A stretch of 64,000 nucleotides of DNA. Source: Neiella litorisoli. Lineage in GTDB: Bacteria > Pseudomonadota > Gammaproteobacteria > Enterobacterales > Neiellaceae. How positions within the stretch are numbered: the first letter of the stretch is position 1; the number at the start of each line of letters is the position of its first letter. The notes beneath the pieces are model-generated. The model was not told the DNA's origin. It made no database searches and saw only the letters and a list, made by a program, of their open reading frames with translations. Below, one piece after another: positions 1 to 64,000 of this stretch. The position numbers were made by a program, and so were the translations under genes. The stretch is from the NCBI RefSeq assembly GCF_014773395.1, contig NZ_JACXAF010000001.1:248001-312000 (forward strand). Reading direction: 5' to 3'.

Positions 1-426
1 GAAGTAACGCCCTGCCAGGATTTGGCGGTGCAACTTGGGATGGCCGATGACATTATTTGGGTGGGTCAGGAGCCCAATATCAACCGCTGGTTTGCCGCTG
101 CCAATGTCAATTTGCAGCTATCCGATTATGAAAGCTTCGGTTTGACCTTAATCGAATGCATGGTGCAAGGGGTGCCGACGGTCGCCAATAATGTCGGCGG
201 CATGCCAGAGGTAGTTGCTGGCACCGGCAGGCTGGTTACTGTCGGCGACATCGAAGCAACGGCACAAAATGTGTTGTCATTGCTTGATGAACAACGGCAA
301 TCGCCCGCCGAAATGCATCAACGCTGTATTGACAAAGCCAACAGCAATTACACCTCCGAAGCGGTATGCATCGCGCATGAGGCGGTATACCATGGCTTAC
401 TGGTAACGGAAGCCAAAACCGCTTAA
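1..426 (+). CDS. glycosyltransferase family 4-like protein, C-terminal part (5' end outside window)
   Basis: The frame is open from the first base, so this is the last 141 residues of a longer gene. It shows the donor-binding half of a GT-B glycosyltransferase: the EX7E motif is visible as ESFGLTLIE (residues 44-52 of the fragment), followed by the GVPTVANNVGGMPE loop that contacts the nucleotide sugar. Such enzymes move a sugar from a nucleotide donor to an acceptor in the cytoplasm, usually for envelope or exopolysaccharide synthesis or for glycoside synthesis. The acceptor cannot be judged from this half. The stop is 23 bases before the next gene, which has its own good ribosome site, so co-transcription is plausible. 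The family call is firm; the subfamily is open. Confidence 0.85.
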   Translation, partial: EVTPCQDLAVQLGMADDIIWVGQEPNINRWFAAANVNLQLSDYESFGLTLIECMVQGVPTVANNVGGMPEVVAGTGRLVTVGDIEATAQNVLSLLDEQRQSPAEMHQRCIDKANSNYTSEAVCIAHEAVYHGLLVTEAKTA

Positions 427-449
427 ATCAGTCAACACGGAGGTTATCG

Positions 450-2630
450 ATGGCAGAAAAATCAAAGGGTTGGCGCCCATCATTAGCCACCACCATGATC
501 ATCGCCATGGTGCTGGGCATCATCACTGGGATTTTTTTTGGTGAACTCGTCGCATGGACCGGGGTGGTCGGTAGCGCCGTCATTATGCTGATGCAAATGA
601 CGATTTACCCGTACATTCTGGTCAGTCTGATCAGTGGCATCGGCAAGCTAAATGCCGATGATGCCAAATCGATATTCACCAAAGCAGGCAGTATCATGGC
701 CGCGATCTGGGCCATTGGCCTCATCGCTATTTTGCTCGCTCCGGTAACGTTCCCGACATTAGAATCAGCGAGCTTTTTTAGTACCAGCGAAGTACAGCCA
801 AAAGCAGAAATCGACTACCTCAAGCTGTATATCCCGGCAAACCCTTTTGAATCGATGGCCAGTGGCGCCGTGCCCGCTCTGGTGCTGTTTAGCATTGCCC
901 TCGGGGTCGCGTTAATCACGGTCAAAAATAAAGATCGGGTGATTGATTTAGCGTCAACTGCTGCCGAAGGGCTTTCCAAAATCACTCAATCAGTGGTGAA
1001 AATTCTTCCTATCGGCGTGTTTGCCATGTCAGCAAATGCCGCCGGCACCATGAGTGTGGAAGAGTTAGAAAGCCTCCAAGTATTCATGATCAGCTACTTT
1101 GTGTTGTGCATGCTGCTGGCCTTTGTGGTGCTGCCTGTTCTGCTAACCAGCTTTACTCCATTTAGCTATCGCGATGTGATGCGAGTATCTTGGGGCGCGC
1201 TGGTCACGGCCTTTTCCACCGGCAATATTTTCATCTGCCTGCCGGTGATACTAGAAGAAAGTAAACAACTGCTGAAGAAACACGGTAAGGATTCTGAGGA
1301 CGCCTTACGGCTGGTTGATGTGGTGTTGCCGATTGCCTTCACCTTCCCCAATCTCGGCAAGCTCACCATTATTCTATTTATCTTTTTTGCTGGCTGGTTT
1401 ATTGGCAAACCGGTCGATCTAGGCAGCTACCCAATGGTCGGCGTCAGTGGACTGCTCAGCTTATTTGGTAGTGTTTATGTGGCCGTACCTTTCTTACTAG
1501 AAAGCGTCTTTTTGCCAGCCGACTTAAACCAGCTATTTGTGGTTTCTTCATTTATTACCGGTCGCTTTAATTCCCTAGTCGCCGTGATGAACCTGATGGC
1601 GGTGACTCTGCTAGCCGCTGTGGTGGTGGTTTATGGCGTCAAACGACCGAAAATTGCTGCCATCAAATTCTTTGCGTTGTTTGGTATCAGTACAGTGTTA
1701 GTGTTCGCCGGCACCCGCATCATGCTAGAGCACTTAATTGACGAAGATAAAAATACCTCTAGCCTGATTGCTGGCATGCGCGTCGAGCGCAACCTGACCG
1801 ATCAAGCGCAAGAAACCTCAAGCTGGAATCGAGTCTCTAACCCGGAAATCTCCACCGTTGAGAACATCATCCAGCGCGGCGTGATTAAGGTCGGTTACCA
1901 ACGAGGTAATGTCCCGTTCAGCTATTTCAACAGTGAAAACAAGCTGGTTGGCCTGGATGTCGCGCTGGCCTATCGACTCGCTGCCGATCTCGGCGTTGAT
2001 GTTGAATTTGTTCCCTATATGAACGACCACATGGCCGACGATTTGGAACGGGGCTACTTTGATATCGCCATGTCAGGCATAGAAGTGGACGCCGAATTAA
2101 TGAAACACGTGGCGTTTACGCGGCAAGTGATGCAACTGAATCTCGCCTTAGTGGTACCCGACCACCTAGTAAAACATTACAGCGATACCAGCTTATTGCG
2201 GCGCGATGAAGTCAATATTGCCTTTGTTCAGCATGAGGCCATGGTGCGGCGCGCACAAAAAGTGCTGACCAATCTAGAATTTGAGCATTTGGTCCACTAT
2301 GAAAGCTTCTTTAACCCAGACAAACCGCATCAATACGATGCCCTGCTGACCAGCGCAGAGGCTGGCTATGCGTGGAGCTTGTTCTACCCAGATTATGGCG
2401 TAGCCTTAATGAAAGAGCCCGGTACGGGCCGGCTGTATTCATTTCCGGTTGCTTTTGCCCTCGCCCGCCGCAACCAAGATTTACTCAACTACGTCAACAA
2501 CTGGCTTGATATGGTTCGCGCTTATGGCTTTATCGACAAACAATACGACTATTGGATTCAGGGCCATGGTGCAACAACCAAAGAATCTCGCTGGTCCATC
2601 ATCAAAGATGTATTGGGGTGGGTGAAGTAG
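450..2630 (+). CDS. dicarboxylate/amino acid:cation symporter (DAACS) fused to a periplasmic solute-binding domain
   Basis: The 726-residue protein joins two transport families. Residues about 15-430 are hydrophobic with the segment pattern of sodium:dicarboxylate symporters. Residues about 470-715 match a family 3 extracellular solute-binding protein (VIKVGYQRGNVPFSYFN, GLDVALAYRLAADLGVDVEF, YFDIAMSGIEV). The last membrane segment (near 400-425) would place the binding domain in the periplasm, tethered to the transporter. The hairpin motif normally rich in serine reads AFSTGNIFICLP, and the family's NMDGT sodium-site motif is replaced by a segment reading FTFPNLGKLT. Substrate choice and ion coupling may therefore differ from GltP-type carriers. 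The start follows a strong GGAGG site. Such fusions exist in database annotation of related bacteria, but I know of no characterised member. Substrate unknown. Confidence 0.85.
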   Translation: MAEKSKGWRPSLATTMIIAMVLGIITGIFFGELVAWTGVVGSAVIMLMQMTIYPYILVSLISGIGKLNADDAKSIFTKAGSIMAAIWAIGLIAILLAPVTFPTLESASFFSTSEVQPKAEIDYLKLYIPANPFESMASGAVPALVLFSIALGVALITVKNKDRVIDLASTAAEGLSKITQSVVKILPIGVFAMSANAAGTMSVEELESLQVFMISYFVLCMLLAFVVLPVLLTSFTPFSYRDVMRVSWGALVTAFSTGNIFICLPVILEESKQLLKKHGKDSEDALRLVDVVLPIAFTFPNLGKLTIILFIFFAGWFIGKPVDLGSYPMVGVSGLLSLFGSVYVAVPFLLESVFLPADLNQLFVVSSFITGRFNSLVAVMNLMAVTLLAAVVVVYGVKRPKIAAIKFFALFGISTVLVFAGTRIMLEHLIDEDKNTSSLIAGMRVERNLTDQAQETSSWNRVSNPEISTVENIIQRGVIKVGYQRGNVPFSYFNSENKLVGLDVALAYRLAADLGVDVEFVPYMNDHMADDLERGYFDIAMSGIEVDAELMKHVAFTRQVMQLNLALVVPDHLVKHYSDTSLLRRDEVNIAFVQHEAMVRRAQKVLTNLEFEHLVHYESFFNPDKPHQYDALLTSAEAGYAWSLFYPDYGVALMKEPGTGRLYSFPVAFALARRNQDLLNYVNNWLDMVRAYGFIDKQYDYWIQGHGATTKESRWSIIKDVLGWVK

Positions 2631-2640
2631 CAATACAAAT

Positions 2641-2662
2641 AGCCCCGCAACTCAGCGGGGCT
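2641..2662. terminator. hairpin between convergent genes
   Basis: A perfect 8-bp stem (AGCCCCGC/GCGGGGCT) with a 6-base loop lies between the ends of the symporter fusion and the convergent small membrane protein gene. It lacks a long T run on either side, so termination is likely but not certain; it could serve both strands. Confidence 0.6.
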
Positions 2663-2688
2663 TGAACATTACAGGTCATTGCAAGTCG

Positions 2689-2967
2689 TTAGTGGCGCTG
2701 GTCGTCTTGGCGGTATTGGCGAATATGGCGATGTATCTGGTAACGCTGATAAGCACAGCCAAAGAAGGCCATCACAATCAAGCCATTTAAGGTCAGCCAA
2801 ACCGGCGAGGGGAAACCTAACGACCAATTGCTAAAAGTGACAATTGCCATCACCACAAAAATAGAAATCCACAACACCAAAAACTGGCGAAAGCCGCGGC
2901 GATGCTGGCGCTCAATAACCGGCAAACCAAACTGGTCAACATAACGAGAGAATGTAGAAGCTTTCAT
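2689..2967 (-). CDS. small two-helix membrane protein of unknown function
   Basis: The product has 92 residues. The N-terminal third is basic and soluble (KASTFSRYVDQFGLPVIERQ), then come two hydrophobic segments (about residues 29-46 and 54-71), and a His/Arg/Gln-rich tail. I do not recognise a family. The start has an AAGGCTGAG ribosome site at suitable distance. The gene converges on the symporter fusion. A palindrome closely resembling a FadR operator lies 87 bases upstream of the start (3054-3070), so expression may respond to long-chain acyl-CoA; that is inference. Base composition is like its neighbours. Confidence 0.7.
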   Translation of the reverse strand: MKASTFSRYVDQFGLPVIERQHRRGFRQFLVLWISIFVVMAIVTFSNWSLGFPSPVWLTLNGLIVMAFFGCAYQRYQIHRHIRQYRQDDQRH

Positions 2968-3479
2968 GATGATCTCAGCCTTTCCACTTGAGTATTAACT
3001 CTAACCTACCACCTCTAATTGACGGTTGTTTTGTTTTTAATCAATTCATCCTCATCTGGTTAGACCAGATTGAAACGATGTCGTTAACAGCATCGTCATT
3101 TTGTATCAGCAGTCCACTAATCCCAATAAAACCAACGGCTACTGCGGCAACCAGTTCTGCTGAAACTTGGCGAAAAAGACGATTATTAACGAGAAATCAG
3201 GTAATTAAACGATATTCGGCAATAATAATTTCGTCGCCAAACTTTAACTATCAGAACTTCGTTCTACACTTAGCCCTGTTACTTTTATGTAATGCCTGCC
3301 ACAACTGAGAGATTTTTATCCGTTAGAAATTACAACCAGTTAACAGCAAAAAAGGTAACGGCTGAACTTTATTGCTGTGGCATCTAGCAACAGTCATATT
3401 CAGCCGGTATGTTAGATCTAAGCCTGAATGCACAAGGCTTTCAGTCGTTCAACGAATACCGCAAGGACAGGTAACCAAC
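2968..3479. other. 512-bp intergenic region, AT-rich, with one operator-like palindrome
   Basis: This gap separates the divergent small membrane protein and MipA/OmpV genes and should hold both promoters. An ORF of 106 codons on the plus strand (2988-3308) has no ribosome site and a composition unlike a protein, so I do not call it. Apart from the palindrome at 3054-3070 I see no RNA gene or repeat. Confidence 0.6.
3054..3070. promoter_or_regulatory. FadR-like operator
   Basis: The 17-mer ATCTGGTTAGACCAGAT has perfect 7-bp inverted arms around TAG. From memory it matches the E. coli fadBA FadR site except at the two central bases. FadR is a GntR-family repressor released by long-chain acyl-CoA. 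It sits 87 bp upstream of the small membrane protein gene (minus) and about 410 bp before the MipA/OmpV gene (plus), so the minus-strand gene is the likelier target. Confidence 0.6.
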
Positions 3480-4259
3480 ATGTATAAAAAAATATTAGCT
3501 GCCGCTATTGGCGCAGCACTTATTCACACTTCAGCATCCGCAGCTTCCATTTCAGCGTCTCCAGATGGCGTACCAACTAAAGGCGCTCAAAAAAGTACGC
3601 TGGCAGTTGGTCTTGGTGTTGCCGCGCCAAGTTCGGCCTATCGTAGCTATGATGATTCAACTTCAGCAGTACCGCTGGTCTTCTTTAACTCCAAGAACTT
3701 CTACTTCGAAGGTTTTGAAGCGGGCTATAAGGTAATTGAAAACCGCAGCAGCCGCCTCAGCGTGATTTTGATGGCTGGCTCTGAAGAGTTTGACGCGGGC
3801 GACAGTGACATCGATGGTCTTGACGATCGCGATCGCAGCTTCATGGCTGGTGTGCGTTATCGCTATATGGCCAAGTGGGGTATCGTCGATGCCAAAGTCG
3901 CTGCCGATATCTCTGATGAGAGTGAAGGTACCATTGCTCGTGTCAGCTACGGTTACCCATTCCACATTTCTGATCGCTTCGTGGTTTTGCCTCGCGGCTT
4001 CGTGAAGTGGATGAGCAGTGATTACGCTGACTACTACTATGGCGTTTCAGAAGACGAAGGCGGCCTTGCCGCATATGCTCCAGGCAGCTCACTGAAGTAC
4101 GGTGCAGAACTGCTAGCCACCTATGAAATTAACAAAAAATGGAAAGTGCTAGGCGGTGGCCGCGTTTCTATGCTGGATTCAGATCTAGAAGATAGCCCGA
4201 TGCTGGACGACGACATGGAGTCGATGGTCTTTGCCGGCGTGACTTACAGCTTCTGGTAA
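3480..4259 (+). CDS. MipA/OmpV family outer membrane protein
   Basis: The chosen ATG gives a 259-residue precursor with a clear signal peptide (MYKKILAAAIGAALIHTSASA, cleavage after ASA), preceded by an AAGGACAGG ribosome site. An upstream in-frame start would add 36 residues of non-signal sequence and is rejected. The mature part alternates short beta strands and acidic loops, and ends in Phe-Trp (TYSFW), the aromatic end typical of outer membrane beta-barrels. It fits the MipA/OmpV family of about 250 residues, whose members include a scaffold for murein enzymes in E. coli and osmoregulated OmpV in Vibrio. The specific role here is unknown. The gene stands alone, with a strong terminator at 4281. 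Confidence 0.8.
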   Translation: MYKKILAAAIGAALIHTSASAASISASPDGVPTKGAQKSTLAVGLGVAAPSSAYRSYDDSTSAVPLVFFNSKNFYFEGFEAGYKVIENRSSRLSVILMAGSEEFDAGDSDIDGLDDRDRSFMAGVRYRYMAKWGIVDAKVAADISDESEGTIARVSYGYPFHISDRFVVLPRGFVKWMSSDYADYYYGVSEDEGGLAAYAPGSSLKYGAELLATYEINKKWKVLGGGRVSMLDSDLEDSPMLDDDMESMVFAGVTYSFW

Positions 4260-4280
4260 GCAAAGCAACAATTAAACGAC

Positions 4281-4307
4281 AAAAGCGCTCGTTCTGAGCG
4301 CTTTTTT
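4281..4307 (+). terminator. rho-independent terminator of the MipA/OmpV gene
   Basis: An AAAAGCGCTC/GAGCGCTTTT stem with a 5-base loop is followed by a T run, 21 bases after the stop codon. The A run on the left arm means it could also act for the convergent HAD phosphatase gene. Confidence 0.85.
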
Positions 4308-4335
4308 GATCGCCGCCAGTGCGTCCAATTGGGTA

Positions 4336-4938
4336 TTAACTGGAGCTCGCAGGCCAGCGAATCACACCAAAATCAATACGAATACAATCCATACCAGCTG
4401 CTCTGGCTGCTTGCTCGCCAATATCGGTATCTTCAAACACTACGCAATGTTCAGGCGCAACGCCCATGCTCTCGGCGGCGGTGACAAAAGTTTCTGGATG
4501 CGGTTTACCTTCGCTCACATCACAAGCAGTCACCAGTGCATCCAAGTGTTCGATAACCCCAACATCCGTCAACACATGTTCCGCATGGGATCGAATAGAG
4601 CCCGTTCCTACGGCGATTTTCCTTTTTCCTAGCAGAGACTTAAACACCTGATATGTTTCATCAATTAAGTGTGGCGAAGTGTCCAGTAACGCCCACTGCT
4701 GACGCTTAGTAGCAGCAACTTCTTGGCAATCGAGTTGCAGGCCATACTTAGCATTAATGCGCTCCGCAATTTTTGCCGTCGGCACACCGCCAAGGGAATA
4801 TTGCCACTTCTCATCAAACGGAAAACCATGTATTTCCGCGGTACGCCGCCATGCTTCAATATGTGCAGGCATGGAATCAACCAAGGTGCCATCCATGTCA
4901 AAAATAATGCCTTGGTAGGCATTTAATAGATCTATCAT
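4336..4938 (-). CDS. HAD-superfamily sugar phosphatase (YqaB/beta-phosphoglucomutase-like)
   Basis: The 200-residue protein has the four HAD motifs: FDMDGTLVDS near the N-terminus with the nucleophile and acid/base Asp pair, GTGS for motif II, the Lys in EGKPHPE for motif III, and FEDTDIG for the metal-binding motif IV. The helical cap between motifs I and II (about residues 18-80) is of the C1 type found in beta-phosphoglucomutase and YqaB, which dephosphorylates fructose-1-phosphate and related sugar phosphates in E. coli. Length agrees with YqaB (188 residues). Substrate is inferred from family only. The gene is single, flanked by a convergent porin gene and a divergent two-component pair. 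Confidence 0.82.
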   Translation of the reverse strand: MIDLLNAYQGIIFDMDGTLVDSMPAHIEAWRRTAEIHGFPFDEKWQYSLGGVPTAKIAERINAKYGLQLDCQEVAATKRQQWALLDTSPHLIDETYQVFKSLLGKRKIAVGTGSIRSHAEHVLTDVGVIEHLDALVTACDVSEGKPHPETFVTAAESMGVAPEHCVVFEDTDIGEQAARAAGMDCIRIDFGVIRWPASSS

Positions 4939-5139
4939 CGAATCATCTCATTGTTGCAAGCATTCATTCTGCCACTGACAAACATTGTTAACAATCAAAG
5001 GTACACGCTATCGATGAAACTCTCCATCGTCTCATTGACGGCTACTGGCGCGTTTCAATTCTTTGGTTGTCATCACGCTGAATAATGGACTGCTCTTCTA
5101 TAGTAAGTGAGTAGTTGAATATTTAGATTGAGGAATTCT

Positions 5140-6066
5140 ATGGATTGGTTACTCGACGATAAACCTGAGTGTGCGCAAAAATCTCGGCAGAAGCCATGGA
5201 AAATCGCCATCGTGGATGATGAGCCACAAGTACACAAAATTACCAAGTTGGCGCTGCAAGATTTTGAGTTCGAAAACCGAGCACTAACATTTGTTCAGGC
5301 CTACGATGGCGCCAGTGCGCGTGAACTGTTCCGCCAGCACAATGATATTGCTGTGGTGTTATTGGATGTGGTGATGGATTCAGACGACGCTGGCCTGCGC
5401 TTGGTTGAGTTTCTTCGCGATGAGCTGGGCAATCACTATTCGCGCATTGTACTGCGCACCGGTCAGCCTGGTATGGCGCCGCAGCATGAAGTAGTAAGCC
5501 AATACGATATTGACTGCTACCGCGCTAAAACTGAGTTGACTCATCAGGCGCTGACGCAAACCTTTTACACCACGCTGCGAGCCTATCGCGACTTGGTTCG
5601 CATGCAACGTTATCAACATGGCCTTGAGGCTGTTATCAAAGCCATTTCTCAATTCAATGAGGTGGATGACTTCTCGCTGTTTGCTCATTCGCTGATGGGG
5701 CAGGTTGGTTCCGTCCTCAATGCTTACCAAAGTGACTTCATGGTTAACCCATCAGAGATTGTCACCCTCGCTAAAAACAGTGAGCAATCGTGCTGGCACC
5801 TCAAAGTTGATGACGGTACTGCGAAGAATGTTTCCATTGAATCGTTTGCTCACCGAGCAATGAAGGAGAAACAGAGTATTTTTCAGCCGCCGGTCCATGC
5901 CCACTACTATCGCTCAGCGAAAGGCACCGAATCGGTGTTTGTGATTCAAACAACCGAGCAGCTATCCGCCGAAGGAGAGCGCTTGTTGGCGATGTTTTCA
6001 CAAAACATTGTACTGATCCTTGAGCGTATTATGTGCTCTCAACAATCAGCTGCGGACTCATGCTAA
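5140..6066 (+). CDS. response regulator with DUF3369 output domain
   Basis: Residues about 20-140 form a receiver domain: acidic pair at VDDEP, phospho-acceptor Asp76 in VVLLDVVMD, and the conserved Lys in CYRAKTEL. The rest (about 155-300) matches the DUF3369 region found after receivers in many marine gammaproteobacteria and has no DNA-binding motif, so output is probably by protein contact. I place the start at the ATG after TTGAGGAATTCT, 12 bases inside a possible TTG start, because the GAGGA site fits it. The end overlaps the next gene, a histidine kinase, so the two are probably translated together and form a phosphorelay. The signal is unknown. Confidence 0.85.
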   Translation: MDWLLDDKPECAQKSRQKPWKIAIVDDEPQVHKITKLALQDFEFENRALTFVQAYDGASARELFRQHNDIAVVLLDVVMDSDDAGLRLVEFLRDELGNHYSRIVLRTGQPGMAPQHEVVSQYDIDCYRAKTELTHQALTQTFYTTLRAYRDLVRMQRYQHGLEAVIKAISQFNEVDDFSLFAHSLMGQVGSVLNAYQSDFMVNPSEIVTLAKNSEQSCWHLKVDDGTAKNVSIESFAHRAMKEKQSIFQPPVHAHYYRSAKGTESVFVIQTTEQLSAEGERLLAMFSQNIVLILERIMCSQQSAADSC

Positions 6067-7397
6067 GCAAAAGCATATCCGTCATAATCGAAAAGCTGCA
6101 GGCCAGCTATGGTGAAGCGTTCTTCAACACCATGACGCTGCAGCTCCATCAAGTCATAGATGCCGATTACACATTTATCGCGCGTCTCAGCCGCGCTAGC
6201 AAAAGCGCCCGAACCATTTCACTAGTGGCTCACGGCGAGGTGGTTGATAACTTCGAATACGAACTTGCCGATACCCCATGCGCTGACGTGTCAGAAGGGT
6301 CCGTTTGCGTCTACCTAAGTGATATTTGCCGCCTATTTCCTGACGATCAATTGCTTATCGACATGGGCATTGAGGGCTATGTCGGCACACCACTGTACGA
6401 TTCTGAGGGCAGTGTATTAGGGCTGGTCGTCGCGCTCTATCAAAATCCGATAGCCAACAGCGACGATGTCAAAGCACTGTTTACCTTGTTTTCAGGACGA
6501 ATTTCGGCCGAGATTGAACGCTTCGAAAAAGAGCAGCAACTGATCCAGTTTAATCAGAACTTAGAGCAACAAGTGGCCCAGCGCACGGCGGAACTCACAG
6601 CCACGCTGGAGGAGCTTAAAGCCAGTCAGCAACAAATGATTGAGCATGAGAAAATGGCGTCCATTGGCCGCTTAGTGGCAGGTATCGCTCACGAGATCAA
6701 CACGCCGCTTGGCGTAGCGTTATTGTCCAACTCCACCATCAATCAAAGCTTGCAAGATCTGCAACGCGAGGTCGAGAGTAATAATCTGACTCGAAAAACA
6801 CTGGCAAAATCGCTACAGGTGATTAGCGAAGCCCAGCAAACGCAGCAGTTCAACATGCAACGCGCTGCTGATTTAGTGCAAAATTTCAAACAGGTTTCTG
6901 CCGAACACTATGCTGACAAACTCGCTAAAATCGACTTGCAACAGTGGCTAAATACTGTGGTTGCCAGTCTTAAGCCGCTGATGGATCAGCATCAAATCAG
7001 CATTCAACTCAGTTGCCAGCCGGCTAACATTGAAATGACCACGTTTCCGGGGCAGCTGGCCCAAATCGTCATCAATCTGCTGACCAATGCGGCCCAGCAT
7101 GCTTTTCCTGCCGAGCAAATAACCGCTTCTCCGACCATTAACATCGCAGCCCACCAAACCGCTGAGCATATTCATTTAATCGTTCAGGACAACGGTGTCG
7201 GCATGCCGGAAGCAACACTAGGGCAAGTCTGCGAGCCTTTTTTCACCACTAAACGAGGGCGTGGCGGCACGGGGCTGGGGATGAGTATCGTCAATAACCT
7301 AGTGCGAAATTCGCTACAAGGCTCGCTGTCGATCGATAGTGCGATGTCCCATGGCACTCGGATTGCTATCTCACTGCCAGAGAAGATCAAGGAGTAA
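6060..7397 (+). CDS. GAF-domain sensor histidine kinase
   Basis: From the ATG inside the previous gene's end the protein has 445 residues. An N-terminal GAF-type sensory domain (about 1-165) is followed by a coiled coil (QNLEQQVAQRTAELTATLEEL). Then comes the dimerisation/phosphoacceptor helix with the H box GIAHEINTPLGVA, and an ATPase domain with DNGVGMPE and GRGGTGLGMSIV boxes near the end. No membrane segment is present, so it senses a cytoplasmic cue. A GTG 27 bases upstream is possible, but neither start has a clear ribosome site; the 7-base overlap with the response regulator suggests coupling. Its obvious partner is the DUF3369 regulator. Confidence 0.87.
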   Translation: MLSKSISVIIEKLQASYGEAFFNTMTLQLHQVIDADYTFIARLSRASKSARTISLVAHGEVVDNFEYELADTPCADVSEGSVCVYLSDICRLFPDDQLLIDMGIEGYVGTPLYDSEGSVLGLVVALYQNPIANSDDVKALFTLFSGRISAEIERFEKEQQLIQFNQNLEQQVAQRTAELTATLEELKASQQQMIEHEKMASIGRLVAGIAHEINTPLGVALLSNSTINQSLQDLQREVESNNLTRKTLAKSLQVISEAQQTQQFNMQRAADLVQNFKQVSAEHYADKLAKIDLQQWLNTVVASLKPLMDQHQISIQLSCQPANIEMTTFPGQLAQIVINLLTNAAQHAFPAEQITASPTINIAAHQTAEHIHLIVQDNGVGMPEATLGQVCEPFFTTKRGRGGTGLGMSIVNNLVRNSLQGSLSIDSAMSHGTRIAISLPEKIKE

Positions 7398-7405
7398 TTG
7401 ACGGC

Positions 7406-7433
7406 GATGCGCTACCACGCGCATCTGGTTTTC
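7406..7433 (+). terminator. likely terminator of the kinase operon
   Basis: A GATGCGC/GCGCATC stem with a 6-base loop and a short T-rich tail (GGTTTTCT), 9 bases after the kinase stop. Confidence 0.6.
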
Positions 7434-7449
7434 TCATGCTTCAGAAACG

Positions 7450-7480
7450 AAAAAGCCCCGCTCTTACAAGCAGGGCTTTA
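7450..7480 (-). terminator. terminator of the tRNA cluster
   Basis: Read on the minus strand, AAAGCCCTGCT pairs with AGCGGGGCTTT (one G-U pair) around a 6-base loop and runs into five Ts, just after the tRNA-Pro CCA end. Confidence 0.8.
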
Positions 7481-7486
7481 GAATGG

Positions 7487-7563
<77 letters not shown>

Positions 7564-7598
7564 ACAAATTTTTGCTGACATCACTTCCATTCAAGGAA

Positions 7599-7675
7599 TG
7601 GGGTGGCTGATGGGGATCGAACCCACGACCACCGGAATCACAATCCGGGGCTCTACCAACTGAGCTACAGCCACC
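7599..7675 (-). tRNA. hisR: tRNA-His (anticodon GUG)
   Basis: A cloverleaf on the minus strand with GTGGCTG/CAGCCAC acceptor arms, an extra 5' G (G-1) that pairs with discriminator C, encoded CCA, and anticodon loop ATTGTGATT giving GUG. The G-1 is the histidine tRNA identity element. Confidence 0.96.
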
Positions 7676-7715
7676 GTAGCATATTTCGCCTTCCGAGTCA
7701 GTCACTGAGTCGGGC

Positions 7716-7792
<77 letters not shown>

Positions 7793-7815
7793 TCACTGGC
7801 TGTCAGCGGATGCGT

Positions 7816-7845
7816 ATACTACACACGTCCTATGGGCAGGTCTAG
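7816..7845 (-). promoter_or_regulatory. possible promoter of the tRNA cluster
   Basis: On the minus strand CTAGAC and TAGTAT are 18 bases apart, about 24 bases before tRNA-Arg, with a GC-rich stretch after the -10 box as in stringently controlled stable-RNA promoters. The -35 match is poor. Confidence 0.4.
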
Positions 7846-7998
7846 CCCTTTTTTAAAAAAAATTTCAGGAAATAAAAATCGATTAAATCACGTTCAATAA
7901 AAAACGCACTCACATCGGTTGGTGGTGACAAAATATCCCGATATAATCTCCAGTCTATTAACCAACAATAACATTTAGAAGCCCGAGGGGATGTACCC

Positions 7999-8382
7999 AT
8001 GAAAACGACCTGGCTCCTGGCTGCTGTAGGCCTGTCTGCGTCAGCTTTAGCAATGGCCGCAACTGATAAAGATGCCGAGATCCTTAAACGTATTCAGCCG
8101 GTAGGCGACGTTTACCTTGCTGGTGATGAGCCAGTTGATGCAGCCCCAGCCGGCCCACGCTCTGGCGACCAAGTCTACAACGCAGTCTGCATTGCTTGCC
8201 ATACTGGCGCAATTCCTGGGGCGCCAGTGAAAGGTAATGCTGATGATTGGGCACCGCGCTTGGAAAAAGGCTTGGATGTATTGGTCGACCATGCGCTCAA
8301 TGGCTTTAACGCCATGCCGCCGCAAAAAGCGATGGCTTCTGAAGAAGAGATCCGCGCTGCCATTGAGTTCATGAGCAAATAA
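7999..8382 (+). CDS. cytochrome c5 family protein
   Basis: The 127-residue precursor has a signal peptide (about 20 residues, ending SALAMA) and one heme-binding motif CIACH at about residues 67-71, with the axial Met probably in the NAMPPQKAM segment near the C-terminus. Size and layout fit the small periplasmic monoheme cytochrome c5 of Pseudomonas, Shewanella and relatives, which carries electrons to terminal oxidases or reductases. A GAGGGGATG ribosome site precedes the ATG. The gene is monocistronic, with a strong terminator right after it. The partner oxidase is not in the window. Confidence 0.88.
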   Translation: MKTTWLLAAVGLSASALAMAATDKDAEILKRIQPVGDVYLAGDEPVDAAPAGPRSGDQVYNAVCIACHTGAIPGAPVKGNADDWAPRLEKGLDVLVDHALNGFNAMPPQKAMASEEEIRAAIEFMSK

Positions 8383-8405
8383 CTCATACCGCAGCAGCAA
8401 ACACA

Positions 8406-8434
8406 AAAACGCCAGCAATCGCTGGCGTTTTTTT
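8406..8434 (+). terminator. rho-independent terminator of cytochrome c5 gene
   Basis: A perfect 11-bp stem AAAACGCCAGC/GCTGGCGTTTT with AATC loop and seven Ts. Its A-rich left arm would also serve the convergent rep gene. Confidence 0.9.
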
Positions 8435-8458
8435 ATCTTTTAGCCAATTACCATGTCA

Positions 8459-10471
8459 TCATTTGTTGGCAAGCATGGCTTTGAGATTAGCAATATTGGT
8501 TTTCGCTGTTTGCTGGCGCTGCTGCTCGCTGGCAACCTTGCGTGCTTCCCACTGCAAGTCATCCTGAGGCAACTCCAGTAAAAAGCGGCTCGGCTCGGGT
8601 TTAATAGTTTCACCAAATTGGCGCCGCGTTTTACACAAAGTAAAGGTCAGCGCCTGCTGCGCACGAGTAATGCCTACATAAGCCAAGCGCCGCTCTTCCT
8701 CGATATTATCCTCATCAACGCTAGTTTGGTGCGGCAACAAACCCTCCTCCATGCCAACCATAAAGACAAACGGAAACTCCAAGCCTTTCGATGCATGCAA
8801 GGTCATCAGCTGAACTTGATCGGCGCCATCTTCCGATTCATTACGTTCCATCATGTCGCGAAGCATCAGACGATTAACCACTTCTAGCAGATTCATTGGC
8901 TCTTCGAGTTCGTCACCTTCGAGCATTTCGGTGATCCAGCGATACAGCTCGGAGACATTCTTCATCCGCATTTCAGCAGCTTTTGCCGACGCACTAGTTT
9001 CATAAAGCCAATCTTCATAACCAATGCCGCGCACTAGCTCACGGACCACGTCAGTCGACTCAGAGCGCTCAGCGTTGTCGCTCAGCTCCACCATCCAGCG
9101 CGCAAATTTTTGAATTTCAGCGCCCGGTTTTCCACCAATCACGCTCATGAGGTGATCGTCGCAAGCCGCCTCAAACAGGCTGATGTGCTTTTCATTGGCA
9201 AACAGCCCCAATTTTTGTAATGACGTTGGACCAATGCCGCGCTTCGGTACATTGACGATCCGCAAGAACGAGTTGTCATCATCGGGATTCACCAAGAGTT
9301 TGAGGTAGGCCATCATGTCTTTGATCTCGGCGCGGGAGAAAAACGACGTGCCACCCGAAATCTTGTACGGCACCCGATTACGCATCAGCGCACCTTCAAA
9401 TACTCGGGATTGATGGTTCCCCCGATACAGCAAGGCATAATCGCGATAACTGGTTTTATTGAGGAACTTGTGCGCCATTAATTCCGAAATCACCCGATCG
9501 GCTTCATGCTCTTCATCAGTGGCAAACAGCACTTTCAGCGGCACGCCATAGCCCAATTCGCTGAACAGTTTTTTGTCGAATACGTGGGGGTTGTTTTCAA
9601 TCAGAATGTTGGCCGCCTTTAGGATCCGGCCACTGGAGCGGTAGTTTTGCTCAAGCTTGATCAGTCGCAGGCCGGGAAAGTCCTTTTTCAGCAATTCCAA
9701 ATTTTGCGGGCGGGCGCCACGCCATGAATAAATCGACTGATCATCGTCGCCGACCACGGTAAATTTGGCGTTGTCGCCGACAATGAGTTTGACCAAGTCA
9801 TACTGAGCGGTGTTGGTATCCTGATATTCGTCCACCAGCAAATAGCGTATTTTGTCCTGCCAGCGCTGCCGCACCTCGGCATTTTGTTTCAGCAACAAAC
9901 ACGGCAATAAAATCAAATCATCAAAATCGAGGGCATTGTAGGCCGTCATCTGATCCTGATAGCGCTGATAAAACTGCGCCATCATTTGCTCGTGTTCGCC
10001 CTGTGCTTGGGCTAACGCCACTTTCGGCGACAGCATTTCGTTCTTCCAATTTGAGATTGCGCTGATTAACTGGCGGATCAGATCTTTGTCGTTGTCCCAC
10101 TCGTCTTCGGTCAGCGCCGCGATCAACGCCGTCGCATCGTGCTCATCAAACAACGAAAAGTTTTCTTTCAGGCCAAGGGTGCGGTGCTCTCGGCGAATGA
10201 TGTTCAATCCCAGCGTGTGAAAGGTCGACACCATCAGGCCGCGGGCTTCGGTTTTGCCCAACGTCTGACTAACCCGTTCGCGCATTTCGCGCGCCGCTTT
10301 GTTGGTAAAGGTCACCGCCGCGATATTGCGGGCTTTATAGCTACATTGCTGAATTAAGTAAGCAATTTTATTGGTGATAACTCGCGTCTTTCCGGAGCCG
10401 GCGCCAGCCAGCACCAAGCAGGGGCCAGAAATATACTCAACAGCCTGTTGTTGACCGGGATTTAGCTTCAT
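8459..10471 (-). CDS. rep: ATP-dependent DNA helicase Rep
   Basis: The 670-residue protein is a superfamily 1A 3'-5' DNA helicase: Walker A AGAGSGKT at residues 22-29, DEYQDTN for motif [15 protein letters not shown] for motif III, EQNYRSS for motif [14 protein letters not shown] for motif V, and YVGITRAQQ for motif VI. Length matches E. coli Rep (673) and is shorter than UvrD. The N-terminus ([20 protein letters not shown]) is close to that of Rep. Rep unwinds DNA ahead of stalled replication forks and removes bound proteins, with DnaB as its partner. It converges with the cytochrome c5 gene and stands alone. Confidence 0.95.
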
Positions 10472-11009
10472 GAACGGACCTCAAAATGTAGGGCGGTATT
10501 GTAACTCAGTCCTATGTGTTGTCATGCGGAGCTTTCTGAAAATAAAAATAACCATTCTTAACAATCATTTAACCGAAAACGAATTCAAGTACCGCTATAC
10601 TGTCGGCGTTTGGATTCTTCCACCCGCAGTTAAAATTCAGACTCTGGGACGGATAGGCTGACGAGAAAGAATATTGACATCAGAAAAGCTGAACTTTAGC
10701 ATTTCGTTGTCGAAAAGATTTCAGACAGGTTCGGTTATTCCTGTCCTCGCCAAGCGAGATTTAGTTGCCCTTCCAGCAAACCCACGGCACTGACCTTTAA
10801 CAAGGGCGGTGCTCTGTGATGCCTACTGAAGCATTGGGTGCACTGTCCAGTCATTTGGATAAACCCATGCAAAACAAAGCAAGAAACACAGTTCCAACAT
10901 TCGTGCCCATTGTCATTCGGGGCGTTGAGCCCGTTATTGCTCGCATTTGTGGCGTGAACAAACTACACATTACACGGACTCGCTTTTTAACACTATTGGA
11001 TCTCTACTC
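10472..11009. other. 538-bp intergenic region upstream of the RND operon
   Basis: It separates rep (minus) from the efflux operon (plus). A good promoter at 10674-10702 starts a leader of about 300 bases. The leader contains a hairpin GACAGG/CCTGTC (around 10721-10742) and an unexplained 64-codon frame ending exactly at the adaptor start. Confidence 0.6.
10674..10702 (+). promoter_or_regulatory. sigma-70 promoter of the RND efflux operon
   Basis: A consensus TTGACA -35 box, a 17-base spacer and TAGCAT as -10 box. This would start transcription near 10709, about 300 bases before the adaptor gene. Confidence 0.65.
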
Positions 11010-11013
11010 ATGA
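10819..11013 (+). CDS. possible 64-codon leader ORF coupled to the efflux adaptor gene
   Basis: A frame starting MPTEALGALSSHLD after an AAGGGCGG site ends with a TGA that overlaps the ATG of the adaptor gene (ATGA). The adaptor gene itself has no visible ribosome site, so translation of this frame could deliver ribosomes to it. The peptide has no signal, membrane segment or family I recognise. It may be a chance ORF; coding evidence is only the overlap and the ribosome site. Confidence 0.35.
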   Translation: MPTEALGALSSHLDKPMQNKARNTVPTFVPIVIRGVEPVIARICGVNKLHITRTRFLTLLDLYS

Positions 11014-12122
11014 AAAAATGGTATGCGTGGATGATTGTTCTGGTGATCGCCTTGCTTGGCTCGGTCATTGGATTCAATTTTTTCAAAGCTCATATGATTA
11101 GCCAATACTTGGCCAATAGCCCAGCACCGACCTTTCCAGTCACCGTCGCCACCATTAAACCTCAGGATTATGTTCCGCGGATCAGCGCATTTGGCTTTAT
11201 TGAGCCCTATCGTGGCGTCACCCTAGCCAGTGAAGAAAATGGCACGGTGCAGTCGATCAATTTTGAGAGCGGCCAACAAGTCGCGCAAAACCAACCGCTA
11301 GTCGTCCTTGATTTGGACGTCGAGCAAGCCAATTTAGAAGCGGCACTGGGCCGAATGCCTGCGACCGAACGCCAAAAAGATCGGATGACCAAGCTGTTTA
11401 AGCGAGGTTCGGTATCGGAGGGCGAGAAAGATAGTGCCGTGGCCGAATACCTCACGCTGAAGGCCGAAATCGAATCGCTCAAAGCCAGTATCGATCGCCG
11501 CACGATTGAAGCCCCGTTTGATGGCGTGGTGGGATTACGCAACGTTTATCTCGGCCAGTATTTGCAGTCCGGCGATGACATCGTCCGATTGGAAGACATC
11601 TCGACCATGCGGATCCGTTTCACTATTGCCCAAACTGACTTATCGAAAGTCTTTGTTGGTCAACAAATTGAAGTGGAGGTCGACAGCTCTCATGAAACCT
11701 TTGAAGGCAAAATCACCGCCATCGAGCCAGCAGTCGCCTACCAATCTGGCACGGTTCAGGTTCAAGCCGACATCCCCAACGATAGCGGCAACCTGCGCTC
11801 CGGTATGTTTGCACGGGTAGCCATTATCCAGCCCACCATGACTAACCAAATTCTGGTACCACAAAGCGCTGTCAACTTCACTTTGTACGGTGAAAGCGTC
11901 TACGTACTCAATCGCGATGGCGAAGCCGATGGCACCATCAACGTGCGTCAAACCACGGTGAAGGTCGCTGAACGACACGGCGATTTAGCATTAATCAGCG
12001 ATGGGCTATCTGCAGGCGAGGAAATTGTCATCACCGGTCAGGTGCGACTGTCCAACGGCAGTCTAGTGCGTGTCGTCGAATCCAATGCGTTGGCATTACC
12101 CGCCAAACTACCGCGGCTGTAA
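11010..12122 (+). CDS. RND efflux periplasmic adaptor (membrane fusion) protein
   Basis: The 370-residue protein opens with a membrane anchor (MKKWYAWMIVLVIALLGSVI). The typical adaptor order follows: a lipoyl-like segment (GTVQSINFESGQQVAQNQPLVVLD), a short alpha-hairpin (about 100-150), the second lipoyl half (IDRRTIEAPFDGVVGLRNVYLG), a beta-barrel and a membrane-proximal domain with VPQSAV. It bridges the inner-membrane pump encoded 12 bases downstream to an outer-membrane channel. No TolC-like gene is in the window, so an unlinked channel is likely. A TTG start 63 bases upstream has no ribosome site and would break the N-terminal anchor. Substrate unknown; the family covers drugs, solvents and dyes. 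Confidence 0.9.
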   Translation: MKKWYAWMIVLVIALLGSVIGFNFFKAHMISQYLANSPAPTFPVTVATIKPQDYVPRISAFGFIEPYRGVTLASEENGTVQSINFESGQQVAQNQPLVVLDLDVEQANLEAALGRMPATERQKDRMTKLFKRGSVSEGEKDSAVAEYLTLKAEIESLKASIDRRTIEAPFDGVVGLRNVYLGQYLQSGDDIVRLEDISTMRIRFTIAQTDLSKVFVGQQIEVEVDSSHETFEGKITAIEPAVAYQSGTVQVQADIPNDSGNLRSGMFARVAIIQPTMTNQILVPQSAVNFTLYGESVYVLNRDGEADGTINVRQTTVKVAERHGDLALISDGLSAGEEIVITGQVRLSNGSLVRVVESNALALPAKLPRL

Positions 12123-12134
12123 TCGGAGACTGCC

Positions 12135-15100
12135 ATGCGTTTTACCGATACTTTCATTCGTCGTCCGGTCCTCGCGGTATCGATCAGCCTGCTGTTGGTC
12201 CTACTCGGACTGCAAGCATTGCGTGATATGCAACTGCGCGAATACCCGGAAATGACCAACACGGTGGTGACCGTTAGCACCAGCTACTGGGGAGCAAACG
12301 CCGATCTAATCCAGGGCTTTATTACCCAGCCGCTCGAGCAGGCCATTGCCCAAGCCGACAACGTCGACTTTATGACCAGTCAGTCGTCGTTGGGGGCAAG
12401 CACCATCACTGTCCAGATGAAGCTCAACACCGATCCCAATGCAGCTTTGGCCAATATTCTCGCCAAGGTCAACTCGGTTCGCTCACAACTACCCAGTGAA
12501 GCCGAAGATCCGTCGGTCGATATGTCAACCGGCTCATCCACCTCGGTGATCTACATTGCCTTTACCAGCCCTGAGTTAAATGCCAGTCAAATCAACGACT
12601 ATTTAGAGCGGGTCATCCAGCCACAATTGTTCACCATTCCAGGTGTCGCCAAAGTCAATCTCTACGGCGGTATCAAGTTCGCCCTGCGGGTGTGGCTCGA
12701 TCCACAGAAAATGGCGGCGCTGGATTTAACTGCCACGGAAGTCGCCCAAGTGCTTGAAGCCAATAACTTCCAGTCGGCTCCGGGGCAGGCTGTTGGTGTG
12801 TTTAATCTTTACAATGGCGAACTCAACTCACAGGTCAGAAGTACCGAGGAGTTGCAGCGCATGGTGGTTGCCAGTCGCAGCGGCTCGGTGATTCGGCTTG
12901 GCGATATTGCTCAAGTGTCATTGGAAAAAAGCCGCGATAGTTACCGCGCCATTGCCAACGGCCGTAATGCCGTAGTGGTTGCCATTGACGCGACCCCCAC
13001 TGCCAACCCGCTGGACATCACCAAAGATGTCCGAGTGATGATGCCTGAGTTGGCCAAGAATCTGCCCGACACCATTGAAATGAAGGTGCTGTACGACTCG
13101 ACATTGGCTATCGAAGAGTCGATTGATGAAGTGGTGCGGACCATTGTCGAAGCCGGCATCATTGTGCTGGTGGTGATCACCCTATTCCTCGGTAATTTCA
13201 GAGCCGTGCTGATCCCCGTTATCACCATCCCGCTGTCACTTATCGGCGTCATTATGGTGATGTCGATGTTCGGATTTTCGCTGAATTTGATGACCCTGCT
13301 GGCCATGGTGTTGGCCATTGGCTTGGTGGTGGATGATGCCATCGTGGTGGTAGAAAACGTCGATCGCCATATCAAGATGGGTAAGAAGCCATTTGAAGCA
13401 GCGGTCATCGGGACTCGTGAAATCGCTGTGCCAGTAATCGCCATGACCATCACCCTAGGGGCTGTTTATGCACCTATTGCGCTCATGGGTGGTGTCACCG
13501 GCTCACTGTTTGCCGAGTTTGCGCTGACCCTTGCCGGCTCGGTGTTTATTTCTGGCATCGTGGCATTAACGCTGTCACCGATGATGTGCTCTAAGTTACT
13601 GCAACCACACACTGAACCCAATCGCTTTGAGCGAGGGGTTGAACGCGTACTGAGCGCAGTCAACCGCACCTATGATCGCTGGCTGCGTGCAGTACTAGAG
13701 CATCGTCCGGTGGTGGTGGTATTTGCGATTTTGGTGTTCCTCAGCCTGCCACTGCTGTTCCGCTTTATTCCCTCTGAATTAGCGCCGAGTGAGGATAAGG
13801 GCGGCTTTATGATGATGGGTAAAGCTCCGGCAACTGCGAATCTGGATTACATTCAGAATCATGCCCAAGAAACTGCCGAGAAAGTCGCCGAGCTTGATGC
13901 GGTCGACTCTTGGCTGGCGTTTTCTGGGGTTCCCCAGTCCAACATGGCCATGGGCATCATGAACCTGAAAACCTGGTCGCAGCGGGATGAGTCGCAAGCG
14001 CAAGTGATCAAACACACCTCTGGGCTAATTGGCGACTCCGCGGGTCAGGCATTTTCTGCCTTTGCCTTTCCAGAGTTGCCCGGCGCCTCTAGTGGCTTGC
14101 CAGTACAAATGGTGATCAGCACACCCAATGGTTTTGAGAGTCTGTTCGAAGTTGCCAGCCAACTCTATGAGAAAATCAAAGTTAGTCCTTACTTCGTTTA
14201 TAGCGAAATGGATTTGGCCTATGACTCGGCAACTATGAAGATCAATATCGACCGTGATAAGGCCGGCGCGTACGGCATCACCATGCAAGATATTGGCTTA
14301 ACCCTGTCGACCTTGATGAGCGATGGTTACATTAACCGCGTTGATCTCGATGGTCGTGGCTATGAGGTGATCACCCAAGTCCCTCGTGAGCTTCGGCTGA
14401 ATCCAGAGTCCACCGCCAATTACTATGTCCGTGCAGCCAATGGTCAAGCGGTGCCATTATCCGAGCTCATTACCATTAAGGTGAAAGGCCAGCCGCGCTC
14501 GCTACCACACTTTAATCAGCTCAATTCCGCCACGATTGGCGGTGTGGCGATGCCCGGCACTTCAATGGGTGATGTCGTCAGCTACCTCGACAATCTTGCG
14601 GCGGAGCAATTACCAACAGGCTATCAATACGATTACCTCGGTGAATCTCGTCAGTATGTTGAAGAGGGCTCGGCTCTTTACGAAACCTTCTTGCTGGCGC
14701 TGGCAATTATCTTTCTGGTTTTGGCCAGTCAGTTTGAAAGCCTGCGCGACCCCTTGGTGATTCTGGTGTCGGTGCCATTAGCAGTCTGTGGCGCCCTAAT
14801 TGCCATGGCGTGGGGCCTGAGCACGATGAACATTTATGCTCAGGTTGGCTTGGTGACGCTGATAGGCCTAATCACCAAACATGGCATTTTAATCTGCGAA
14901 GTAGCCAAAGAAGCCCAGCTCCACCATGGTAAAAATCGCGTGGAGGCGGTTATCGAAGCGGCCAGCATTCGGTTACGGGCGATTCTGATGACCACGCTAT
15001 CGATGGTCGCAGGATTGATTCCACTACTGATGGCAACGGGTGCAGGTGCCATTAGCCGCTTTAGTATTGGTCTGGTGATTGTCGCCGGTTTGCTGATTGG

Positions 15101-15200
15101 CACTATTTTCACCTTGTTTGTGTTGCCGGTTATCTACACCTTCTTAGCTTCTGAACATAAACCACTGGCGCCATTGCCAGATACAGCCAATTCACCATAA
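12135..15200 (+). CDS. RND family multidrug efflux transporter, inner-membrane pump (AcrB/MexB-like)
   Basis: At 1021 residues it has the full hydrophobe/amphiphile efflux layout: TM1 at about 11-30 after a short basic start (FTDTFIRRPVLAVSISLLLV), a first large periplasmic loop (about 35-335), TM2-6, a second loop (about 555-860), and TM7-12. TM4 carries GLVVDDAIVVVENVDRH with the paired Asp residues of the proton relay. GAISRFSIGLVIVAGLLIGT precedes the last helix. It pumps small molecules from the periplasm or inner membrane using the proton gradient. A GGAGACTGCC site precedes the ATG. It forms an operon with the adaptor gene; a GC-rich hairpin follows. Confidence 0.93.
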   Translation: MRFTDTFIRRPVLAVSISLLLVLLGLQALRDMQLREYPEMTNTVVTVSTSYWGANADLIQGFITQPLEQAIAQADNVDFMTSQSSLGASTITVQMKLNTDPNAALANILAKVNSVRSQLPSEAEDPSVDMSTGSSTSVIYIAFTSPELNASQINDYLERVIQPQLFTIPGVAKVNLYGGIKFALRVWLDPQKMAALDLTATEVAQVLEANNFQSAPGQAVGVFNLYNGELNSQVRSTEELQRMVVASRSGSVIRLGDIAQVSLEKSRDSYRAIANGRNAVVVAIDATPTANPLDITKDVRVMMPELAKNLPDTIEMKVLYDSTLAIEESIDEVVRTIVEAGIIVLVVITLFLGNFRAVLIPVITIPLSLIGVIMVMSMFGFSLNLMTLLAMVLAIGLVVDDAIVVVENVDRHIKMGKKPFEAAVIGTREIAVPVIAMTITLGAVYAPIALMGGVTGSLFAEFALTLAGSVFISGIVALTLSPMMCSKLLQPHTEPNRFERGVERVLSAVNRTYDRWLRAVLEHRPVVVVFAILVFLSLPLLFRFIPSELAPSEDKGGFMMMGKAPATANLDYIQNHAQETAEKVAELDAVDSWLAFSGVPQSNMAMGIMNLKTWSQRDESQAQVIKHTSGLIGDSAGQAFSAFAFPELPGASSGLPVQMVISTPNGFESLFEVASQLYEKIKVSPYFVYSEMDLAYDSATMKINIDRDKAGAYGITMQDIGLTLSTLMSDGYINRVDLDGRGYEVITQVPRELRLNPESTANYYVRAANGQAVPLSELITIKVKGQPRSLPHFNQLNSATIGGVAMPGTSMGDVVSYLDNLAAEQLPTGYQYDYLGESRQYVEEGSALYETFLLALAIIFLVLASQFESLRDPLVILVSVPLAVCGALIAMAWGLSTMNIYAQVGLVTLIGLITKHGILICEVAKEAQLHHGKNRVEAVIEAASIRLRAILMTTLSMVAGLIPLLMATGAGAISRFSIGLVIVAGLLIGTIFTLFVLPVIYTFLASEHKPLAPLPDTANSP

Positions 15201-15208
15201 ATCGGTTC

Positions 15209-15230
15209 GGCCCAGCGGTTCCGCTGGGCC
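15209..15230 (+). terminator. hairpin after the RND operon
   Basis: A near-perfect inverted repeat GGCCCAGCGG/CCGCTGGGCC only 8 bases after the pump stop. No T run follows, so it may stabilise the mRNA end rather than terminate by itself. Confidence 0.5.
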
Positions 15231-15284
15231 TATCTAGGCGCTACAATGCCTGCTAAAAATAGCGCCTAACCGAAGGAAAGCGGC

Positions 15285-15539
15285 ATGATTAACCCATCAA
15301 AACTCGAAGAAATCGCTCGTCAAATCGCCGAGTCCATGCCTACTGGCGTCAAACAATTCGCTGGTGATGTCGAGAGACAGGCTAAAACCGTGCTACAAGC
15401 TCAACTGAGCAAGTTGGATTTGGTCACCCGCGAGGAATTTGATGTTCAGAATCGCGTGCTGTTGAAGACCCGACAAAAATTAGAGCAACTTGAAGCCACT
15501 GTTGCTGAGTTGGAGGCTACACTAAAAGCCAAGGACTAG
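15285..15539 (+). CDS. ubiK: ubiquinone biosynthesis accessory factor UbiK (YqiC/BMFP family)
   Basis: An 84-residue protein with an N-terminal amphipathic helix (INPSKLEEIARQIAESMPTG), a central segment containing DLVTREEFDVQ, and a C-terminal coiled coil (RQKLEQLEATVAELEATL). This matches YqiC/UbiK, which forms trimers and helps aerobic ubiquinone synthesis together with UbiJ. The GAAGGAAAG ribosome site is good. The stop codon TAG is also the first three bases of the MITE-like element that follows, so the element's insertion may have set the present C-terminus. In many gammaproteobacteria ubiK lies next to comM; here about 15 kb separates them. Confidence 0.9.
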   Translation: MINPSKLEEIARQIAESMPTGVKQFAGDVERQAKTVLQAQLSKLDLVTREEFDVQNRVLLKTRQKLEQLEATVAELEATLKAKD

Positions 15540-15804
15540 AGCCTGTTGATCTTTGGTGTATGAATTTTGTTCGTTCAAAATGCTCTTTTAAGCAAGAAAC
15601 GAGCTATGCCGTATAGCAATCTATATAAATAGCGAGCGACGTAGCGAAATGAGCATTTTGACGAACCCTTCGGGCAGCGTTTATTGGCAATTTATTCAGC
15701 GTCAGCGATTATTCAATGACGGCCAGTCAACTTCATAACCACTTCCTTGCCTAAATCACCAATAAATTGCTGCAAAAACATACAGCAAAGATCAACAGGC
15801 TCTA
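15537..15804. mobile_element. MITE-like element with TA ends and 17-19-bp perfect terminal inverted repeats
   Basis: TAGAGCCTGTTGATCTTTG at 15537-15555 is the exact reverse complement of 15786-15804. After one mismatch the match continues for six more bases (TGTATG). A second inverted pair lies inside (15569-15585 against 15651-15666, one-base indel) around a small GCTAT/ATAGC hairpin. No ORF is present. Ends written as TA-GAGCC...GGCTC-TA fit a TA target-site duplication as made by IS630/Tc1-type transposases, so this is probably a non-autonomous element; no transposase is in the window. It starts in the ubiK stop codon and ends 28 bases before the next gene. Confidence 0.75.
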
Positions 15805-15832
15805 ATATCAATCCACCAGCAAAGGAAGCAAT

Positions 15833-16693
15833 ATGAAGTGGCTTGCGGACGATGCCCGTTTCACTCTGTTGTATAAACACTTATCCACTCGCGCCAGTGC
15901 CACCGGAACTGATATCCCCGAGCACTGGCAAGCCAAGTTAGCCGACGAGCTGCAACACACCAAGCAGCAACCTTGGCGCCGCCTGACAGGCCGCCAAAAA
16001 CTCCTACACTTATGCGCTAATCACCCGCATTGTGGCGCCACCGGTCTGCAGCCACGTCATTGGTTGCGGGCACTAAGATATCTGGAGCGATATCCGGTGA
16101 AGTTTGGCCATGTCATCATCATCGCCGTGCTGCTTCTTGGCATTACCCTGATCCATACCGACTACCTGCTACTCGAAGTGAATCGTCAGTTTGAAGCAGA
16201 GTCACAAGTGATGCCGCAACTCAGTGATTGGTTACTCAACAATGGCATGTCGATCGGTTATCTGATTGTGGCTGGTGCGATTGCCATGAGTGTCGGCTTA
16301 AAAATCCAATACCGGACCATCGTCAAAGGGCTGCGGGGACTGAACTTCCACAGCCATGGGCTTGGCCCCTATTCGGTGTCACACATGAATACAGCCGTCT
16401 GCATTTTTTTGCTCAGTAAACTGCCTGAGCCGGAATTAGCAGCGCATTTATCCGGCTCCGATCAACATCGCGTCAAGCAACTGAGCGAGCAACATGAATT
16501 GAGTTTTATGGCTCAGGATAAAGACTGTGCCGAGCTGCTCCTTCACCAACACGTTCATGCCGCACTGCATGCCAATACGCGATTACAAAAAGTGCTGGCG
16601 TATCTTAGTTATTTGCTCATGGCGACTTGGTTTTGCACCCTGATGCTAGGGATGTCACAAGCGTTTCTCGATTGGGGCAAACTCGGACTGTAG
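15833..16693 (+). CDS. membrane protein of unknown function
   Basis: I do not recognise this 286-residue protein. A basic N-terminal region of about 90 residues (WRRLTGRQKLLHLCANHPHCG) precedes one hydrophobic segment at about 95-112 (HVIIIAVLLLGITLIHTDYL) and a second at about 138-155. A soluble stretch rich in His and Gln follows, with a last hydrophobic segment at about 255-275. The spacing of the helices faintly recalls GspF/PilC proteins, but no motif supports that. An AAAGGAAGC ribosome site is good. The upstream promoter must lie in or next to the MITE-like element. The gene converges with ilvA. Confidence 0.65.
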   Translation: MKWLADDARFTLLYKHLSTRASATGTDIPEHWQAKLADELQHTKQQPWRRLTGRQKLLHLCANHPHCGATGLQPRHWLRALRYLERYPVKFGHVIIIAVLLLGITLIHTDYLLLEVNRQFEAESQVMPQLSDWLLNNGMSIGYLIVAGAIAMSVGLKIQYRTIVKGLRGLNFHSHGLGPYSVSHMNTAVCIFLLSKLPEPELAAHLSGSDQHRVKQLSEQHELSFMAQDKDCAELLLHQHVHAALHANTRLQKVLAYLSYLLMATWFCTLMLGMSQAFLDWGKLGL

Positions 16694-16698
16694 CCAAT

Positions 16699-16734
16699 AA
16701 AAAGCACGCTCAAGCGTCAGCCTGTAGCGTGCTT
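16699..16734 (-). terminator. terminator of the ilv operon
   Basis: On the minus strand AAGCACGCT/AGCGTGCTT frames a 15-base loop and runs into TTTTTATT, 19 bases after the ilvA stop. It lies between convergent genes. Confidence 0.75.
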
Positions 16735-16752
16735 CATTGAGGCTCTCCGAAG

Positions 16753-18306
16753 CTACTTCAAAAAAGCCTGATAGGCAGGGTTGTCGGTTTCATCATGCCA
16801 CTCATACCCCACCTGATCGAGGAATTGGTGGAATGCCGTTTCATCAGCATCTGGCACTTCAAAGCCAGCAAACACGCGGCCATAAGCGGCACCGTGATTG
16901 CGATAATGGAACAAAGTGATATTCCATTGTTCACCCAGCGTATTGAGAAACTTCAACAGTGCGCCTGGATGCTCAGGGAACTCAAAACCCAGCAGTTTTT
17001 CTGGCACATTGCGGTGTGGATGACCACCAACCATATAACGAATATGCAGCTTGGCCAGCTCGTTGTTGGTCAAATCAATGGTGTTGTAACCTTGCTGCTG
17101 AAGATCATCGATGAGTGCCAAGCGGGCCGCTTCATCTTCCACCTTGACGCCAACAAAGATATTGGCGCTCTGATTGTCAGCAAAGCGGTAGTTGAATTCG
17201 GTAATACCACGACCAGATAGCGCTTCACAGAATTGGCGGAAACTGCCTTTGCGCTCAGGAATGGTCACGGCCAACACCGCTTCTTTACCTTCACCCAACT
17301 CGGTGCGCTCGGACACGTAACGCAAGGTATGGAAGTTCAGGTTGGCACCACTCAAAATTGCTGCCAACTGTTGATCGGCTAACTCATGTTGCTGGGCATA
17401 TTTTTTCAAACCGGCCAACGACAGCGCACCGGCAGGCTCAGCGATGGCACGCATGTCATCAAACACGTCTTTAATGGCTGCGCAAATCTCATCGGTCGAA
17501 ACCGTAATGACGTCATCCAAATGCTGATAGCAAACCCGGAAAGTTTCCGCGCCAATCCGCTTTACCGCCACGCCATCGGCAAACAAGCCAACGCTATCCA
17601 AATCGGAAGGCTGGCCATGTTTCCACGCCTCAGCTAAACAAGCGGAATCTTCGGATTCAACGCCAATGAGTTTAATGTCTGGGCGCAACTGCTTGAGATA
17701 CACCGCCACACCAGCAGCTAAACCACCGCCACCAACCGGCAAAAACACCACATTCAGCTGTTGCGATTGTTGCAGCATTTCCATACCACAGGTGCCTTGA
17801 CCGGCAATGACGTCACAGTCATCAAACGGCGGGATCAGGGTCATGCCTTCTTCTACCGACAAGCGGCGAGACTCGGCGCTGGCAGCATCAAAATTATCGC
17901 CAAACTGAACCACGTTGCCACCTAAGCGACGGACCGAATCGACTTTGATATCCGGTGTGGTTTTAGGCATCACAATGGTCGCCTTAATGCCAAGCTTGGC
18001 GGCAGACATCGCCACCCCTTGCGCATGGTTTCCAGCCGATGCTGCAACCACACCTCGCGCTTTTTGCTCTTCGGTCAGGCTAAGTAATTTGTTGTAGGCA
18101 CCGCGCAGCTTGAACGAATGAACAGGTTGCAAATCTTCACGTTTAAGCAAGACTTCACAACCCAACCGAGCCGAGAGTTTTTTCATGTTTTGCAGCGGCG
18201 TCACTTCAGCTAAGTCATAAATCGGCGCCAGCAAAATCTTCCGCAGGTACTCTGCGTCCGTAGGTTGCTGAAGCTGTAAATCGACGACTTTTTGCTGCTG
18301 GGACAT
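16753..18306 (-). CDS. ilvA: threonine deaminase (threonine ammonia-lyase, biosynthetic)
   Basis: The 517-residue enzyme turns threonine into 2-oxobutanoate, the first step of isoleucine synthesis. The catalytic domain carries the PLP lysine in SFKLRGAYN (about residue 67), SAGNHAQG, and the glycine loop PVGGGGLAAG that holds the cofactor phosphate. The C-terminal 190 residues hold two ACT-like regulatory repeats (ERKGSFRQFCEAL and EFPEHPGALLKFLNTL), which give isoleucine feedback inhibition and valine activation in the E. coli enzyme (514 residues). It is the last gene of ilvGMEDA but lies 329 bases from ilvD, a gap filled by a long palindrome, so it may be differentially expressed. Confidence 0.96.
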   Translation of the reverse strand: MSQQQKVVDLQLQQPTDAEYLRKILLAPIYDLAEVTPLQNMKKLSARLGCEVLLKREDLQPVHSFKLRGAYNKLLSLTEEQKARGVVAASAGNHAQGVAMSAAKLGIKATIVMPKTTPDIKVDSVRRLGGNVVQFGDNFDAASAESRRLSVEEGMTLIPPFDDCDVIAGQGTCGMEMLQQSQQLNVVFLPVGGGGLAAGVAVYLKQLRPDIKLIGVESEDSACLAEAWKHGQPSDLDSVGLFADGVAVKRIGAETFRVCYQHLDDVITVSTDEICAAIKDVFDDMRAIAEPAGALSLAGLKKYAQQHELADQQLAAILSGANLNFHTLRYVSERTELGEGKEAVLAVTIPERKGSFRQFCEALSGRGITEFNYRFADNQSANIFVGVKVEDEAARLALIDDLQQQGYNTIDLTNNELAKLHIRYMVGGHPHRNVPEKLLGFEFPEHPGALLKFLNTLGEQWNITLFHYRNHGAAYGRVFAGFEVPDADETAFHQFLDQVGYEWHDETDNPAYQAFLK

Positions 18307-18523
18307 GATGATTCTCTCGTTTGCTATGACTACTAATGCTAGCGATTAAGTGTTGCTGTTCATTCTTACTATCAAATGTTGCGACTGATTCATTCAGTCA
18401 AAAGACGCGGTGAATACATCCGTGTACGCTTGGCTACCGCGTCCTGCGGCAGACACATGTGACTGAACAAATCAGCCCCAATTTACGTCATTTGCGCCTT
18501 TTTGCTCCAACATCCTCAAAGCT

Positions 18524-18625
18524 ATTGGAAATATATCGAGGCGATAAGGCAACTAAGCCCCACGAGCGTAGATAACTACGTGACTGGGGTTAGTTGCCGC
18601 CATCAACGACGAGATATTTTCAAGG
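18524..18625. repeat. long palindromic element in the ilvD-ilvA spacer
   Basis: GGCAACTAA (18548-18556) pairs with TTAGTTGCC (18590-18598), then CCCC with GGGG and CGTAG with CTACG around an ATAA loop, giving a hairpin of about 50 bases. Weaker pairing continues outward (GAAATATATCGAGGCGAT against ATCAACGACGAGATATTTTC). No T run follows on either strand, so it is not a standard terminator. It could be a repetitive extragenic palindrome, or a structure that processes or attenuates the ilvD-ilvA message. Confidence 0.7.
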
Positions 18626-18635
18626 GCGCAGAGGA

Positions 18636-20480
18636 TTACAGTTTGCTAGTGTCGCGAACCGCACCCTTATCCGCACTTGTTGCCAGCATTGCATACGCTT
18701 TCAATGCATTGCTAACCACACGCTCGCGATTGACCGGCTGCCATGGCTTATCGCGCGCTTCCATCGCCGCTTTACGAGCTGCTAGCTCTTCCTCAGAAAC
18801 ATTCAGCTCGATGGTGCGACTTGGAATATCAATGGCAATCTCATCACCAGTTTCTACCAAACCAATAATGCCACCTGATGCAGCTTCAGGGCTTACGTGA
18901 CCAATCGACAGGCCAGAAGTACCACCCGAGAAACGACCATCGGTGAGCAGAGCACATTTCTTACCTAAGCCCATCGACTTGAGGTAGCTGGTTGGGTACA
19001 GCATTTCTTGCATGCCCGGACCGCCTTTTGGACCTTCGTAGCGGATCACCACTACTTCGCCAGCTTGAACTTCGCCACCCAAGATGCCAGCGACGGCATC
19101 ATCTTGCGATTCATAAACGCGGGCTGGGCCTTTATGCAGCAAGTTCTCTTCGTCAACGCCGGCAGTTTTGACGATGCAGCCGTTTTCAGCGATGTTGCCC
19201 GACAGTACCGCCAAGCCACCTTCTTCAGAGAAGGCATTTTCAAACGAACGAATACAACCTTCAGCGCGGTCATCATCGAGGGTATCCCAGCGACAATCCT
19301 GTGAGAATGCCTTGGTGGTGCGGATACCCGCAGGGCCGGCGCGATACATGGTTTTAACGTCTTCGTTTTCAGTCACCATGATGTCGTATTCGGTCAATGT
19401 TTGGATCATGGTCTGACCCAGCACATTCTTAACCTCGGTATTGAGCAAACGAGCACGTGCTAACTCACCCAAAATACCAATCACGCCACCAGCGCGGTGG
19501 ACATCTTCCATGTGGTACTTGTTGGTTGATGGCGCCACTTTACACAATTGCGGCACTTTGCGGCTCATGGCATCAATGTCATCCATGGTGTAGTCAACGC
19601 CTGCTTCTTGCGCGGCTGCCAACAAATGCAACACCGTGTTGCTTGAGCCACCCATGGCGATATCCAGCGCAACCGCATTTTCAAATGCTTCACGACAAGC
19701 AATCGCTCGTGGCAAGACGCTGTCATCATCTTCGAAGTAATAACGCTTGGCTAAGCCAACAATGCGCTCACCGGCTTTCAAGAACAGTTGTTCGCGATCA
19801 GCATGGGTTGCCAGTAGCGAGCCGTTACCCGGCTGTGACAAGCCCAGCGCTTCGGTCAAGCAGTTCATTGAGTTAGCGGTGAACATGCCTGAGCAAGAAC
19901 CACAAGTAGGGCAAGCTGAGCGCTCAACTTGCTCAGTTTGTTCGTCGGAGATATTTGGATCGGCCGCTTGAACCATGGCATCCACCAAATCCAATTTGAT
20001 GATTTGGTCGGAAAGCTTAGTTTTCCCAGCCTCCATTGGGCCGCCAGAAACGAAGATCACGGGGATGTTCAAGCGCATTGCGGCCATCAGCATACCTGGG
20101 GTGATCTTGTCACAGTTGGAGATACACACCATGGCATCAGCACAGTGGGCATTGACCATGTATTCAACCGAGTCGGCGATTAGCTCACGGGAAGGCAGCG
20201 AGTACAACATGCCGCCGTGGCCCATAGCGATACCATCATCGACCGCAATGGTGTTGAATTCTTTCGCTACGCCACCTGCTTTTTCAATCGCACCTGCGAC
20301 CAATTGACCCAAGTCTTTTAGGTGCACATGGCCCGGTACAAACTGAGTGAATGAGTTCACTACCGCAATAATGGGTTTGCCAAAATCTTCTTCTTTGGTG
20401 CCTGTTGCACGCCACAAGGCGCGCGCGCCGGCCATGTTACGGCCTTCGGTTGTTGTTGCTGAACGCAATGGTCTAGGCAT
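18636..20480 (-). CDS. ilvD: dihydroxy-acid dehydratase
   Basis: The 614-residue protein dehydrates 2,3-dihydroxy-3-methylbutanoate (and the 3-methylpentanoate analogue) to the 2-oxo acids, the shared third step of valine and isoleucine synthesis. Typical IlvD/Edd features are present: iron-sulfur Cys residues in [10 protein letters not shown] and [30 protein letters not shown] near residue 80, and [21 protein letters not shown] near the C-terminus. Length equals the E. coli enzyme (616). It is third in the operon, 73 bases after ilvE, with a GGAGG site before its ATG. Confidence 0.97.
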
Positions 20481-20553
20481 ACGTCCTCCAAATCTCGTCT
20501 AATTCTGAACAACAGACCCGGCGTTGGCCGGGTCTCAAATAACTATCAATGTC

Positions 20554-21480
20554 TTAGGCGTTGACGTAATCCAACCAACCCCATTTGTCTTCGGTTTCAC
20601 CACTGAACAAGCCGAAGTACATTTTTTGGATTTTCTCAGTGACTGGGCCACGCTTGCCTTCGCCAACTTGGATACCGTCAACCGAGCGGATTGGTACCAC
20701 TTCAGCGGCGGTACCACACATGAAGATTTCATCCGCTAGATACAGTGCTTCACGAGCAATAGATTCTTCGCGCACTTCATAGCCCAGCTCTTTCGCTAGA
20801 ATAGTCAGCGTATCGCGCGTGATGCCCGGCAAGATGCCTGCCGTTGTAGGTGGCGTGTACAACACGTTGTTACGCACGATGAAGATATTCTCGCCTGAGC
20901 CTTCAGAGATCTGACCGTGAATATCCAACGCAATACCTTCGGCATAGCCGTGGCGGCCGGCTTCACCAGCAATCAGCTGGGACGACAAGTAGTTGCCGCC
21001 TGCTTTAGCGCCCGTCGGCATGGTGTTTGGTGCCAAGCGATTCCAGCTTGAGACACCCACATCAACGCCTGCTTCCAAACTGCCTTCGCCCAAGTAGCTA
21101 CCCCACTCAAACGCAGCAATCACCACGTCAGATTTAGCTTCTGGATTGGCACGCAAGCCCAAACCGATATCACCCAAGAACGCGGCCGGGCGGATGTACG
21201 CATTTTTCAGGTCATTGCGGCGGATCAGCTCTCGGGTTGATTCCATGATTTCTTCAGCGCTGTAGTTGATGTTAATGCGATAAATCTTGGCCGAATCAAA
21301 CAAACGCTTAGTGTGCTCTGGATGACGGAACACTGCTGGGCCTTTCGGGGTGTTATACGCACGGACACCCTCAAAAACCGATGAGCCGTAGTGGATAGCG
21401 TGACTCAACACGTGAACCTGGGCATTTTCCCAAGGCATGATTTCGCCGTTGAACCAGATAAATTCAGCTTTTGCAGCCAT
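20554..21480 (-). CDS. ilvE: branched-chain amino acid aminotransferase
   Basis: This 308-residue fold-type IV PLP enzyme carries out the last transamination for valine, isoleucine and leucine with glutamate. Visible features are IWFNGEIMPWENAQVHVLSHAIHYGSS at the start, GVRAYNT, the PLP lysine in PTGAKAGGNYLSS, the SEGSGENIFIV segment, and TRDTLTILAKELGYEVRE. Length matches E. coli IlvE (309). An AAAGGAAG site precedes the ATG, and the gene follows ilvM by 14 bases. Confidence 0.97.
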   Translation of the reverse strand: MAAKAEFIWFNGEIMPWENAQVHVLSHAIHYGSSVFEGVRAYNTPKGPAVFRHPEHTKRLFDSAKIYRININYSAEEIMESTRELIRRNDLKNAYIRPAAFLGDIGLGLRANPEAKSDVVIAAFEWGSYLGEGSLEAGVDVGVSSWNRLAPNTMPTGAKAGGNYLSSQLIAGEAGRHGYAEGIALDIHGQISEGSGENIFIVRNNVLYTPPTTAGILPGITRDTLTILAKELGYEVREESIAREALYLADEIFMCGTAAEVVPIRSVDGIQVGEGKRGPVTEKIQKMYFGLFSGETEDKWGWLDYVNA

Positions 21481-21494
21481 GTTCGATACTTCCT

Positions 21495-21794
21495 TTAAGC
21501 ACTAATACGTAGTGGATTCGTTTCAGCAGACGTGATTTCAACAGAAGAAACGTCCACCAGTTTAGAGAGTTGGTTTTGCAGCAGAACCACGGATTTGTCG
21601 CTGGCGACTGTCACCGACAACGCAATGCGCTCGTCCTCCTGACTCGATTCGACGGCCATTCTACACAACCGATAGCCCCGATGGCGAATCACACGTAGCA
21701 AACGCTCAACCGTCGCTGGACGGTCCTGTGCTTCAATGCTGATGGTGTGTTGTTGACCAGCTTGGCTGGCCGTTGATTGCGCGGATGTCGTCAT
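21495..21794 (-). CDS. ilvM: acetolactate synthase II small (regulatory) subunit
   Basis: Ninety-nine residues with one ACT domain ([31 protein letters not shown]), as in IlvM of the valine-insensitive acetolactate synthase II. The start is taken at the ATG that overlaps the ilvG stop (ATGA), which implies coupled translation and matched subunit amounts. A longer frame reaching further into ilvG would add an unlikely Arg-rich tail. It stabilises and activates the large subunit. The product is slightly longer than the E. coli protein (87), with extra N-terminal Ser/Thr/Gln residues. Confidence 0.92.
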
Positions 21795-23461
21795 TCTGCT
21801 GTCTCCATCATTTGTTGATTGGCGGCGCCGGGTGGAACCAGCGGCCAAACGTTTTCTTCGGCATCAATCCGCACGTGCAGTAAGTAACTGCCTTGGCTAT
21901 TGACGAGATCCGAGATTCCTTGTTGCAATTCGTCGTCGCGGGTAATGGTGCGGCCAGCAATGCCAAAGGCGCTGGCCAGCGTGACGAACTCAGGGTTGTC
22001 CGACAAAATGGTTTCGCTAAAGCGACCATCAAAGAACAATTGCTGCCATTGGCGCACCATGCCAAGGCGTTCGTTATCAATCAGCAGGATTTTCACCGGC
22101 AAGCCGTAGCGGCGAATCGTTCCTAGCTCCTGCACATTCATCATGAACGAGCCGTCACCGGTCACATTGACCACAGTGGCATCAGGGCGGGAATACTGGG
22201 CGCCAATTGCCGCAGGCAAACCAAAGCCCATGGTGCCCAAGCCACCAGAGCTGAGGTGATTGTATGGCAGTGAGAAGGACATGTGCTGAGCGACCCACAT
22301 TTGATGTTGGCCGACATCACAAGCGACCACTGAATCAGTTGGTAGCTGCTCGGATAGTAACTTCAGCAACTTAGGCGCATAAATGCTTTCACCCGGCTTG
22401 TCATAGCGCCATTGGTGCTGCGCTTTTTCTGCCAGCGCTCGTTGCTGCCAAGGCGATAAGTCTTCACCGGGCTGTTCCGCGAGCTTGGCGCCAAGACGTT
22501 TCAGGCCATCGGTCAGATCACCCAGTAAACCAACATGAGCATGGCGCAGTTTGCTGATCTCACAGTGATCAATATCGAAGTGAACCACACTTGCGTTGGG
22601 GGCAAAGGTATCGAGCTTGCCGGTCACCCGATCATCAAAACGAGCCCCAGCGACAATTAGCAAGTCGCTCTCTTGCACCATTAAATTTGCCGCTTTAGTA
22701 CCGTGCATACCCACCATGCCGAGGTGATAGTCACGGCTATCTTCAACTGTACCAATACCTTTTAAGGTGACAATACTCGGAATGCCGGTTTGCTCAGCGA
22801 AGCGACGCAACTCTGCAACAGCTTGCGGACCCGCCATACCGACACCGCCTCCGACATATAAAATCGGCTGTTTGGCCTGACGGATCAGTGCCGCGGCTTG
22901 TTCTAACGGCTCATCTGCAATTGATTCAGCTGGCTCAGCGTCCGCAGAAGCGGGGCCACCCAGCAATGCAGCAACTTGAATATCTTTTGGAATATCAACT
23001 AAGACCGGCCCCGGACGACCGCTGCGAGCAAGGATAAATGCCTCTTCCAGAGTGCTTTGCAGTTCGCTCGCGCTTTCCACCAAAAATGAGTGTTTGGTGA
23101 CGCTCAACGACAGACCCAAAACATCCACTTCCTGAAAGGCATCAGTACCAATTAGCGGACTGGCGACTTGACCGGTAATCGCCACCACTGGCACCGAATC
23201 GAGCATGGCGTCAGCCAAGCCTGTGATCAGGTTGGTTGCGCCAGGGCCAGATGTCGCAAGGCAAACGCCAACATCATTACAGGCACGAGCAAAGCCCACG
23301 GCTGCCAACGCGGCCCCTTGTTCATTGCGGCACAGGATATGATCAATATCACCGCGATGAATGGCATCATACACGGGCATGATGGCGCCACCTGGATAAC
23401 CAAAAATGGTTTTTACCCCAAGGTTGGCGAGCGTTTGTACCACTAAATCTGCGCCTGTCAT
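21791..23461 (-). CDS. ilvG: acetolactate synthase II large (catalytic) subunit
   Basis: The 556-residue thiamin-diphosphate enzyme condenses pyruvate with pyruvate or 2-oxobutanoate. The N-terminal PYR domain has [15 protein letters not shown] with the catalytic Glu in CRNEQGA. The middle FAD-binding-like domain has [12 protein letters not shown]. The C-terminal domain has the cofactor motif starting [14 protein letters not shown] and ending in DNERLG. The frame is intact, unlike the frameshifted ilvG of E. coli K-12. AAGGAAC precedes the ATG. It is the first structural gene after the ilvL attenuator. Confidence 0.96.
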
Positions 23462-23530
23462 CTTGTTGTTCCTTGCTCGTTATTCCCGCGCTTGTTGGTC
23501 ATTGCGGAGCTGAAGTTTGGCTGGAGACAA

Positions 23531-23565
23531 AGAAAAACCCCCGAGCCTTTCAGCGCGGGGGTTTG
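23531..23565 (-). terminator. ilvLGMEDA attenuator terminator
   Basis: On the minus strand AAACCCCCG pairs with CGGGGGTTT, with a further partial GCGCT/GGCTC stem inside and a T run after it, 22 bases downstream of the leader peptide stop. The GCGCGGGGG within the last leader codons can pair instead with CCCCCGCGC of the left arm, forming the antiterminator when ribosomes stall at Val/Leu/Ile codons. Confidence 0.88.
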
Positions 23566-23586
23566 TTGTTCAGCTTGAATCGTAAG

Positions 23587-23664
23587 CTAACGAGTCCCCC
23601 GCGCGCTGGTAATCACCACCACGACAATGCGAATCAGCACGAGAGACATTAGTTTACGAGTCAT
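23587..23664 (-). CDS. ilvL: ilv operon leader peptide
   Basis: A 25-codon frame reading MTRKLMSLVLIRIVVVV, then ITSARGTR and stop. Four successive Val codons plus Leu and Ile codons occur within 15 positions, as expected for the sensor peptide of multivalent attenuation by charged tRNA-Val, -Leu and -Ile. It is shorter than the 32-residue E. coli peptide, but the order leader, antiterminator, terminator, ilvG is the same. The ribosome site before the ATG is weak. Confidence 0.88.
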   Translation of the reverse strand: MTRKLMSLVLIRIVVVVITSARGTR

Positions 23665-24082
23665 TATTCAATTCTTTTGGCAGAAGCCGTTCCAGTTAAA
23701 GCGCTGTTTCAGTTGGCTCCATTGGGTGTAACCAAGGATTTACAGCGGCTAAGGTGGTTAATTCAAACACAGGCTTGCCTTTGGTGCAAATTTTTTGTTG
23801 CCAAAAATATTTCATCTCCAGCAATCGGTTGACGAATGAGAATTAGTTACCAGACTTGTAGTAACCCACTGGGCTCAACAGCGGTGTCAAACACCTATGT
23901 TATCCAGTTGTTAATAAAGGCCTTTTATTGTTAAAAGCTGAAAAACCATGACTTTGATCATGTTGCAGCAGAGCGCATCGACTAGGGTTTGCACAATTCT
24001 TATCCATTTTTAACAAGTGCTCACCACCAACAAGCACCATCACGATTTATCTCAGCTCATGCGCTGAGAACAAGGAGCAGAT
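23665..24082. other. divergent promoter region of ilvL and the coiled-coil membrane gene
   Basis: 418 bases, AT-rich in the middle. It should hold the ilv promoter on the minus strand; a weak TTGAAT, 17-base spacer, GTAAAT pair is seen near 23740-23768. I see no repeat or RNA gene here. Confidence 0.45.
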
Positions 24083-24592
24083 ATGCATCAGTTTGAGTTG
24101 ATCCAATTCGGCTTTGTGGTCTTATTCGGTTTTATGTTGTTGGTTGGCGCAAAAGTGGTGATGACCTATTTGAAAGCCGATAAGCCACCCGAAAACAGCA
24201 TGCTATTGATCGCCATGTTGCTCGGCCTATCCGTTATCGGCGGGATTAGCGGTTTCGCCTGCGTTGAGCGCACCGTGGCCAACAATGAAGTGATCGCAGC
24301 CACCACGGAAACCATTCACCACGAACTCGAACAAGTTCGAAACGAATATCAAGCGATCGTCACGCCCCTGCAAAAAGCGCGCGAAAAAGCGCTGTTTGCC
24401 AGCAGCTACGCAGGCAACTTGCGCCATGAGCAAGACACCCAATATGCCCGCGCGCAGCAATTAACAGAAATGATCGAGCTCGAAGAAGCGCGTTATCAAA
24501 GCAAACTGCAACGGGTTTACGAGACATTTGCTGCGGTCACGGACAACAAAATAGCCGTGGTTGCTCGCTCATCCTCGCAGCAGCAACTGTAA
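24083..24592 (+). CDS. membrane protein with two helices and a coiled coil, unknown function
   Basis: A 169-residue protein with hydrophobic segments at about 8-26 and 40-58, then a long charged region (about 68-150) with the heptad pattern of a coiled coil (TIHHELEQVRNEYQAIVTPLQKARE). I do not recognise a family. Both ends would face the same side, with the coiled coil most likely cytoplasmic or periplasmic depending on orientation. A strong AAGGAGCAG ribosome site precedes the ATG. It is divergent from ilvL and convergent with the esterase gene. Confidence 0.7.
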   Translation: MHQFELIQFGFVVLFGFMLLVGAKVVMTYLKADKPPENSMLLIAMLLGLSVIGGISGFACVERTVANNEVIAATTETIHHELEQVRNEYQAIVTPLQKAREKALFASSYAGNLRHEQDTQYARAQQLTEMIELEEARYQSKLQRVYETFAAVTDNKIAVVARSSSQQQL

Positions 24593-24617
24593 AACCCATT
24601 GCAGATCATGACAAAGT

Positions 24618-26540
24618 TCAGTCGGCGAGCGTCAGCTCAAATGGCGTCGCCGGCAACCCTGCGCCATTGATCAAATTGACCTCTGGATTATCCGCCCAAC
24701 CATAACGCACCGCTTCGACAGACTTAACCTCCGCTGGCAGCGGCAAAATAACTTGGGAGCCGCGGATCTTGCCATCCTGCCATTGCCACAAACCATTCCG
24801 TGGCTTGATGGCAAAGCCCATTAACTTGTCGCCATGGCTGAGCTTGAGCCCCTGTTCGGCAAAATCAAACGGGATCACCAGGTCGGTACCAATCTGCTGA
24901 GCTTTGTTAGGCATGGGGCTAGCGATGATAGGAGGATGCCGGTAAGCCAACGCATTGGCACCAAGCCAAAGTCGATACCCTACATCTTGTTTGTTGCGCG
25001 GGTGAATGTCGTCGGCTTCACCAATATCAATGGTCACTGCCATTGCCGTATTATCGAGCGCCAAGGTTTGTCGCTGCGCTTCTCTGAGTTGCGCCCACTG
25101 GCTTTCCACAGGCAATGGGTTGGGCTGCAGAAAATTCGCTAATTGAGTGAATGCAAATGGTAATTCTGGCTGCTGCCAAGCTGTTCGCCAGCCCTTAATT
25201 AGCTCGCCAAATAACGCCTGATAGTAGCCTGCTTCACCGACATTGTTTTCTCCCTGATACCAGATCACGCCTTTAATCGGCTGTGAGGTCAGTGGTTTGA
25301 TCATGGCGTTGAACAACATCGATGGGTTCCAATGAATTCGCTCGACCGCTGGCAGTGGGGGAGAAATCTGATTGCTGTAAGCCCAGCCCTGAGTAAAGTC
25401 GAAACTGTTGTCGCCGACATGTAAGCGCACCTGGTCGGCTTTGCCAACATAGACCTTGTTATCCCAATCATTGCTGACTCGAAGCGCCAGTACATTTTGA
25501 CCGACATGCAACGCCGCAGGGTCAAGGGCTAACTGTTCCAGTGACGACGACCAGTTTTTGGTATGAATTAATTGGCCATTTAAAAACACATGGGCGTTTT
25601 GCACTACCGAACCCAGCTCAAGTACAAGGGGTTGATTCAGCTGCTCAAGGTTGAACGATTTGCGCAACCAGACGATGTCCGTCAATGGCTCGTTGTTGGG
25701 TAATGCAATCCGCAGCCACTGGCTATCATCAAAATTTGGCAAATGAACGCCTTTTGCAAGATCACCATCTAATTGCTCAATCAATTGCCATCTTTGAGCT
25801 TCGAGCTGTTGATTGCTGGCTATTCGCTGGCGCCATTGTTGGGGATTGGTCATGACATCACGAGCTAAAGCCTCATAGCGAGGCAAACTCAATAGCTGCG
25901 CCACAGGCGTCCACGCCTCCGCAGGAGTGCCACCCCAAGTGCTGTCGATGATGCCAATAGCAACGTTTTCATGACGCTGCGCATGTTTGGCAAAAAACCA
26001 CGCTACTGCCGAAAAGTCGGCTACGGTATCTGGCGATGCGACCCGCCAATGCAGTGGTTGCTGCAGCTGGTCAAGCGGGCTGGGTGAAAATGCCTTAGCG
26101 ACCTCGGCGAAGCGGATCAGCGGATAATTTGAATCGGCAATTTCGGCCGCCATATTGTTGATATCATTGCCAACCTTCCATTCCATATTGGATTGACCGG
26201 AGGCGACCCAGACATCACCGATGTAAATATCATCGAAGGACATCGTTATTTCGCTGCGGATTGCCAGAGTATGAGGTCCACCTGCGCTCATTGGCGGTAG
26301 CTCAACCTGCCACAAACCCTCGGAATTGGCCTGAGTGGTCAATTGGATATCAGCAAAAGACACCACCAACTCGGTTCCGGCTGGCGCTTTGCCGCTGATC
26401 GGATTTGCCACATGACGCTGTAACACCATGTGCGATGACACCAACGGGCTGACTTCGATTGATGACGATGAAATGGCGGCTGCAGAGATAGCGCCGCTCA
26501 GCCCCATTAAAATAACCAGTAATAAGGTTCGAACAAACAT
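24618..26540 (-). CDS. sialate O-acetylesterase-like SGNH carbohydrate esterase
   Basis: From the ATG with an ACAGGAAAG site the precursor has 640 residues and a signal peptide ending near AISAAA. SGNH-hydrolase blocks are visible: VWVASGQSNMEWKV with the nucleophile Ser, IGIIDSTWGGTPAEAW, GVIWYQGENN, and ADDIHPRNK holding the Asp/His pair. A sugar-binding beta-sandwich insert (about 230-370) lies between them, as in the sialate O-acetylesterase/acetylxylan esterase group. It probably removes acetyl groups from polysaccharides or sialic acids outside the cytoplasm. Downstream of the pyroglutamyl-peptidase-like gene by 60 bases, it may share its transcript. Substrate not predictable. Confidence 0.85.
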   Translation of the reverse strand: MFVRTLLLVILMGLSGAISAAAISSSSIEVSPLVSSHMVLQRHVANPISGKAPAGTELVVSFADIQLTTQANSEGLWQVELPPMSAGGPHTLAIRSEITMSFDDIYIGDVWVASGQSNMEWKVGNDINNMAAEIADSNYPLIRFAEVAKAFSPSPLDQLQQPLHWRVASPDTVADFSAVAWFFAKHAQRHENVAIGIIDSTWGGTPAEAWTPVAQLLSLPRYEALARDVMTNPQQWRQRIASNQQLEAQRWQLIEQLDGDLAKGVHLPNFDDSQWLRIALPNNEPLTDIVWLRKSFNLEQLNQPLVLELGSVVQNAHVFLNGQLIHTKNWSSSLEQLALDPAALHVGQNVLALRVSNDWDNKVYVGKADQVRLHVGDNSFDFTQGWAYSNQISPPLPAVERIHWNPSMLFNAMIKPLTSQPIKGVIWYQGENNVGEAGYYQALFGELIKGWRTAWQQPELPFAFTQLANFLQPNPLPVESQWAQLREAQRQTLALDNTAMAVTIDIGEADDIHPRNKQDVGYRLWLGANALAYRHPPIIASPMPNKAQQIGTDLVIPFDFAEQGLKLSHGDKLMGFAIKPRNGLWQWQDGKIRGSQVILPLPAEVKSVEAVRYGWADNPEVNLINGAGLPATPFELTLAD

Positions 26541-26600
26541 TAACTTTCCTGTCATAGAATTGCTGGAGCGCTGTCGTTGCAGTCGCCCAAATGTAACCGT

Positions 26601-27722
26601 TTACAATTCTACTGCAGCATGCATTAACATTTCTGTGATTTGCTCAACAATCGCCTGTTCTTTTGCCTTGTCATAGCCACTAATGCGCGGGGTATGAATA
26701 TGGCCCACCGGCAAATCAGCGTTAAACATATCGCGCATTCGGATGGTTCGGTAGCTAATCTCGTTAGACAAGTAGCCGCCACCGCCGCCCTGTACCGCGG
26801 TATGCTCGCGCAACTGCTCTAAACTGTTTGCCTCAAAAGTTCCTGTGAGGGTTTCCACTTCACGGTTATCATTAATCTGAAAATCGCCAGCGGCTTGTTG
26901 CATGGTTTTTACTGGTAGCGAAAACTCAACAAACTCAGGTCCCAGCAATGGGCCGTGACACAGCGGCGGTATAAGCGGCTTGCTCGCGTTTGCGCCGGTG
27001 TACACATTGAGATTATCTGGCGCAACAGAGCTTCTGCGCTTACCCGGAAAGCGCTCTAAATCGAAATGATCGCGGCCCATGGAGACGGTCACCAACATGT
27101 CGATGCTGTTGTCTTGCAAATAGGGCTGAACCAACTGCTCGATCATGCCTTGGTCAAAATCGGCAAAGCGCACTGGGATCAGCACGGTTTCAACGCGAAC
27201 TTTGCCGGTGGCTGTTTGCCACTCAGTGCCATCCAATTGCAAGGCAGCCAATCCGGAGGGGTTGGACTGCTTAATGTTGCGATCGAGAAAAAACGGGTCA
27301 AAACCGGTGAGCAAAATTCGCTTGTCGGCATTACCGAAATCAACTTGTTCAATACCACGAGTTAGTCGTTCAAAACGCTGCAGCAGCGGCGCTTTTTCAG
27401 CTTCGGTCAACGGTAATTGGCGAATGCGTTGCTTGCCAGCCAAGCGAAACCAATACAAGCCACGATCATCACCTTGCGACTGGGCAACTTGCTTACCGGT
27501 TTGCCAGCCAGCAATCGCAACCTGATCCAGTTCGGCCGCAGAAATACCTTTAGTAATCTTGTCCAATTCTGAGTCAAACGGCGCCAATAGCTGCGGCATC
27601 GCAGCAATGGCTTTATCAACTCGCGCTTCTTCAACGTCAGCAAAAGCCGCCAGAGGCAACGCAAGCAGCACCAATAGGAGGCGAGAATTTAGTGCCAGTA
27701 GCCGACTCATGTTCTGTTTCAT
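26601..27722 (-). CDS. secreted pyroglutamyl-peptidase-like protein (C15-like) with Ser at the catalytic Cys position
   Basis: The 373-residue precursor has a signal peptide (RLLLVLLALPLAAFA). The second half resembles pyroglutamyl peptidase I: ILLTGFDPFF, SNPSG, a Glu in HFDLERF where the catalytic Glu sits, and VGHIHTP holding the catalytic His. The active-site block usually reading G-T-(F/Y)-(V/L)-C-N here reads GGGYLSN, with a TCT serine codon at 26766-26768. It may be a serine variant, or have lost peptidase activity. The ATG chosen has an AAAGGAAC site; a start 45 bases earlier lies in the preceding terminator. About 130 N-terminal residues are extra relative to bacterial Pcp. Confidence 0.75.
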   Translation of the reverse strand: MKQNMSRLLALNSRLLLVLLALPLAAFADVEEARVDKAIAAMPQLLAPFDSELDKITKGISAAELDQVAIAGWQTGKQVAQSQGDDRGLYWFRLAGKQRIRQLPLTEAEKAPLLQRFERLTRGIEQVDFGNADKRILLTGFDPFFLDRNIKQSNPSGLAALQLDGTEWQTATGKVRVETVLIPVRFADFDQGMIEQLVQPYLQDNSIDMLVTVSMGRDHFDLERFPGKRRSSVAPDNLNVYTGANASKPLIPPLCHGPLLGPEFVEFSLPVKTMQQAAGDFQINDNREVETLTGTFEANSLEQLREHTAVQGGGGGYLSNEISYRTIRMRDMFNADLPVGHIHTPRISGYDKAKEQAIVEQITEMLMHAAVEL

Positions 27723-27752
27723 CAACTGATGTTCCTTTATCAGGCATAGATA

Positions 27753-27779
27753 GAAAAAGCGCGCCATTTGGCGCGCTTA
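27753..27779 (-). terminator. terminator of the S46 peptidase gene
   Basis: On the minus strand a perfect 9-bp stem AAGCGCGCC/GGCGCGCTT with a 4-base loop runs into five Ts, 12 bases after the peptidase stop. Confidence 0.85.
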
Positions 27780-27790
27780 ATGAGAATGAG

Positions 27791-29548
27791 TTAATAGACG
27801 ATGTTCATTTCATCGAGCAAGTTGTCTGCTCCATCAAGGTGCTTCATGACCCACAGCATGTACCGAGTGTCGACGTGAATCGAACGGTTACGCGTTTCGT
27901 CAAAGTCCCAGTCGCCAATAATCGAGTCGGTCGTACCATCAAACAACAACCCAATCAATTCGCCTTTGCTATTGAAAGTTGGCGAGCCAGAGTTGCCGCC
28001 TGTGGTATCAACCGTCGACAAATAGTTCACCGGCACTGACTGCAACTGCGAGTCAACAAACTTGCCGTACTGCTTCTCAGCGATCAGCTTCAGTTGCTCG
28101 GCAGGGGCATTAAACGGCCATTCACCGGATTCTTTTTGAACAATGCCTTCGACTTTGGTGAACGGCGTGTAGTACATGCCATCGCGAGGTTCAACGCCTT
28201 TCACCGAGCCATAGGAAATCCGCAAGCTGGAGTTGGCATCGGCATAGATTGGTTTGCCTTGTTCTTTGGCATAAGCAATCAAGGCCTGCATGTGACGCGG
28301 GCGCCATTTCTGCAACTCGCCATCATGAGCTTTTTCTTCTTTTTCCATGGCCATGGTGGTGTCATGCATGGCCTTAGCGAACTCAAGCATGGCGTCGTCA
28401 GTTTTTTCCAAGGTCGCTAAATCGGCTTCCATCCAAGCCAAACGAGTCGCTTCGTCCCCCACCTTAGTGTTGCTGTACATGGCATCCAACTTGGCCAGAT
28501 CGGCTTCCAATGCTTCTTTGCGCTGCTGGAAGTCACTTTTGGCGTAGATATCGATCATCGACTGATAGTTTTTGGCGTAGTTGTCCAAACCGGCCAAGGT
28601 GTTTTCGTAGCGAATACGAGCATCAGAACCCTCAGGCGCAGTGGTCTTGATGATATCCATCAGATCTTCGCGCAGAGTTTTCGCCATTGGATAAAACTCA
28701 GTGAAGGCGTACTTCACTTCGTCGGCAGTGCGGTAACGGTTCGTGCGGCCCGGATAGCCCGCCACCATAACAAAATCATCTTCATCGAGTTCTTTCGCAG
28801 ACACGGTCAGGTGACTCACCGGCTCAAATGGCACATTGTCTTTGCTGTAATCGGCAGGCTTACCATCTTTGCCGACATAAGCGCGATAGAAAGCATAATC
28901 GCCGGTATGGCGCGGCCACATCCAGTTATCAATGCTGCCACCAAACTTGCCCACAGACAGGGCTGGCGCATGCACTAAGCGAACGTCGCGAATAGCCAGT
29001 TTCTTCACCAAATAGTATTCCAAGCCATGATGGAAGCTCTGCACACTACAGTGGTAACCGTCGGCTTTTTCACATTCGGCAACCAAGGCTTTACGATTAT
29101 CTTCAATCAGCTGATAACGAGTGGCACCATCAGCGTTGGCCGGAATGGCGCCAACAACTTGATCAGTCACATTGGTCACCGACTCGGTAATGTAAACTCG
29201 CGAACCAGGCGCTGCTGGCAGTTCCTCGCCATAAGTTTTGGCAAGGAAACCATCTTGCAAGTAGTTGGCTTCGGGCGTGGAATTAAACTGGATTGAGCCA
29301 TAAGCACAATGGTGGTTGGTCACCACTAAGCCTTTAGGCGACACAAATGATGCCGTACAACCGCCTAAGCTGATCACTGCATTCATTGGGAATTTATCAA
29401 GGCTACTCAAGCTGTTTGGGTCCAGCTCCAGTCCTTTGGCTTTTAATTGTGAGGCAATTTGCGGCATTTGATGCGGTTGCCACATGCCTTCATCTGCTTG
29501 CGCGGCCAATGCGGCCAGAGCGCTTACAGCAATGAGTAAACGTTTCAT
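27791..29548 (-). CDS. S46 family serine peptidase (dipeptidyl-peptidase 7/11-like), short form
   Basis: A 585-residue precursor with a signal peptide (LLIAVSALAALAAQA). The chymotrypsin-like halves are clear: GGCTASFVSPKGLVVTNHHCAYG with the catalytic His, and VDTTGGNSGSPTFNSKGELIGLLFDG with the catalytic Ser. Between them lies the helical domain typical of S46 exopeptidases, but the protein is about 130 residues shorter than Porphyromonas DPP7/DPP11 (712-720). At the substrate-selecting position (Gly in DPP7, Arg in DPP11) it has Gly in LLFDGTTDS, which favours hydrophobic P1 residues. It should release dipeptides from peptides in the periplasm. It is separated from its neighbours by its own terminator. 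Confidence 0.87.
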   Translation of the reverse strand: MKRLLIAVSALAALAAQADEGMWQPHQMPQIASQLKAKGLELDPNSLSSLDKFPMNAVISLGGCTASFVSPKGLVVTNHHCAYGSIQFNSTPEANYLQDGFLAKTYGEELPAAPGSRVYITESVTNVTDQVVGAIPANADGATRYQLIEDNRKALVAECEKADGYHCSVQSFHHGLEYYLVKKLAIRDVRLVHAPALSVGKFGGSIDNWMWPRHTGDYAFYRAYVGKDGKPADYSKDNVPFEPVSHLTVSAKELDEDDFVMVAGYPGRTNRYRTADEVKYAFTEFYPMAKTLREDLMDIIKTTAPEGSDARIRYENTLAGLDNYAKNYQSMIDIYAKSDFQQRKEALEADLAKLDAMYSNTKVGDEATRLAWMEADLATLEKTDDAMLEFAKAMHDTTMAMEKEEKAHDGELQKWRPRHMQALIAYAKEQGKPIYADANSSLRISYGSVKGVEPRDGMYYTPFTKVEGIVQKESGEWPFNAPAEQLKLIAEKQYGKFVDSQLQSVPVNYLSTVDTTGGNSGSPTFNSKGELIGLLFDGTTDSIIGDWDFDETRNRSIHVDTRYMLWVMKHLDGADNLLDEMNIVY

Positions 29549-29807
29549 TTGGATAGTTCTCTTGACTGTCGGTTATTGCTTTGAAGGTTTTTATTATTTA
29601 CTGCCGCCAAGCAAGCCCTGAAGCTTGCTCTCGACATGGCTGTACATACTGCCACCGGACTCAATCCGATGGCAAAATCTGCGGCAATTTAAGTGTAAAT
29701 AAACATGTAAATTTTAGTGTGACAGGGGCTCAGCCCAACGCTGCACAATTCATCGCCGGGTATGGACTAGGGCAGGCTTTTGGCATCGAGACTTAGCAGA
29801 ACATTCG

Positions 29808-30668
29808 TTAGCAGAACATGGGGCCTTGCTGATTGATGATGGCAAGTACATCATCGCATTCGCTATTCGCCGCCATAACCGCCACTCCGATTTCAACCTC
29901 GTCGAGATCAAAATAAGCCAACAAGTCAGTTGGCAGCGCGACCTGTTCTGGCGGAATAGTGTTTTTCAACTCGGGCTCAATACTATCGGTAATGTTGATG
30001 GCCAAGCGAAGCAGCATGGTCTCAGCTTTCATCTTGGTTAACGAACGACAATGCAATTGCGCAATAGGCCCCCAAATGGTTTCAGGTAAATGCCACTGTC
30101 TCAGCAGGGCGGCACTGACTGCTGCACTGGTAAACGACAACTTGGCTTTCTCAACCTCTGGAATCGGCGTTTTAGAGATCTCGCTTTGGCGTAAAATTTC
30201 CTCTGCCAATACCGGTTGCTGGGAGTACAACACCAGCTTGCCAATGTCATTAAACAAACCACTCAAATACTGGTCGTCACCACGTCCCATTTTACAGCTG
30301 ACAGCCAGCCTTTTAGCCAATGCCGCTACATAGATGCTGCGATGGAAAAAGCTGGTCATATCGATCAAATCCGAGGATATGCCATCGAATATTTCAGCTG
30401 ACTTGGATGCATAAATAAGGTTTCTCAGCCCATCCGTGCCGAGCACAGTAGTGGCTTGAGAGAGGCTATCAACAGCTCGACTTCGCCGGTACGAAGCGCT
30501 GTTTGCAAGCCTAAGTACTTGCGCTGCCAGAGCAGGATCATGGCTAACTAAAGTCCCCAAATCATCTGCATCTGAACGATCGGAATTGAGTAACTCATTG
30601 GCTTTAAGTAGCACTTTTGGCAACGATAGGAGTTGTTTGGTGTCATTCACCAAAGTATCTGGAGTCAT
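29808..30668 (-). CDS. HDOD domain signalling protein
   Basis: A 286-residue HDOD protein (HD-related output domain): LPKVLLKANELLNS at the start, VSHDPALAAQVLRLANSASY, and GLFNDIGKLVLYSQQP where true HD phosphohydrolases have HDIGK. The His is replaced by Asn (FNDIG), so it is probably not a metal-dependent phosphodiesterase. HDOD proteins act in signalling, motility and second-messenger regulation by protein contact. The ATG used is two codons inside the longest frame, because the AAAGG site is better spaced for it. No membrane segment. It is a single gene, divergent from comM. Confidence 0.85.
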   Translation of the reverse strand: MTPDTLVNDTKQLLSLPKVLLKANELLNSDRSDADDLGTLVSHDPALAAQVLRLANSASYRRSRAVDSLSQATTVLGTDGLRNLIYASKSAEIFDGISSDLIDMTSFFHRSIYVAALAKRLAVSCKMGRGDDQYLSGLFNDIGKLVLYSQQPVLAEEILRQSEISKTPIPEVEKAKLSFTSAAVSAALLRQWHLPETIWGPIAQLHCRSLTKMKAETMLLRLAINITDSIEPELKNTIPPEQVALPTDLLAYFDLDEVEIGVAVMAANSECDDVLAIINQQGPMFC

Positions 30669-30933
30669 CAGCATAGACCTTTGAGTTTTTCTTTAAGCAT
30701 ATGACAGAGCGCCATTCTGATTCATCGAATTGACTCACATTAAGGGGAATTCAGACTAACGCTTGTTTGAGAGTAGAACATTTATTAGCCAGTCATTGAG
30801 ACTTCACCCAGTTTTTCAGGGGAGTCCTTTCGTTCGATGACTATGTTCCGCAGCACTGAGCATTATTTGACCTATACTCACTAGCGATATGAGTTCGCAA
30901 GGATTGCGGCTACCAAAACCACAAGGACAAGTG

Positions 30934-32454
30934 ATGAATCTCGCCCTCATTCATAGCCGTGCCGTGATCGGCATGGACGCACCTGCCGTGACTGTTGAAG
31001 TCCATTTAAGCCTAGGCCTCCCGGCTTTCTCGATAGTGGGTTTGCCAGAAACATCGGTTAAAGAAGCCAAAGAACGGGTGCGCTGCGCCCTGATCAACGC
31101 TGGATTTGACTGGCCTGCTCGGCGTATCACCGTCAATTTAGCGCCAGCTGATTTACCCAAAGAAGGGGGGCGCTTCGATCTGCCGATTGCCATTGGCATT
31201 CTGGCCGCCTCCGAGCAGTGCCAAAGTGACAAGCTGGCAAACATTGAGCTCGCAGGCGAGCTGGCGCTGTCGGGCGAGTTGCGCCCAGTCCATGGCATCA
31301 TTCCAATGGTGGTCAGCTCGCAGCAAGCGAATCGGCAACTATTATTGCCCGAGCAAAATGGTGCCGAAGCAGCATTAGTTGAGGCTAATCATTGCCTTGT
31401 CGCCAATCATTTACTCACCGTCACCGCATGGCTAAATGACAAACAAGAACTGGCTAACGCAGCAATAGAATCAGCAACCGCCATCGGCGCCGATCATCCT
31501 GATTTGCAGGATGTGATTGGCCAGCAGCAGGCCAAGCGGGCATTAACCGTTGCTGCTGCTGGGCGCCATCACCTCTTGTTCTATGGACCTCCAGGAACCG
31601 GCAAAACCATGCTCGCCAGTCGCTTACCTGGGATTTTGCCAGCCATGAATGATCAAGAAGCACTTGAAAGCGCAACGGTTTATTCCATTAGCCACCAAGG
31701 CTTCAAAGCCTGCAATTGGCGTCAGCGACCGTTTCGATCGCCTCATCATTCATCCAGTGCGGTGGCATTAGTTGGTGGCGGCTCCCAACCCAAACCTGGC
31801 GAAATATCCCTTGCCCATCGCGGCGTGCTTTTTCTAGACGAACTCCCCGAATTTAGCCGTCATGTTTTAGACATGTTGCGACAACCCCTAGAGTCCGGTC
31901 AAATCACCATTTCAAGAGCGGCGCGGCAACTTGATTTTCCGGCTCAATTTCAGCTCATTGCGGCGATGAATCCAAGCCCCTGCGGCAATTGGGGCAATCC
32001 GAATGTGGCATGCCGCTCGACGCCAGATGAAATCAGGCGTTATCTTAATCGGCTATCTGGCCCACTACTGGATCGCTTTGATATGTCGTTGGAAGTACCG
32101 GCTTTGGCCGAGCAAGGCCTATACCAGCAGCGGTCTGATGGCCCTAGCTCGTCCGACGTGAAACAGACCGTCGAGCAGTGCTACCAACTACAGCTTGATC
32201 GACAAGGTTGTGCCAACGGCCAATTGCAGGGCGCACTACTGCACCAGCATTGCCAGCTTAGCCAAGAAAATTCGCAGTTACTGCAACGCATCATTGAACA
32301 ATTTGGCTTATCCGCGCGCGCCCAGCAACGGGTGCTCAAAGTTGCCCGAACCATTGCCGATCTGCGCCACTGTGAGCAGATAGAATCGAGCCATATTTCC
32401 GAAGCAATCAGTTACCGAGCAGTCGACCGGCTCATGCAGCAACTCGCCACATAA
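30934..32454 (+). CDS. comM: ComM/YifB family magnesium-chelatase-like AAA+ ATPase
   Basis: The ATG after ACAAGGACAAGTG gives 506 residues, equal to E. coli YifB; a start 45 bases upstream lacks a ribosome site. A Lon-protease-like domain lies at the front (GLPAFSIVGLPETSVKEAKERVR). Then come Walker A YGPPGTGKTM, Walker B GVLFLDELPEF, the sensor NPSPCGNWG, and arginine-rich ends. ComM is a hexameric helicase that helps branch migration of donor DNA during natural transformation. In many relatives it adjoins ilvL or ubiK; here several unrelated minus-strand genes lie between it and the ilv operon. Confidence 0.93.
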   Translation: MNLALIHSRAVIGMDAPAVTVEVHLSLGLPAFSIVGLPETSVKEAKERVRCALINAGFDWPARRITVNLAPADLPKEGGRFDLPIAIGILAASEQCQSDKLANIELAGELALSGELRPVHGIIPMVVSSQQANRQLLLPEQNGAEAALVEANHCLVANHLLTVTAWLNDKQELANAAIESATAIGADHPDLQDVIGQQQAKRALTVAAAGRHHLLFYGPPGTGKTMLASRLPGILPAMNDQEALESATVYSISHQGFKACNWRQRPFRSPHHSSSAVALVGGGSQPKPGEISLAHRGVLFLDELPEFSRHVLDMLRQPLESGQITISRAARQLDFPAQFQLIAAMNPSPCGNWGNPNVACRSTPDEIRRYLNRLSGPLLDRFDMSLEVPALAEQGLYQQRSDGPSSSDVKQTVEQCYQLQLDRQGCANGQLQGALLHQHCQLSQENSQLLQRIIEQFGLSARAQQRVLKVARTIADLRHCEQIESSHISEAISYRAVDRLMQQLAT

Positions 32455-32625
32455 ATTGTTAAATTAGCCGATAGTTAGTAAATATGACGAATCCCTAGCA
32501 AGACAAAGATCAGTGAAATATCCCAACATATTGTTTATATTGAAATAAAAATATTGGCACGACTATCGCTATAACAAGTTCGTTACTTTATTGATTTAGT
32601 CAAAATTACAAAAAGGATGATAAAG

Positions 32626-33000
32626 ATGAAACGCACTGTTGTTGCTATTGCCGCTGGATTGATTGCCATTAACACATTAGCTGGATGCGTTGTTGCTGTT
32701 GGCAACGACGATTGGGACAGCAATTCAAGCTGGAGAAGTCATCAAGAAGAAAACCGCCGCGACATCGCCAAACTAGAACTGGGTAAAAGCTATGATCAGG
32801 TGATTTCAGATATGGGCACACCAGATTTCACCGAGCGCCTGACCATTGATGACAAAGACTTTCAGATTCTTTACTACCAAACCAACAGTAAGCACAGCGA
32901 TGGCAAAATCACCAAGAGCGAGTGTACGCCGCTGTTGTTTGAGAACAAACAGCTAACCGGTTGGGGCGAGACCGCGTTGACTCACCTCAAAGCGAGTTAA
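32626..33000 (+). CDS. DUF3192 family lipoprotein
   Basis: A 124-residue precursor with a lipobox (INTLAGC, acylated Cys at about residue 20), then a Ser/Asp-rich linker. The conserved segment has the pattern LELGKSYDQVISDMGTPDF, which resembles SmpA/OmlA-like small folds and is what I associate with DUF3192. It ends with FENKQLTGWGETAL. The function is not known. The ATG nine bases inside the longest frame is chosen because the AAAAGG site is too close to the first ATG. It stands alone after comM. Confidence 0.75.
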   Translation: MKRTVVAIAAGLIAINTLAGCVVAVGNDDWDSNSSWRSHQEENRRDIAKLELGKSYDQVISDMGTPDFTERLTIDDKDFQILYYQTNSKHSDGKITKSECTPLLFENKQLTGWGETALTHLKAS

Positions 33001-33027
33001 ATCAGACGTTTTGGTAGGCTGGTCCAC

Positions 33028-33702
33028 TTAGTAGTTGGCCAGCATCACCTCAGTAAGGCCGGCTCGTAATTCGGGGCTGAGGCCATCAAATTGAATACCG
33101 TGTAAGACTCGCCCTTGGGCATCGTAGGACGCATTTCTGACGATGCCCGGCAACGACAAGTGGGAGTGGTCGCCTTTAAAGCGAACATGGATATTAGCGC
33201 CATCTCCAATCGGGCGCTCGAGGCTTGTGGCGATCCGGCATCCTTTGCTGGATAAGTCGATAATATCACCCATCGCCAGCTTCTCACCGCTGTCTCCAAA
33301 CTCAATGTAACAGCCAAAATTCACTCGGATCCGCTTTTGCTCGCGCATGTTGGCCGCTTCAATGGCTTCAGGAAAACGCACCGTGAGCCATTTGCGCGGC
33401 ACCTTAGTCGAAACGCCCAACGTTGAACGAAACGCCAATACCTGACACTGGCCAATTTCATTGACCATGCGCAACACCACAGGTTGTCCGGCTTCAATCA
33501 CATGACGCGCATCCTGCCAGCTTTGATCCGCACCGTAACGCAGTAATAAGACATTCGGTACATCAATACCAACGAGACGGGTGCGGAGCCGATAAACATG
33601 GCTACCGGCAAGCACTTCGACTTCAAGTGGACTGTTAATTGGACAAGCCAACAAGGCTTCACTGATAGCGTTGCTATCGTCATGGATGGCTTTTTGAATC
33701 AT
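33028..33702 (-). CDS. PilZ domain protein, YcgR-like (c-di-GMP binding)
   Basis: The 224-residue protein has an N-terminal flagellar-brake-like domain (about 15-110: LEVEVLAGSHVYRLRTRLVGID). The C-terminal PilZ domain carries both c-di-GMP motifs: basic residues in REQKRIRVN and the DLSSKGCRI block. This two-domain plan is that of YcgR, which slows flagellar motors or acts on surface functions when c-di-GMP is high. The GAF-GGDEF cyclase at 48.5 kb is a possible source of the ligand. It is divergent from the CBS gene; no flagellar gene is nearby. Confidence 0.85.
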   Translation of the reverse strand: MIQKAIHDDSNAISEALLACPINSPLEVEVLAGSHVYRLRTRLVGIDVPNVLLLRYGADQSWQDARHVIEAGQPVVLRMVNEIGQCQVLAFRSTLGVSTKVPRKWLTVRFPEAIEAANMREQKRIRVNFGCYIEFGDSGEKLAMGDIIDLSSKGCRIATSLERPIGDGANIHVRFKGDHSHLSLPGIVRNASYDAQGRVLHGIQFDGLSPELRAGLTEVMLANY

Positions 33703-33908
33703 ATCCGTTCAATTCTTTTCATTTACTACTCCGACAACTAACACTAACAAAAATGCTAAGGCCCAGCCAAGCTTGTATTCAAGCTGAATCACCGCAACAT
33801 TTCTTAGTTCATCTAAACTGTTCACAAAACAGCATAATTTACAAACAGTATGGCTCGCGATAGAGTGAGCAATCGGCTTTTTTCAAAGACCTTTACACGG
33901 TTCAAACT

Positions 33909-34352
33909 ATGGCAATCGATCGGATTATGAACACTCAACTGGTGACGGTTGAGCTGGACGATACCTTATCTACGGTAAAAGATATCTTTGATAACGCTCA
34001 CTTTCATCATTTGTTAGTGGTCGAGGATGGTCACCTAGAAGGCATTATTTCGGACCGCGATTTACTGCTGGCCATTAGCCCCAATATTGGCACCAAAGCC
34101 GAAACTCCTAAAGATCGTCAGGCGTTAAAGCGCCCAGTGCACCAAATCATGACCCGCGATCCGCTGACGCTAAAGCCCACAGCAAGCATTTTCGAAGCCA
34201 TTTATTTATTTAACCGCAATCGAATTTCTTGTCTGCCGATTATCGACGAGGATCGCAAAGCAGTTGGCATTGTCACTTGGCGCGATATTCTCAAAGTGAT
34301 CGAAGCAGATTTGAGCAAAAAAGTAGTCGCCAATCGTAACAAAGCCACTTAG
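33909..34352 (+). CDS. two-CBS-domain protein
   Basis: A 147-residue protein made almost only of a CBS pair: first repeat about 5-58 (MNTQLVTVELDDTLSTVKDIF, GIISDRDLLLA), second about 78-135 (IMTRDPLTLKPTASIFEAIYLF, GIVTWRDILKV). Each has the G-I-(I/V)-(S/T)-x-R-D end that binds the ribose phosphate of adenosyl ligands. Such free-standing modules sense ATP, AMP or S-adenosylmethionine and regulate partners. No partner is fused, and the role is unknown. The ribosome site is weak. Confidence 0.82.
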   Translation: MAIDRIMNTQLVTVELDDTLSTVKDIFDNAHFHHLLVVEDGHLEGIISDRDLLLAISPNIGTKAETPKDRQALKRPVHQIMTRDPLTLKPTASIFEAIYLFNRNRISCLPIIDEDRKAVGIVTWRDILKVIEADLSKKVVANRNKAT

Positions 34353-34475
34353 CTTTCTTGACAATCAACTCCTCCTGCTAACGCCATTAACAGCCAGTGT
34401 TATTGCAGACTGATCCGGCCTGACAGCAGCCCCTGCATGGGGTAAAATCACGCCAAATTTATAGGGATCATTGTC

Positions 34476-35378
34476 ATGCTGTCTTTTCTTCCGGGAGTTA
34501 TTCGCGGTGTACTCGGTTTGTTGGGGTACATCATCAACACCATATTTTGGTCCACTCCGCTTATTTTACTGGCAATCGTCAAGCTCCTGATCCCAATCGC
34601 GGCGGTACGCAACGTGCTAAGCCGCATCTTAAATTGGTGTGCATCATCATGGATTAGCGTAAATGGCCTTATCCAACGTCTGTTTCTCAAACTTTCAATA
34701 CATACCGACATTGATGCCGAGTTAAGCACTAAGGCCAGATACTTGGTGATTGCCAATCACCAGAGCTGGGTCGACATCCTGATTTTGCAGCGCGTGCTCA
34801 ACGGTCGCATTCCGTTCTTGAAGTTCTTCCTGAAAAAAGAGCTGCTTTACGTGCCATTGCTGGGCATTGCTTGGTGGGCGCTGGATTTTCCGTTCATGCA
34901 ACGCTATTCGAAAAGCTATATCAAAAAGAATCCACATCTGGCGGGTAAAGACATCGAAACCACCCGCAAAGCCTGTGAGAAGTTCAAGCAGCTGCCGGTC
35001 AGCATCATGAACTTTGTCGAAGGCACGCGCTTTACGGCAGAAAAGCACAAACGCCAGAAGTCGCCCTTCAACCACTTGTTGAAGCCCAAAGCCGGCGGTA
35101 TTGCCTTTGTGTTGTCGAGCATGGGCGAACAGCTGCATTCGATTCTGGATATCACCATTAGCTACGACACCGAGCGCCCGCCAACCATGTGGGAATTTGT
35201 CTGTGGCAAGCTGTCGCAATGTAAAGTACACATCCGCGCGATTGAAATTGATGACGAACTCACTCGTGATTACGCTGGTAGCAGTGAAAATCGAGTGGCG
35301 TTCCAACGCCGAATTAACCAAATCTGGACCGAAAAAGATGAGCGTCTCGGTCAGCTAATCGAATCCGATTCAAAGTAG
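34476..35378 (+). CDS. YihG-like lysophospholipid acyltransferase, copy 1
   Basis: A 300-residue PlsC-type acyltransferase with two N-terminal hydrophobic segments (about 5-30 and 33-50). The catalytic motif is NHQSWVDI (NHX4D) at about residues 91-96, then FLKKELLYVPLLGIAWWALDFPFMQR, and the acceptor-binding NFVEGTRFT. It resembles E. coli YihG, which acylates lysophospholipids at sn-1 or sn-2 in the inner membrane. In E. coli yihG is near dsbA and srkA; the same loose clustering holds here. The paralogue begins 7 bases after its stop, pointing to tandem duplication. Confidence 0.87.
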   Translation: MLSFLPGVIRGVLGLLGYIINTIFWSTPLILLAIVKLLIPIAAVRNVLSRILNWCASSWISVNGLIQRLFLKLSIHTDIDAELSTKARYLVIANHQSWVDILILQRVLNGRIPFLKFFLKKELLYVPLLGIAWWALDFPFMQRYSKSYIKKNPHLAGKDIETTRKACEKFKQLPVSIMNFVEGTRFTAEKHKRQKSPFNHLLKPKAGGIAFVLSSMGEQLHSILDITISYDTERPPTMWEFVCGKLSQCKVHIRAIEIDDELTRDYAGSSENRVAFQRRINQIWTEKDERLGQLIESDSK

Positions 35379-35385
35379 TATCGTT

Positions 35386-36276
35386 ATGCTTCATCGTTTA
35401 CCTGTCGTGATTAAAACGCCCATCATTGTCGTGATGATGGCTCTCAACCTTGCCGTCGCAGGCAGTCTGATCACCCTAATGGGGATCTTAAAACTGGTGC
35501 CAATTCCACCCTTACAGCGATTATGGACCGCCTTTAGCCACGTGTGTTATCACCTGTTCATTGCCGGTAACAAAGCCATCATCCAACTCACCAGCAAACC
35601 AAGCTGGACGGTGAACTTTTCCCACCCAGTACAGCAGCACAGTTGGAATCTAGTACTCAGCAACCACCGTAGCTGGCTTGATATTGTGGTGCTCATGCAG
35701 GTGCTGACAGCGCAGTTACCTCCGCCTAAATTTTTCTTAAAGCACGAGCTAATTTGGGTGCCGTTTGTCGGCATTGCCTCTTGGGCCCTAGATATGCCGT
35801 TTATTCGCCGCTACTCACACTCTTTTTTAAAGAAAAATCCACACTTGAAAGGCAAGGATATTGAAAGCACTCGGCGCAGCTGTGCCAAGTTCAAAACGAC
35901 ACCAACCACCATCGTCAACTTTGTTGAGGGTACTCGCCTCACCTCCGCGAAACGCAAGCGTCAGCGCTCGCCTTATCAGCACTTATTGAAACCCAAGGCA
36001 GGCGGTATTGCATTCACCCTAGCGGCGATGGGTGATCAGTTTGAAAATATCATCGATGTGACCCTGAATTACCCCGGTATCGATGACGATGCGCCAGCGT
36101 TTAAACAGGTCTTGACCGGCCAACTTAAAGCCGTGCAAGTGGATGTGCAGGTGACGTCTGTAGAGCCTGAGCTGATCGGTGACTATTTTGAAGACAAAGC
36201 GTTTCGAGTGGCATTTCAGCAACGCCTCAATGAGCGTTGGCAGGCCAAAGATCAGCGTTTATCCGAATGGCAGTAA
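35386..36276 (+). CDS. YihG-like lysophospholipid acyltransferase, copy 2
   Basis: A 296-residue paralogue of the preceding gene with the same order of blocks: NHRSWLDI catalytic motif, FLKHELIWVPFVGIASWALDMPFIRR, GKDIESTRRSC, NFVEGTRLT, and LLKPKAGGIAFTLAAMG. Conservation is strong around the active site and weak in the N-terminal helices and C-terminal third, so the duplication is old. It may differ in acyl chain or position preference. The ribosome site is weak, suggesting re-initiation after copy 1. Its 3' end overlaps the convergent DUF523 gene by 18 bases. Confidence 0.87.
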   Translation: MLHRLPVVIKTPIIVVMMALNLAVAGSLITLMGILKLVPIPPLQRLWTAFSHVCYHLFIAGNKAIIQLTSKPSWTVNFSHPVQQHSWNLVLSNHRSWLDIVVLMQVLTAQLPPPKFFLKHELIWVPFVGIASWALDMPFIRRYSHSFLKKNPHLKGKDIESTRRSCAKFKTTPTTIVNFVEGTRLTSAKRKRQRSPYQHLLKPKAGGIAFTLAAMGDQFENIIDVTLNYPGIDDDAPAFKQVLTGQLKAVQVDVQVTSVEPELIGDYFEDKAFRVAFQQRLNERWQAKDQRLSEWQ

Positions 36277-36750
36277 GGGGGACTTTGTCGACGCTAGTCC
36301 TGCGAAATAGGCTGCCGCTTGCTGCAATTGATCTTCATTAAACACGGCAATACCAGCCTGCCGAAGCAGGCTGGCAGTAACTCCCTCGCCAGCCATTAAA
36401 CGCCCGCTGAAGCTGCCATCATACACCTCATTATTGCCATACGATGGGCTTCTTGCTTTCAGCACAGCAAGGCGGCATTGATTCGCCTGAGCCAATGCTA
36501 ATGCGGCTCGCGCACCTCGCTCAAAAGCTGCTGTGACATCTGCACCGGTATTGGTGATCACTCGACCATCGACCTGCTGTTCAGCGGCCGCTCTCGGCAC
36601 CCCAAGTCCGCCAGCAATTTCTGGGCACATGCTGACCAGCAACCCTTGTTCAAACCACTGTTGCAAAATAGGGTGTTGCAGCTGCTTAGCGGCGCCATCA
36701 TAGCGGACCGGTTGGCCAAGCAAACAACTGCTAATGAGGATTTTCGGCAT
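36259..36750 (-). CDS. DUF523 family protein
   Basis: A 163-residue protein starting MPKILISSCLLGQPVRYDG, the hallmark of DUF523 (YbbK group), with CPEIAGGLGVPRAAAE, a further conserved KARSPSYG and GRLMAGEGVTASLLRQAGI. The two early Cys residues (SCLLG and MCPEIAGG) are conserved in the family and may bind a metal or act catalytically. The function is not established. It sits downstream of the dsbA terminator on the same strand, and its end overlaps the convergent acyltransferase. Confidence 0.85.
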   Translation of the reverse strand: MPKILISSCLLGQPVRYDGAAKQLQHPILQQWFEQGLLVSMCPEIAGGLGVPRAAAEQQVDGRVITNTGADVTAAFERGARAALALAQANQCRLAVLKARSPSYGNNEVYDGSFSGRLMAGEGVTASLLRQAGIAVFNEDQLQQAAAYFAGLASTKSPLLPFG

Positions 36751-36763
36751 TCTGAGGCAGCAT

Positions 36764-36787
36764 TAAAAAAGGCCCCGAAGGGCCTTT
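36764..36787 (-). terminator. terminator of the ccoG-srkA-dsbA group
   Basis: On the minus strand AAAGGCCC/GGGCCTTT with a 4-base loop is followed by TTTAAT. It starts 4 bases after the dsbA stop. Confidence 0.85.
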
Positions 36788-36791
36788 GGCT

Positions 36792-37439
36792 TTAATCTTT
36801 TTTGGCCACTAAGTAATTGACCAATTTGACGTATTCATCAATGAAGTTATCTGCGCCAGATAACCCACTTGGCTTCACCTTGTACTTGCCATTAACAATC
36901 ACTGTTGGCGTTGAGCGAATACCATACTTCTTAGTTTGTTGCGCCATCCGCGCCACCATCGAATTGACTGGGAAGCTGTTGTAGGCAGAATCAAAATCTT
37001 TAGCGGCTACGCCAGCGGCAATGAAGGCATCACGCAAATCACCAACCGATGAGATTTGGCGATTCTCATAAAAGTGGCGCTTATAAATTTCTTCGCTCAC
37101 CGGCTCAACCACTTTCAATGCTTGCGCCACAGCAAATCCACGGCTAACAATTTTGCCGGTTTCAGGGTAGCGCTTGCGGGTTGAACGGTCGACGTAGTAA
37201 AGGAAGTCAACGTGTGCTCGTTTTAGCTCAGTGCCCTTCAGGCCTTTTTCGAGCGCCGCAACAATGGGTTCGAATTTATAGCAGTGGCCACAGTAATAGC
37301 TGAAAAATTCAATTACTTCCGGCGCAGCAGTTGGTTGGCCTGGTAGCACTTCATAATGAGTGCCTTCTTCGTAGTCCGCCGCACATGCAGACAGCGGTAA
37401 CGCCAGCAAGGCAAAAAGCGCAACGAGGTATTTGTTCAT
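36792..37439 (-). CDS. dsbA: thiol:disulfide interchange protein DsbA
   Basis: A 215-residue precursor with a signal peptide (MNKYLVALFALLALPLSACA). The thioredoxin-like domain has active site CGHC in FFSYYCGHCYKFEP (E. coli has CPHC), a helical insert, and the cis-Pro segment STPTVIVNGKYKV. It oxidises cysteines of exported proteins and is re-oxidised by DsbB. Gly in place of Pro between the cysteines is expected to change the redox potential. An ATG four codons upstream is possible. The order srkA-dsbA is as in E. coli. Confidence 0.93.
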   Translation of the reverse strand: MNKYLVALFALLALPLSACAADYEEGTHYEVLPGQPTAAPEVIEFFSYYCGHCYKFEPIVAALEKGLKGTELKRAHVDFLYYVDRSTRKRYPETGKIVSRGFAVAQALKVVEPVSEEIYKRHFYENRQISSVGDLRDAFIAAGVAAKDFDSAYNSFPVNSMVARMAQQTKKYGIRSTPTVIVNGKYKVKPSGLSGADNFIDEYVKLVNYLVAKKD

Positions 37440-37518
37440 AGTTATTCCCATTTTTGCGAAATTAGGTACGGATAATTAGCCCCTGAGACTACCACAGCTA
37501 AGTCATCGGTCAACGCCA

Positions 37519-38511
37519 TTAAATGTTTGGTAACAAACTCAGCGGTGGCTCTGCCAGTGCAGCGAGTTGCTCTTTCATTGCCAGCACTTGATCTTCCCAA
37601 TAGCGCATGGTGTTAAACCAAGTGAATGAGCGTGGGAAAGCCGGATCACACCAGCGCTGGGTCAGCCACGCCATATAATGAATCATGCGTAAGCCACGCA
37701 TTGGCTCTATCAGGGCAAATTGGCCATGATCGAAGGGCTGAAACATTTCATAGCCTTCAATCAATGCATCGAGCTGAGCCAGTTGCTGATCGCGAGGGCC
37801 ACTCAAAAACATCCACAAGTCCTGTATCGCTGGGCCATTGCGGCTGTCATCCAAGTCGACAAAATTGACCACCTCGTCACGGATCAGAATATTGCCCAAA
37901 TGGGCGTCTCCGTGGAGTCGCAGTTGCGGCAATGCGGCCAGCGATTGAACATGCGGCTCCACCGCTTGCGCCAGTTGCATCAACGTTGGGTAAAACGCCT
38001 GTCGCAGATGGTCTGGGATCTCGGCCTGCTCTGTTAGCACTGCCACGGCCTGCTTGAGCATGCTGCTATCGATACTTGGCCGATGCTGAAACAACTCATT
38101 GGCACCAACCTGATGGAGCCGACCCAATTGCTGGCCAATGCGCTCCAGGCCATCAAAATCGTCACCATCAAAAGTGCGGCCACCAACCGATGGAAACACA
38201 GTAAACCAATAGCCTTGCCAAGGCAGCAGGGTGTTGCCGTCAAACACCAACGGCGCAACGACCGGCACGTCGGCCGCGGCCAATTGCAGAGCAAACTGAT
38301 GCTCTTCAACAATCTGTTGCTGTGACCAACGCCCAGGCCGGTAGAATTTCACCACGTAACGGCGGCCATCCTCAGCCAACAGCTGATAGACCCTGTTCTC
38401 ATAACTGTTGAGTGCAAGCAGGCCAGATTGAGCATAGATGCCCACCGACTCAAGAGCATCTAAGATGGTATCTGGACTGAGGCCAGCAAAATCAAACGTT
38501 GCAGTTGTCAC
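37519..38511 (-). CDS. srkA: stress response kinase A (YihE/RdoA)
   Basis: I place the start at a GTG one base after the ccoG stop, giving 330 residues (E. coli SrkA 328); longer in-frame starts run into ccoG. The protein has the phosphotransferase/choline-kinase-like fold: RRYVVKFYRPGRWS with the ATP-binding Lys, LRLHGDAHLGNILI with the catalytic Asp, and NFVDLDDSRNGPAIQDLWM with the metal-binding Asp. It phosphorylates Ser/Thr and protects against stress-induced death in E. coli, where it is co-transcribed with dsbA and controlled by Cpx. Here it is also coupled to ccoG upstream. Confidence 0.92.
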   Translation of the reverse strand: MTTATFDFAGLSPDTILDALESVGIYAQSGLLALNSYENRVYQLLAEDGRRYVVKFYRPGRWSQQQIVEEHQFALQLAAADVPVVAPLVFDGNTLLPWQGYWFTVFPSVGGRTFDGDDFDGLERIGQQLGRLHQVGANELFQHRPSIDSSMLKQAVAVLTEQAEIPDHLRQAFYPTLMQLAQAVEPHVQSLAALPQLRLHGDAHLGNILIRDEVVNFVDLDDSRNGPAIQDLWMFLSGPRDQQLAQLDALIEGYEMFQPFDHGQFALIEPMRGLRMIHYMAWLTQRWCDPAFPRSFTWFNTMRYWEDQVLAMKEQLAALAEPPLSLLPNI

Positions 38512-38512
38512 C

Positions 38513-39955
38513 TTAGCGCCCTTTAATGAAGCGGCTTTCTTGAACCACTCGGTTGCCCGCATCATCGATCAGGACAAATTCCAATTCGGTGATCGGCTTT
38601 TCCAACAGGTACGGATCAATCGCCAGCGACACTGGCACGCTGAACACTTCTCCCGGCTCCACGGTCACCACTTGCTCACCACTCCACTCAAGGCCTTCAA
38701 TGCCCTGAACAGACAGCTGATAGTCGCGGACTTGCTGCGATTTATTAAGCACTTTGAGGGTGTAAACATTCTCCATCAAACCATATTCGTTCAGTCTCGA
38801 AAGCATATTGCGATCGCGGATCACATCGAGTTTAAGCGGGTCTCGGCCCACTGCAGTGGCAATTAGGGCGGTGATCATAATCACCAGCACCATGCCGTAG
38901 CCAAGCAACTTTGGTCGCATGATATTGGTTTTGCCACCGGCTAGTTGGCGCTCAGTGGTATAGCTAATCAGGCCTTTTTCATAACCCATTCGATCCATGG
39001 TTTGATCGCAGGCATCCACGCAAGCACCACAGTTAATGCACTCGTATTGCAAGCCGTTACGGATATCAATGCCGGTTGGACAAACCTGCACGCAGAGTAC
39101 GCAATCAATACAATCGCCCAACCCCAGCTCTTTTGGATCTTTCTTACGAGGGCGAGGGCCACGGGCCTCACCACGGGCGGCATCGTAGCTGACGGTGAAG
39201 GTATCCTGATCGAACATCACCGACTGAAAACGCGCATAAGGACACATATGAAGACACACAGTTTCGCGCATCCAGCCTGCATTTCCGTATGTTGCAAGGG
39301 TGAAGAAGAAGGTCCAGAAATAGGGCCAAAAGGTCATGTCACCGGTGAAGAAACCAACAAACGAGGCGTGACTTCCCCAAAAATAGGCAACAAATGTCAG
39401 TGCGGTAAATAATGAGAAGCCGACCCAACACACATGCTTGGCGGTTTTGCGCCAAAGCTTGTTAAAGTCCCATGGCAATTCGTCAAGCCGCATGCGTTTG
39501 TTACGCGGCCCTTCGAGCTTTTCTTCAAACCAGATAAAAATAAAGGTCCACACGGTTTGTGGACACCAATAGCCACACCAAACTCGCCCTAAAAAGGTGG
39601 TAAAGAAAAACAGAGAAAAGGCAGCGATGATAAAGACAAATGCCAGCAACATCAGGTCTTGCGGCCAGATGGTTAGCCCGAATAAGTGAAATTGGCGATT
39701 GGCGAAATCCAAAAACACCGACTGGCGGCCGTCAATATGGATCCAAGGCAGCAGCATAAAGCTAACCATCATCACCCAGTTCATGCGATTACGAAGGCTT
39801 TGATAAACACCCTCGACGGCACGCACATAAATGCGGTGGCGCGGCCTGTGCTTTTCGTGCTTGGTACTGCGGCGACCGCTTACTTTGACTTTTTTATCCT
39901 TGCTATGAATTTGTTTTACCGGAATTTTCTGCTCTGAATTTGACTCAGACATCAT
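38513..39955 (-). CDS. ccoG: cytochrome c oxidase accessory protein CcoG
   Basis: The 480-residue membrane ferredoxin has a basic N-terminus, five or so hydrophobic segments (about 60-78, 95-115, 165-182, 200-220 and 345-365), and two 4Fe-4S clusters: CIDCVLCVQVCP and CINCGACVDACD. CGYWCPQTVW and CLHMCPYARFQ are also conserved. The C-terminal 110 residues form an Ig-like periplasmic domain. CcoG reduces copper for assembly of cbb3-type oxidase. The ccoNOQP genes, usual neighbours, are not in the window; instead it heads ccoG-srkA-dsbA. The two possible ATGs are adjacent. Confidence 0.93.
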   Translation of the reverse strand: MMSESNSEQKIPVKQIHSKDKKVKVSGRRSTKHEKHRPRHRIYVRAVEGVYQSLRNRMNWVMMVSFMLLPWIHIDGRQSVFLDFANRQFHLFGLTIWPQDLMLLAFVFIIAAFSLFFFTTFLGRVWCGYWCPQTVWTFIFIWFEEKLEGPRNKRMRLDELPWDFNKLWRKTAKHVCWVGFSLFTALTFVAYFWGSHASFVGFFTGDMTFWPYFWTFFFTLATYGNAGWMRETVCLHMCPYARFQSVMFDQDTFTVSYDAARGEARGPRPRKKDPKELGLGDCIDCVLCVQVCPTGIDIRNGLQYECINCGACVDACDQTMDRMGYEKGLISYTTERQLAGGKTNIMRPKLLGYGMVLVIMITALIATAVGRDPLKLDVIRDRNMLSRLNEYGLMENVYTLKVLNKSQQVRDYQLSVQGIEGLEWSGEQVVTVEPGEVFSVPVSLAIDPYLLEKPITELEFVLIDDAGNRVVQESRFIKGR

Positions 39956-40097
39956 CTCGTCCTGATTCTGGCTTGGCTTGCTGGTCAGGGAACCGCAAGA
40001 TCATCATAATAGTTATGTAGAGAACGCTACGGGGTTGCCGCAATGGCCGATTATATTCGCATTCGCTGAAATACCCCATGCATGGATCAAGTGAAAC

Positions 40098-40457
40098 ATG
40101 AAAAAAGTTATGCTGTGGATGTTGGCTATCATACTACTGATGCTAGCAGCTAAGAATGATCAAGTACTGAAAACCATTGGCGACAAACCACAACAATGGT
40201 TCGCTGTGATTAAAGCGCATATCGCTGGGGTAGCGGACTACCAGCAGCAGCACTTTATTGACGCGCTGGAAGAACATCGCTTGCCGCTATCGCCTCGCGA
40301 ACGCAACTATATCAACAATATCAGTAAAAGCAGTGGCGATTTACTGATGTTCATGAATCGACATTGTGACCAACAAGGAGGTCACTTGGTACTTGAAGAT
40401 CAACACCTCACCACAGTGTGCAAAACCGCTCAGCAACTCGTTTTATTGGATGAATAA
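40098..40457 (+). CDS. hypothetical protein with N-terminal signal anchor
   Basis: A 119-residue protein with an N-terminal hydrophobic segment (MKKVMLWMLAIILLMLAA) that is a signal anchor or uncleaved signal. A helical, charged remainder has His-rich parts (DYQQQHFIDALEEHRLPLSPRERNY) and two Cys (CDQQ, TVCKT) that could form a disulfide. No family recognised. Its stop is one base before yihD, so they form a translationally linked pair. It is divergent from ccoG. Confidence 0.7.
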   Translation: MKKVMLWMLAIILLMLAAKNDQVLKTIGDKPQQWFAVIKAHIAGVADYQQQHFIDALEEHRLPLSPRERNYINNISKSSGDLLMFMNRHCDQQGGHLVLEDQHLTTVCKTAQQLVLLDE

Positions 40458-40458
40458 A

Positions 40459-40731
40459 ATGGCAATGACTCAACACAAAATCGAAGAATTTATTGATCTG
40501 CTTGGCCAACACTGGCTGAAAAACCAAGATAAGAGCCTGACGCAGCTACTGCAACGTCTGGCCGATGACGCAGGCTGCGAACAGCCACTGAGCGAAATCA
40601 GTGACGACACCTTGTTTTATCAGCTCAAGATGGGCGAAACCAGCAAAGACGAGATGATTCCTGGTATTGCCAAAGACTGCGAGGAAGATTTCAAAACCGC
40701 ATTGCTCAGAGCGCGCGGCGTGATCGACTAA
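40459..40731 (+). CDS. yihD: YihD family protein (DUF1040)
   Basis: A 90-residue soluble protein whose C-terminal half is close to E. coli YihD: ISDDTLFYQLKMGE, DEMIPGIAKDCEEDF, KTALLRARGVID. The function is unknown, but the family is conserved in gammaproteobacteria, usually just upstream of srkA-dsbA on the same strand. Here it is divergent from ccoG-srkA-dsbA, so the neighbourhood is kept and the orientation is not. The start is the ATG right after the previous gene's stop; a further ATG lies two codons on. Confidence 0.9.
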   Translation: MAMTQHKIEEFIDLLGQHWLKNQDKSLTQLLQRLADDAGCEQPLSEISDDTLFYQLKMGETSKDEMIPGIAKDCEEDFKTALLRARGVID

Positions 40732-40786
40732 AAAATAAACGGAAGATCGGTTTATTGAAAAAGTTTCTGGCATTTAACGCAGAAAC

Positions 40787-40800
40787 TATTGTATACAATA
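40787..40800. promoter_or_regulatory. perfect 14-bp palindrome, operator-like
   Basis: TATTGTATACAATA is fully symmetric, of the kind bound by GntR-family regulators. It lies where a promoter for the downstream structured RNA would be (its right half resembles a -10 box, TACAAT), 56 bases after yihD. Confidence 0.55.
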
Positions 40801-40929
40801 TCCATCCGCACAAGGCGGGCAACAAACTGCAAACTACCGAATGACATGATCTGCATAAGCAGACGCGCAACAGCGGGGATACACCCGCTCAGCAGTTTTA
40901 AATAGGCTCTTTCAAGGGCCTATTTTTTT
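40801..40929 (+). ncRNA. candidate small RNA with rho-independent terminator
   Basis: No ORF is present between yihD and the secreted small protein, yet the stretch folds into successive hairpins: TCTGC/GCAGA with ATAA loop near 40850-40864, AGCGGG/CCCGCT near 40872-40889, and a strong terminator at 40900-40929. A likely promoter with a symmetric operator lies at its start. It matches none of the small RNAs I know (Spot 42, GcvB, 6S, 4.5S). It could instead be the long 3' end of the yihD transcript. Confidence 0.45.
40900..40929 (+). terminator. rho-independent terminator
   Basis: AAATAGGCTCT pairs with GGGCCTATTT (one G-U pair), with a 4-base loop and a run of seven Ts. It is 168 bases after yihD, too far to be only that gene's usual terminator. 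Confidence 0.85.
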
Positions 40930-41087
40930 GCCTTAAAATTGATAAAACTCGGCCTCCGGCAGCAAAAAAACGGCGTCCACCAGTATTCTTTGACTACCAA
41001 ACAATTCCAAAATCACAACAAGCCACTGATTAATAATGAATTATCAATATAAAACAAAATAAACAACACCTCTTAATAAAAATTTAA

Positions 41088-41103
41088 CGTGATATACATC
41101 ACA
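41088..41103. promoter_or_regulatory. CRP-like binding site 1
   Basis: CGTGATATACATCACA fits TGTGA-N6-TCACA with one mismatch. Its centre is 33 bp (about three helical turns) from the second site, on the same DNA face. Confidence 0.6.
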
Positions 41104-41120
41104 AAAAACTTGACTGAATT

Positions 41121-41136
41121 TGTGACTTCAATCACA
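41121..41136. promoter_or_regulatory. CRP-like binding site 2
   Basis: TGTGACTTCAATCACA matches TGTGA-N6-TCACA in all defined bases, about 90 bp before the small secreted protein gene. Confidence 0.7.
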
Positions 41137-41224
41137 ATTCAACGCAACTTGATGGCCATTACCGGCGATCACCAAACTTGAAAACGTTGAGTTTCAACTT
41201 AAATAATTATTGCTGAGGTTAATT

Positions 41225-41500
41225 ATGAAAACTGTTACTGCTGTTGCCGCTACTGTCGCTTTGTTCGCTGCTCCTACTTTCGCTTCTCCTTCTTTGAAGT
41301 TCGTTGCTGCTAACGATAAAGTTGAAACTCAAGTTTGTATGACTGCTGCTCAACAAGGTATTCAAGCCGCTGATGAAGTTGCCAAAGCAAACGGCATGAA
41401 CAAATACCAGACTCGTACTTTGGTCTGTAACGGTCGTCCTATCACTGCTTTCTCACGCAAATATCAGAAGCAAGCAGAAACTGCCAAAGCCGAGTCTTAA
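41225..41500 (+). CDS. small secreted protein, DUF3718-like, highly expressed codon usage
   Basis: A 91-residue precursor with a signal peptide (MKTVTAVAATVALFAAPTFA). The mature part is about 70 residues with two Cys (QVCMTAA and LVCNGRP), probably a disulfide, and a basic tail. It resembles the DUF3718 small periplasmic proteins of Shewanella-like bacteria; that assignment is from memory. Almost every Ala, Val, Thr and Ser codon ends in T for the first 40 codons (GCT, GTT, ACT, TCT), which marks very high expression and is unlike the neighbouring genes. The TGAGGT site precedes the ATG; an upstream TTG is rejected. Two CRP-like sites suggest control by carbon status. Confidence 0.75.
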   Translation: MKTVTAVAATVALFAAPTFASPSLKFVAANDKVETQVCMTAAQQGIQAADEVAKANGMNKYQTRTLVCNGRPITAFSRKYQKQAETAKAES

Positions 41501-41535
41501 TTACAGTCGACTGTAAAAGAATACTCGCTCAGCTT

Positions 41536-41559
41536 AATGCCAGCCCTCCGGCTGGCATT
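41536..41559 (+). terminator. hairpin after the small secreted protein gene
   Basis: A perfect 10-bp stem AATGCCAGCC/GGCTGGCATT with CTCC loop, 35 bases after the stop; no T run follows, so mRNA stabilisation is also possible. Confidence 0.6.
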
Positions 41560-41733
41560 AGCTCGGCACTCACACCTTCCAATTGCGCCATTCCCCGATA
41601 GTTTTTCCCGAATCAATACAACATCTTTCGCCTGCTGTACGCCAGTTTGATTTGACTGCTATAAATCACCTGAATGCTGACTTAAAATTGTTTTGAATCT
41701 TAAAACGATACCTTCAAAACAAGCTCAACATTC

Positions 41734-42123
41734 ATGCAGCAATTAAGCAAGCTCCACCAACTCTGGCAGCTCCTCGTAGGGCTCGGCATTATTCTGTTCG
41801 TGCTATGGCTCGGCAATACCATCAGCAACATGACCGGAGACTACATCCCCGGCTCGATTATTGGCATGGTCTTGCTCGCCACCAGCCTGCAACTCCGAGT
41901 GATCCGTTTGACTTGGGTCGAAGGCGCCGCCAATCAATTTATTCGTTGGATGTCGCTATTATTTGTGCCGATTGGCGTCGGTTTAGTTGAGCAATTAGAT
42001 GTACTCAGCAGTGCGCTGCTGGCCATTATTATCACCTGCATCTTCGCAACTTTGGCGTTGCTCGCCTTGGTTGGCTGGGGTGTTCAGTTAAGTTACAGAT
42101 CATCCGAGCGGCAATCGTCATGA
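41734..42123 (+). CDS. lrgA: CidA/LrgA family membrane protein
   Basis: A 129-residue protein with four hydrophobic segments and the family pattern GLGIILFVLWLGNTIS, IPGSIIGMVLLATSLQL, and SLLFVPIGVGLVEQLD. CidA/LrgA proteins are holin-like and, with LrgB, have been tied to autolysis in staphylococci and to export of small acids such as pyruvate or glycolate in other bacteria. Its stop overlaps the lrgB start (ATGA). No clear ribosome site is seen before its ATG. The role here is open. Confidence 0.87.
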   Translation: MQQLSKLHQLWQLLVGLGIILFVLWLGNTISNMTGDYIPGSIIGMVLLATSLQLRVIRLTWVEGAANQFIRWMSLLFVPIGVGLVEQLDVLSSALLAIIITCIFATLALLALVGWGVQLSYRSSERQSS

Positions 42124-42806
42124 ACTGGGTCTATCTGCCGCTAACCATTGCTGTTTATTGGCTGGCGTTACAACTCTATCGCCAAATCAAAACCCCGCTA
42201 CTCAATCCGGTGCTGGTTTCTATCGGCACGTTAGTTGTCTTGTTGTTACTGGCAGACATAGAGTACGCCGCTTACGACCAGTACAGCCATATTCTTACCG
42301 ACCTATTACAGCCGGCCGTGGTTGCATTAGGTGTGCCGCTGTATTTGCAAATACATACGATCAAGCGCGAGTTACCGAAGATATTAGTCGCCGTGCTCAT
42401 TGCGGTGATTATTGCCGTCGCGTCAACCACCGCCATTGCCGTAGCTCTTGGCGCCAGCGCCGATATCGCCGCATCGTTAGCACCAAAGTCAGTCACCACT
42501 CCCATTGCCGTGTTAATTTCAGAGCAAATCGCCGGACACCCGTCGATCACTGCCATTGCCGTGATCGTTACCGGCTTGGTGGGCTCGGTGATCGGTATTC
42601 CATGGCTGAAAGCGCTACAAATCAACCATCCCAAAGCACAAGGCATTGCCATGGGCTCGGCCTGTCATGCACTAGGCACCGCCCGCATTGTGGAGTTAGG
42701 TGAAGAGCAAGGCGCCTATTCCGCGCTATCGCTGGTGTTTAGCGCGGTGTTCAGCGCCATGCTTTGCCCGCTACTGGTACCGCAAATCGTCGCATTGATG
42801 GTTTAA
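42120..42806 (+). CDS. lrgB: LrgB/CidB family membrane protein
   Basis: A 228-residue protein of the LrgB family with about seven hydrophobic segments and the conserved SLAPKSVTTPIAVLISEQI, VTGLVGSVIGIPWLKALQI, and GMGS-like AMGSACHALGTAR (the SHAxGTA-type motif). It probably works with LrgA as a carrier for metabolites such as glycolate or pyruvate, or as a modulator of autolysis. The four-base overlap with lrgA indicates coupled translation. Confidence 0.9.
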   Translation: MNWVYLPLTIAVYWLALQLYRQIKTPLLNPVLVSIGTLVVLLLLADIEYAAYDQYSHILTDLLQPAVVALGVPLYLQIHTIKRELPKILVAVLIAVIIAVASTTAIAVALGASADIAASLAPKSVTTPIAVLISEQIAGHPSITAIAVIVTGLVGSVIGIPWLKALQINHPKAQGIAMGSACHALGTARIVELGEEQGAYSALSLVFSAVFSAMLCPLLVPQIVALMV

Positions 42807-43091
42807 AGCCCGATTTCCACAACGCCAATAGGCAAAGGCTGAATCAGCTCTACAGCCAAAAGGAGTTCAAAACAAAGCGTGTTTTCGAAGTTGGTCGCGG
42901 CAAGCGAGTGAAGTCGTCATTTTTTTGCGTCAGTGGCTAGGAAAGTTCAAGGCAAATATTTGAAGCAATACCGGCTATGGTTTTCTGGCAGTTTTTTGCT
43001 TGAGTGAGCTGGGGGTTTTGAGGCAAAGGCGTGAAGGAATACGAAGAGTATTTCGAGCGGCTTTAACGACAAAAGCACAGCTCAATCAGGC
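42807..43091. other. intergenic region with internal near-repeats, no gene
   Basis: About 285 bases between lrgB and the ilvC terminator. AGGCAAAGGC occurs near 42831 and again near 43021, and CTGAATCAGCT near the left end resembles the reverse complement of AGCTCAATCAG near the right end. No ORF with a ribosome site is present. It may be a decayed intergenic repeat. Confidence 0.4.
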
Positions 43092-43118
43092 AAAAAAAAG
43101 CCCAACACAAGGTTGGGC
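43092..43118 (-). terminator. terminator of ilvC
   Basis: On the minus strand GCCCAAC/GTTGGGC with a 5-base loop is followed by eight Ts, 29 bases after the ilvC stop. Confidence 0.92.
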
Positions 43119-43146
43119 AACATACTACAAACTACCGACAGTCAGG

Positions 43147-44634
43147 TCACTGAGAAACTTCTACAATCCGTTTCATGTCGGTCATGTACCCGCGTAGGGT
43201 CTTACCGACAATCTCGATAGGGTGGTTGCGAGTGGCTTCGTGTACTTCGGCCAAACGCATGTTGTCCACACTATTGCTCTCAAATTCAATTCCTTTACCG
43301 ATAACTTCTGTGGTCAGTTTAGGCATGAGTTTTTCGCGCAGCAGCGGTACGGCAGCGTGTGAGAACAGGTAGTTGCCGTATTCGGCAGTATCTGAAATCA
43401 CCACGTTCATTTCGTACAGTTTGCGGCGAGCAATGGTGTTTGCAATCAATGGGGTCTCGTGGAGCGACTCATAGTAAGCCGACTCTTCGATGATGCCAGC
43501 GTCGACCATGGTTTCGAAGGCCAGCTCTACGCCTGCTTTGATCATTGCTACCAGCAGAATGCCTTTGTCGAAGAACTCTTGCTCATCGATTTCAACATCA
43601 CATTCTGGTGCTTTTTCAAAGCTGGTTTCAGCTGTTTCTTCGCGCCACTTCAACAAGTTCGCATCATCGTTTGCCCAGTCTTCCATCATGGTGCCAGAGA
43701 ATTCACCGGCAATAATGTCATCCATGTGTTTTTGGAATAATGGAGCGAGTAATTCCTTCAACTCTTCAGCCAAATCATAGGCTTTGATTTTGGCTGGGTT
43801 GCTCAGGCGGTCCATCATCAAGCTGATGCCACCAATCTTGAGCGCTTCAGTCACAGTTTCCCAACCGTACTGAATCAATTTTGCGGCGTACGCTGGGTCC
43901 ATGCCATCGGCAACCATTTTCTCGTGACCGAGAATAGCGCCAGTTTGCAGCATGCCACACAGAATGGTTTGTTCGCCCATCAGGTCAGATTTTACTTCTG
44001 CCACGAATGAAGACGACAATACGCCAGCACGGTCACCACCAGTTGCAGATGCCCAAGCTTTGGCTATGTCGTAGCCAATGCCTTGTGGGTCATTTTCTGG
44101 GTGAACCGCAATCAAAGTAGGTACACCGAAGCCACGCTTGTATTCTTCACGTACTTCAGAGCCTGGGCATTTCGGAGCAACCATCACAACAGTGAGGTCT
44201 TCACGAATTTGCATGCCTTCTTCAACGATGTTGAAACCGTGGGAATAACCCAGAGTTGCGCCTTGCTTCATCAACGGCATAACCGTTTCAACAACATTGG
44301 TGTGTTGCTTATCTGGCGTCAAGTTGCACACCAGATCCGCAGTTGGGATTAGTTCTTGATAAGTGCCAACGGTAAAACCGTTGTCAGTGGCTTGTTGCCA
44401 CGAGGCGCGCTTTTCTTTGATCGCAGCTTCACGCAGGGCGTAGCTAACATCCAGACCAGAGTCACGCATGTTCAAACCTTGGTTCAGGCCTTGGGCGCCA
44501 CAACCAACGATTACGACTTTCTTTCCTTTGAGGACGTTGCAGCCATCTGCAAATTCGTCACGTTTCATGAAGCGACACACGCCAAGCTGAGCGAGTTGTT
44601 GTCTCAGGTTTAGGGTGTTGAAGTAGTTCGCCAT
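43147..44634 (-). CDS. ilvC: ketol-acid reductoisomerase, class II
   Basis: The 495-residue enzyme isomerises and reduces acetolactate and acetohydroxybutyrate with NADPH, the second common step of valine/isoleucine synthesis. The NADPH fold is shown by [21 protein letters not shown], catalytic regions by [15 protein letters not shown] and [11 protein letters not shown], and the duplicated C-terminal domain gives the long class II form of enterobacteria (491 residues in E. coli) rather than the 330-residue class I. It is divergent from ilvY with a 112-118-base shared control region, which suggests induction by acetolactate through IlvY. Confidence 0.97.
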
Positions 44635-44715
44635 GGTAATAGATTCCTCAATTTCGACGAGGCCATTCTAGAGATCTGGGATGATTTCGTAAAATGACAT
44701 ATTTTCAAGACTATG

Positions 44716-44730
44716 TTTCAATATATGAAA
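44716..44730. promoter_or_regulatory. probable IlvY operator in the ilvC-ilvY control region
   Basis: TTTCAATATATGAAA has 5-bp inverted arms and fits the T-N11-A rule for LysR-type regulators. It lies 23-37 bases before the TTG start of ilvY and about 80-95 bases before ilvC. Confidence 0.55.
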
Positions 44731-44752
44731 TGATTCATTTAGGAGCATGGGT

Positions 44753-45637
44753 TTGGACATCCGTTCTTTAAGAATGTTCTGCCACTTGGCAACGAGCTTA
44801 CATTTCGGTCAAACCAGCAGCGCCATGCACGTCAGCGCGCCTACTTTAAGCCGAACCATTCAACGATTGGAAGAAGAAGTAGGGGATGCGTTGTTTAGTC
44901 GTGACAACCGTCGTGTTGAGCTCACCGATGCTGGTCAAAAATTCCTCTTATTTGCCCAACGGGTGCTGCTCGACTGGCAAGATCTCGAACAGCAATTATC
45001 AGCCGATCATCAAGCCCTTAGTGGTCAAATTCATATCTATTGTTCGGTCACTGCGAGCTATTCATTCTTATATGATTTGCTCAATGACTTTCGTCATCAG
45101 CATCCGGGGGTAGATATCAAATTGAGTACCGGTGATCCCGCTGATGCGCTGGATTGGGTAAAAGAAGGCAATGCCGACATCTCAATTACCGCCAAGCCCG
45201 ACAAATTATCGAGCAGCCTAGTATTCCAAAAGCTCGGCGATGCACCGCTGCAGATGGTCGGCCCCGTGGTGCCATGTCAAGTCAGTCAGCAAATCGCCAC
45301 GGATGACATCGACTGGGCGCAATTGCCCTACATTCTTCCTGAGCGCGGTTTAGCCCGCACTCGGCTCGACAAATGGTGTAAGAATCTTGGCTTTAAGCCC
45401 AAAGTGCATGCCGAGGTATCCGGCCATGAAGCCATTGTCTCTATGGTCGCTCTCGGCTTGGGCGTTGGGCCGGTGCCGCAACCGGTGCTGAAAAACAGCC
45501 CATTGCGGAGCAATATCCGAGTTCTGCAGCTACCTCAGTCATTTGGCTCGTTTGAAGTGGGGCTGTGCAGTAGCAAACGCGGGCTGCAAGATCCAAAAGT
45601 TGCAGCATTCTGGGCATTAGCTAAAACATCTTCATAA
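44753..45637 (+). CDS. ilvY: LysR-type regulator IlvY
   Basis: The N-terminal helix-turn-helix is LRMFCHLATSLHFGQTSSAMHVSAPTLSRTIQRLEEEVG. The effector domain has IHIYCSVTASYSFLYDLL and DIKLSTGDPADALDWV, nearly as in E. coli IlvY, and GHEAIVSMVALGLGVG. Together with the divergent ilvC this fixes the identity. It activates ilvC when acetolactate or acetohydroxybutyrate is present. I prefer the TTG at 44753 (product MDIRSLRMF, like E. coli MDLRDLKTF), because AGGAG is 7 bases before it. The ATG two codons upstream lies only one base after that site. Confidence 0.92.
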   Translation: MDIRSLRMFCHLATSLHFGQTSSAMHVSAPTLSRTIQRLEEEVGDALFSRDNRRVELTDAGQKFLLFAQRVLLDWQDLEQQLSADHQALSGQIHIYCSVTASYSFLYDLLNDFRHQHPGVDIKLSTGDPADALDWVKEGNADISITAKPDKLSSSLVFQKLGDAPLQMVGPVVPCQVSQQIATDDIDWAQLPYILPERGLARTRLDKWCKNLGFKPKVHAEVSGHEAIVSMVALGLGVGPVPQPVLKNSPLRSNIRVLQLPQSFGSFEVGLCSSKRGLQDPKVAAFWALAKTSS

Positions 45638-45649
45638 CGTTCGCGCTAG

Positions 45650-45669
45650 CAGCAGGCTCAGGCCTGCTG
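45650..45669 (+). terminator. hairpin after ilvY
   Basis: A perfect 8-bp stem CAGCAGGC/GCCTGCTG with TCAG loop, 12 bases after the stop, without a T run. Confidence 0.5.
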
Positions 45670-45713
45670 AAGCAACCAATCGGCAGTTTGATCCACCGCA
45701 AAAATTTACAAAT

Positions 45714-45732
45714 ACCAATCGTTATCATTGGC
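45714..45732. promoter_or_regulatory. Fur-like box upstream of the porin/FMN-binding/PepSY operon
   Basis: On the minus strand GCCAATGATAACGATTGGT matches the 19-bp Fur consensus at 12 positions, with the central GATAA fully kept. It is also a partial palindrome (CCAAT/ATTGG). It lies about 165-180 bases before the porin ATG. Confidence 0.5.
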
Positions 45733-45895
45733 AACATCTGACGCATTCATTGATCACAATCATAGAAACGCGCATATAAACAACAATCGTTCTTATTTAC
45801 ATTTAATTAAAACCGTCTCATAATCTTCGCCATAACGATCGCAATTTATGCGACGAACGACACACTTTTGCCTAATGAGATATGGAGATTCGCCC

Positions 45896-47143
45896 ATGCG
45901 TTTCACAATCAAGCCGGTCGCAATCGCGTTGACTGCAGCTTTGTCTGCAACCGCTATTGCTGCAGACAAAGAACCTTCCGTTGCAGAATTAATGGAAATG
46001 ATCAAAGCCCAGCAGGCGATGATCGACAAGCAAAACCAGTTGATTGACCAACTGTCGCAAAAAGTAGAGAAAGTTGAAGAAGAAACCGTTGCCAATACCC
46101 AAGCGGTAGAAGCTACCGTGGAAGCCATTGAAACAGCATCAACCGGCGAAGGTACTGCATGGGATCGCCTGAGCTTCGGTGGTTACGGTGAGCTGCACTA
46201 TAACAACCTAGACGGCTCTGGCGGCGCTAGCGACAAGAAAGAAATCGACTTCCACCGCTTCGTGATGTTCACCGGTTATGAGTTTACCGACAACCTGCGT
46301 TTCTTCTCTGAGCTCGAACTAGAGCACTCGCTATCTGGCGACGATAAGCCAGGTGAAGTCGAGCTGGAACAAGCCTATATCGAATATGATTTTAACGACA
46401 ACTACTCCGGTAAAGTCGGTTTGTTCCTGCTGCCAGTTGGTTTCCTCAATGAAACTCACGAGCCTCCAACCTTCTATGGTGTCGAGCGTAACAACGTTGA
46501 AAAGAACATTATTCCTACCACATGGTGGGAAGCGGGTACCGGCGTATTGGGTAAATACGACAACGGCGTCAGCTGGGGTGCTTATGTTCACTCTGGTCTG
46601 AAAACCAGCGCTGACAAGAGCTACAAAATCCGTAATGGTCGCCAAAAAGTGGCCGAGGCGGCAGCAGACGATTTAGCCTACACCGCTAATGTTAAGTACA
46701 CCGGTGTTCCAGGCTTGGAATTGGGCGCAACCGTGCAATATCAAGGCGACATCACTCAAAGTGAAGATCCAGATGCAGGCAGCGCCACCCTGGTTGAATT
46801 CCACGGTGCTTACCAATACGAGCAATTCGGCCTGCGTACCCTGTTCGCAATCTGGGATTTGGATGGTTCAGGACCAAAAGCAATCGGCGCCGATGAGCAG
46901 TATGGTTTCTATGTTGAGCCAAGCTGGCGCATTAACGAGTCATTCGGCGTGTTTGCTCGCTTCAGCGAATGGGATAACCAAGCTGGCGATGACAACAGCG
47001 ATAGCGAATACAGCCAATATGACTTTGGTGTCAATTGGTGGCTGCACCCGCAGGTCGTGCTGAAAGCTGATTACCAGATTCAGGACAACGACAATGGTAA
47101 AGAGCAAGAAGGCGTGAACTTGGGCATGGGTTACCACTTCTAA
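45896..47143 (+). CDS. outer membrane porin with N-terminal coiled coil (OprP/O-like)
   Basis: The ATG with a GGAGATTC site gives a 415-residue precursor with a signal peptide (MRFTIKPVAIALTAALSATAIA). A coiled coil follows (about 25-75: LMEMIKAQQAMIDKQNQLIDQLSQKVEKVEEE), as in trimeric porins. The beta-barrel has DRLSFGGYGELHYNN, FRFFSELELEH-type strands and a closing MGYHF with terminal Phe. It resembles the phosphate-selective porin group, but selectivity is not clear from sequence. It begins an operon with an FMN-binding protein 20 bases downstream and a PepSY membrane protein. A Fur-like box upstream suggests iron control. Confidence 0.83.
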   Translation: MRFTIKPVAIALTAALSATAIAADKEPSVAELMEMIKAQQAMIDKQNQLIDQLSQKVEKVEEETVANTQAVEATVEAIETASTGEGTAWDRLSFGGYGELHYNNLDGSGGASDKKEIDFHRFVMFTGYEFTDNLRFFSELELEHSLSGDDKPGEVELEQAYIEYDFNDNYSGKVGLFLLPVGFLNETHEPPTFYGVERNNVEKNIIPTTWWEAGTGVLGKYDNGVSWGAYVHSGLKTSADKSYKIRNGRQKVAEAAADDLAYTANVKYTGVPGLELGATVQYQGDITQSEDPDAGSATLVEFHGAYQYEQFGLRTLFAIWDLDGSGPKAIGADEQYGFYVEPSWRINESFGVFARFSEWDNQAGDDNSDSEYSQYDFGVNWWLHPQVVLKADYQIQDNDNGKEQEGVNLGMGYHF

Positions 47144-47163
47144 GCCAAGACGTTTAAACCACT

Positions 47164-47700
47164 ATGAAAGCAATCATTACGCTGATATTCCTATTCACTC
47201 TGGCCTCGCCTTTGGCGCTGGCTAAGGGTGAGTACATGACGCAATCGGCGTTTTTGACCCAAGCCTTTGGCGAGTCGGTTCCGACTCGCCAAACCCTCTG
47301 GCTACGCGGCGACCTGAAAAAAGAGGTTACCGATCTGCTGGGCCACGCCTACGGCAAGATCCGCCTGCATTACTGGCAACAAGGCTCCACCACCAGCTGG
47401 ATCCTGGAGCAAATCGGCAAAGAGCGGCCCATTACTGCCGGCTTTGTGGTCGATCAACAGCGTATCGTCCAAGCTCATGTCTTGGTATTCCGAGAATCGC
47501 GTGGCTGGGAAATCAAACGCTCCGCCTTTACCCAACAATTTGAATTTACTGAACTGACCGATGATAATCGACTGTCAAAACACATTGACGGCATTACTGG
47601 CGCCACACTCTCTGTTAACGCGATGAATCGCATGGCAAAGTTAGCGCTTAGACTCGATCAAGAGGTTCAGCTCACCCTTGCGCATCACCAAACTAACTAA
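47164..47700 (+). CDS. periplasmic FMN-binding (flavinylated) protein
   Basis: A 178-residue precursor with a signal peptide (MKAIITLIFLFTLASPLALA). The second half is an FMN-binding domain of the NqrC/RnfG type: GITGATLSVNAMNR near residues 145-158 contains the D-G-I-T-G-A-T pattern in which ApbE attaches FMN to the final Thr. No apbE gene is in the window. The product likely carries electrons in the periplasm between the PepSY membrane protein and another acceptor. It lies in the porin-FMN-PepSY operon; its end overlaps the next gene by 23 bases. Confidence 0.85.
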   Translation: MKAIITLIFLFTLASPLALAKGEYMTQSAFLTQAFGESVPTRQTLWLRGDLKKEVTDLLGHAYGKIRLHYWQQGSTTSWILEQIGKERPITAGFVVDQQRIVQAHVLVFRESRGWEIKRSAFTQQFEFTELTDDNRLSKHIDGITGATLSVNAMNRMAKLALRLDQEVQLTLAHHQTN

Positions 47701-48397
47701 CCGAGTTTTGCTCAACTGGCATCGTCAGGTCGGATTATTTGTCGCCATTTTGGCCCTTAACCTGAGTATTACTGGGGTACTGCTGCAACATACCGAGTTG
47801 TTCAAACTCGACCGCACCTACCTGACGTCGTCTTGGTTGCTCGATTGGTACAACTACCCTGAACCCAAGGTCAGCCTGATTCAGCTCGAGCAGCAAGCTG
47901 TCATACAGGTTGATGATCAGATCCTCCTTGGCGAAACGGTCGTCGGTAGCAGCGATGGGCCATTGTGGGGCGCTGCAGCAACCGACGACTTCATTCTTAT
48001 TGGCAGCGGCTATGGGTTGATTTGGCTGACTCATGAGGGTGAAGTCATCGACCAGATGCCCAGCCCGATTGCTGAGCCCAAAGCGACGCTGGCCCGCACC
48101 GGAGATCAATTTCAAATCGGCACCGATAACGACTGGCTAATCGCCGATCCGGAGTTAGCCGACTGGCAACCTGGACAGGCGCCGGAACAACCGCCGCTAA
48201 GCGTTGAGGCCAGTAGTTTTCGCCATGTTGATTTACCAGCAGCGCTGAGTGTTGGCGTTAGCTTAGAGCGACTGCTGCTAGACCTTCACAGCGGCCGGTT
48301 GTTTGGTTCGATTGGTGTGTTGCTGATGGATTTAGCATCCATCGGTCTGGTTCTTTTAGCCATCTCCGGCTGCTGGCTGTGGCTACGCCGCCGCTAA
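47678..48397 (+). CDS. PepSY-associated transmembrane protein
   Basis: A 239-residue protein starting at a TTG within the FMN-binding gene (AGAGG site 12 bases before). The first hydrophobic segment (LLNWHRQVGLFVAILALNLSITGVLL) contains the His-Arg motif typical of PepSY_TM proteins. A periplasmic domain follows (about 50-200), with an LDLHSGRLFG motif, then a closing helix (GVLLMDLASIGLVLLAISGCWLWLRRR). Two-helix PepSY proteins pair with FMN-binding proteins and are thought to pass electrons across the inner membrane, possibly via heme held by the His residues. The coupled overlap supports a functional unit. Confidence 0.82.
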   Translation: MRITKLTNRVLLNWHRQVGLFVAILALNLSITGVLLQHTELFKLDRTYLTSSWLLDWYNYPEPKVSLIQLEQQAVIQVDDQILLGETVVGSSDGPLWGAAATDDFILIGSGYGLIWLTHEGEVIDQMPSPIAEPKATLARTGDQFQIGTDNDWLIADPELADWQPGQAPEQPPLSVEASSFRHVDLPAALSVGVSLERLLLDLHSGRLFGSIGVLLMDLASIGLVLLAISGCWLWLRRR

Positions 48398-48548
48398 TTA
48401 GCCAGCAACCATTTTGATATCGCCCTCTCATTGTTGATGTTGCCACGCCCTTAAACAGTGAGATGGTTTTGATTTCTGCTGCCTTATCGCAGCAGTCCCC
48501 GCGTCGCTGACTAATCTGAATGCAGGTATGTTTCGGAGTTAGCTGTCG

Positions 48549-49619
48549 ATGTTATCCCCATCCAGTAGCGAAGCGGTGATCCGCCGCCTCTATCAGATCA
48601 CTCAAGACTATGAGCGCGGCTTTGAGCATCAGATCACCGAACTGATCCGCATGGGACTGACACGCTTCAAGCTCGATATCGGCATTTTGTCGCACGTCGT
48701 TGGTGAACTCTATACCGTCGATTACTGTGTCGTGCCAGATGGCATCGAGCTGAAAAAAGGCGATGAGTTTGATTTTAAATCCACCTACTGTGCCATTACC
48801 TGCAAGGCCAAAGGCCCAGTAGCCATTGAAAACATGGGCCAAGATGACCGCTATGCGAGCCACCCAGCGTACCAAGCATTCGGTCTTGAATCGTACATCG
48901 GCATTCCCATTCGTTTTGATGGTCAGGTCTATGGCACGCTGAATTTCTCCAGTGCCATTCCCTACACCAGACAGTTCGAGGAAATTGATATTGATGCGTT
49001 GCAACTAATGGCTTCGTGGATCGAAGTGGAGTTGATTCGGCGCAAACAAGAGCAGCAGCTAGAAGCACTGAACCAAAAGCTCAAGTTCCAAGCTTACTAC
49101 GATAGCCTGACCAATATTCCCAACCGTCGTGGCATGTTTAAACACATGATGAAAGAGCTGAATCGCGCAAGTCGAAACCAAAGCCAAGGCTCGTTGTCCT
49201 TGGTTGATATCGATTTTTTCAAACGCGTCAACGACACCTATGGCCACTCCGTTGGCGATCAGGTTTTGCAGCAAGTGGCCCAAACCATCTCTGAAGCCCT
49301 GCGTGAATATGATTATGTTGCGCGGTTGGGTGGCGAAGAATTTGTTCTTTGGTTTCCTGACACCAACGAGGCCGACAACCTTGAAGTGTGCCGTCGTATC
49401 ATGGCCAGTATTAAGCGGATTGAAAGGCTGCCCGAACCACTAACCGTGTCGATTGGTAGCTGCCAGCTTGACTGCAAAAACTGCAATAAAATCGATGCCG
49501 CTGATACCTTGGCGGATCTGCTGGAAAAAGCCGACAAAGCACTGTACCAAGCCAAAGCGGATGGGCGAAATCGCTTGGTTCGCTATGAGGACATAATTGA
49601 CGTAAAAAAAGAGGGTTAA
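48549..49619 (+). CDS. GAF-GGDEF diguanylate cyclase
   Basis: A 356-residue cytoplasmic protein. A GAF domain (about 15-165; KSTYCAITCKAKGPVAIENM, ESYIGIPIRFDGQVYGTLNF) precedes a short coiled coil (RRKQEQQLEALNQKLKFQ) and a GGDEF domain with active-site GGEEF at about residue 260. The preceding REYD five residues upstream is an intact RxxD inhibitory site. It should make c-di-GMP with product inhibition. Two extra Cys pairs (CQLDCKNCNK) near the C-terminus are unusual and may bind metal or sense redox. The only c-di-GMP receptor candidate seen here is the PilZ protein at 33 kb. Confidence 0.9.
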   Translation: MLSPSSSEAVIRRLYQITQDYERGFEHQITELIRMGLTRFKLDIGILSHVVGELYTVDYCVVPDGIELKKGDEFDFKSTYCAITCKAKGPVAIENMGQDDRYASHPAYQAFGLESYIGIPIRFDGQVYGTLNFSSAIPYTRQFEEIDIDALQLMASWIEVELIRRKQEQQLEALNQKLKFQAYYDSLTNIPNRRGMFKHMMKELNRASRNQSQGSLSLVDIDFFKRVNDTYGHSVGDQVLQQVAQTISEALREYDYVARLGGEEFVLWFPDTNEADNLEVCRRIMASIKRIERLPEPLTVSIGSCQLDCKNCNKIDAADTLADLLEKADKALYQAKADGRNRLVRYEDIIDVKKEG

Positions 49620-49626
49620 TTTGGCT

Positions 49627-49708
49627 GCCCGCGCTGGATACCGTTCGTCCTGAACATCGCCGCTCCTGCGCATCCATGCGCCCGCGGCATACCGTTCGTC
49701 CTGAACAT
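49627..49708. repeat. two-copy direct repeat between the cyclase and TonB receptor genes
   Basis: GCCCGCG, a short gap and ATACCGTTCGTCCTGAACAT occur at 49627-49657 and again at 49680-49708, a period of 51-53 bases. The second copy abuts the terminator of the convergent TonB receptor gene. Confidence 0.7.
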
Positions 49709-49741
49709 AAAAAAGGCCAGCACTATCTGGGTGCTGGCCTA
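49709..49741 (-). terminator. terminator of the TonB receptor gene
   Basis: On the minus strand AGGCCAGCAC/GTGCTGGCCT with a 7-base loop is followed by TTTTT, 21 bases after the stop. Confidence 0.88.
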
Positions 49742-49761
49742 CCACTACTAAATGGTGGGGG

Positions 49762-52440
49762 TTAGTAGAAATTGTAACCGACGCGAATACCGTAATAGCG
49801 CGGTGTGTTGTAGGTTCCTTGGTTGTAACCTTGGTCAGCATTGCTCCAGTGCTGGACAGATTCGTCCGTGGCATTCTGAATAAATGCTTCGGCATACCAG
49901 ATTTCCTCTGGCGCGTTGTAACGCAGGTTGGCGTTGATCAGTAAGTAGGAATCACGTTTGTCATCACTGTAATGAATGTCTTCATCAGCAATCGCAAAGT
50001 CCATGTCATCGGTGTGTTTGTCCACGTTCCATACGGTTAGATAGGCCTCGTCTTCCCAGTGGAAATTCAGCCAAGGGATAATGGCGCCGTACTCCCCTAA
50101 ATCGAAGTAATGATCGATATTGAGGTTCAAGGTGTACTTCGGCGTCATGGCTAGCTCATTGCCCTTGAGGTTGGTTTTCAGCGCCTCATTTTCTGGGTCA
50201 ACCGACTCGTCATAGCCAATGCCAAACAGGTAACGCGGATCGTAATCCCACTTGGTGTGCCAATCGTCAACAATTTCAGTATCAGTCCAAGTGGCGTAAC
50301 CGGAGATCTTGCCGTTTTCCCAAGCTTCCCACTGGAATTCCAGTTCAATACCCTGAATTTCAGAGCTCGGAACATTCTGGGTGTAATAAGCCACGACCGG
50401 CTGCTCGCGCCATTCCAATACCGGGTTACCTTCGTCATCAAAGACCGGCATACCATCATCGTCATAAACCGGTTGTTGCTGATTGCGATACCCCACCGTA
50501 CCGACCGACGAGTACTGCATATTGTCGTAATCTTGGAAGAAGTAAGTGGCCTGCAGGTGAAGCTTGTTGTCGAGCAATTTCGACTTGGCTCCAATTTCAT
50601 AGGTGGTCACTTCCTCGGGATCGAACTTGGTGGCAATCCGATGATATTCACCGGTCAAATCATCGGTCCAATCAAACACGTCACCAATACCACCGGCTTT
50701 AAAGCCAGTCGCAATGGAACCATAAATCATGGTGTTGTCACTCAAGTCATAATCCAAGCCGATGCGATAATCATGATTATCCCAAGATCCCTTGTTGGAG
50801 TTGTCCGTACCAGGCTCGTAGAGCGATTCATCTTCGTAGTAATTGGCAGGCAATTCATTGAGCAGATCGCGAGCCCACCAACCAACGGCACAACCGTTGT
50901 CGTTCGAACAAGTCATGTTGTTGCCACCTTTGTCCTCTTTCTCTTCATCGCTGTAGCGATACCCGAGGGTCAGGTGCAATCTATCGGTGATGTCGTAAGT
51001 GCCTTGAGCAAACAGAGCGTAGGAATCGGAACTGCGATCAGGTTGCAGCCAGAAGGTTTTGTCGTTGATGGAGTTGTCATAATAGCCACGCGTGGTGGTT
51101 TTCTCGTGGAACAGGTTGGCCCCGACAATCCAGCTAAATGGCGACGTCGCTTGCGACTGCAATTGCATTTCGTGGAAGTAAGAGCGTGACGCCGTACCCG
51201 GCAAGAAGAACATGGCACCATCCCAGACGTCATAGCTGTTCTCGATATCTTGAGCGAGCTCTCGACGTTGGTTTTCCCAGCCAAAGTTATAAACAAACGC
51301 CAGATCTTTGTTGATGTCGTAATTGATATTGCCGCGCAGCATGTGCATATCGACAATCAACTTACCCGGCACGTTAACGATTGCGGTGTAATTGTTGTTG
51401 TGCGGAGAGAAGGTGGTGCAATCAGAGACGCCGTTCACTTCACCGTTGTCGTCATAAGTTGGACGACCTTTCATCTTTTCACAGTTCGCCGTTTCTTTTT
51501 GGCCCGCCCCTTTGTTCTTGTAGTACTGATAAGTCAGATTAACGGCCAAGTCGTTATTAGGCTCCCATAAACTCGACAAACGGTAAGCAAATTCATCAAT
51601 ATTGCCGTAGCTGTCGCTTTCATCGGCTTTGGTCAATTCACGGATCTGATCACCGCCGCCAGCCCAATCAATCCACCAGTTGTTCTTTTGCGTGTTGGTG
51701 ATTGCGTCGGCGGGATCAATCGGCGCAGCATTGATCACCTCATCAGACAAATAGCGCTGATCATATTGGTTTGGATCGTAGTAAACGTCCATGTAGGAAT
51801 CGCGCTCATGCACTTTACCGGCGGCGCGAATGGCGAAGGTATCGCTAATGGGAATATTGATCATGCCGTGCAGCTCTTTGGCATCCCAGCGCCCCAATTC
51901 CAAATTAATGTTGCCTTCAACGCCGGCAAAATCCGGCTTATTGGTAATGATGTTGATACTACCGACTGTTGAGTTACGACCAAATAAAGTGCCTTGGGGG
52001 CCACGTAAGACCTCTACTCGCTCGTTATCAAACATCAGCGACAAAGCGCCTTGGGTACGCGGCGAGTAAACACCATCCAAATGAATACCAACCGATGGGT
52101 CGCCCAGCTCGGTGACATTGGTAGAGCGCACACCGCGCATTGAAATCACCGGAGCCTGCTGGCTACCTTCCATGCTAATCGCCAAGTTGGGCACCAGGTT
52201 GGCAATATCTTTAACGTTCTTGATGCCTTGGCGATCCATTGCCTCTTGGGTAAAAGCGCTGACCGCAACGGGTGTGTCCATCAGGTTAGTGACGCGCTTG
52301 GTCGCCGTGATTTCAATGACTTCAATGCCGGATTTGGCTTGCTCTGCGTCGTCATTTGCAACGGCTGGGACAGACACAGCAAGACATGCCAGAGAAACGG
52401 CTGCTGCAATGGGGTGCAGCGCGGATTTGTGTGCTTTCAT
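49762..52440 (-). CDS. TonB-dependent outer membrane receptor
   Basis: The start with an AAGGTAGAGC site gives an 892-residue precursor with a signal peptide (ending VPAVA) and a TonB-box-like IEVIEITATKR. The plug domain (about 45-160) has PVAVSAFTQEAMDRQGIKNV, MRGVRSTNV, VEVLRGPQGTLFGRNS and INIITNKP. The rest is a 22-strand barrel with many aromatic/acidic loops, ending in IRVGYNFY. It is of the large type used by marine bacteria to import oligosaccharides or siderophores; no FecA-like signalling extension is present. Next to a GH9 glycosidase and with a LacI-type operator before it, a glucan oligosaccharide is the best guess for substrate. Confidence 0.92.
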   Translation of the reverse strand: MKAHKSALHPIAAAVSLACLAVSVPAVANDDAEQAKSGIEVIEITATKRVTNLMDTPVAVSAFTQEAMDRQGIKNVKDIANLVPNLAISMEGSQQAPVISMRGVRSTNVTELGDPSVGIHLDGVYSPRTQGALSLMFDNERVEVLRGPQGTLFGRNSTVGSINIITNKPDFAGVEGNINLELGRWDAKELHGMINIPISDTFAIRAAGKVHERDSYMDVYYDPNQYDQRYLSDEVINAAPIDPADAITNTQKNNWWIDWAGGGDQIRELTKADESDSYGNIDEFAYRLSSLWEPNNDLAVNLTYQYYKNKGAGQKETANCEKMKGRPTYDDNGEVNGVSDCTTFSPHNNNYTAIVNVPGKLIVDMHMLRGNINYDINKDLAFVYNFGWENQRRELAQDIENSYDVWDGAMFFLPGTASRSYFHEMQLQSQATSPFSWIVGANLFHEKTTTRGYYDNSINDKTFWLQPDRSSDSYALFAQGTYDITDRLHLTLGYRYSDEEKEDKGGNNMTCSNDNGCAVGWWARDLLNELPANYYEDESLYEPGTDNSNKGSWDNHDYRIGLDYDLSDNTMIYGSIATGFKAGGIGDVFDWTDDLTGEYHRIATKFDPEEVTTYEIGAKSKLLDNKLHLQATYFFQDYDNMQYSSVGTVGYRNQQQPVYDDDGMPVFDDEGNPVLEWREQPVVAYYTQNVPSSEIQGIELEFQWEAWENGKISGYATWTDTEIVDDWHTKWDYDPRYLFGIGYDESVDPENEALKTNLKGNELAMTPKYTLNLNIDHYFDLGEYGAIIPWLNFHWEDEAYLTVWNVDKHTDDMDFAIADEDIHYSDDKRDSYLLINANLRYNAPEEIWYAEAFIQNATDESVQHWSNADQGYNQGTYNTPRYYGIRVGYNFY

Positions 52441-52467
52441 TTGCTCTACCTTGTGATTATTATTCAA

Positions 52468-52481
52468 TGATAACGTTTTCA
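52468..52481 (-). promoter_or_regulatory. LacI/GalR-type operator upstream of the TonB receptor gene
   Basis: On the minus strand TGAAAACGTTATCA fits the LacI-family consensus TGWAANCGNTNWCA at every defined base and has the central CG. It is 28 bases before the start codon. No LacI-family gene is in the window. Confidence 0.65.
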
Positions 52482-52581
52482 TTTTGTTATCGACTTGTTG
52501 TTAGCAAGTTCAATAGTTGAGCAATCAGCGAGCAGCCTCAATTGACTTGAGATAAGTGGACGATTTACTGCGTTCAGTGAC

Positions 52582-52605
52582 AACGAGGGGAACGTTCCCC
52601 CCGTT
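52582..52605. terminator. GC-rich hairpin between GH9 and TonB receptor genes
   Basis: A perfect 14-bp palindrome GGGGAACGTTCCCC, extended by AACG/CGTT across single mismatched bases, just after the GH9 stop. No strong T run on the minus strand, so terminator or operator cannot be separated. Confidence 0.4.
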
Positions 52606-52619
52606 TTATGTGATCGGTA

Positions 52620-54413
52620 TCATTGCCTCGGCATTGGGTTGTTTGCAGTGAAAATCGCCAACCAATACAAAGGGGCATTCCAGTTAATAGTGTTTTCTTT
52701 ACTGCACCAAGCGCGTGATGCGGTTCCTGCTGGCGCATAGGCCCGTGCTGGCGGCTTAGACAGATCGGTCATCGGCTCACCGACACAAGAGGACGGGTCA
52801 TTCATCGGGCCACCACTGAGCCAACCGGCAGGATAAGGGATGCCGCGCAATAATTGTGTCCAAGCGTGGCCATCCAGGGTATCCATCTCGGCGTTAGAGC
52901 CATAGCCGGTGACAAACGACAGGTTCAGCGCATTATTACCCAGCAGATAATCCCAGCCACGATACACGCCCTGCAAGTACTTGCGCTCGCCGCTGATTGC
53001 ATAGGCATAGGCCAATACAATCATGTTGTTGGCGACCATCGAATTGGAACCCCATTCCCACTTCGCTTCGGTATCGTAAATCACTGGGTTGTAGGGTGTT
53101 GGAAAACCACTATTGGCGATGGTCTGCAAACTGGTTTCGGCCGACACAATCAAACTTTCAAATGCTTTTTCGCGGTCGGCTTGTGACAAGCCAAGCTCCT
53201 TCCAGTTGGCGATAATGGATAGGGTTCCAGTTCCTTGAGTCTTTTGCCAATCCATCGAGCCGCGCCAGTTAAAGGTCAAAAAGTGAGGCGATTGTTTCAG
53301 CTCGGCAACAAACCCTGCGAAGTGCTTCGACTGTAGCCGCTTGGCAGTGATGGTCATTTCAGCCAATGCCGCATAGCGGTCATCACTGACATCCTCGTCG
53401 GGATAATCGCCGCCACCGGGTGAATCCTTGGTTGCCGCGGTATACAGGACTTGTGGTAACTGTTCTGCCCGCTGCCAAGCGAGCTGCGCCAATTGCCACT
53501 GCTGGCTTGAGAATGCCGGATCAAACGGCGCCATGACTCGCGCTTGTTGCGCCGCAACGCGGGCAACGGCATAGGTGGCAGCAGTAGAAGGAGGTTGAGC
53601 ATAGCGCTCCATGGCGTTTTCATGCGCCACACTCAGCGGGTACACACTCCATTGTTGATTGGTGACCTTATGCGAGGCCAATTGCTCCGGCGGCATTAAG
53701 CCGTTGAAATACTGCGAGCCAAAGCGCACCTCATCAAGCACATCAGGGACACCATTGCCGCGTTCAGGAATTGCATACTGGTTATCTTGATGCTGCTGCG
53801 GCATCAACTCATAAGCGTTTAATAGGGTCCAAGCGGAAATTGCATGATTGACGGGGTAAATACCAAAATCACCGGCATCGGCCCATGAACCTTGGACATT
53901 AAGCATGACATCGTCGCCACACCAATCATCAAAACAGCTAATCTGCCGATCTGCGGTATGCAGCGCCCCTCGCCAGTGGCGCGGATCAGCCAGCAGAGTT
54001 TTATCCAGTTCAGCTCCCATGCGGTGGAAATAGAAGTAGTGGAACGAATCGCTAGGCAATTGCTGATAAAGATCATCGGCAATACGAAAACCATAGCTTG
54101 GTGAGCCATCGCACTTGATCACGTAACGGCCGGGCTTGGTGACCGAGCTAAAGTCGATGTGATGAACCGACACCCCAGAGGCATGATCATGGCCGCGCGG
54201 CACGGTCATGCCATCTGCCACATATTGTTCACTGTCTAGGTTGTAAAGACGCCATCCTAGGGGCGTTTTGCTGGCCGATCGCAAGGTTGCAATTTTATCG
54301 CCATGAACGGGGTAACCAAGCTGATTAATGCTAATGATGCGGGACTCAAAGTTGGCGGTGGCAAACCAAGGACATGCCCACAGGGCAAGTAATAGTAGTG
54401 CTGTTTTTTTCAT
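52620..54413 (-). CDS. glycoside hydrolase family 9 (endoglucanase-like) with N-terminal Ig-like domain
   Basis: The internal ATG gives 597 residues with a signal peptide (MKKTALLLLALWACPWFATA). Residues about 25-120 form the cellulase N-terminal Ig-like domain (SINQLGYPVHGDKIATL, KPGRYVIKCDG). The (alpha/alpha)6 domain has GSWADAGDFGIYPVNHAIS with the water-activating Asp, and ENTINWNAPLYW with the proton-donor Glu near the end. The family's usual PHHR block in the C-terminal third is replaced (GYGSNAEMDTLDGHAW), so the substrate may not be plain cellulose. It acts on beta-glucans or related polymers in the periplasm or outside. It follows lytT-like and lytS-like genes on the same strand. 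Confidence 0.87.
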   Translation of the reverse strand: MKKTALLLLALWACPWFATANFESRIISINQLGYPVHGDKIATLRSASKTPLGWRLYNLDSEQYVADGMTVPRGHDHASGVSVHHIDFSSVTKPGRYVIKCDGSPSYGFRIADDLYQQLPSDSFHYFYFHRMGAELDKTLLADPRHWRGALHTADRQISCFDDWCGDDVMLNVQGSWADAGDFGIYPVNHAISAWTLLNAYELMPQQHQDNQYAIPERGNGVPDVLDEVRFGSQYFNGLMPPEQLASHKVTNQQWSVYPLSVAHENAMERYAQPPSTAATYAVARVAAQQARVMAPFDPAFSSQQWQLAQLAWQRAEQLPQVLYTAATKDSPGGGDYPDEDVSDDRYAALAEMTITAKRLQSKHFAGFVAELKQSPHFLTFNWRGSMDWQKTQGTGTLSIIANWKELGLSQADREKAFESLIVSAETSLQTIANSGFPTPYNPVIYDTEAKWEWGSNSMVANNMIVLAYAYAISGERKYLQGVYRGWDYLLGNNALNLSFVTGYGSNAEMDTLDGHAWTQLLRGIPYPAGWLSGGPMNDPSSCVGEPMTDLSKPPARAYAPAGTASRAWCSKENTINWNAPLYWLAIFTANNPMPRQ

Positions 54414-54517
54414 TATTGTTAGGCTTTCGGGCAACAGGTGTTGCTCGATCCTGAGTAACAACGACGGCAACTACCAGAAAATTCAGATAAGCCGTTGCGA
54501 ACGAACGATTAAGCGTT

Positions 54518-55324
54518 TCATGCAAAATCACTGACGACATTTTTGTAGCTGCGGCTGACTTTCAAGCAGGTACCATCAATCAATGAAATGTAGCGTTCGC
54601 CATTGGTGTGCGGGGTCACTTTGCAAATCCGTTGGACGTTAACAATGGTTGAGCGATGAATACGCTTAAATACATGCGGATTGAGCTGCTCTAACAGGGC
54701 TTTCATTGAGCTTCGCATAATGTGCGTATCGCCATTGCTGTGAACACACATGTAGTCGCCTGCGGCATCAATCCAATCAATGTCATCGCAAGGCAATAAC
54801 ACTGTATCGCGGCCAGCGTCCTTAATCGTCAGATTACTTGGGTAGCGGCAGAGTTGTTCGCCTTGCTCCAAATCACTGTCTAATTCAAAAATGGAGCGCC
54901 CCGTGTACTGACATAGGGCTTGCAATAGTTGCTGTTTGTGGCGCTGCGAGTCGCGCTGCTGCTGGCGGCTGTGCAAATGACTGACAGCCTGCTGCAATCG
55001 TTCGGTGCACACAGGCTTGAGTAAATAATCGATGGCATGAAGGGCGAATGCGTCGATAGCAAACTGGTTAAATGCGGTAACAAAAACGACCATGGGCATG
55101 AGCTCAGCATGGACCATTTGGATCATGTCGATGCCACTGAGCTCAGGCATTTCGATGTCTAGAAAAACCGCATCTGGCCTCAGCTTATGAATCGCGTTTA
55201 AGCCGTCATAACCGTTCCCGCATTGGGCAATCACGTCAATCTCTGGAAAAGCACGCAAGCGATACTCCAACCCTTGCAACGCTAATGGTTCATCATCAAT
55301 TAAGATCACTCGCAATGACTTCAT
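54518..55324 (-). CDS. LytTR-type response regulator
   Basis: A 268-residue regulator. The receiver domain (about 1-120) has IDDEPLALQGLEYRL, phosphoacceptor Asp in DAVFLDIEMPELSG, and the Lys in YLLKP. The C-terminal LytTR DNA-binding domain (about 165-265) has DDIDWIDAAGDYMCVHSNG and HVFKRIHRSTIVNVQRI. Its start overlaps the sensor kinase stop (ATGA). LytTR proteins bind pairs of short direct repeats. The GH9 gene 105 bases downstream is a likely target or partner. Confidence 0.92.
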   Translation of the reverse strand: MKSLRVILIDDEPLALQGLEYRLRAFPEIDVIAQCGNGYDGLNAIHKLRPDAVFLDIEMPELSGIDMIQMVHAELMPMVVFVTAFNQFAIDAFALHAIDYLLKPVCTERLQQAVSHLHSRQQQRDSQRHKQQLLQALCQYTGRSIFELDSDLEQGEQLCRYPSNLTIKDAGRDTVLLPCDDIDWIDAAGDYMCVHSNGDTHIMRSSMKALLEQLNPHVFKRIHRSTIVNVQRICKVTPHTNGERYISLIDGTCLKVSRSYKNVVSDFA

Positions 55325-56418
55325 GCGACCACCTTGCTATGTCCATACTGCAGCGGAATACACAGCCTAACCTGAGCTCCGCCTTGGGGTAGGTTGCTCA
55401 GATCAATTGAACCTCGGTTGCCAAATAGAGTGTCGAGGCGGCTAGCAATATTCTGCAGCCCAATACCACCGCTAATATTGACTTCGCCATTAGCGCCTTC
55501 AGCGATGCCAGGGCCATCATCAACCACGGTAATGACTAATGAATCGCTCTCGGCTTTCGCTGCGATAGCAATTTTGCCGCCATCAATAGATGGACTAATC
55601 ACGTATTTGATGACGTTTTCGACCAACGGCTGCAACAACATGCTCGGCACCAACGCTTGTGCCACCTCAGGTTCAATTTGAAATTCGACCGCCAACCGAT
55701 CACCAAAACGAGTTTGCTCAATGCTCAGGTAGTTCTGCATCGCCTCGACTTCCATTTGCAGTGGGATCAGTGCCAGCGGGTCAATATCGAGGGAATAGCG
55801 CAAAAACTTCGCCAATTGATCGAGCATAGTCGCCGCCGACTTGTTCTGCTCTAGGTGGACCAAGGTGGAAATGGAGTTCAGGGCATTGAACATAAAGTGT
55901 GGACTGAGCTGATAGTGCAGCATTCTAATTTGCGCTTCTTTGGCCTGCGCCATCGCCTCATAAGTCCGGCGATTTTCGCGCTGCAGCAACAGGTAATACT
56001 TGATGCCAAAATAGCTGCCAGTCCAAGCCAGTAAAATACCAACCGAAGCCAACTGCCATGTACCAAAGTCATACCAGCTAATGTAAAAGCCGGGTTGCCC
56101 CTGCAATGCCAGCAAGCTGATCCATTTCATGTAAGTCCAAAATGACGAGCCAATGACAATGCCGCCAATACCCAGCGAAAACCGCCACAGCAAGTGAAAC
56201 GACCAGCTGCGCAGGTATATCGCTCGCAAGCCAAAGGAAACGGCGATGCCGGTGACAACATCGACCAACAGATGCAGTAAGTCAGTTCGCAGCGGATCGG
56301 CATTCGGCAGCTTGATCGCCACTTCAATGACCACGGCATAGGCCAACCAACCACTCGCTTGCATGAGCCAAAACAGCCGAGACGGCCTGTGCAATGTGCC
56401 AGAGAGAAAGTTACCCAA
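55321..56418 (-). CDS. LytS/YehU-type sensor histidine kinase (His_kinase family)
   Basis: The membrane part (about 15-150) has four hydrophobic segments (SRLFWLMQASGWLAYAVVIEV at the first). The kinase core is of the short LytS type: ALNSISTLVHLEQNKSAATMLDQLAKFLRYSL preceded by LSPHFMFNAL with the phospho-His, and VVDDGPGIAEG plus GGIGLQNIASRL in the ATPase. I place the start at a TTG with an AAGG site. The frame continues to an ATG at 56544, but those 42 residues are Cys-rich and unlike any kinase. It phosphorylates the overlapping LytTR regulator. Ligand unknown; polysaccharide context suggests a sugar cue. Confidence 0.85.
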   Translation of the reverse strand: MGNFLSGTLHRPSRLFWLMQASGWLAYAVVIEVAIKLPNADPLRTDLLHLLVDVVTGIAVSFGLRAIYLRSWSFHLLWRFSLGIGGIVIGSSFWTYMKWISLLALQGQPGFYISWYDFGTWQLASVGILLAWTGSYFGIKYYLLLQRENRRTYEAMAQAKEAQIRMLHYQLSPHFMFNALNSISTLVHLEQNKSAATMLDQLAKFLRYSLDIDPLALIPLQMEVEAMQNYLSIEQTRFGDRLAVEFQIEPEVAQALVPSMLLQPLVENVIKYVISPSIDGGKIAIAAKAESDSLVITVVDDGPGIAEGANGEVNISGGIGLQNIASRLDTLFGNRGSIDLSNLPQGGAQVRLCIPLQYGHSKVVA

Positions 56419-56525
56419 GAAATTCTGCCTTACGGTCAAACACCAACAAGTTTCGACATCTATAACAAAATGGCTAAGGCAGTAACAACAGCGTAAGCAA
56501 AGATGAGATGAGGAGTGCAAATTTA

Positions 56526-56540
56526 GCGACAAGTTGTCGC
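56526..56540. promoter_or_regulatory. 15-bp palindrome upstream of the LytS-like gene
   Basis: GCGACAAGTTGTCGC is symmetric with 7-bp arms, about 110 bases before the proposed TTG start. If that start is right, the palindrome lies in the 5' control region and may be an operator. Confidence 0.4.
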
Positions 56541-56544
56541 TCAA

Positions 56545-56853
56545 GCGCAGTCAGGCCAAGCGATTTACACAGCAAAAAATCTGCGCGATTCGTAATCTTA
56601 TTGGCGATTTGGCCCGTAGGAACAAAGGCACTAATAAATCCGGTCGCGGCGACAACAATAGGATGAGTATGAGCGCAGACCGAACCAAATTGGCAGGCTG
56701 ATTAGTCACTTGGCAGGATAACGCCAGAGCTGAAAAGCCGCAGTGCCACTTGCAAAAGGCCCAGCTGGGCGCCCCGAGACGTCGGGGAAACTTATCGATT
56801 AACCAAGCCCACTAAACCAGTGGGCTTGTCTTACTCTAGAACCAACTGATCCG
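56545..56853. other. 309-bp intergenic region
   Basis: It holds the iorB-side terminator (56804-56828), a second short hairpin CCCCGA/TCGGGG at 56772-56787, and presumably the promoter of the LytS-like gene. No ORF or repeat seen. Confidence 0.5.
56804..56828 (-). terminator. terminator of the isoquinoline-oxidoreductase-like operon
   Basis: CAAGCCCACT/AGTGGGCTTG with a 5-base loop, 25 bases after the large-subunit stop. The T tract on the minus strand is short (GGTTAAT). Confidence 0.6.
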
Positions 56854-59058
56854 CTACGTCATTCGCGGCTTGAGCGGCAGATCGCGATAGCGTTTGCCGG
56901 TGGCAGCGAAGATGGCGTTGGCCAATGCCGGAGCAAACGGCCCGACACCAGGCTCGCCCAGCCCTGTCGGCTCATGGTCGGAATCGATAAAGTGAACCCT
57001 AACTTGCGGCATATCGGGGATCCGCATAACCGGATAATCGTGATAGTTCGAGTTAGTGACCGCGCCATCCTTGAAGTGAATTTCGGTATGCAATGCCAAG
57101 CCCATGCCCATGACGACTGCCCCTTCCATTTGAGCAGTGGCGCCATCTTTGTTGACCACCTGGCCGCAATCGACCGCACAATCGACACTGAGCACCTCAA
57201 TATCGCTGCCATCCACTTTGACATGGACAGCCATCGCCACATAGCTCTGGAAGCTGTAATGCACCGCAATCCCCATCCCTTCACCAGCTGGCAATTGGCG
57301 GCCAAAGCCAGACTTTTCCGCAGCTAAGGCCAAGGCCGCTTTGGAGCGGGCGACTTGCTCAGCCTGCTTGGGGTTACCATTGTTGTCGTACACCTGATTC
57401 AAAAAGGTGACGGTATCTTTGCCGGCCGCATGGGCCAGTTCATCAGCGAACGAGCCAAACGCAAACCCATAAAAGATGGCATACACCGCCCGATACCAGC
57501 CAATGCGGGTGTGAGCCGGCGCTTCGCCTGATTCACTGCGGAAATTAACAATGCCAAAAGGGTGTTCGGCAATGTCTTTGACGTGTCCTTTCGGCGCGTA
57601 AGGGTGGCTCGGATCGAATAGGGTCGCAATCGATGGAAACGCCGCGCGGTGCAACCAGCCAGTGACCTGACCTGATTCATCCATAGCCGCTTCAATATGC
57701 TGAGCACTGATGGAGTGATAATAGCCGGTGCGCATGTCTTCTTCGCGACTCCAAGTGAGCTGGATTGGCAGGCCGGTTTGCGCCGATAGCACGGCGGCTT
57801 CATGGACATAGTCACACTTGAACTTGCGACCAAATGCGCCACCAGAAATCATCACATGGACGATGACATCTTTTTTGTCGCGCTTGAAGTAATCCGCCAA
57901 TACCTTCTGGATATCGGCAGGACTCTGGGTCGACGCCCACACTTCAATTTGATCCGGCTTGACCCACACTAAGCTGGCGTTTGGTTCAATCGGAGCGTGA
58001 CAAAGGTGACCGCCGGTGTAGGTCGCCGAGACCGTTTTATTGGCCGCCGCCAAAGCGGCATCGAGATCGCCACGTTCAGCCATGACTTTGGCCGGTTTTT
58101 CAACATTGGCGACCAACTGCTGGCGGTATTTGTCGGTGTCATAGTCCTTGTTCGGGCCTAGGTCCCACTCAATCTTGAGTTGTTTAACTGCCTGCTGGGC
58201 GGTCCAAGTATTATCCGCCACCACCGCCACACCACCGACTGAGCCGTACGGCACATCGTAGCGGTCGATGGTAACCACATGGCTGACGCCCTTCATTGCT
58301 TTGGCGCCACTATCGTCCAACGATTTCAGTTTGCCGCCGAGCACTGGGCAATGAACAATCGCGGCGTATTTCATTCCAGGTACGCTGGCATCGGCACCGT
58401 AAACGCGCTGGCCACGAATCACTAAATCGACATCGTGACGCTTTAAATCGGAGCCAATGTAACGAAAGTCGGCTTTTTCTTTGAGCTGCGGTTTTTCCGG
58501 TACTGGCAAGGTGGCAGCCACTTTGGTTAGCTCACCAAAACCAAGCTTGGCCTTAGTGGCCTTGTTGAGGACATAGTGATTTTCAGCAACACAGTCATCT
58601 ACCGACACTTGCCAAGCCTTGGCGGCCGCCAGCACCAGCATCTCTTTGGCGGCAGCGCCAGCCTCGCGCATGCGGGTATACATCACCCGCATACTGGCTG
58701 AGCCACCGGTCGCTTGCGAGCCATATTTATCTTCGTCACCGTCAGCCTGCAGCACAGTGACTCGGCTCCAGTCGGCTTCTAATTCTTCGGCCACCACAGA
58801 TCCCAGCGCAGTGCTAATGCCTTGGCCCATTTCACAGCGGCCAACATAAATCGTGGTGTCGCCATTGGCGGCAATCTTGAGGTAAGCATTAGGTGAATAT
58901 TCTTGCGCAGAAGCAGCGCCGCTGGCGGCGAAGCCGGGCAGGGTAATGCCCATCATCAAGCCACCCGAGGTTAACGATGCGGCTTTTAAAAAACTACGGC
59001 GGCTACTATCAACGACAACCGACTTACCTGCTTCTGTGTGTTTCAACCAAGGTTTCAT
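56854..59058 (-). CDS. iorB: molybdopterin-binding dehydrogenase, large subunit (isoquinoline 1-oxidoreductase beta-like)
   Basis: From the ATG with the strong AAGGAGGTG site the protein has 734 residues and a twin-arginine signal (SRRSFLKAASLTSGGLMMG). It has the xanthine-oxidase-family cofactor fold in the single-chain IorB form: TTIYVGRCEMGQGISTAL, GGAFGRKFKCDYVHEAA, and GEPGVGPFAPALANAIFAATG close to the C-terminus with the catalytic Glu. It would oxidise an aldehyde or N-heterocycle in the periplasm after folded export with its iron-sulfur subunit. Cytochrome subunits often follow such pairs but are absent. Substrate unknown. Confidence 0.87.
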   Translation of the reverse strand: MKPWLKHTEAGKSVVVDSSRRSFLKAASLTSGGLMMGITLPGFAASGAASAQEYSPNAYLKIAANGDTTIYVGRCEMGQGISTALGSVVAEELEADWSRVTVLQADGDEDKYGSQATGGSASMRVMYTRMREAGAAAKEMLVLAAAKAWQVSVDDCVAENHYVLNKATKAKLGFGELTKVAATLPVPEKPQLKEKADFRYIGSDLKRHDVDLVIRGQRVYGADASVPGMKYAAIVHCPVLGGKLKSLDDSGAKAMKGVSHVVTIDRYDVPYGSVGGVAVVADNTWTAQQAVKQLKIEWDLGPNKDYDTDKYRQQLVANVEKPAKVMAERGDLDAALAAANKTVSATYTGGHLCHAPIEPNASLVWVKPDQIEVWASTQSPADIQKVLADYFKRDKKDVIVHVMISGGAFGRKFKCDYVHEAAVLSAQTGLPIQLTWSREEDMRTGYYHSISAQHIEAAMDESGQVTGWLHRAAFPSIATLFDPSHPYAPKGHVKDIAEHPFGIVNFRSESGEAPAHTRIGWYRAVYAIFYGFAFGSFADELAHAAGKDTVTFLNQVYDNNGNPKQAEQVARSKAALALAAEKSGFGRQLPAGEGMGIAVHYSFQSYVAMAVHVKVDGSDIEVLSVDCAVDCGQVVNKDGATAQMEGAVVMGMGLALHTEIHFKDGAVTNSNYHDYPVMRIPDMPQVRVHFIDSDHEPTGLGEPGVGPFAPALANAIFAATGKRYRDLPLKPRMT

Positions 59059-59059
59059 G

Positions 59060-59518
59060 TCACACCTCCTTGGCCAGTTCATCAGCAGCCGTTTGAATGG
59101 CTTTTTTAATTCGCTGATAAGTGCCACAACGGCAGATATTGCCCTGCATGGCATCATCAATTTGTTGCTCAGAAGGCTGATTATTCTGAGCCAGCAAGCC
59201 TGCAGCATTCATAATTTGGCCAGCCTGACAATAACCGCATTGCGGCACGTTGTGCTCAAGCCAAGCTTTTTGCAGCGGATGGCTGGCATCCTCGGAAAGA
59301 CCTTCAATGGTGGTAATTTTAGCGCCATTGAGCGCTGCCACTGGCATGATGCACGAGCGCCGCGCTTGGCCATCAATTAACACAGTACAGGCACCACAAA
59401 GGCCCATACCACAGCCATATTTGGTTCCTTTAATACCGAGGCGATCGCGAATAAACCAAAGCAGTGGCATATCCGCAGGTACATCGACTTCGTAGTCTTT
59501 TCCGTTAATGGTGATCAT
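59060..59518 (-). CDS. iorA: (2Fe-2S)-binding subunit of molybdopterin dehydrogenase (IorA-like)
   Basis: A 152-residue protein with two 2Fe-2S domains: the plant-ferredoxin-like one has [17 protein letters not shown] with a later Cys in SCIMPV; the helical one has [10 protein letters not shown] and CRCGTYQRI. This is the small electron-transfer subunit of the family. It has no signal of its own, so it is probably exported with the Tat-directed large subunit. The large-subunit ATG follows its stop after one base. Confidence 0.9.
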
Positions 59519-59646
59519 GACAGCTCTCTCGTGGGCAGGCAGGTATTATTTTGTTATCCAGCAAGGATGGCTCAAGCCCGTCAACCAGCGCAAGAGAGTA
59601 AAATGTAACAATTTTGATCTTGCGAACAAGCTAGTTTTCGATAACT

Positions 59647-59673
59647 AAAAAAAGCAGCTTTGCAGCTGCTTTT
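59647..59673 (-). terminator. terminator of the DUF3313 gene
   Basis: A perfect 9-bp stem AAAGCAGCT/AGCTGCTTT with a 4-base loop. Its minus-strand 3' side has seven Ts, 48 bases after the stop. Confidence 0.8.
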
Positions 59674-59720
59674 GAAGGTGATTTACTGTAAGTGATTTGC
59701 TGACGGTGATTTGCGATGGC

Positions 59721-60389
59721 TTACTTCAAGTCCCGCTGGATAGCCGCAACCATTTCTTGATTCCACTTGTCGATAACCGGCTGAACCATATCAAAATTCA
59801 GCACCGTCTCATCATCGTCCACCTCTTTGCCGATGCCGACGATATATGCGGTACTCAGCAATTCTCCGGTCATGGCATCGATCACTTCGCCTTCGATGAT
59901 CAACTTAGCAGCTAGATTATCGAGGTTGCCCGTTGCCGCAGAGGCGATGAATGCAATCGGCAAGTATTGAATGGCCGATAAACCCTGATCATCAATGGAG
60001 GCTCCGGTAATCGCCAAACGCAAACGAACCGTACCTGGGCTGACAGAGGTTGTTAACTTACCGGTACTTGCCGCCGATTTTGTCACACTATCATTGGTGT
60101 ATTGCAGAATATCAGCCAGCACCTCATCACCAACCTTGCCCGAAGTCATTGGCGCTGGAAAAAACACAACAGGATCGATCATCAATTTGCTGTACTTGCC
60201 TGAAGCGAATTGATCACTGACCCAGCGCATTTTGAATAAGTCATCATCTTCGGTTGGGATTTCAACCATGTTGTCATAACGGCTTAAAAAGCCACTGCGC
60301 TCCGTTTCATCTTGTGCGGTTGAGCTACAGCCCGCTAGCACAATCGAAGCCATTAATGCCGCCGCCATGACCTTATACTTGCCAAACAT
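59721..60389 (-). CDS. DUF3313 family lipoprotein
   Basis: A 222-residue precursor with lipobox VLAGC (Cys20). The mature part has SGFLSRYDNM near its start, LMIDPVVFFP, and a C-terminal region VIDAMTGELLSTAYIVG, which is the pattern of DUF3313 outer-membrane lipoproteins. It has no known biochemical role. A terminator follows. It is divergent from the GH16 lipoprotein gene, sharing a 299-base control region. Confidence 0.82.
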   Translation of the reverse strand: MFGKYKVMAAALMASIVLAGCSSTAQDETERSGFLSRYDNMVEIPTEDDDLFKMRWVSDQFASGKYSKLMIDPVVFFPAPMTSGKVGDEVLADILQYTNDSVTKSAASTGKLTTSVSPGTVRLRLAITGASIDDQGLSAIQYLPIAFIASAATGNLDNLAAKLIIEGEVIDAMTGELLSTAYIVGIGKEVDDDETVLNFDMVQPVIDKWNQEMVAAIQRDLK

Positions 60390-60688
60390 GTGAATTCCTC
60401 TTTGTCTGTCAGTTAATTAATATTCGTGAGTTACACCGTATGATTGCAATAAACGACATTAGTTCGGTTGTTGGCAGAACATCGCGCGCTAACTATCGCC
60501 CCATTAAAAAATCAGAGCCAAGGTGGATTAGCGATAATTTTCGTGAACAGGGTCAATGAGTGACCAATAAAAACCATCATTTGATTCCCATGTAAGCCCT
60601 TACATGGTGAAATACCAATCATCGGCTCATAATACATTGAAGCCACCCGTTCACGCCGAATACGGATAACGAGAAAAGAACAAACGCT
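60390..60688. other. divergent control region of the DUF3313 and GH16 genes
   Basis: 299 bases with no ORF. It contains the 20-bp palindrome at 60588-60607, and a CATAAT that may be the -10 box of the GH16 gene near 60630. Nothing else recognised. Confidence 0.5.
60588..60607. promoter_or_regulatory. 20-bp palindromic operator upstream of the GH16 gene
   Basis: CCATGTAAG and CTTACATGG are perfect 9-bp inverted arms around CC. It is centred about 91 bases before the start codon, where it would overlap or flank the -35 region. The regulator is not identified. Confidence 0.6.
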
Positions 60689-61597
60689 ATGAAATCACAC
60701 ATCAATACCTGCGCAGCTGCAGTCATGACGGTTGCCACCTTAACCGCCTGCTCATCCGATCCAGCAACGCCACAGGTTGAAGCCTATGCTGGCTACACCG
60801 GCCAATACGACCACTTCACCTTGGTACTCGACGAACGTTTCGATTCATTTGACGCCAAAGTATGGGAGCGCGGCGACGGCGCCGTCGGTCATGAAGCTGA
60901 CTGCCGTTTTCAGCCACAGGGCGTTGAGATCCGCGACGGTGTGATGGCATTGACCGTGCGCAAAGAGTCTGTTGCGGCAGGGTTCTCTGAAGACCACCAA
61001 CTGCAAAAACGCGCCTACGAATTCAGCTGTGGTGAGATGCGCACCGTCGAAAAATTCAAATATGGCCGAATTGAAGCACGCTTTAAAACGCCAACCACGG
61101 CGACATCTGGCTTTATTTCGTCGCTGTTCACCTATGACCGTGATGACGGCATGTGGCGTGAAATTGATATTGAATTAGAAGGTGGCCGGCCAGGCTCGAT
61201 GCAATCGAACCTCATCTTTGCCGATGGCGCATCTGATCCGGATTTTGCTTGGATCGATACCCGCGCTTGGGGCGCTTGGGAAAAGCTCCACCCGATGACC
61301 AAAGCAACCAGCGAGTGGACGGTTTATGCCATTGAGTGGACGCCGGATTACATTGCTTGGTTTATGGATGGCGTCGAAGTGCGGCGGCTAACCAATGCCG
61401 ATTTAGATAACCAGCCCTATCAAGCACCACAGGTGAATAAAACGTGGGTGCCAGAAACAGACACCAAGATCATGATGAATTTCTGGATCCCGACCCGCCA
61501 AGTCGGTGTTCATTTTGGTGGTGATCCAATCGATAACGCTTATCCAATGACGGCTGAATACGATTGGTTCCGCTACTACGCTTACACTCCCAAATAG
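60689..61597 (+). CDS. glycoside hydrolase family 16 lipoprotein (laminarinase/beta-glucanase-like)
   Basis: A 302-residue precursor with a lipobox-like LTACS (Cys about 21). The concanavalin-like sandwich of GH16 is shown by LDERFDSFDAKVWERGDG, FSCGEMRTVEKFKYGRIEARFK, and the catalytic EIDIELEG with nucleophile and acid/base Glu (E-x-D-x-E). It ends with YDWFRYYAY. GH16 enzymes cut beta-1,3/1,4-glucans, agars or carrageenans; agarase or carrageenase loops are not obvious, so a beta-glucan is the better guess. It would sit on the outer membrane. It is single, with its own operator-like palindrome and terminator. Confidence 0.88.
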   Translation: MKSHINTCAAAVMTVATLTACSSDPATPQVEAYAGYTGQYDHFTLVLDERFDSFDAKVWERGDGAVGHEADCRFQPQGVEIRDGVMALTVRKESVAAGFSEDHQLQKRAYEFSCGEMRTVEKFKYGRIEARFKTPTTATSGFISSLFTYDRDDGMWREIDIELEGGRPGSMQSNLIFADGASDPDFAWIDTRAWGAWEKLHPMTKATSEWTVYAIEWTPDYIAWFMDGVEVRRLTNADLDNQPYQAPQVNKTWVPETDTKIMMNFWIPTRQVGVHFGGDPIDNAYPMTAEYDWFRYYAYTPK

Positions 61598-61628
61598 CAA
61601 ATAGTTACCACCCCCTATGAGGTAATTT

Positions 61629-61652
61629 GGAGCGCATCGCGCTCCTTTTTTT
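61629..61652 (+). terminator. rho-independent terminator of the GH16 gene
   Basis: A GGAGCGC/GCGCTCC stem with ATC loop followed by seven Ts, 31 bases after the stop. Confidence 0.88.
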
Positions 61653-61677
61653 GCTTTCTCAGTCAGCACAACACTCA

Positions 61678-61850
61678 GGGAATCAAATTTGGTTTCACAA
61701 AACGCCGTAAAGTCTTTGCTGTCGGGCTCCTGCCCTTGGCAAAGCCCCGCTACGGCCTCCTGCCTTCGCGACAAATTAATTAATTTGTCCCCTGATGGCT
61801 CTACTGCCGCATCCTTGCGGCAGAAGTTTGTTTCACCAATTTTGATTCCC
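61678..61850. mobile_element. MITE-like palindromic element 2
   Basis: GGGAATCAAATTTGGT at the left and ACCAATTTTGATTCCC at the right are inverted repeats matching at 15 of 16 bases. Inside lie a perfect 20-bp palindrome GACAAATTAATTAATTTGTC (61770-61789) and smaller hairpins (GGGCTCCTGCCC, GCCGC/GCGGC). Short ORFs crossing it on both strands lack ribosome sites and appear spurious. No transposase. It sits between the GH16 terminator and the gamma-glutamyltransferase end. Confidence 0.65.
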
Positions 61851-61977
61851 TTCCGATACAACCCAGTGGGATTCCGATCTTGGCGTCATGCACAGCAAAC
61901 ATACACATCACGACTTAATGCACCCAAGTCAACTCAGCGCCACAAAAGTTTATTCCGCTAATTTCGCTACCCTTGAA

Positions 61978-63663
61978 TTAATAACCCGCGGCCTGACCAT
62001 CTTTGCGACTTTCAGATGCGCCGTAATAAACACCGGTTTTCGGATCGCGAAGAATGGCCTGATAGCCGCCAAATGAACCCGAGTTTTGCTGCAAGACATG
62101 GCCTCGTTTTAGCAATTGCCTGCGAGTCATAAATGAAAAGCCTTCTTCCAAGCTCAGCACGCCGCCATCGAGCATCTGCTCGCCAGTGGGCTGCGACGAT
62201 CCGGTGTGGAGGATCCGCGGGGCGTCGCCTGCTTCTTGCAGATTCATACCGAAATCAACCAAGTTAATCACAATCTGGGCGTGAGCCTGCGGTTGGGTGG
62301 CTCCCCCCATCACGCCAAAACTCACCCATGGCTTACCATCTTTGGTGATAAAGGCCGGAATAATAGTGTGAAACGGGCGCTTACCTGGCTCGTAGACATT
62401 GAAATGACCTTCCTCAAGGGCGAATAGTTCTCCACGGTCTTGCAGCATAAAACCTAAATCGCCCGGCACCATCCCCGAGCCCATGCCTCGGTAGTTACTT
62501 TGAATTAACGACACCATGTTGCCGTGTTTGTCAGCAGTGGTGAGGTAAATGGTATCGCCATGGACAATACCGGCATCGACCCGCTTGGCCGCTTTATTCA
62601 TGTCGATCAGCTGACGGCGTTTGTCGGCATAGTTTTTTGAAATCAGCTGCTGCACTGGGATCTGGTTGAAATCCGTATCCGCGTAATACTTAGCTCGGTC
62701 AGCAAACGCCAGCTTCTTGGCTTCGACAAAGGCATGAACATAATCTGCCGAATCCAGCCCCATGGCTTGAATATCAAAACCTTCGAGGACATTGAGAATT
62801 TGCAACGCAGCAATACCCTGTCCATTGGGCGGCAGCTCCCATACATCATAGCCGCGATAATTGGCCGATACCGGCTCTACCCATTCGGAGCGATGACTAG
62901 CCAGATCGTCGTAGCTGAGAAAGCCACCGTTGGCTTTCATGTAAGCGGCAATTTGTTTGGCGATATCGCCCTTGTAAAAGGCTTCTCGGCCACCTTTGGC
63001 AATCTTCTTGTAGGTGTTGGCTAAACGCGGATTAGCAAACACATCGCCTTTTGCCGGAATAACGCCGTTTGGCATATAAGTGTCAGTGAAACCTGGATAT
63101 TTGCTAAGTTTCGGTGCGCTGCGGCCAAGATAATAGGCAATCAGCTCTGTGACCGGAAAACCCTGCTCGGCGTAGTCGATGGCAGGCTGGAGAATTTGAC
63201 TCATGGGCAACACGCCGAACTTATCATGCAACTCAAACCAACCGTCAACGGCGCCCGGCACCGACACTGGCAACGGTCCATGGCTTGGAATTTTGTCTAA
63301 GCCCTGCTGCTTGAAGTAGTCCAAGGTCAGTGATTTTGGTGATCGACCCGAAGCATTCAAACCATAGAGTTTTGCCGATTTCGCATCCCAAACAATGGCG
63401 TATAAATCGCCACCAATACCGCAACCGGTCGGCTCAACCAGCCCCAGCATGGCGTTAGCAGCAATGGCCGCATCAATGGCATTACCGCCCTGTTTAAGCA
63501 CGTCTAAGGCAACCTGCGTTGCCAGTGGCTGGCTGGTGGCTGCCATGCCATTCACCGCAATCACCTCCGAACGACTGGCAAAATCATGGCCAGTGACTCG
63601 GTCATAGCCCCATGCTGGCAAGGTCAAAACAGCACACAGCAGTGTCCAAATGTTACGTCGCAT
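61978..63663 (-). CDS. ggt: gamma-glutamyltransferase family protein
   Basis: The ATG with a GGAG site gives a 561-residue precursor with a signal peptide (MRRNIWTLLCAVLTLPAWG). Family blocks are GGNAIDAAIAANAMLGLVEP, GCGIGGDLYAIVWD with the gamma-glutamate-binding region, and GDTIYLTTADKHGNMVSL, where the first Thr is the self-processing site and catalytic nucleophile. FGVMGGATQPQAHAQ supplies the oxyanion glycines. The QPQAH form is that of the YwrD-like subgroup rather than classical GGT (GSRI), so the substrate may be other than glutathione. It is periplasmic, cleaved into two chains. Confidence 0.9.
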   Translation of the reverse strand: MRRNIWTLLCAVLTLPAWGYDRVTGHDFASRSEVIAVNGMAATSQPLATQVALDVLKQGGNAIDAAIAANAMLGLVEPTGCGIGGDLYAIVWDAKSAKLYGLNASGRSPKSLTLDYFKQQGLDKIPSHGPLPVSVPGAVDGWFELHDKFGVLPMSQILQPAIDYAEQGFPVTELIAYYLGRSAPKLSKYPGFTDTYMPNGVIPAKGDVFANPRLANTYKKIAKGGREAFYKGDIAKQIAAYMKANGGFLSYDDLASHRSEWVEPVSANYRGYDVWELPPNGQGIAALQILNVLEGFDIQAMGLDSADYVHAFVEAKKLAFADRAKYYADTDFNQIPVQQLISKNYADKRRQLIDMNKAAKRVDAGIVHGDTIYLTTADKHGNMVSLIQSNYRGMGSGMVPGDLGFMLQDRGELFALEEGHFNVYEPGKRPFHTIIPAFITKDGKPWVSFGVMGGATQPQAHAQIVINLVDFGMNLQEAGDAPRILHTGSSQPTGEQMLDGGVLSLEEGFSFMTRRQLLKRGHVLQQNSGSFGGYQAILRDPKTGVYYGASESRKDGQAAGY

Positions 63664-63849
63664 CTTGGCTCTCCAATAATCAATCGCCCCCAGCTTACTC
63701 GGCGACAACCACAAGATCACGGTTTTGTTGTCGCCATTGACGACACCATGAGTTGGCACCAGCCCACAGTTTTGTCAGCCGAGATTTGCCAACCACCGCA
63801 GCCGCATTAGGCTTAAGTAAGATGGGTGAGCAGTAGAGCGAGATAACGA

Positions 63850-64000
63850 TTGAATACATCGGGTTTCTGCCGTTATTTTTCAGCCACAACATTATTGCTA
63901 GCAGCATTAGCGGGCTCGTTGCCGTCTGCCGCTGCCGAAGAGCTGGTGCGAATTGGTGTCATCGCTAAGCGGGGCTACGAAATTACCCTGATGCGCTGGC
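63850..64000 (+). CDS. start of a PhnD/TtrS-like periplasmic-binding protein (3' part outside window)
   Basis: A TTG at 63850 opens a frame that runs off the window: MNTSGFCRYFSATTLLLAAL, a signal peptide ending PSAAA, then ELVRIGVIAKRGYEITLMRW. The RIGV(I/L)AKRG(Y)E segment is typical of the phosphonate-binding-like sensor domain of TtrS-type histidine kinases and related binding proteins. An in-frame stop lies two codons before the TTG, and no other start is available before the signal. About 50 residues are visible, so kinase or simple binding protein cannot be decided. Confidence 0.6.
   Translation, partial: MNTSGFCRYFSATTLLLAALAGSLPSAAAEELVRIGVIAKRGYEITLMRW

Follow-up and report, generated by a model that had tools for sequence, protein, structure and literature searches.

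PepSY-like flavinylation clusters have been suggested to function in iron reduction and assimilation, and Fur repression has been cited for those of Shewanella oneidensis and Caulobacter (Meheust et al. 2021, PMC8238504). Flavin-dependent periplasmic iron reduction has so far been described mainly from surveys. FoxB-type proteins are ferrisiderophore reductases; in FoxB, conserved histidines at both sides of the membrane bind two haems (PMC13038864). VciB of Vibrio cholerae reportedly serves ferrous uptake by promoting the reduction of Fe(III) (PMC8238504; PMC12004947). At the outer membrane, psp, a Fur-regulated PF07396-like porin of Geobacter metallireducens and Desulfuromonas, was proposed in 2004 to transport iron (PMC545781), and FupA/FupB of Francisella are iron-linked porins (PMC7432831).

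We analyzed a three-gene operon of the marine bacterium Neiella litorisoli within a stretch of 64,000 nucleotides, referred to here as the window. The operon encodes a porin, a periplasmic FMN_bind flavoprotein and a PepSY_TM membrane protein. Like the PepSY-like flavinylation clusters (PMC8238504), it places a PF03929/PF16357 membrane protein beside a flavinylated periplasmic protein, flavinylation being predicted in our case. The published clusters mostly have DUF2271, often together with DUF4198, and are described with three helices, whereas the operon has FMN_bind, a porin and two helices. The word "porin" is absent from the text of PMC8238504, and the operon may be counted within the published tally of these clusters. 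VciB, compared by description only, is a PepSY-like membrane protein as in the operon, but is reported without flavinylation components. psp, also compared by description, resembles the operon porin in its weak phosphate-selective-porin similarity and upstream Fur boxes; unlike that porin, it is not described with a flavoprotein or cytochrome. A literature search revealed no paper combining FMN-binding, porin and PepSY, although its coverage of journals was partial and absence is unproven. The PepSY-like flavinylation clusters, iron reduction by VciB, and FoxB are already known; what appears to be new is the half-propeller cytochrome, the partnership with a porin and the conservation of the Fur footprint.

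Organization of the operon

The window contains, in order, ilvC, ilvY, ~258 nt of intergenic DNA, and the porin, FMN_bind and PepSY_TM genes, all three on the + strand. Features are as follows (window positions).

43147-44634, complement strand: ilvC
44747-45637: ilvY
45707-45733, unstranded: Fur-like site 1, two motif matches that overlap, 45707-45727 (rank 2 of 63,980) and 45713-45733 (rank 1)
45781-45801, unstranded: Fur-like site 2, overlapping the -35 hexamer (rank 3 of 63,980)
45796-45824, + strand: sigma-70-like promoter, TTTACA, 17 nt, CATAAT (10/12 consensus matches)
45896-47143, + strand: outer-membrane porin, 415 aa, with signal peptide, coiled coil (~29-85), 16-stranded barrel and acidic conserved residues
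47164-47700, + strand: periplasmic FMN_bind flavoprotein, 178 aa, with signal peptide (PF04205 above cut-off; relatives aligned)
47587-47607, + strand: flavinylation motif DGITGAT, residues 142-148, with predicted FMN acceptor Thr148 (codon 47605-47607)
47678-48397, + strand: two-helix PepSY_TM protein, 239 aa, TTG start (PF03929 above cut-off, structure model, fold matches)
47720-47722, + strand: His15, predicted cytosol-side haem ligand (65/65 orthologues; aligns with FoxB TM1 and TM3 His)
47789-47791, + strand: His38, at the end of TM1, predicted periplasmic side (64/65 orthologues)
48287-48289, + strand: His204, predicted periplasm-side haem ligand (65/65 orthologues; aligns with FoxB TM4 IHGGR His)

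ORFs and Pfam matches placed the three genes where the original prediction had put them, the last two overlapping. The porin gene starts at ATG 45896 and stops at 47143; a longer in-frame ORF begins at 45848. The last 23 nt of the flavoprotein gene are shared with the PepSY_TM gene, whose TTG start is preceded by AGAGG. This junction is almost unchanged in the other two genomes of the genus. The three-gene operon encodes neither an electron-donor domain nor a dedicated inner-membrane transporter for iron. The 4.3 Mb host genome encodes Fur, a single FeoB, a single ApbE and several siderophore-type receptors; Neiella holothuriorum is a near relative (porin identity 90%).

ilvC and ilvY lie beside the operon in close relatives only. 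A GAF-GGDEF diguanylate cyclase gene lies downstream (48549-49619). It was considered as a part of the system and dropped; its orthologue adjoins the operon in relative L017 but not in L016. Further upstream, two overlapping membrane-protein genes (41734-42806) resemble an LrgA/LrgB (CidA/CidB)-like pair by eye.

Linkage of the three genes across genomes

Among 59 related genomes, the flavoprotein was present in 10. Porin and PepSY_TM genes flanked it, in unchanged order, in all 8 non-host relatives with a full-length flavoprotein match. Scanning 84,980 species genomes with a porin profile gave 80 loci, of which ~70 had all three genes in this order. Because these 80 loci were chosen via the porin, a separate survey was seeded on the flavoprotein, using 274 genomes sampled evenly across the class. 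The flavoprotein was found in 59 of them (about one in five). Within 2.5 kb of it lay the porin in 54, the PepSY_TM gene in 55 and both in 50 of the 59 genomes; in several exceptions a partner was on another contig or slightly past the 2.5 kb limit. Porin and flavoprotein co-occurred in 57 genomes (Fisher p ~1e-45, uncorrected for phylogeny). Conservation of the linkage between the porin and its two partner genes, on which the original prediction depended, is supported across many species.

Some loci showed individual departures. Shewanella sp. MBTL60-007 has an extra lipoprotein-like gene of 267 aa between the flavoprotein and PepSY_TM genes (L067:7989-8792). The flavoprotein match of one relative contains an in-frame TGA (L019:8742-9272), and the PepSY_TM match of another an in-frame TAA (G217:C5:92807-93529). 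A search of plasmids turned up three distant porins and nothing related to the PepSY_TM protein.

Synteny with S. xiamenensis (L093) would place the S. oneidensis orthologue near pckA. A literature search by its presumed locus tags found no paper. S. oneidensis so1188-1190, a Fur-linked PepSY operon, was ruled out as the orthologue; its make-up is different, and we infer that it is of the DUF2271/DUF4198 type. SO1190 is annotated as a Co2+ transporter periplasmic component.

Fur-like sites and promoter

The original prediction had reported Fur-like boxes upstream of the porin. By simple consensus counting, the top upstream score was 12/19, which is unexceptional in the window, where ~63 positions score at least 12. 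Counting was dropped and comparative footprinting was used. At the same place as site 1, L016 has a similar sequence and L017 has none. The TTCTTATTTACATT block at site 2 is kept in all three genomes of the genus, and both promoter hexamers are likewise conserved in three genomes. Sigma-70-like promoters of such score numbered 2 in the region, versus 2.4 expected from shuffling. Site 2 overlaps the conserved -35 element, as expected of a repressor site.

We compared the best Fur consensus match within 300 nt upstream of the porin across species, with a first-order Markov control applied. At least 14/19 was reached in 40% of 75 three-gene loci and in 6.5% of 567 control upstream regions; mean best matches were 13.1/19 and 11.25, respectively. 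A motif matrix was then trained on operon upstream regions of other species, with Neiella-like loci held out. The refined motif was TGCAAATGATAATCATTTGCA, mostly located 60-120 nt ahead of the start codon; because refinement was seeded from the Fur consensus, the motif is no independent proof of Fur. Of the 63,980 positions in the held-out window, the three ranked highest by the matrix were 45713, 45707 and 45781, in that order. The boxes are real, their significance coming from cross-species comparison, and the postulated iron-type control is supported across many species. A Fur-like box overlaps the promoter and is conserved across species, consistent with membership of a Fur regulon.

A score of at least 10 occurred at 1 of 163,880 background positions, which was the window's own site. 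In the same genome, motif scores upstream of three siderophore-type TonB receptors were 13.8, 12.5 and 8.2, and the feoAB upstream region had a weak score of 8.2 (p 0.087 for the region). A pattern search elsewhere in the host genome revealed sites at chance level only, so the host species' own Fur motif is not established.

Flavoprotein and PepSY_TM protein

FMN_bind (PF04205) matched the flavoprotein at 30.7 bits (cut-off 22). The DGITGAT motif noticed in the original prediction is present and conserved across many species: orthologues share a D-G-I/V-S/T-G-A-T core, and G146, A147 and T148 were invariant in 69/69 linked orthologues. The protein thus combines an FMN_bind domain, a D-G-x-S/T-G-A-T/S motif and a signal peptide, the last judged by eye from sequence. 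ApbE was present in 56/59 operon genomes versus 140/215 others (p 1.2e-6). The conserved motif and the enrichment of ApbE in operon genomes indicate that the flavoprotein likely carries covalent FMN.

PF03929 (PepSY_TM) matched the membrane protein at 53.2 bits (cut-off 28.8). Both PF03929 and PF16357 matched all 57 aligned members, with the FMN_bind gene adjoining. A structure model built from 57 sequences (mean pLDDT 91.6) has two helices, at residues 3-37 and 207-238; twelve short strands lie between residues 65 and 166. Over ~105 residues, the all-beta part matched beta-propellers (WDR5, Z 9.5, rmsd 2.6) and 6r5z (Z 8.9), whose three-bladed fragment forms a ring of nine blades on assembly; Z values of ~9 are modest and may reflect a common strand arrangement. 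No closer family was found for this part beyond the generic beta-propeller arrangement. From strand count and high model confidence, the protein is predicted to contain a three-bladed half-propeller (about residues 61-172) and no alpha/beta PepSY domain. Of the "two-helix PepSY protein" originally proposed, the two PepSY_TM helices stood, whereas the PepSY domain did not, as judged from structure prediction and fold matches.

PDB sequence searches with single operon proteins gave nothing useful. The profile of the PepSY_TM family, however, matched FoxB of Pseudomonas aeruginosa (7abw) at E 4e-9. TM helices and haem-ligand-type histidines align: TM1 (His15) with FoxB TM1 and TM3, and TM2 (His204) with FoxB TM4. 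Assignment of the aligned FoxB histidines as ligands combines the published description (PMC13038864) with inference. FoxB is a single chain with four helices and two alpha/beta PepSY domains, whereas the PepSY_TM protein combines two helices with an all-beta domain of 12 strands. With two helices rather than four, a homodimer would be needed. The three conserved histidines suggest that the protein may be a homodimeric b-type cytochrome; the simplest arrangement would be a pair of chains that together restore the core of FoxB and contribute three blades each. The protein looks like one half of FoxB and is better termed a FoxB-like cytochrome of half size that carries a half beta-propeller between its helices.

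Porin

The porin matched Porin_4 at 30.9 bits (cut-off 27) and itself reported only this family; PF07396 (Porin_O_P) was found in 44 of 47 porin relatives at E 1e-3. A porin profile revealed no relative by sequence in the PDB. The structure model shows a coiled coil, as had been predicted, followed by sixteen strands. Its best solved matches were OprP (2o4v, Z 26.3), OprO, PorB and DcaP (6eus, Z 24.2), and it shares the 16-stranded barrel with the trimeric porins OprP/OprO and DcaP.

Conserved residues alternate along strands 1-4 (E99/H101/N103, D118/H120, E139/E141/E143, E154/E156/E158) and continue in a long loop between strands 5 and 6 (N185-E186-T187-H188-E189, E197, R198, E202). Strand alternation, rather than coordinates, suggests that these residues face the lumen. 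Near-invariant residues of the family comprise 18 acidic versus 7 basic, and median barrel charge is -23. OprP is known for an arginine ladder linked to phosphate selectivity, whereas the conserved residues of the operon porin family are mostly acidic. If these residues line the lumen, the pore would favour cations, unlike OprP.

The coiled coil and the linkage data bear on one further possibility, an outer-membrane electron conduit made of porin and flavoprotein, which would reduce extracellular minerals as a flavin counterpart of porin-cytochrome complexes. In its favour, the dedicated porin almost always adjoins an electron-transfer protein and the periplasmic coiled coil could dock partners. 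Against it, an 18-kDa domain would not fit into a 16-stranded OprP/DcaP-type barrel, a single FMN cannot span a membrane, and there is no gene for a partner on the outer surface; we regard such a conduit as very improbable.

Iron genes near relatives and the proposed function

Porin relatives that lack the PepSY_TM gene were found with iron genes nearby. In Thiobacillus/Hydrogenophilales (L036, L054), such a porin lies in a compact island with feoB, a DUF6662 outer-membrane protein, FMN_bind, apbE, a ferritin-like gene, exbB, exbD and a TonB receptor; parts of the feoB/apbE/ferritin island are also found in L045, L050, L055 and L064. In Desulfobacteraceae (L042) the relative lies near a DtxR-type regulator, feoB and a P-type ATPase, in L047 and L062 beside a DtxR-type regulator, and in L089 near a P19 Fe2+ transport protein. 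These neighbours strengthen the iron reading of the operon, although they lie mainly around PepSY_TM-less relatives and represent few independent lineages. In L062, a Kiritimatiellae MAG far from Proteobacteria, the genes for a DtxR-type regulator, porin, FMN_bind and cation-efflux transporter are consecutive (L062:652-3732).

Taken with the computed genes, motif, conserved residues, three-gene linkage, Fur-like control and predicted folds, we propose that the operon is a Fur-repressed, TonB-independent system for reductive iron acquisition feeding FeoB, with a probability of about 0.65. The operon is real, conserved and coherent; its mechanism we infer. Under iron limitation, Fur would leave the promoter and the three genes would be expressed. 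Small ferric complexes or iron ions would pass the outer membrane via the 16-stranded porin with its conserved acidic, histidine-rich patch. Electrons from a cytosolic or quinol donor would cross the inner membrane via a b-type cytochrome of two PepSY_TM chains, with one haem between the His15 pair and a second involving the His204 pair, perhaps with His38. The cytochrome would reduce FMN attached by ApbE at Thr148 of the periplasmic FMN_bind protein. The flavoprotein would then reduce Fe(III), and Fe(II) would enter by FeoB. An iron chelate may be reduced after entering via the porin, as originally suggested.

The same redox chain might instead act on a non-iron metal or substrate, such as Cu(II), or in oxidant detoxification, and be merely co-regulated with iron starvation. 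Other substrates are also handled by members of the FMN_bind, PepSY_TM and Porin_O_P families (phosphate: OprP; copper: CrpH, a PepSY_TM protein involved in copper supply, PMC13038864), which counts against the iron reading, and a P-type ATPase (L042) and a cation-efflux gene (L062) lie beside the porin. Fur-like control in many species, however, and the presence of feoB, ferritin, P19 and DtxR-type genes among the relatives' neighbours make this alternative rather unlikely.

A full-length PepSY_TM protein directly adjoins the host's best siderophore-type TonB receptor (G000:C42:80078-83205). The receptors raise a second alternative: the operon could encode a ferrisiderophore reductase, with siderophore-bound iron entering via separate TonB receptors and the porin only releasing freed siderophore or supplying counter-ions. 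Among solved structures, FoxB is the nearest relative of the membrane helices, and its substrates are ferrisiderophores; the several siderophore-type receptors of the host would also suit this function. Most loci, however, link the operon to a porin and not to TonB receptors, and the full-length PepSY_TM protein (C42:80078) that already adjoins a siderophore-type receptor (C42:81274) belongs to the same genome. We consider a ferrisiderophore reductase quite unlikely.

Implications of the proposed reductive iron acquisition

Returning to reductive, TonB-independent iron acquisition, a more far-reaching version may be offered tentatively, and we would not be surprised if it proved wrong. The paired chains would represent a new cytochrome architecture, rebuilding the di-haem core of FoxB, and their 3+3 blades would close a six-bladed periplasmic propeller that docks the flavoprotein. 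With an acid-lined, iron-selective porin, this would form a complete reductive iron uptake system that is common in Gammaproteobacteria and unnamed.

The operon is found in about one-fifth of the sampled class genomes, yet no paper describing it was found. If the half-propeller cytochrome is as predicted, a four-helix reductase would be assembled from a half-size gene. If the proposed function is true, the operon would give flavin-dependent iron reduction in the periplasm a defined pathway that runs from a pore in the outer membrane to a cytochrome in the inner membrane, and could explain how FeoB is supplied in oxic water without siderophores in many bacteria.
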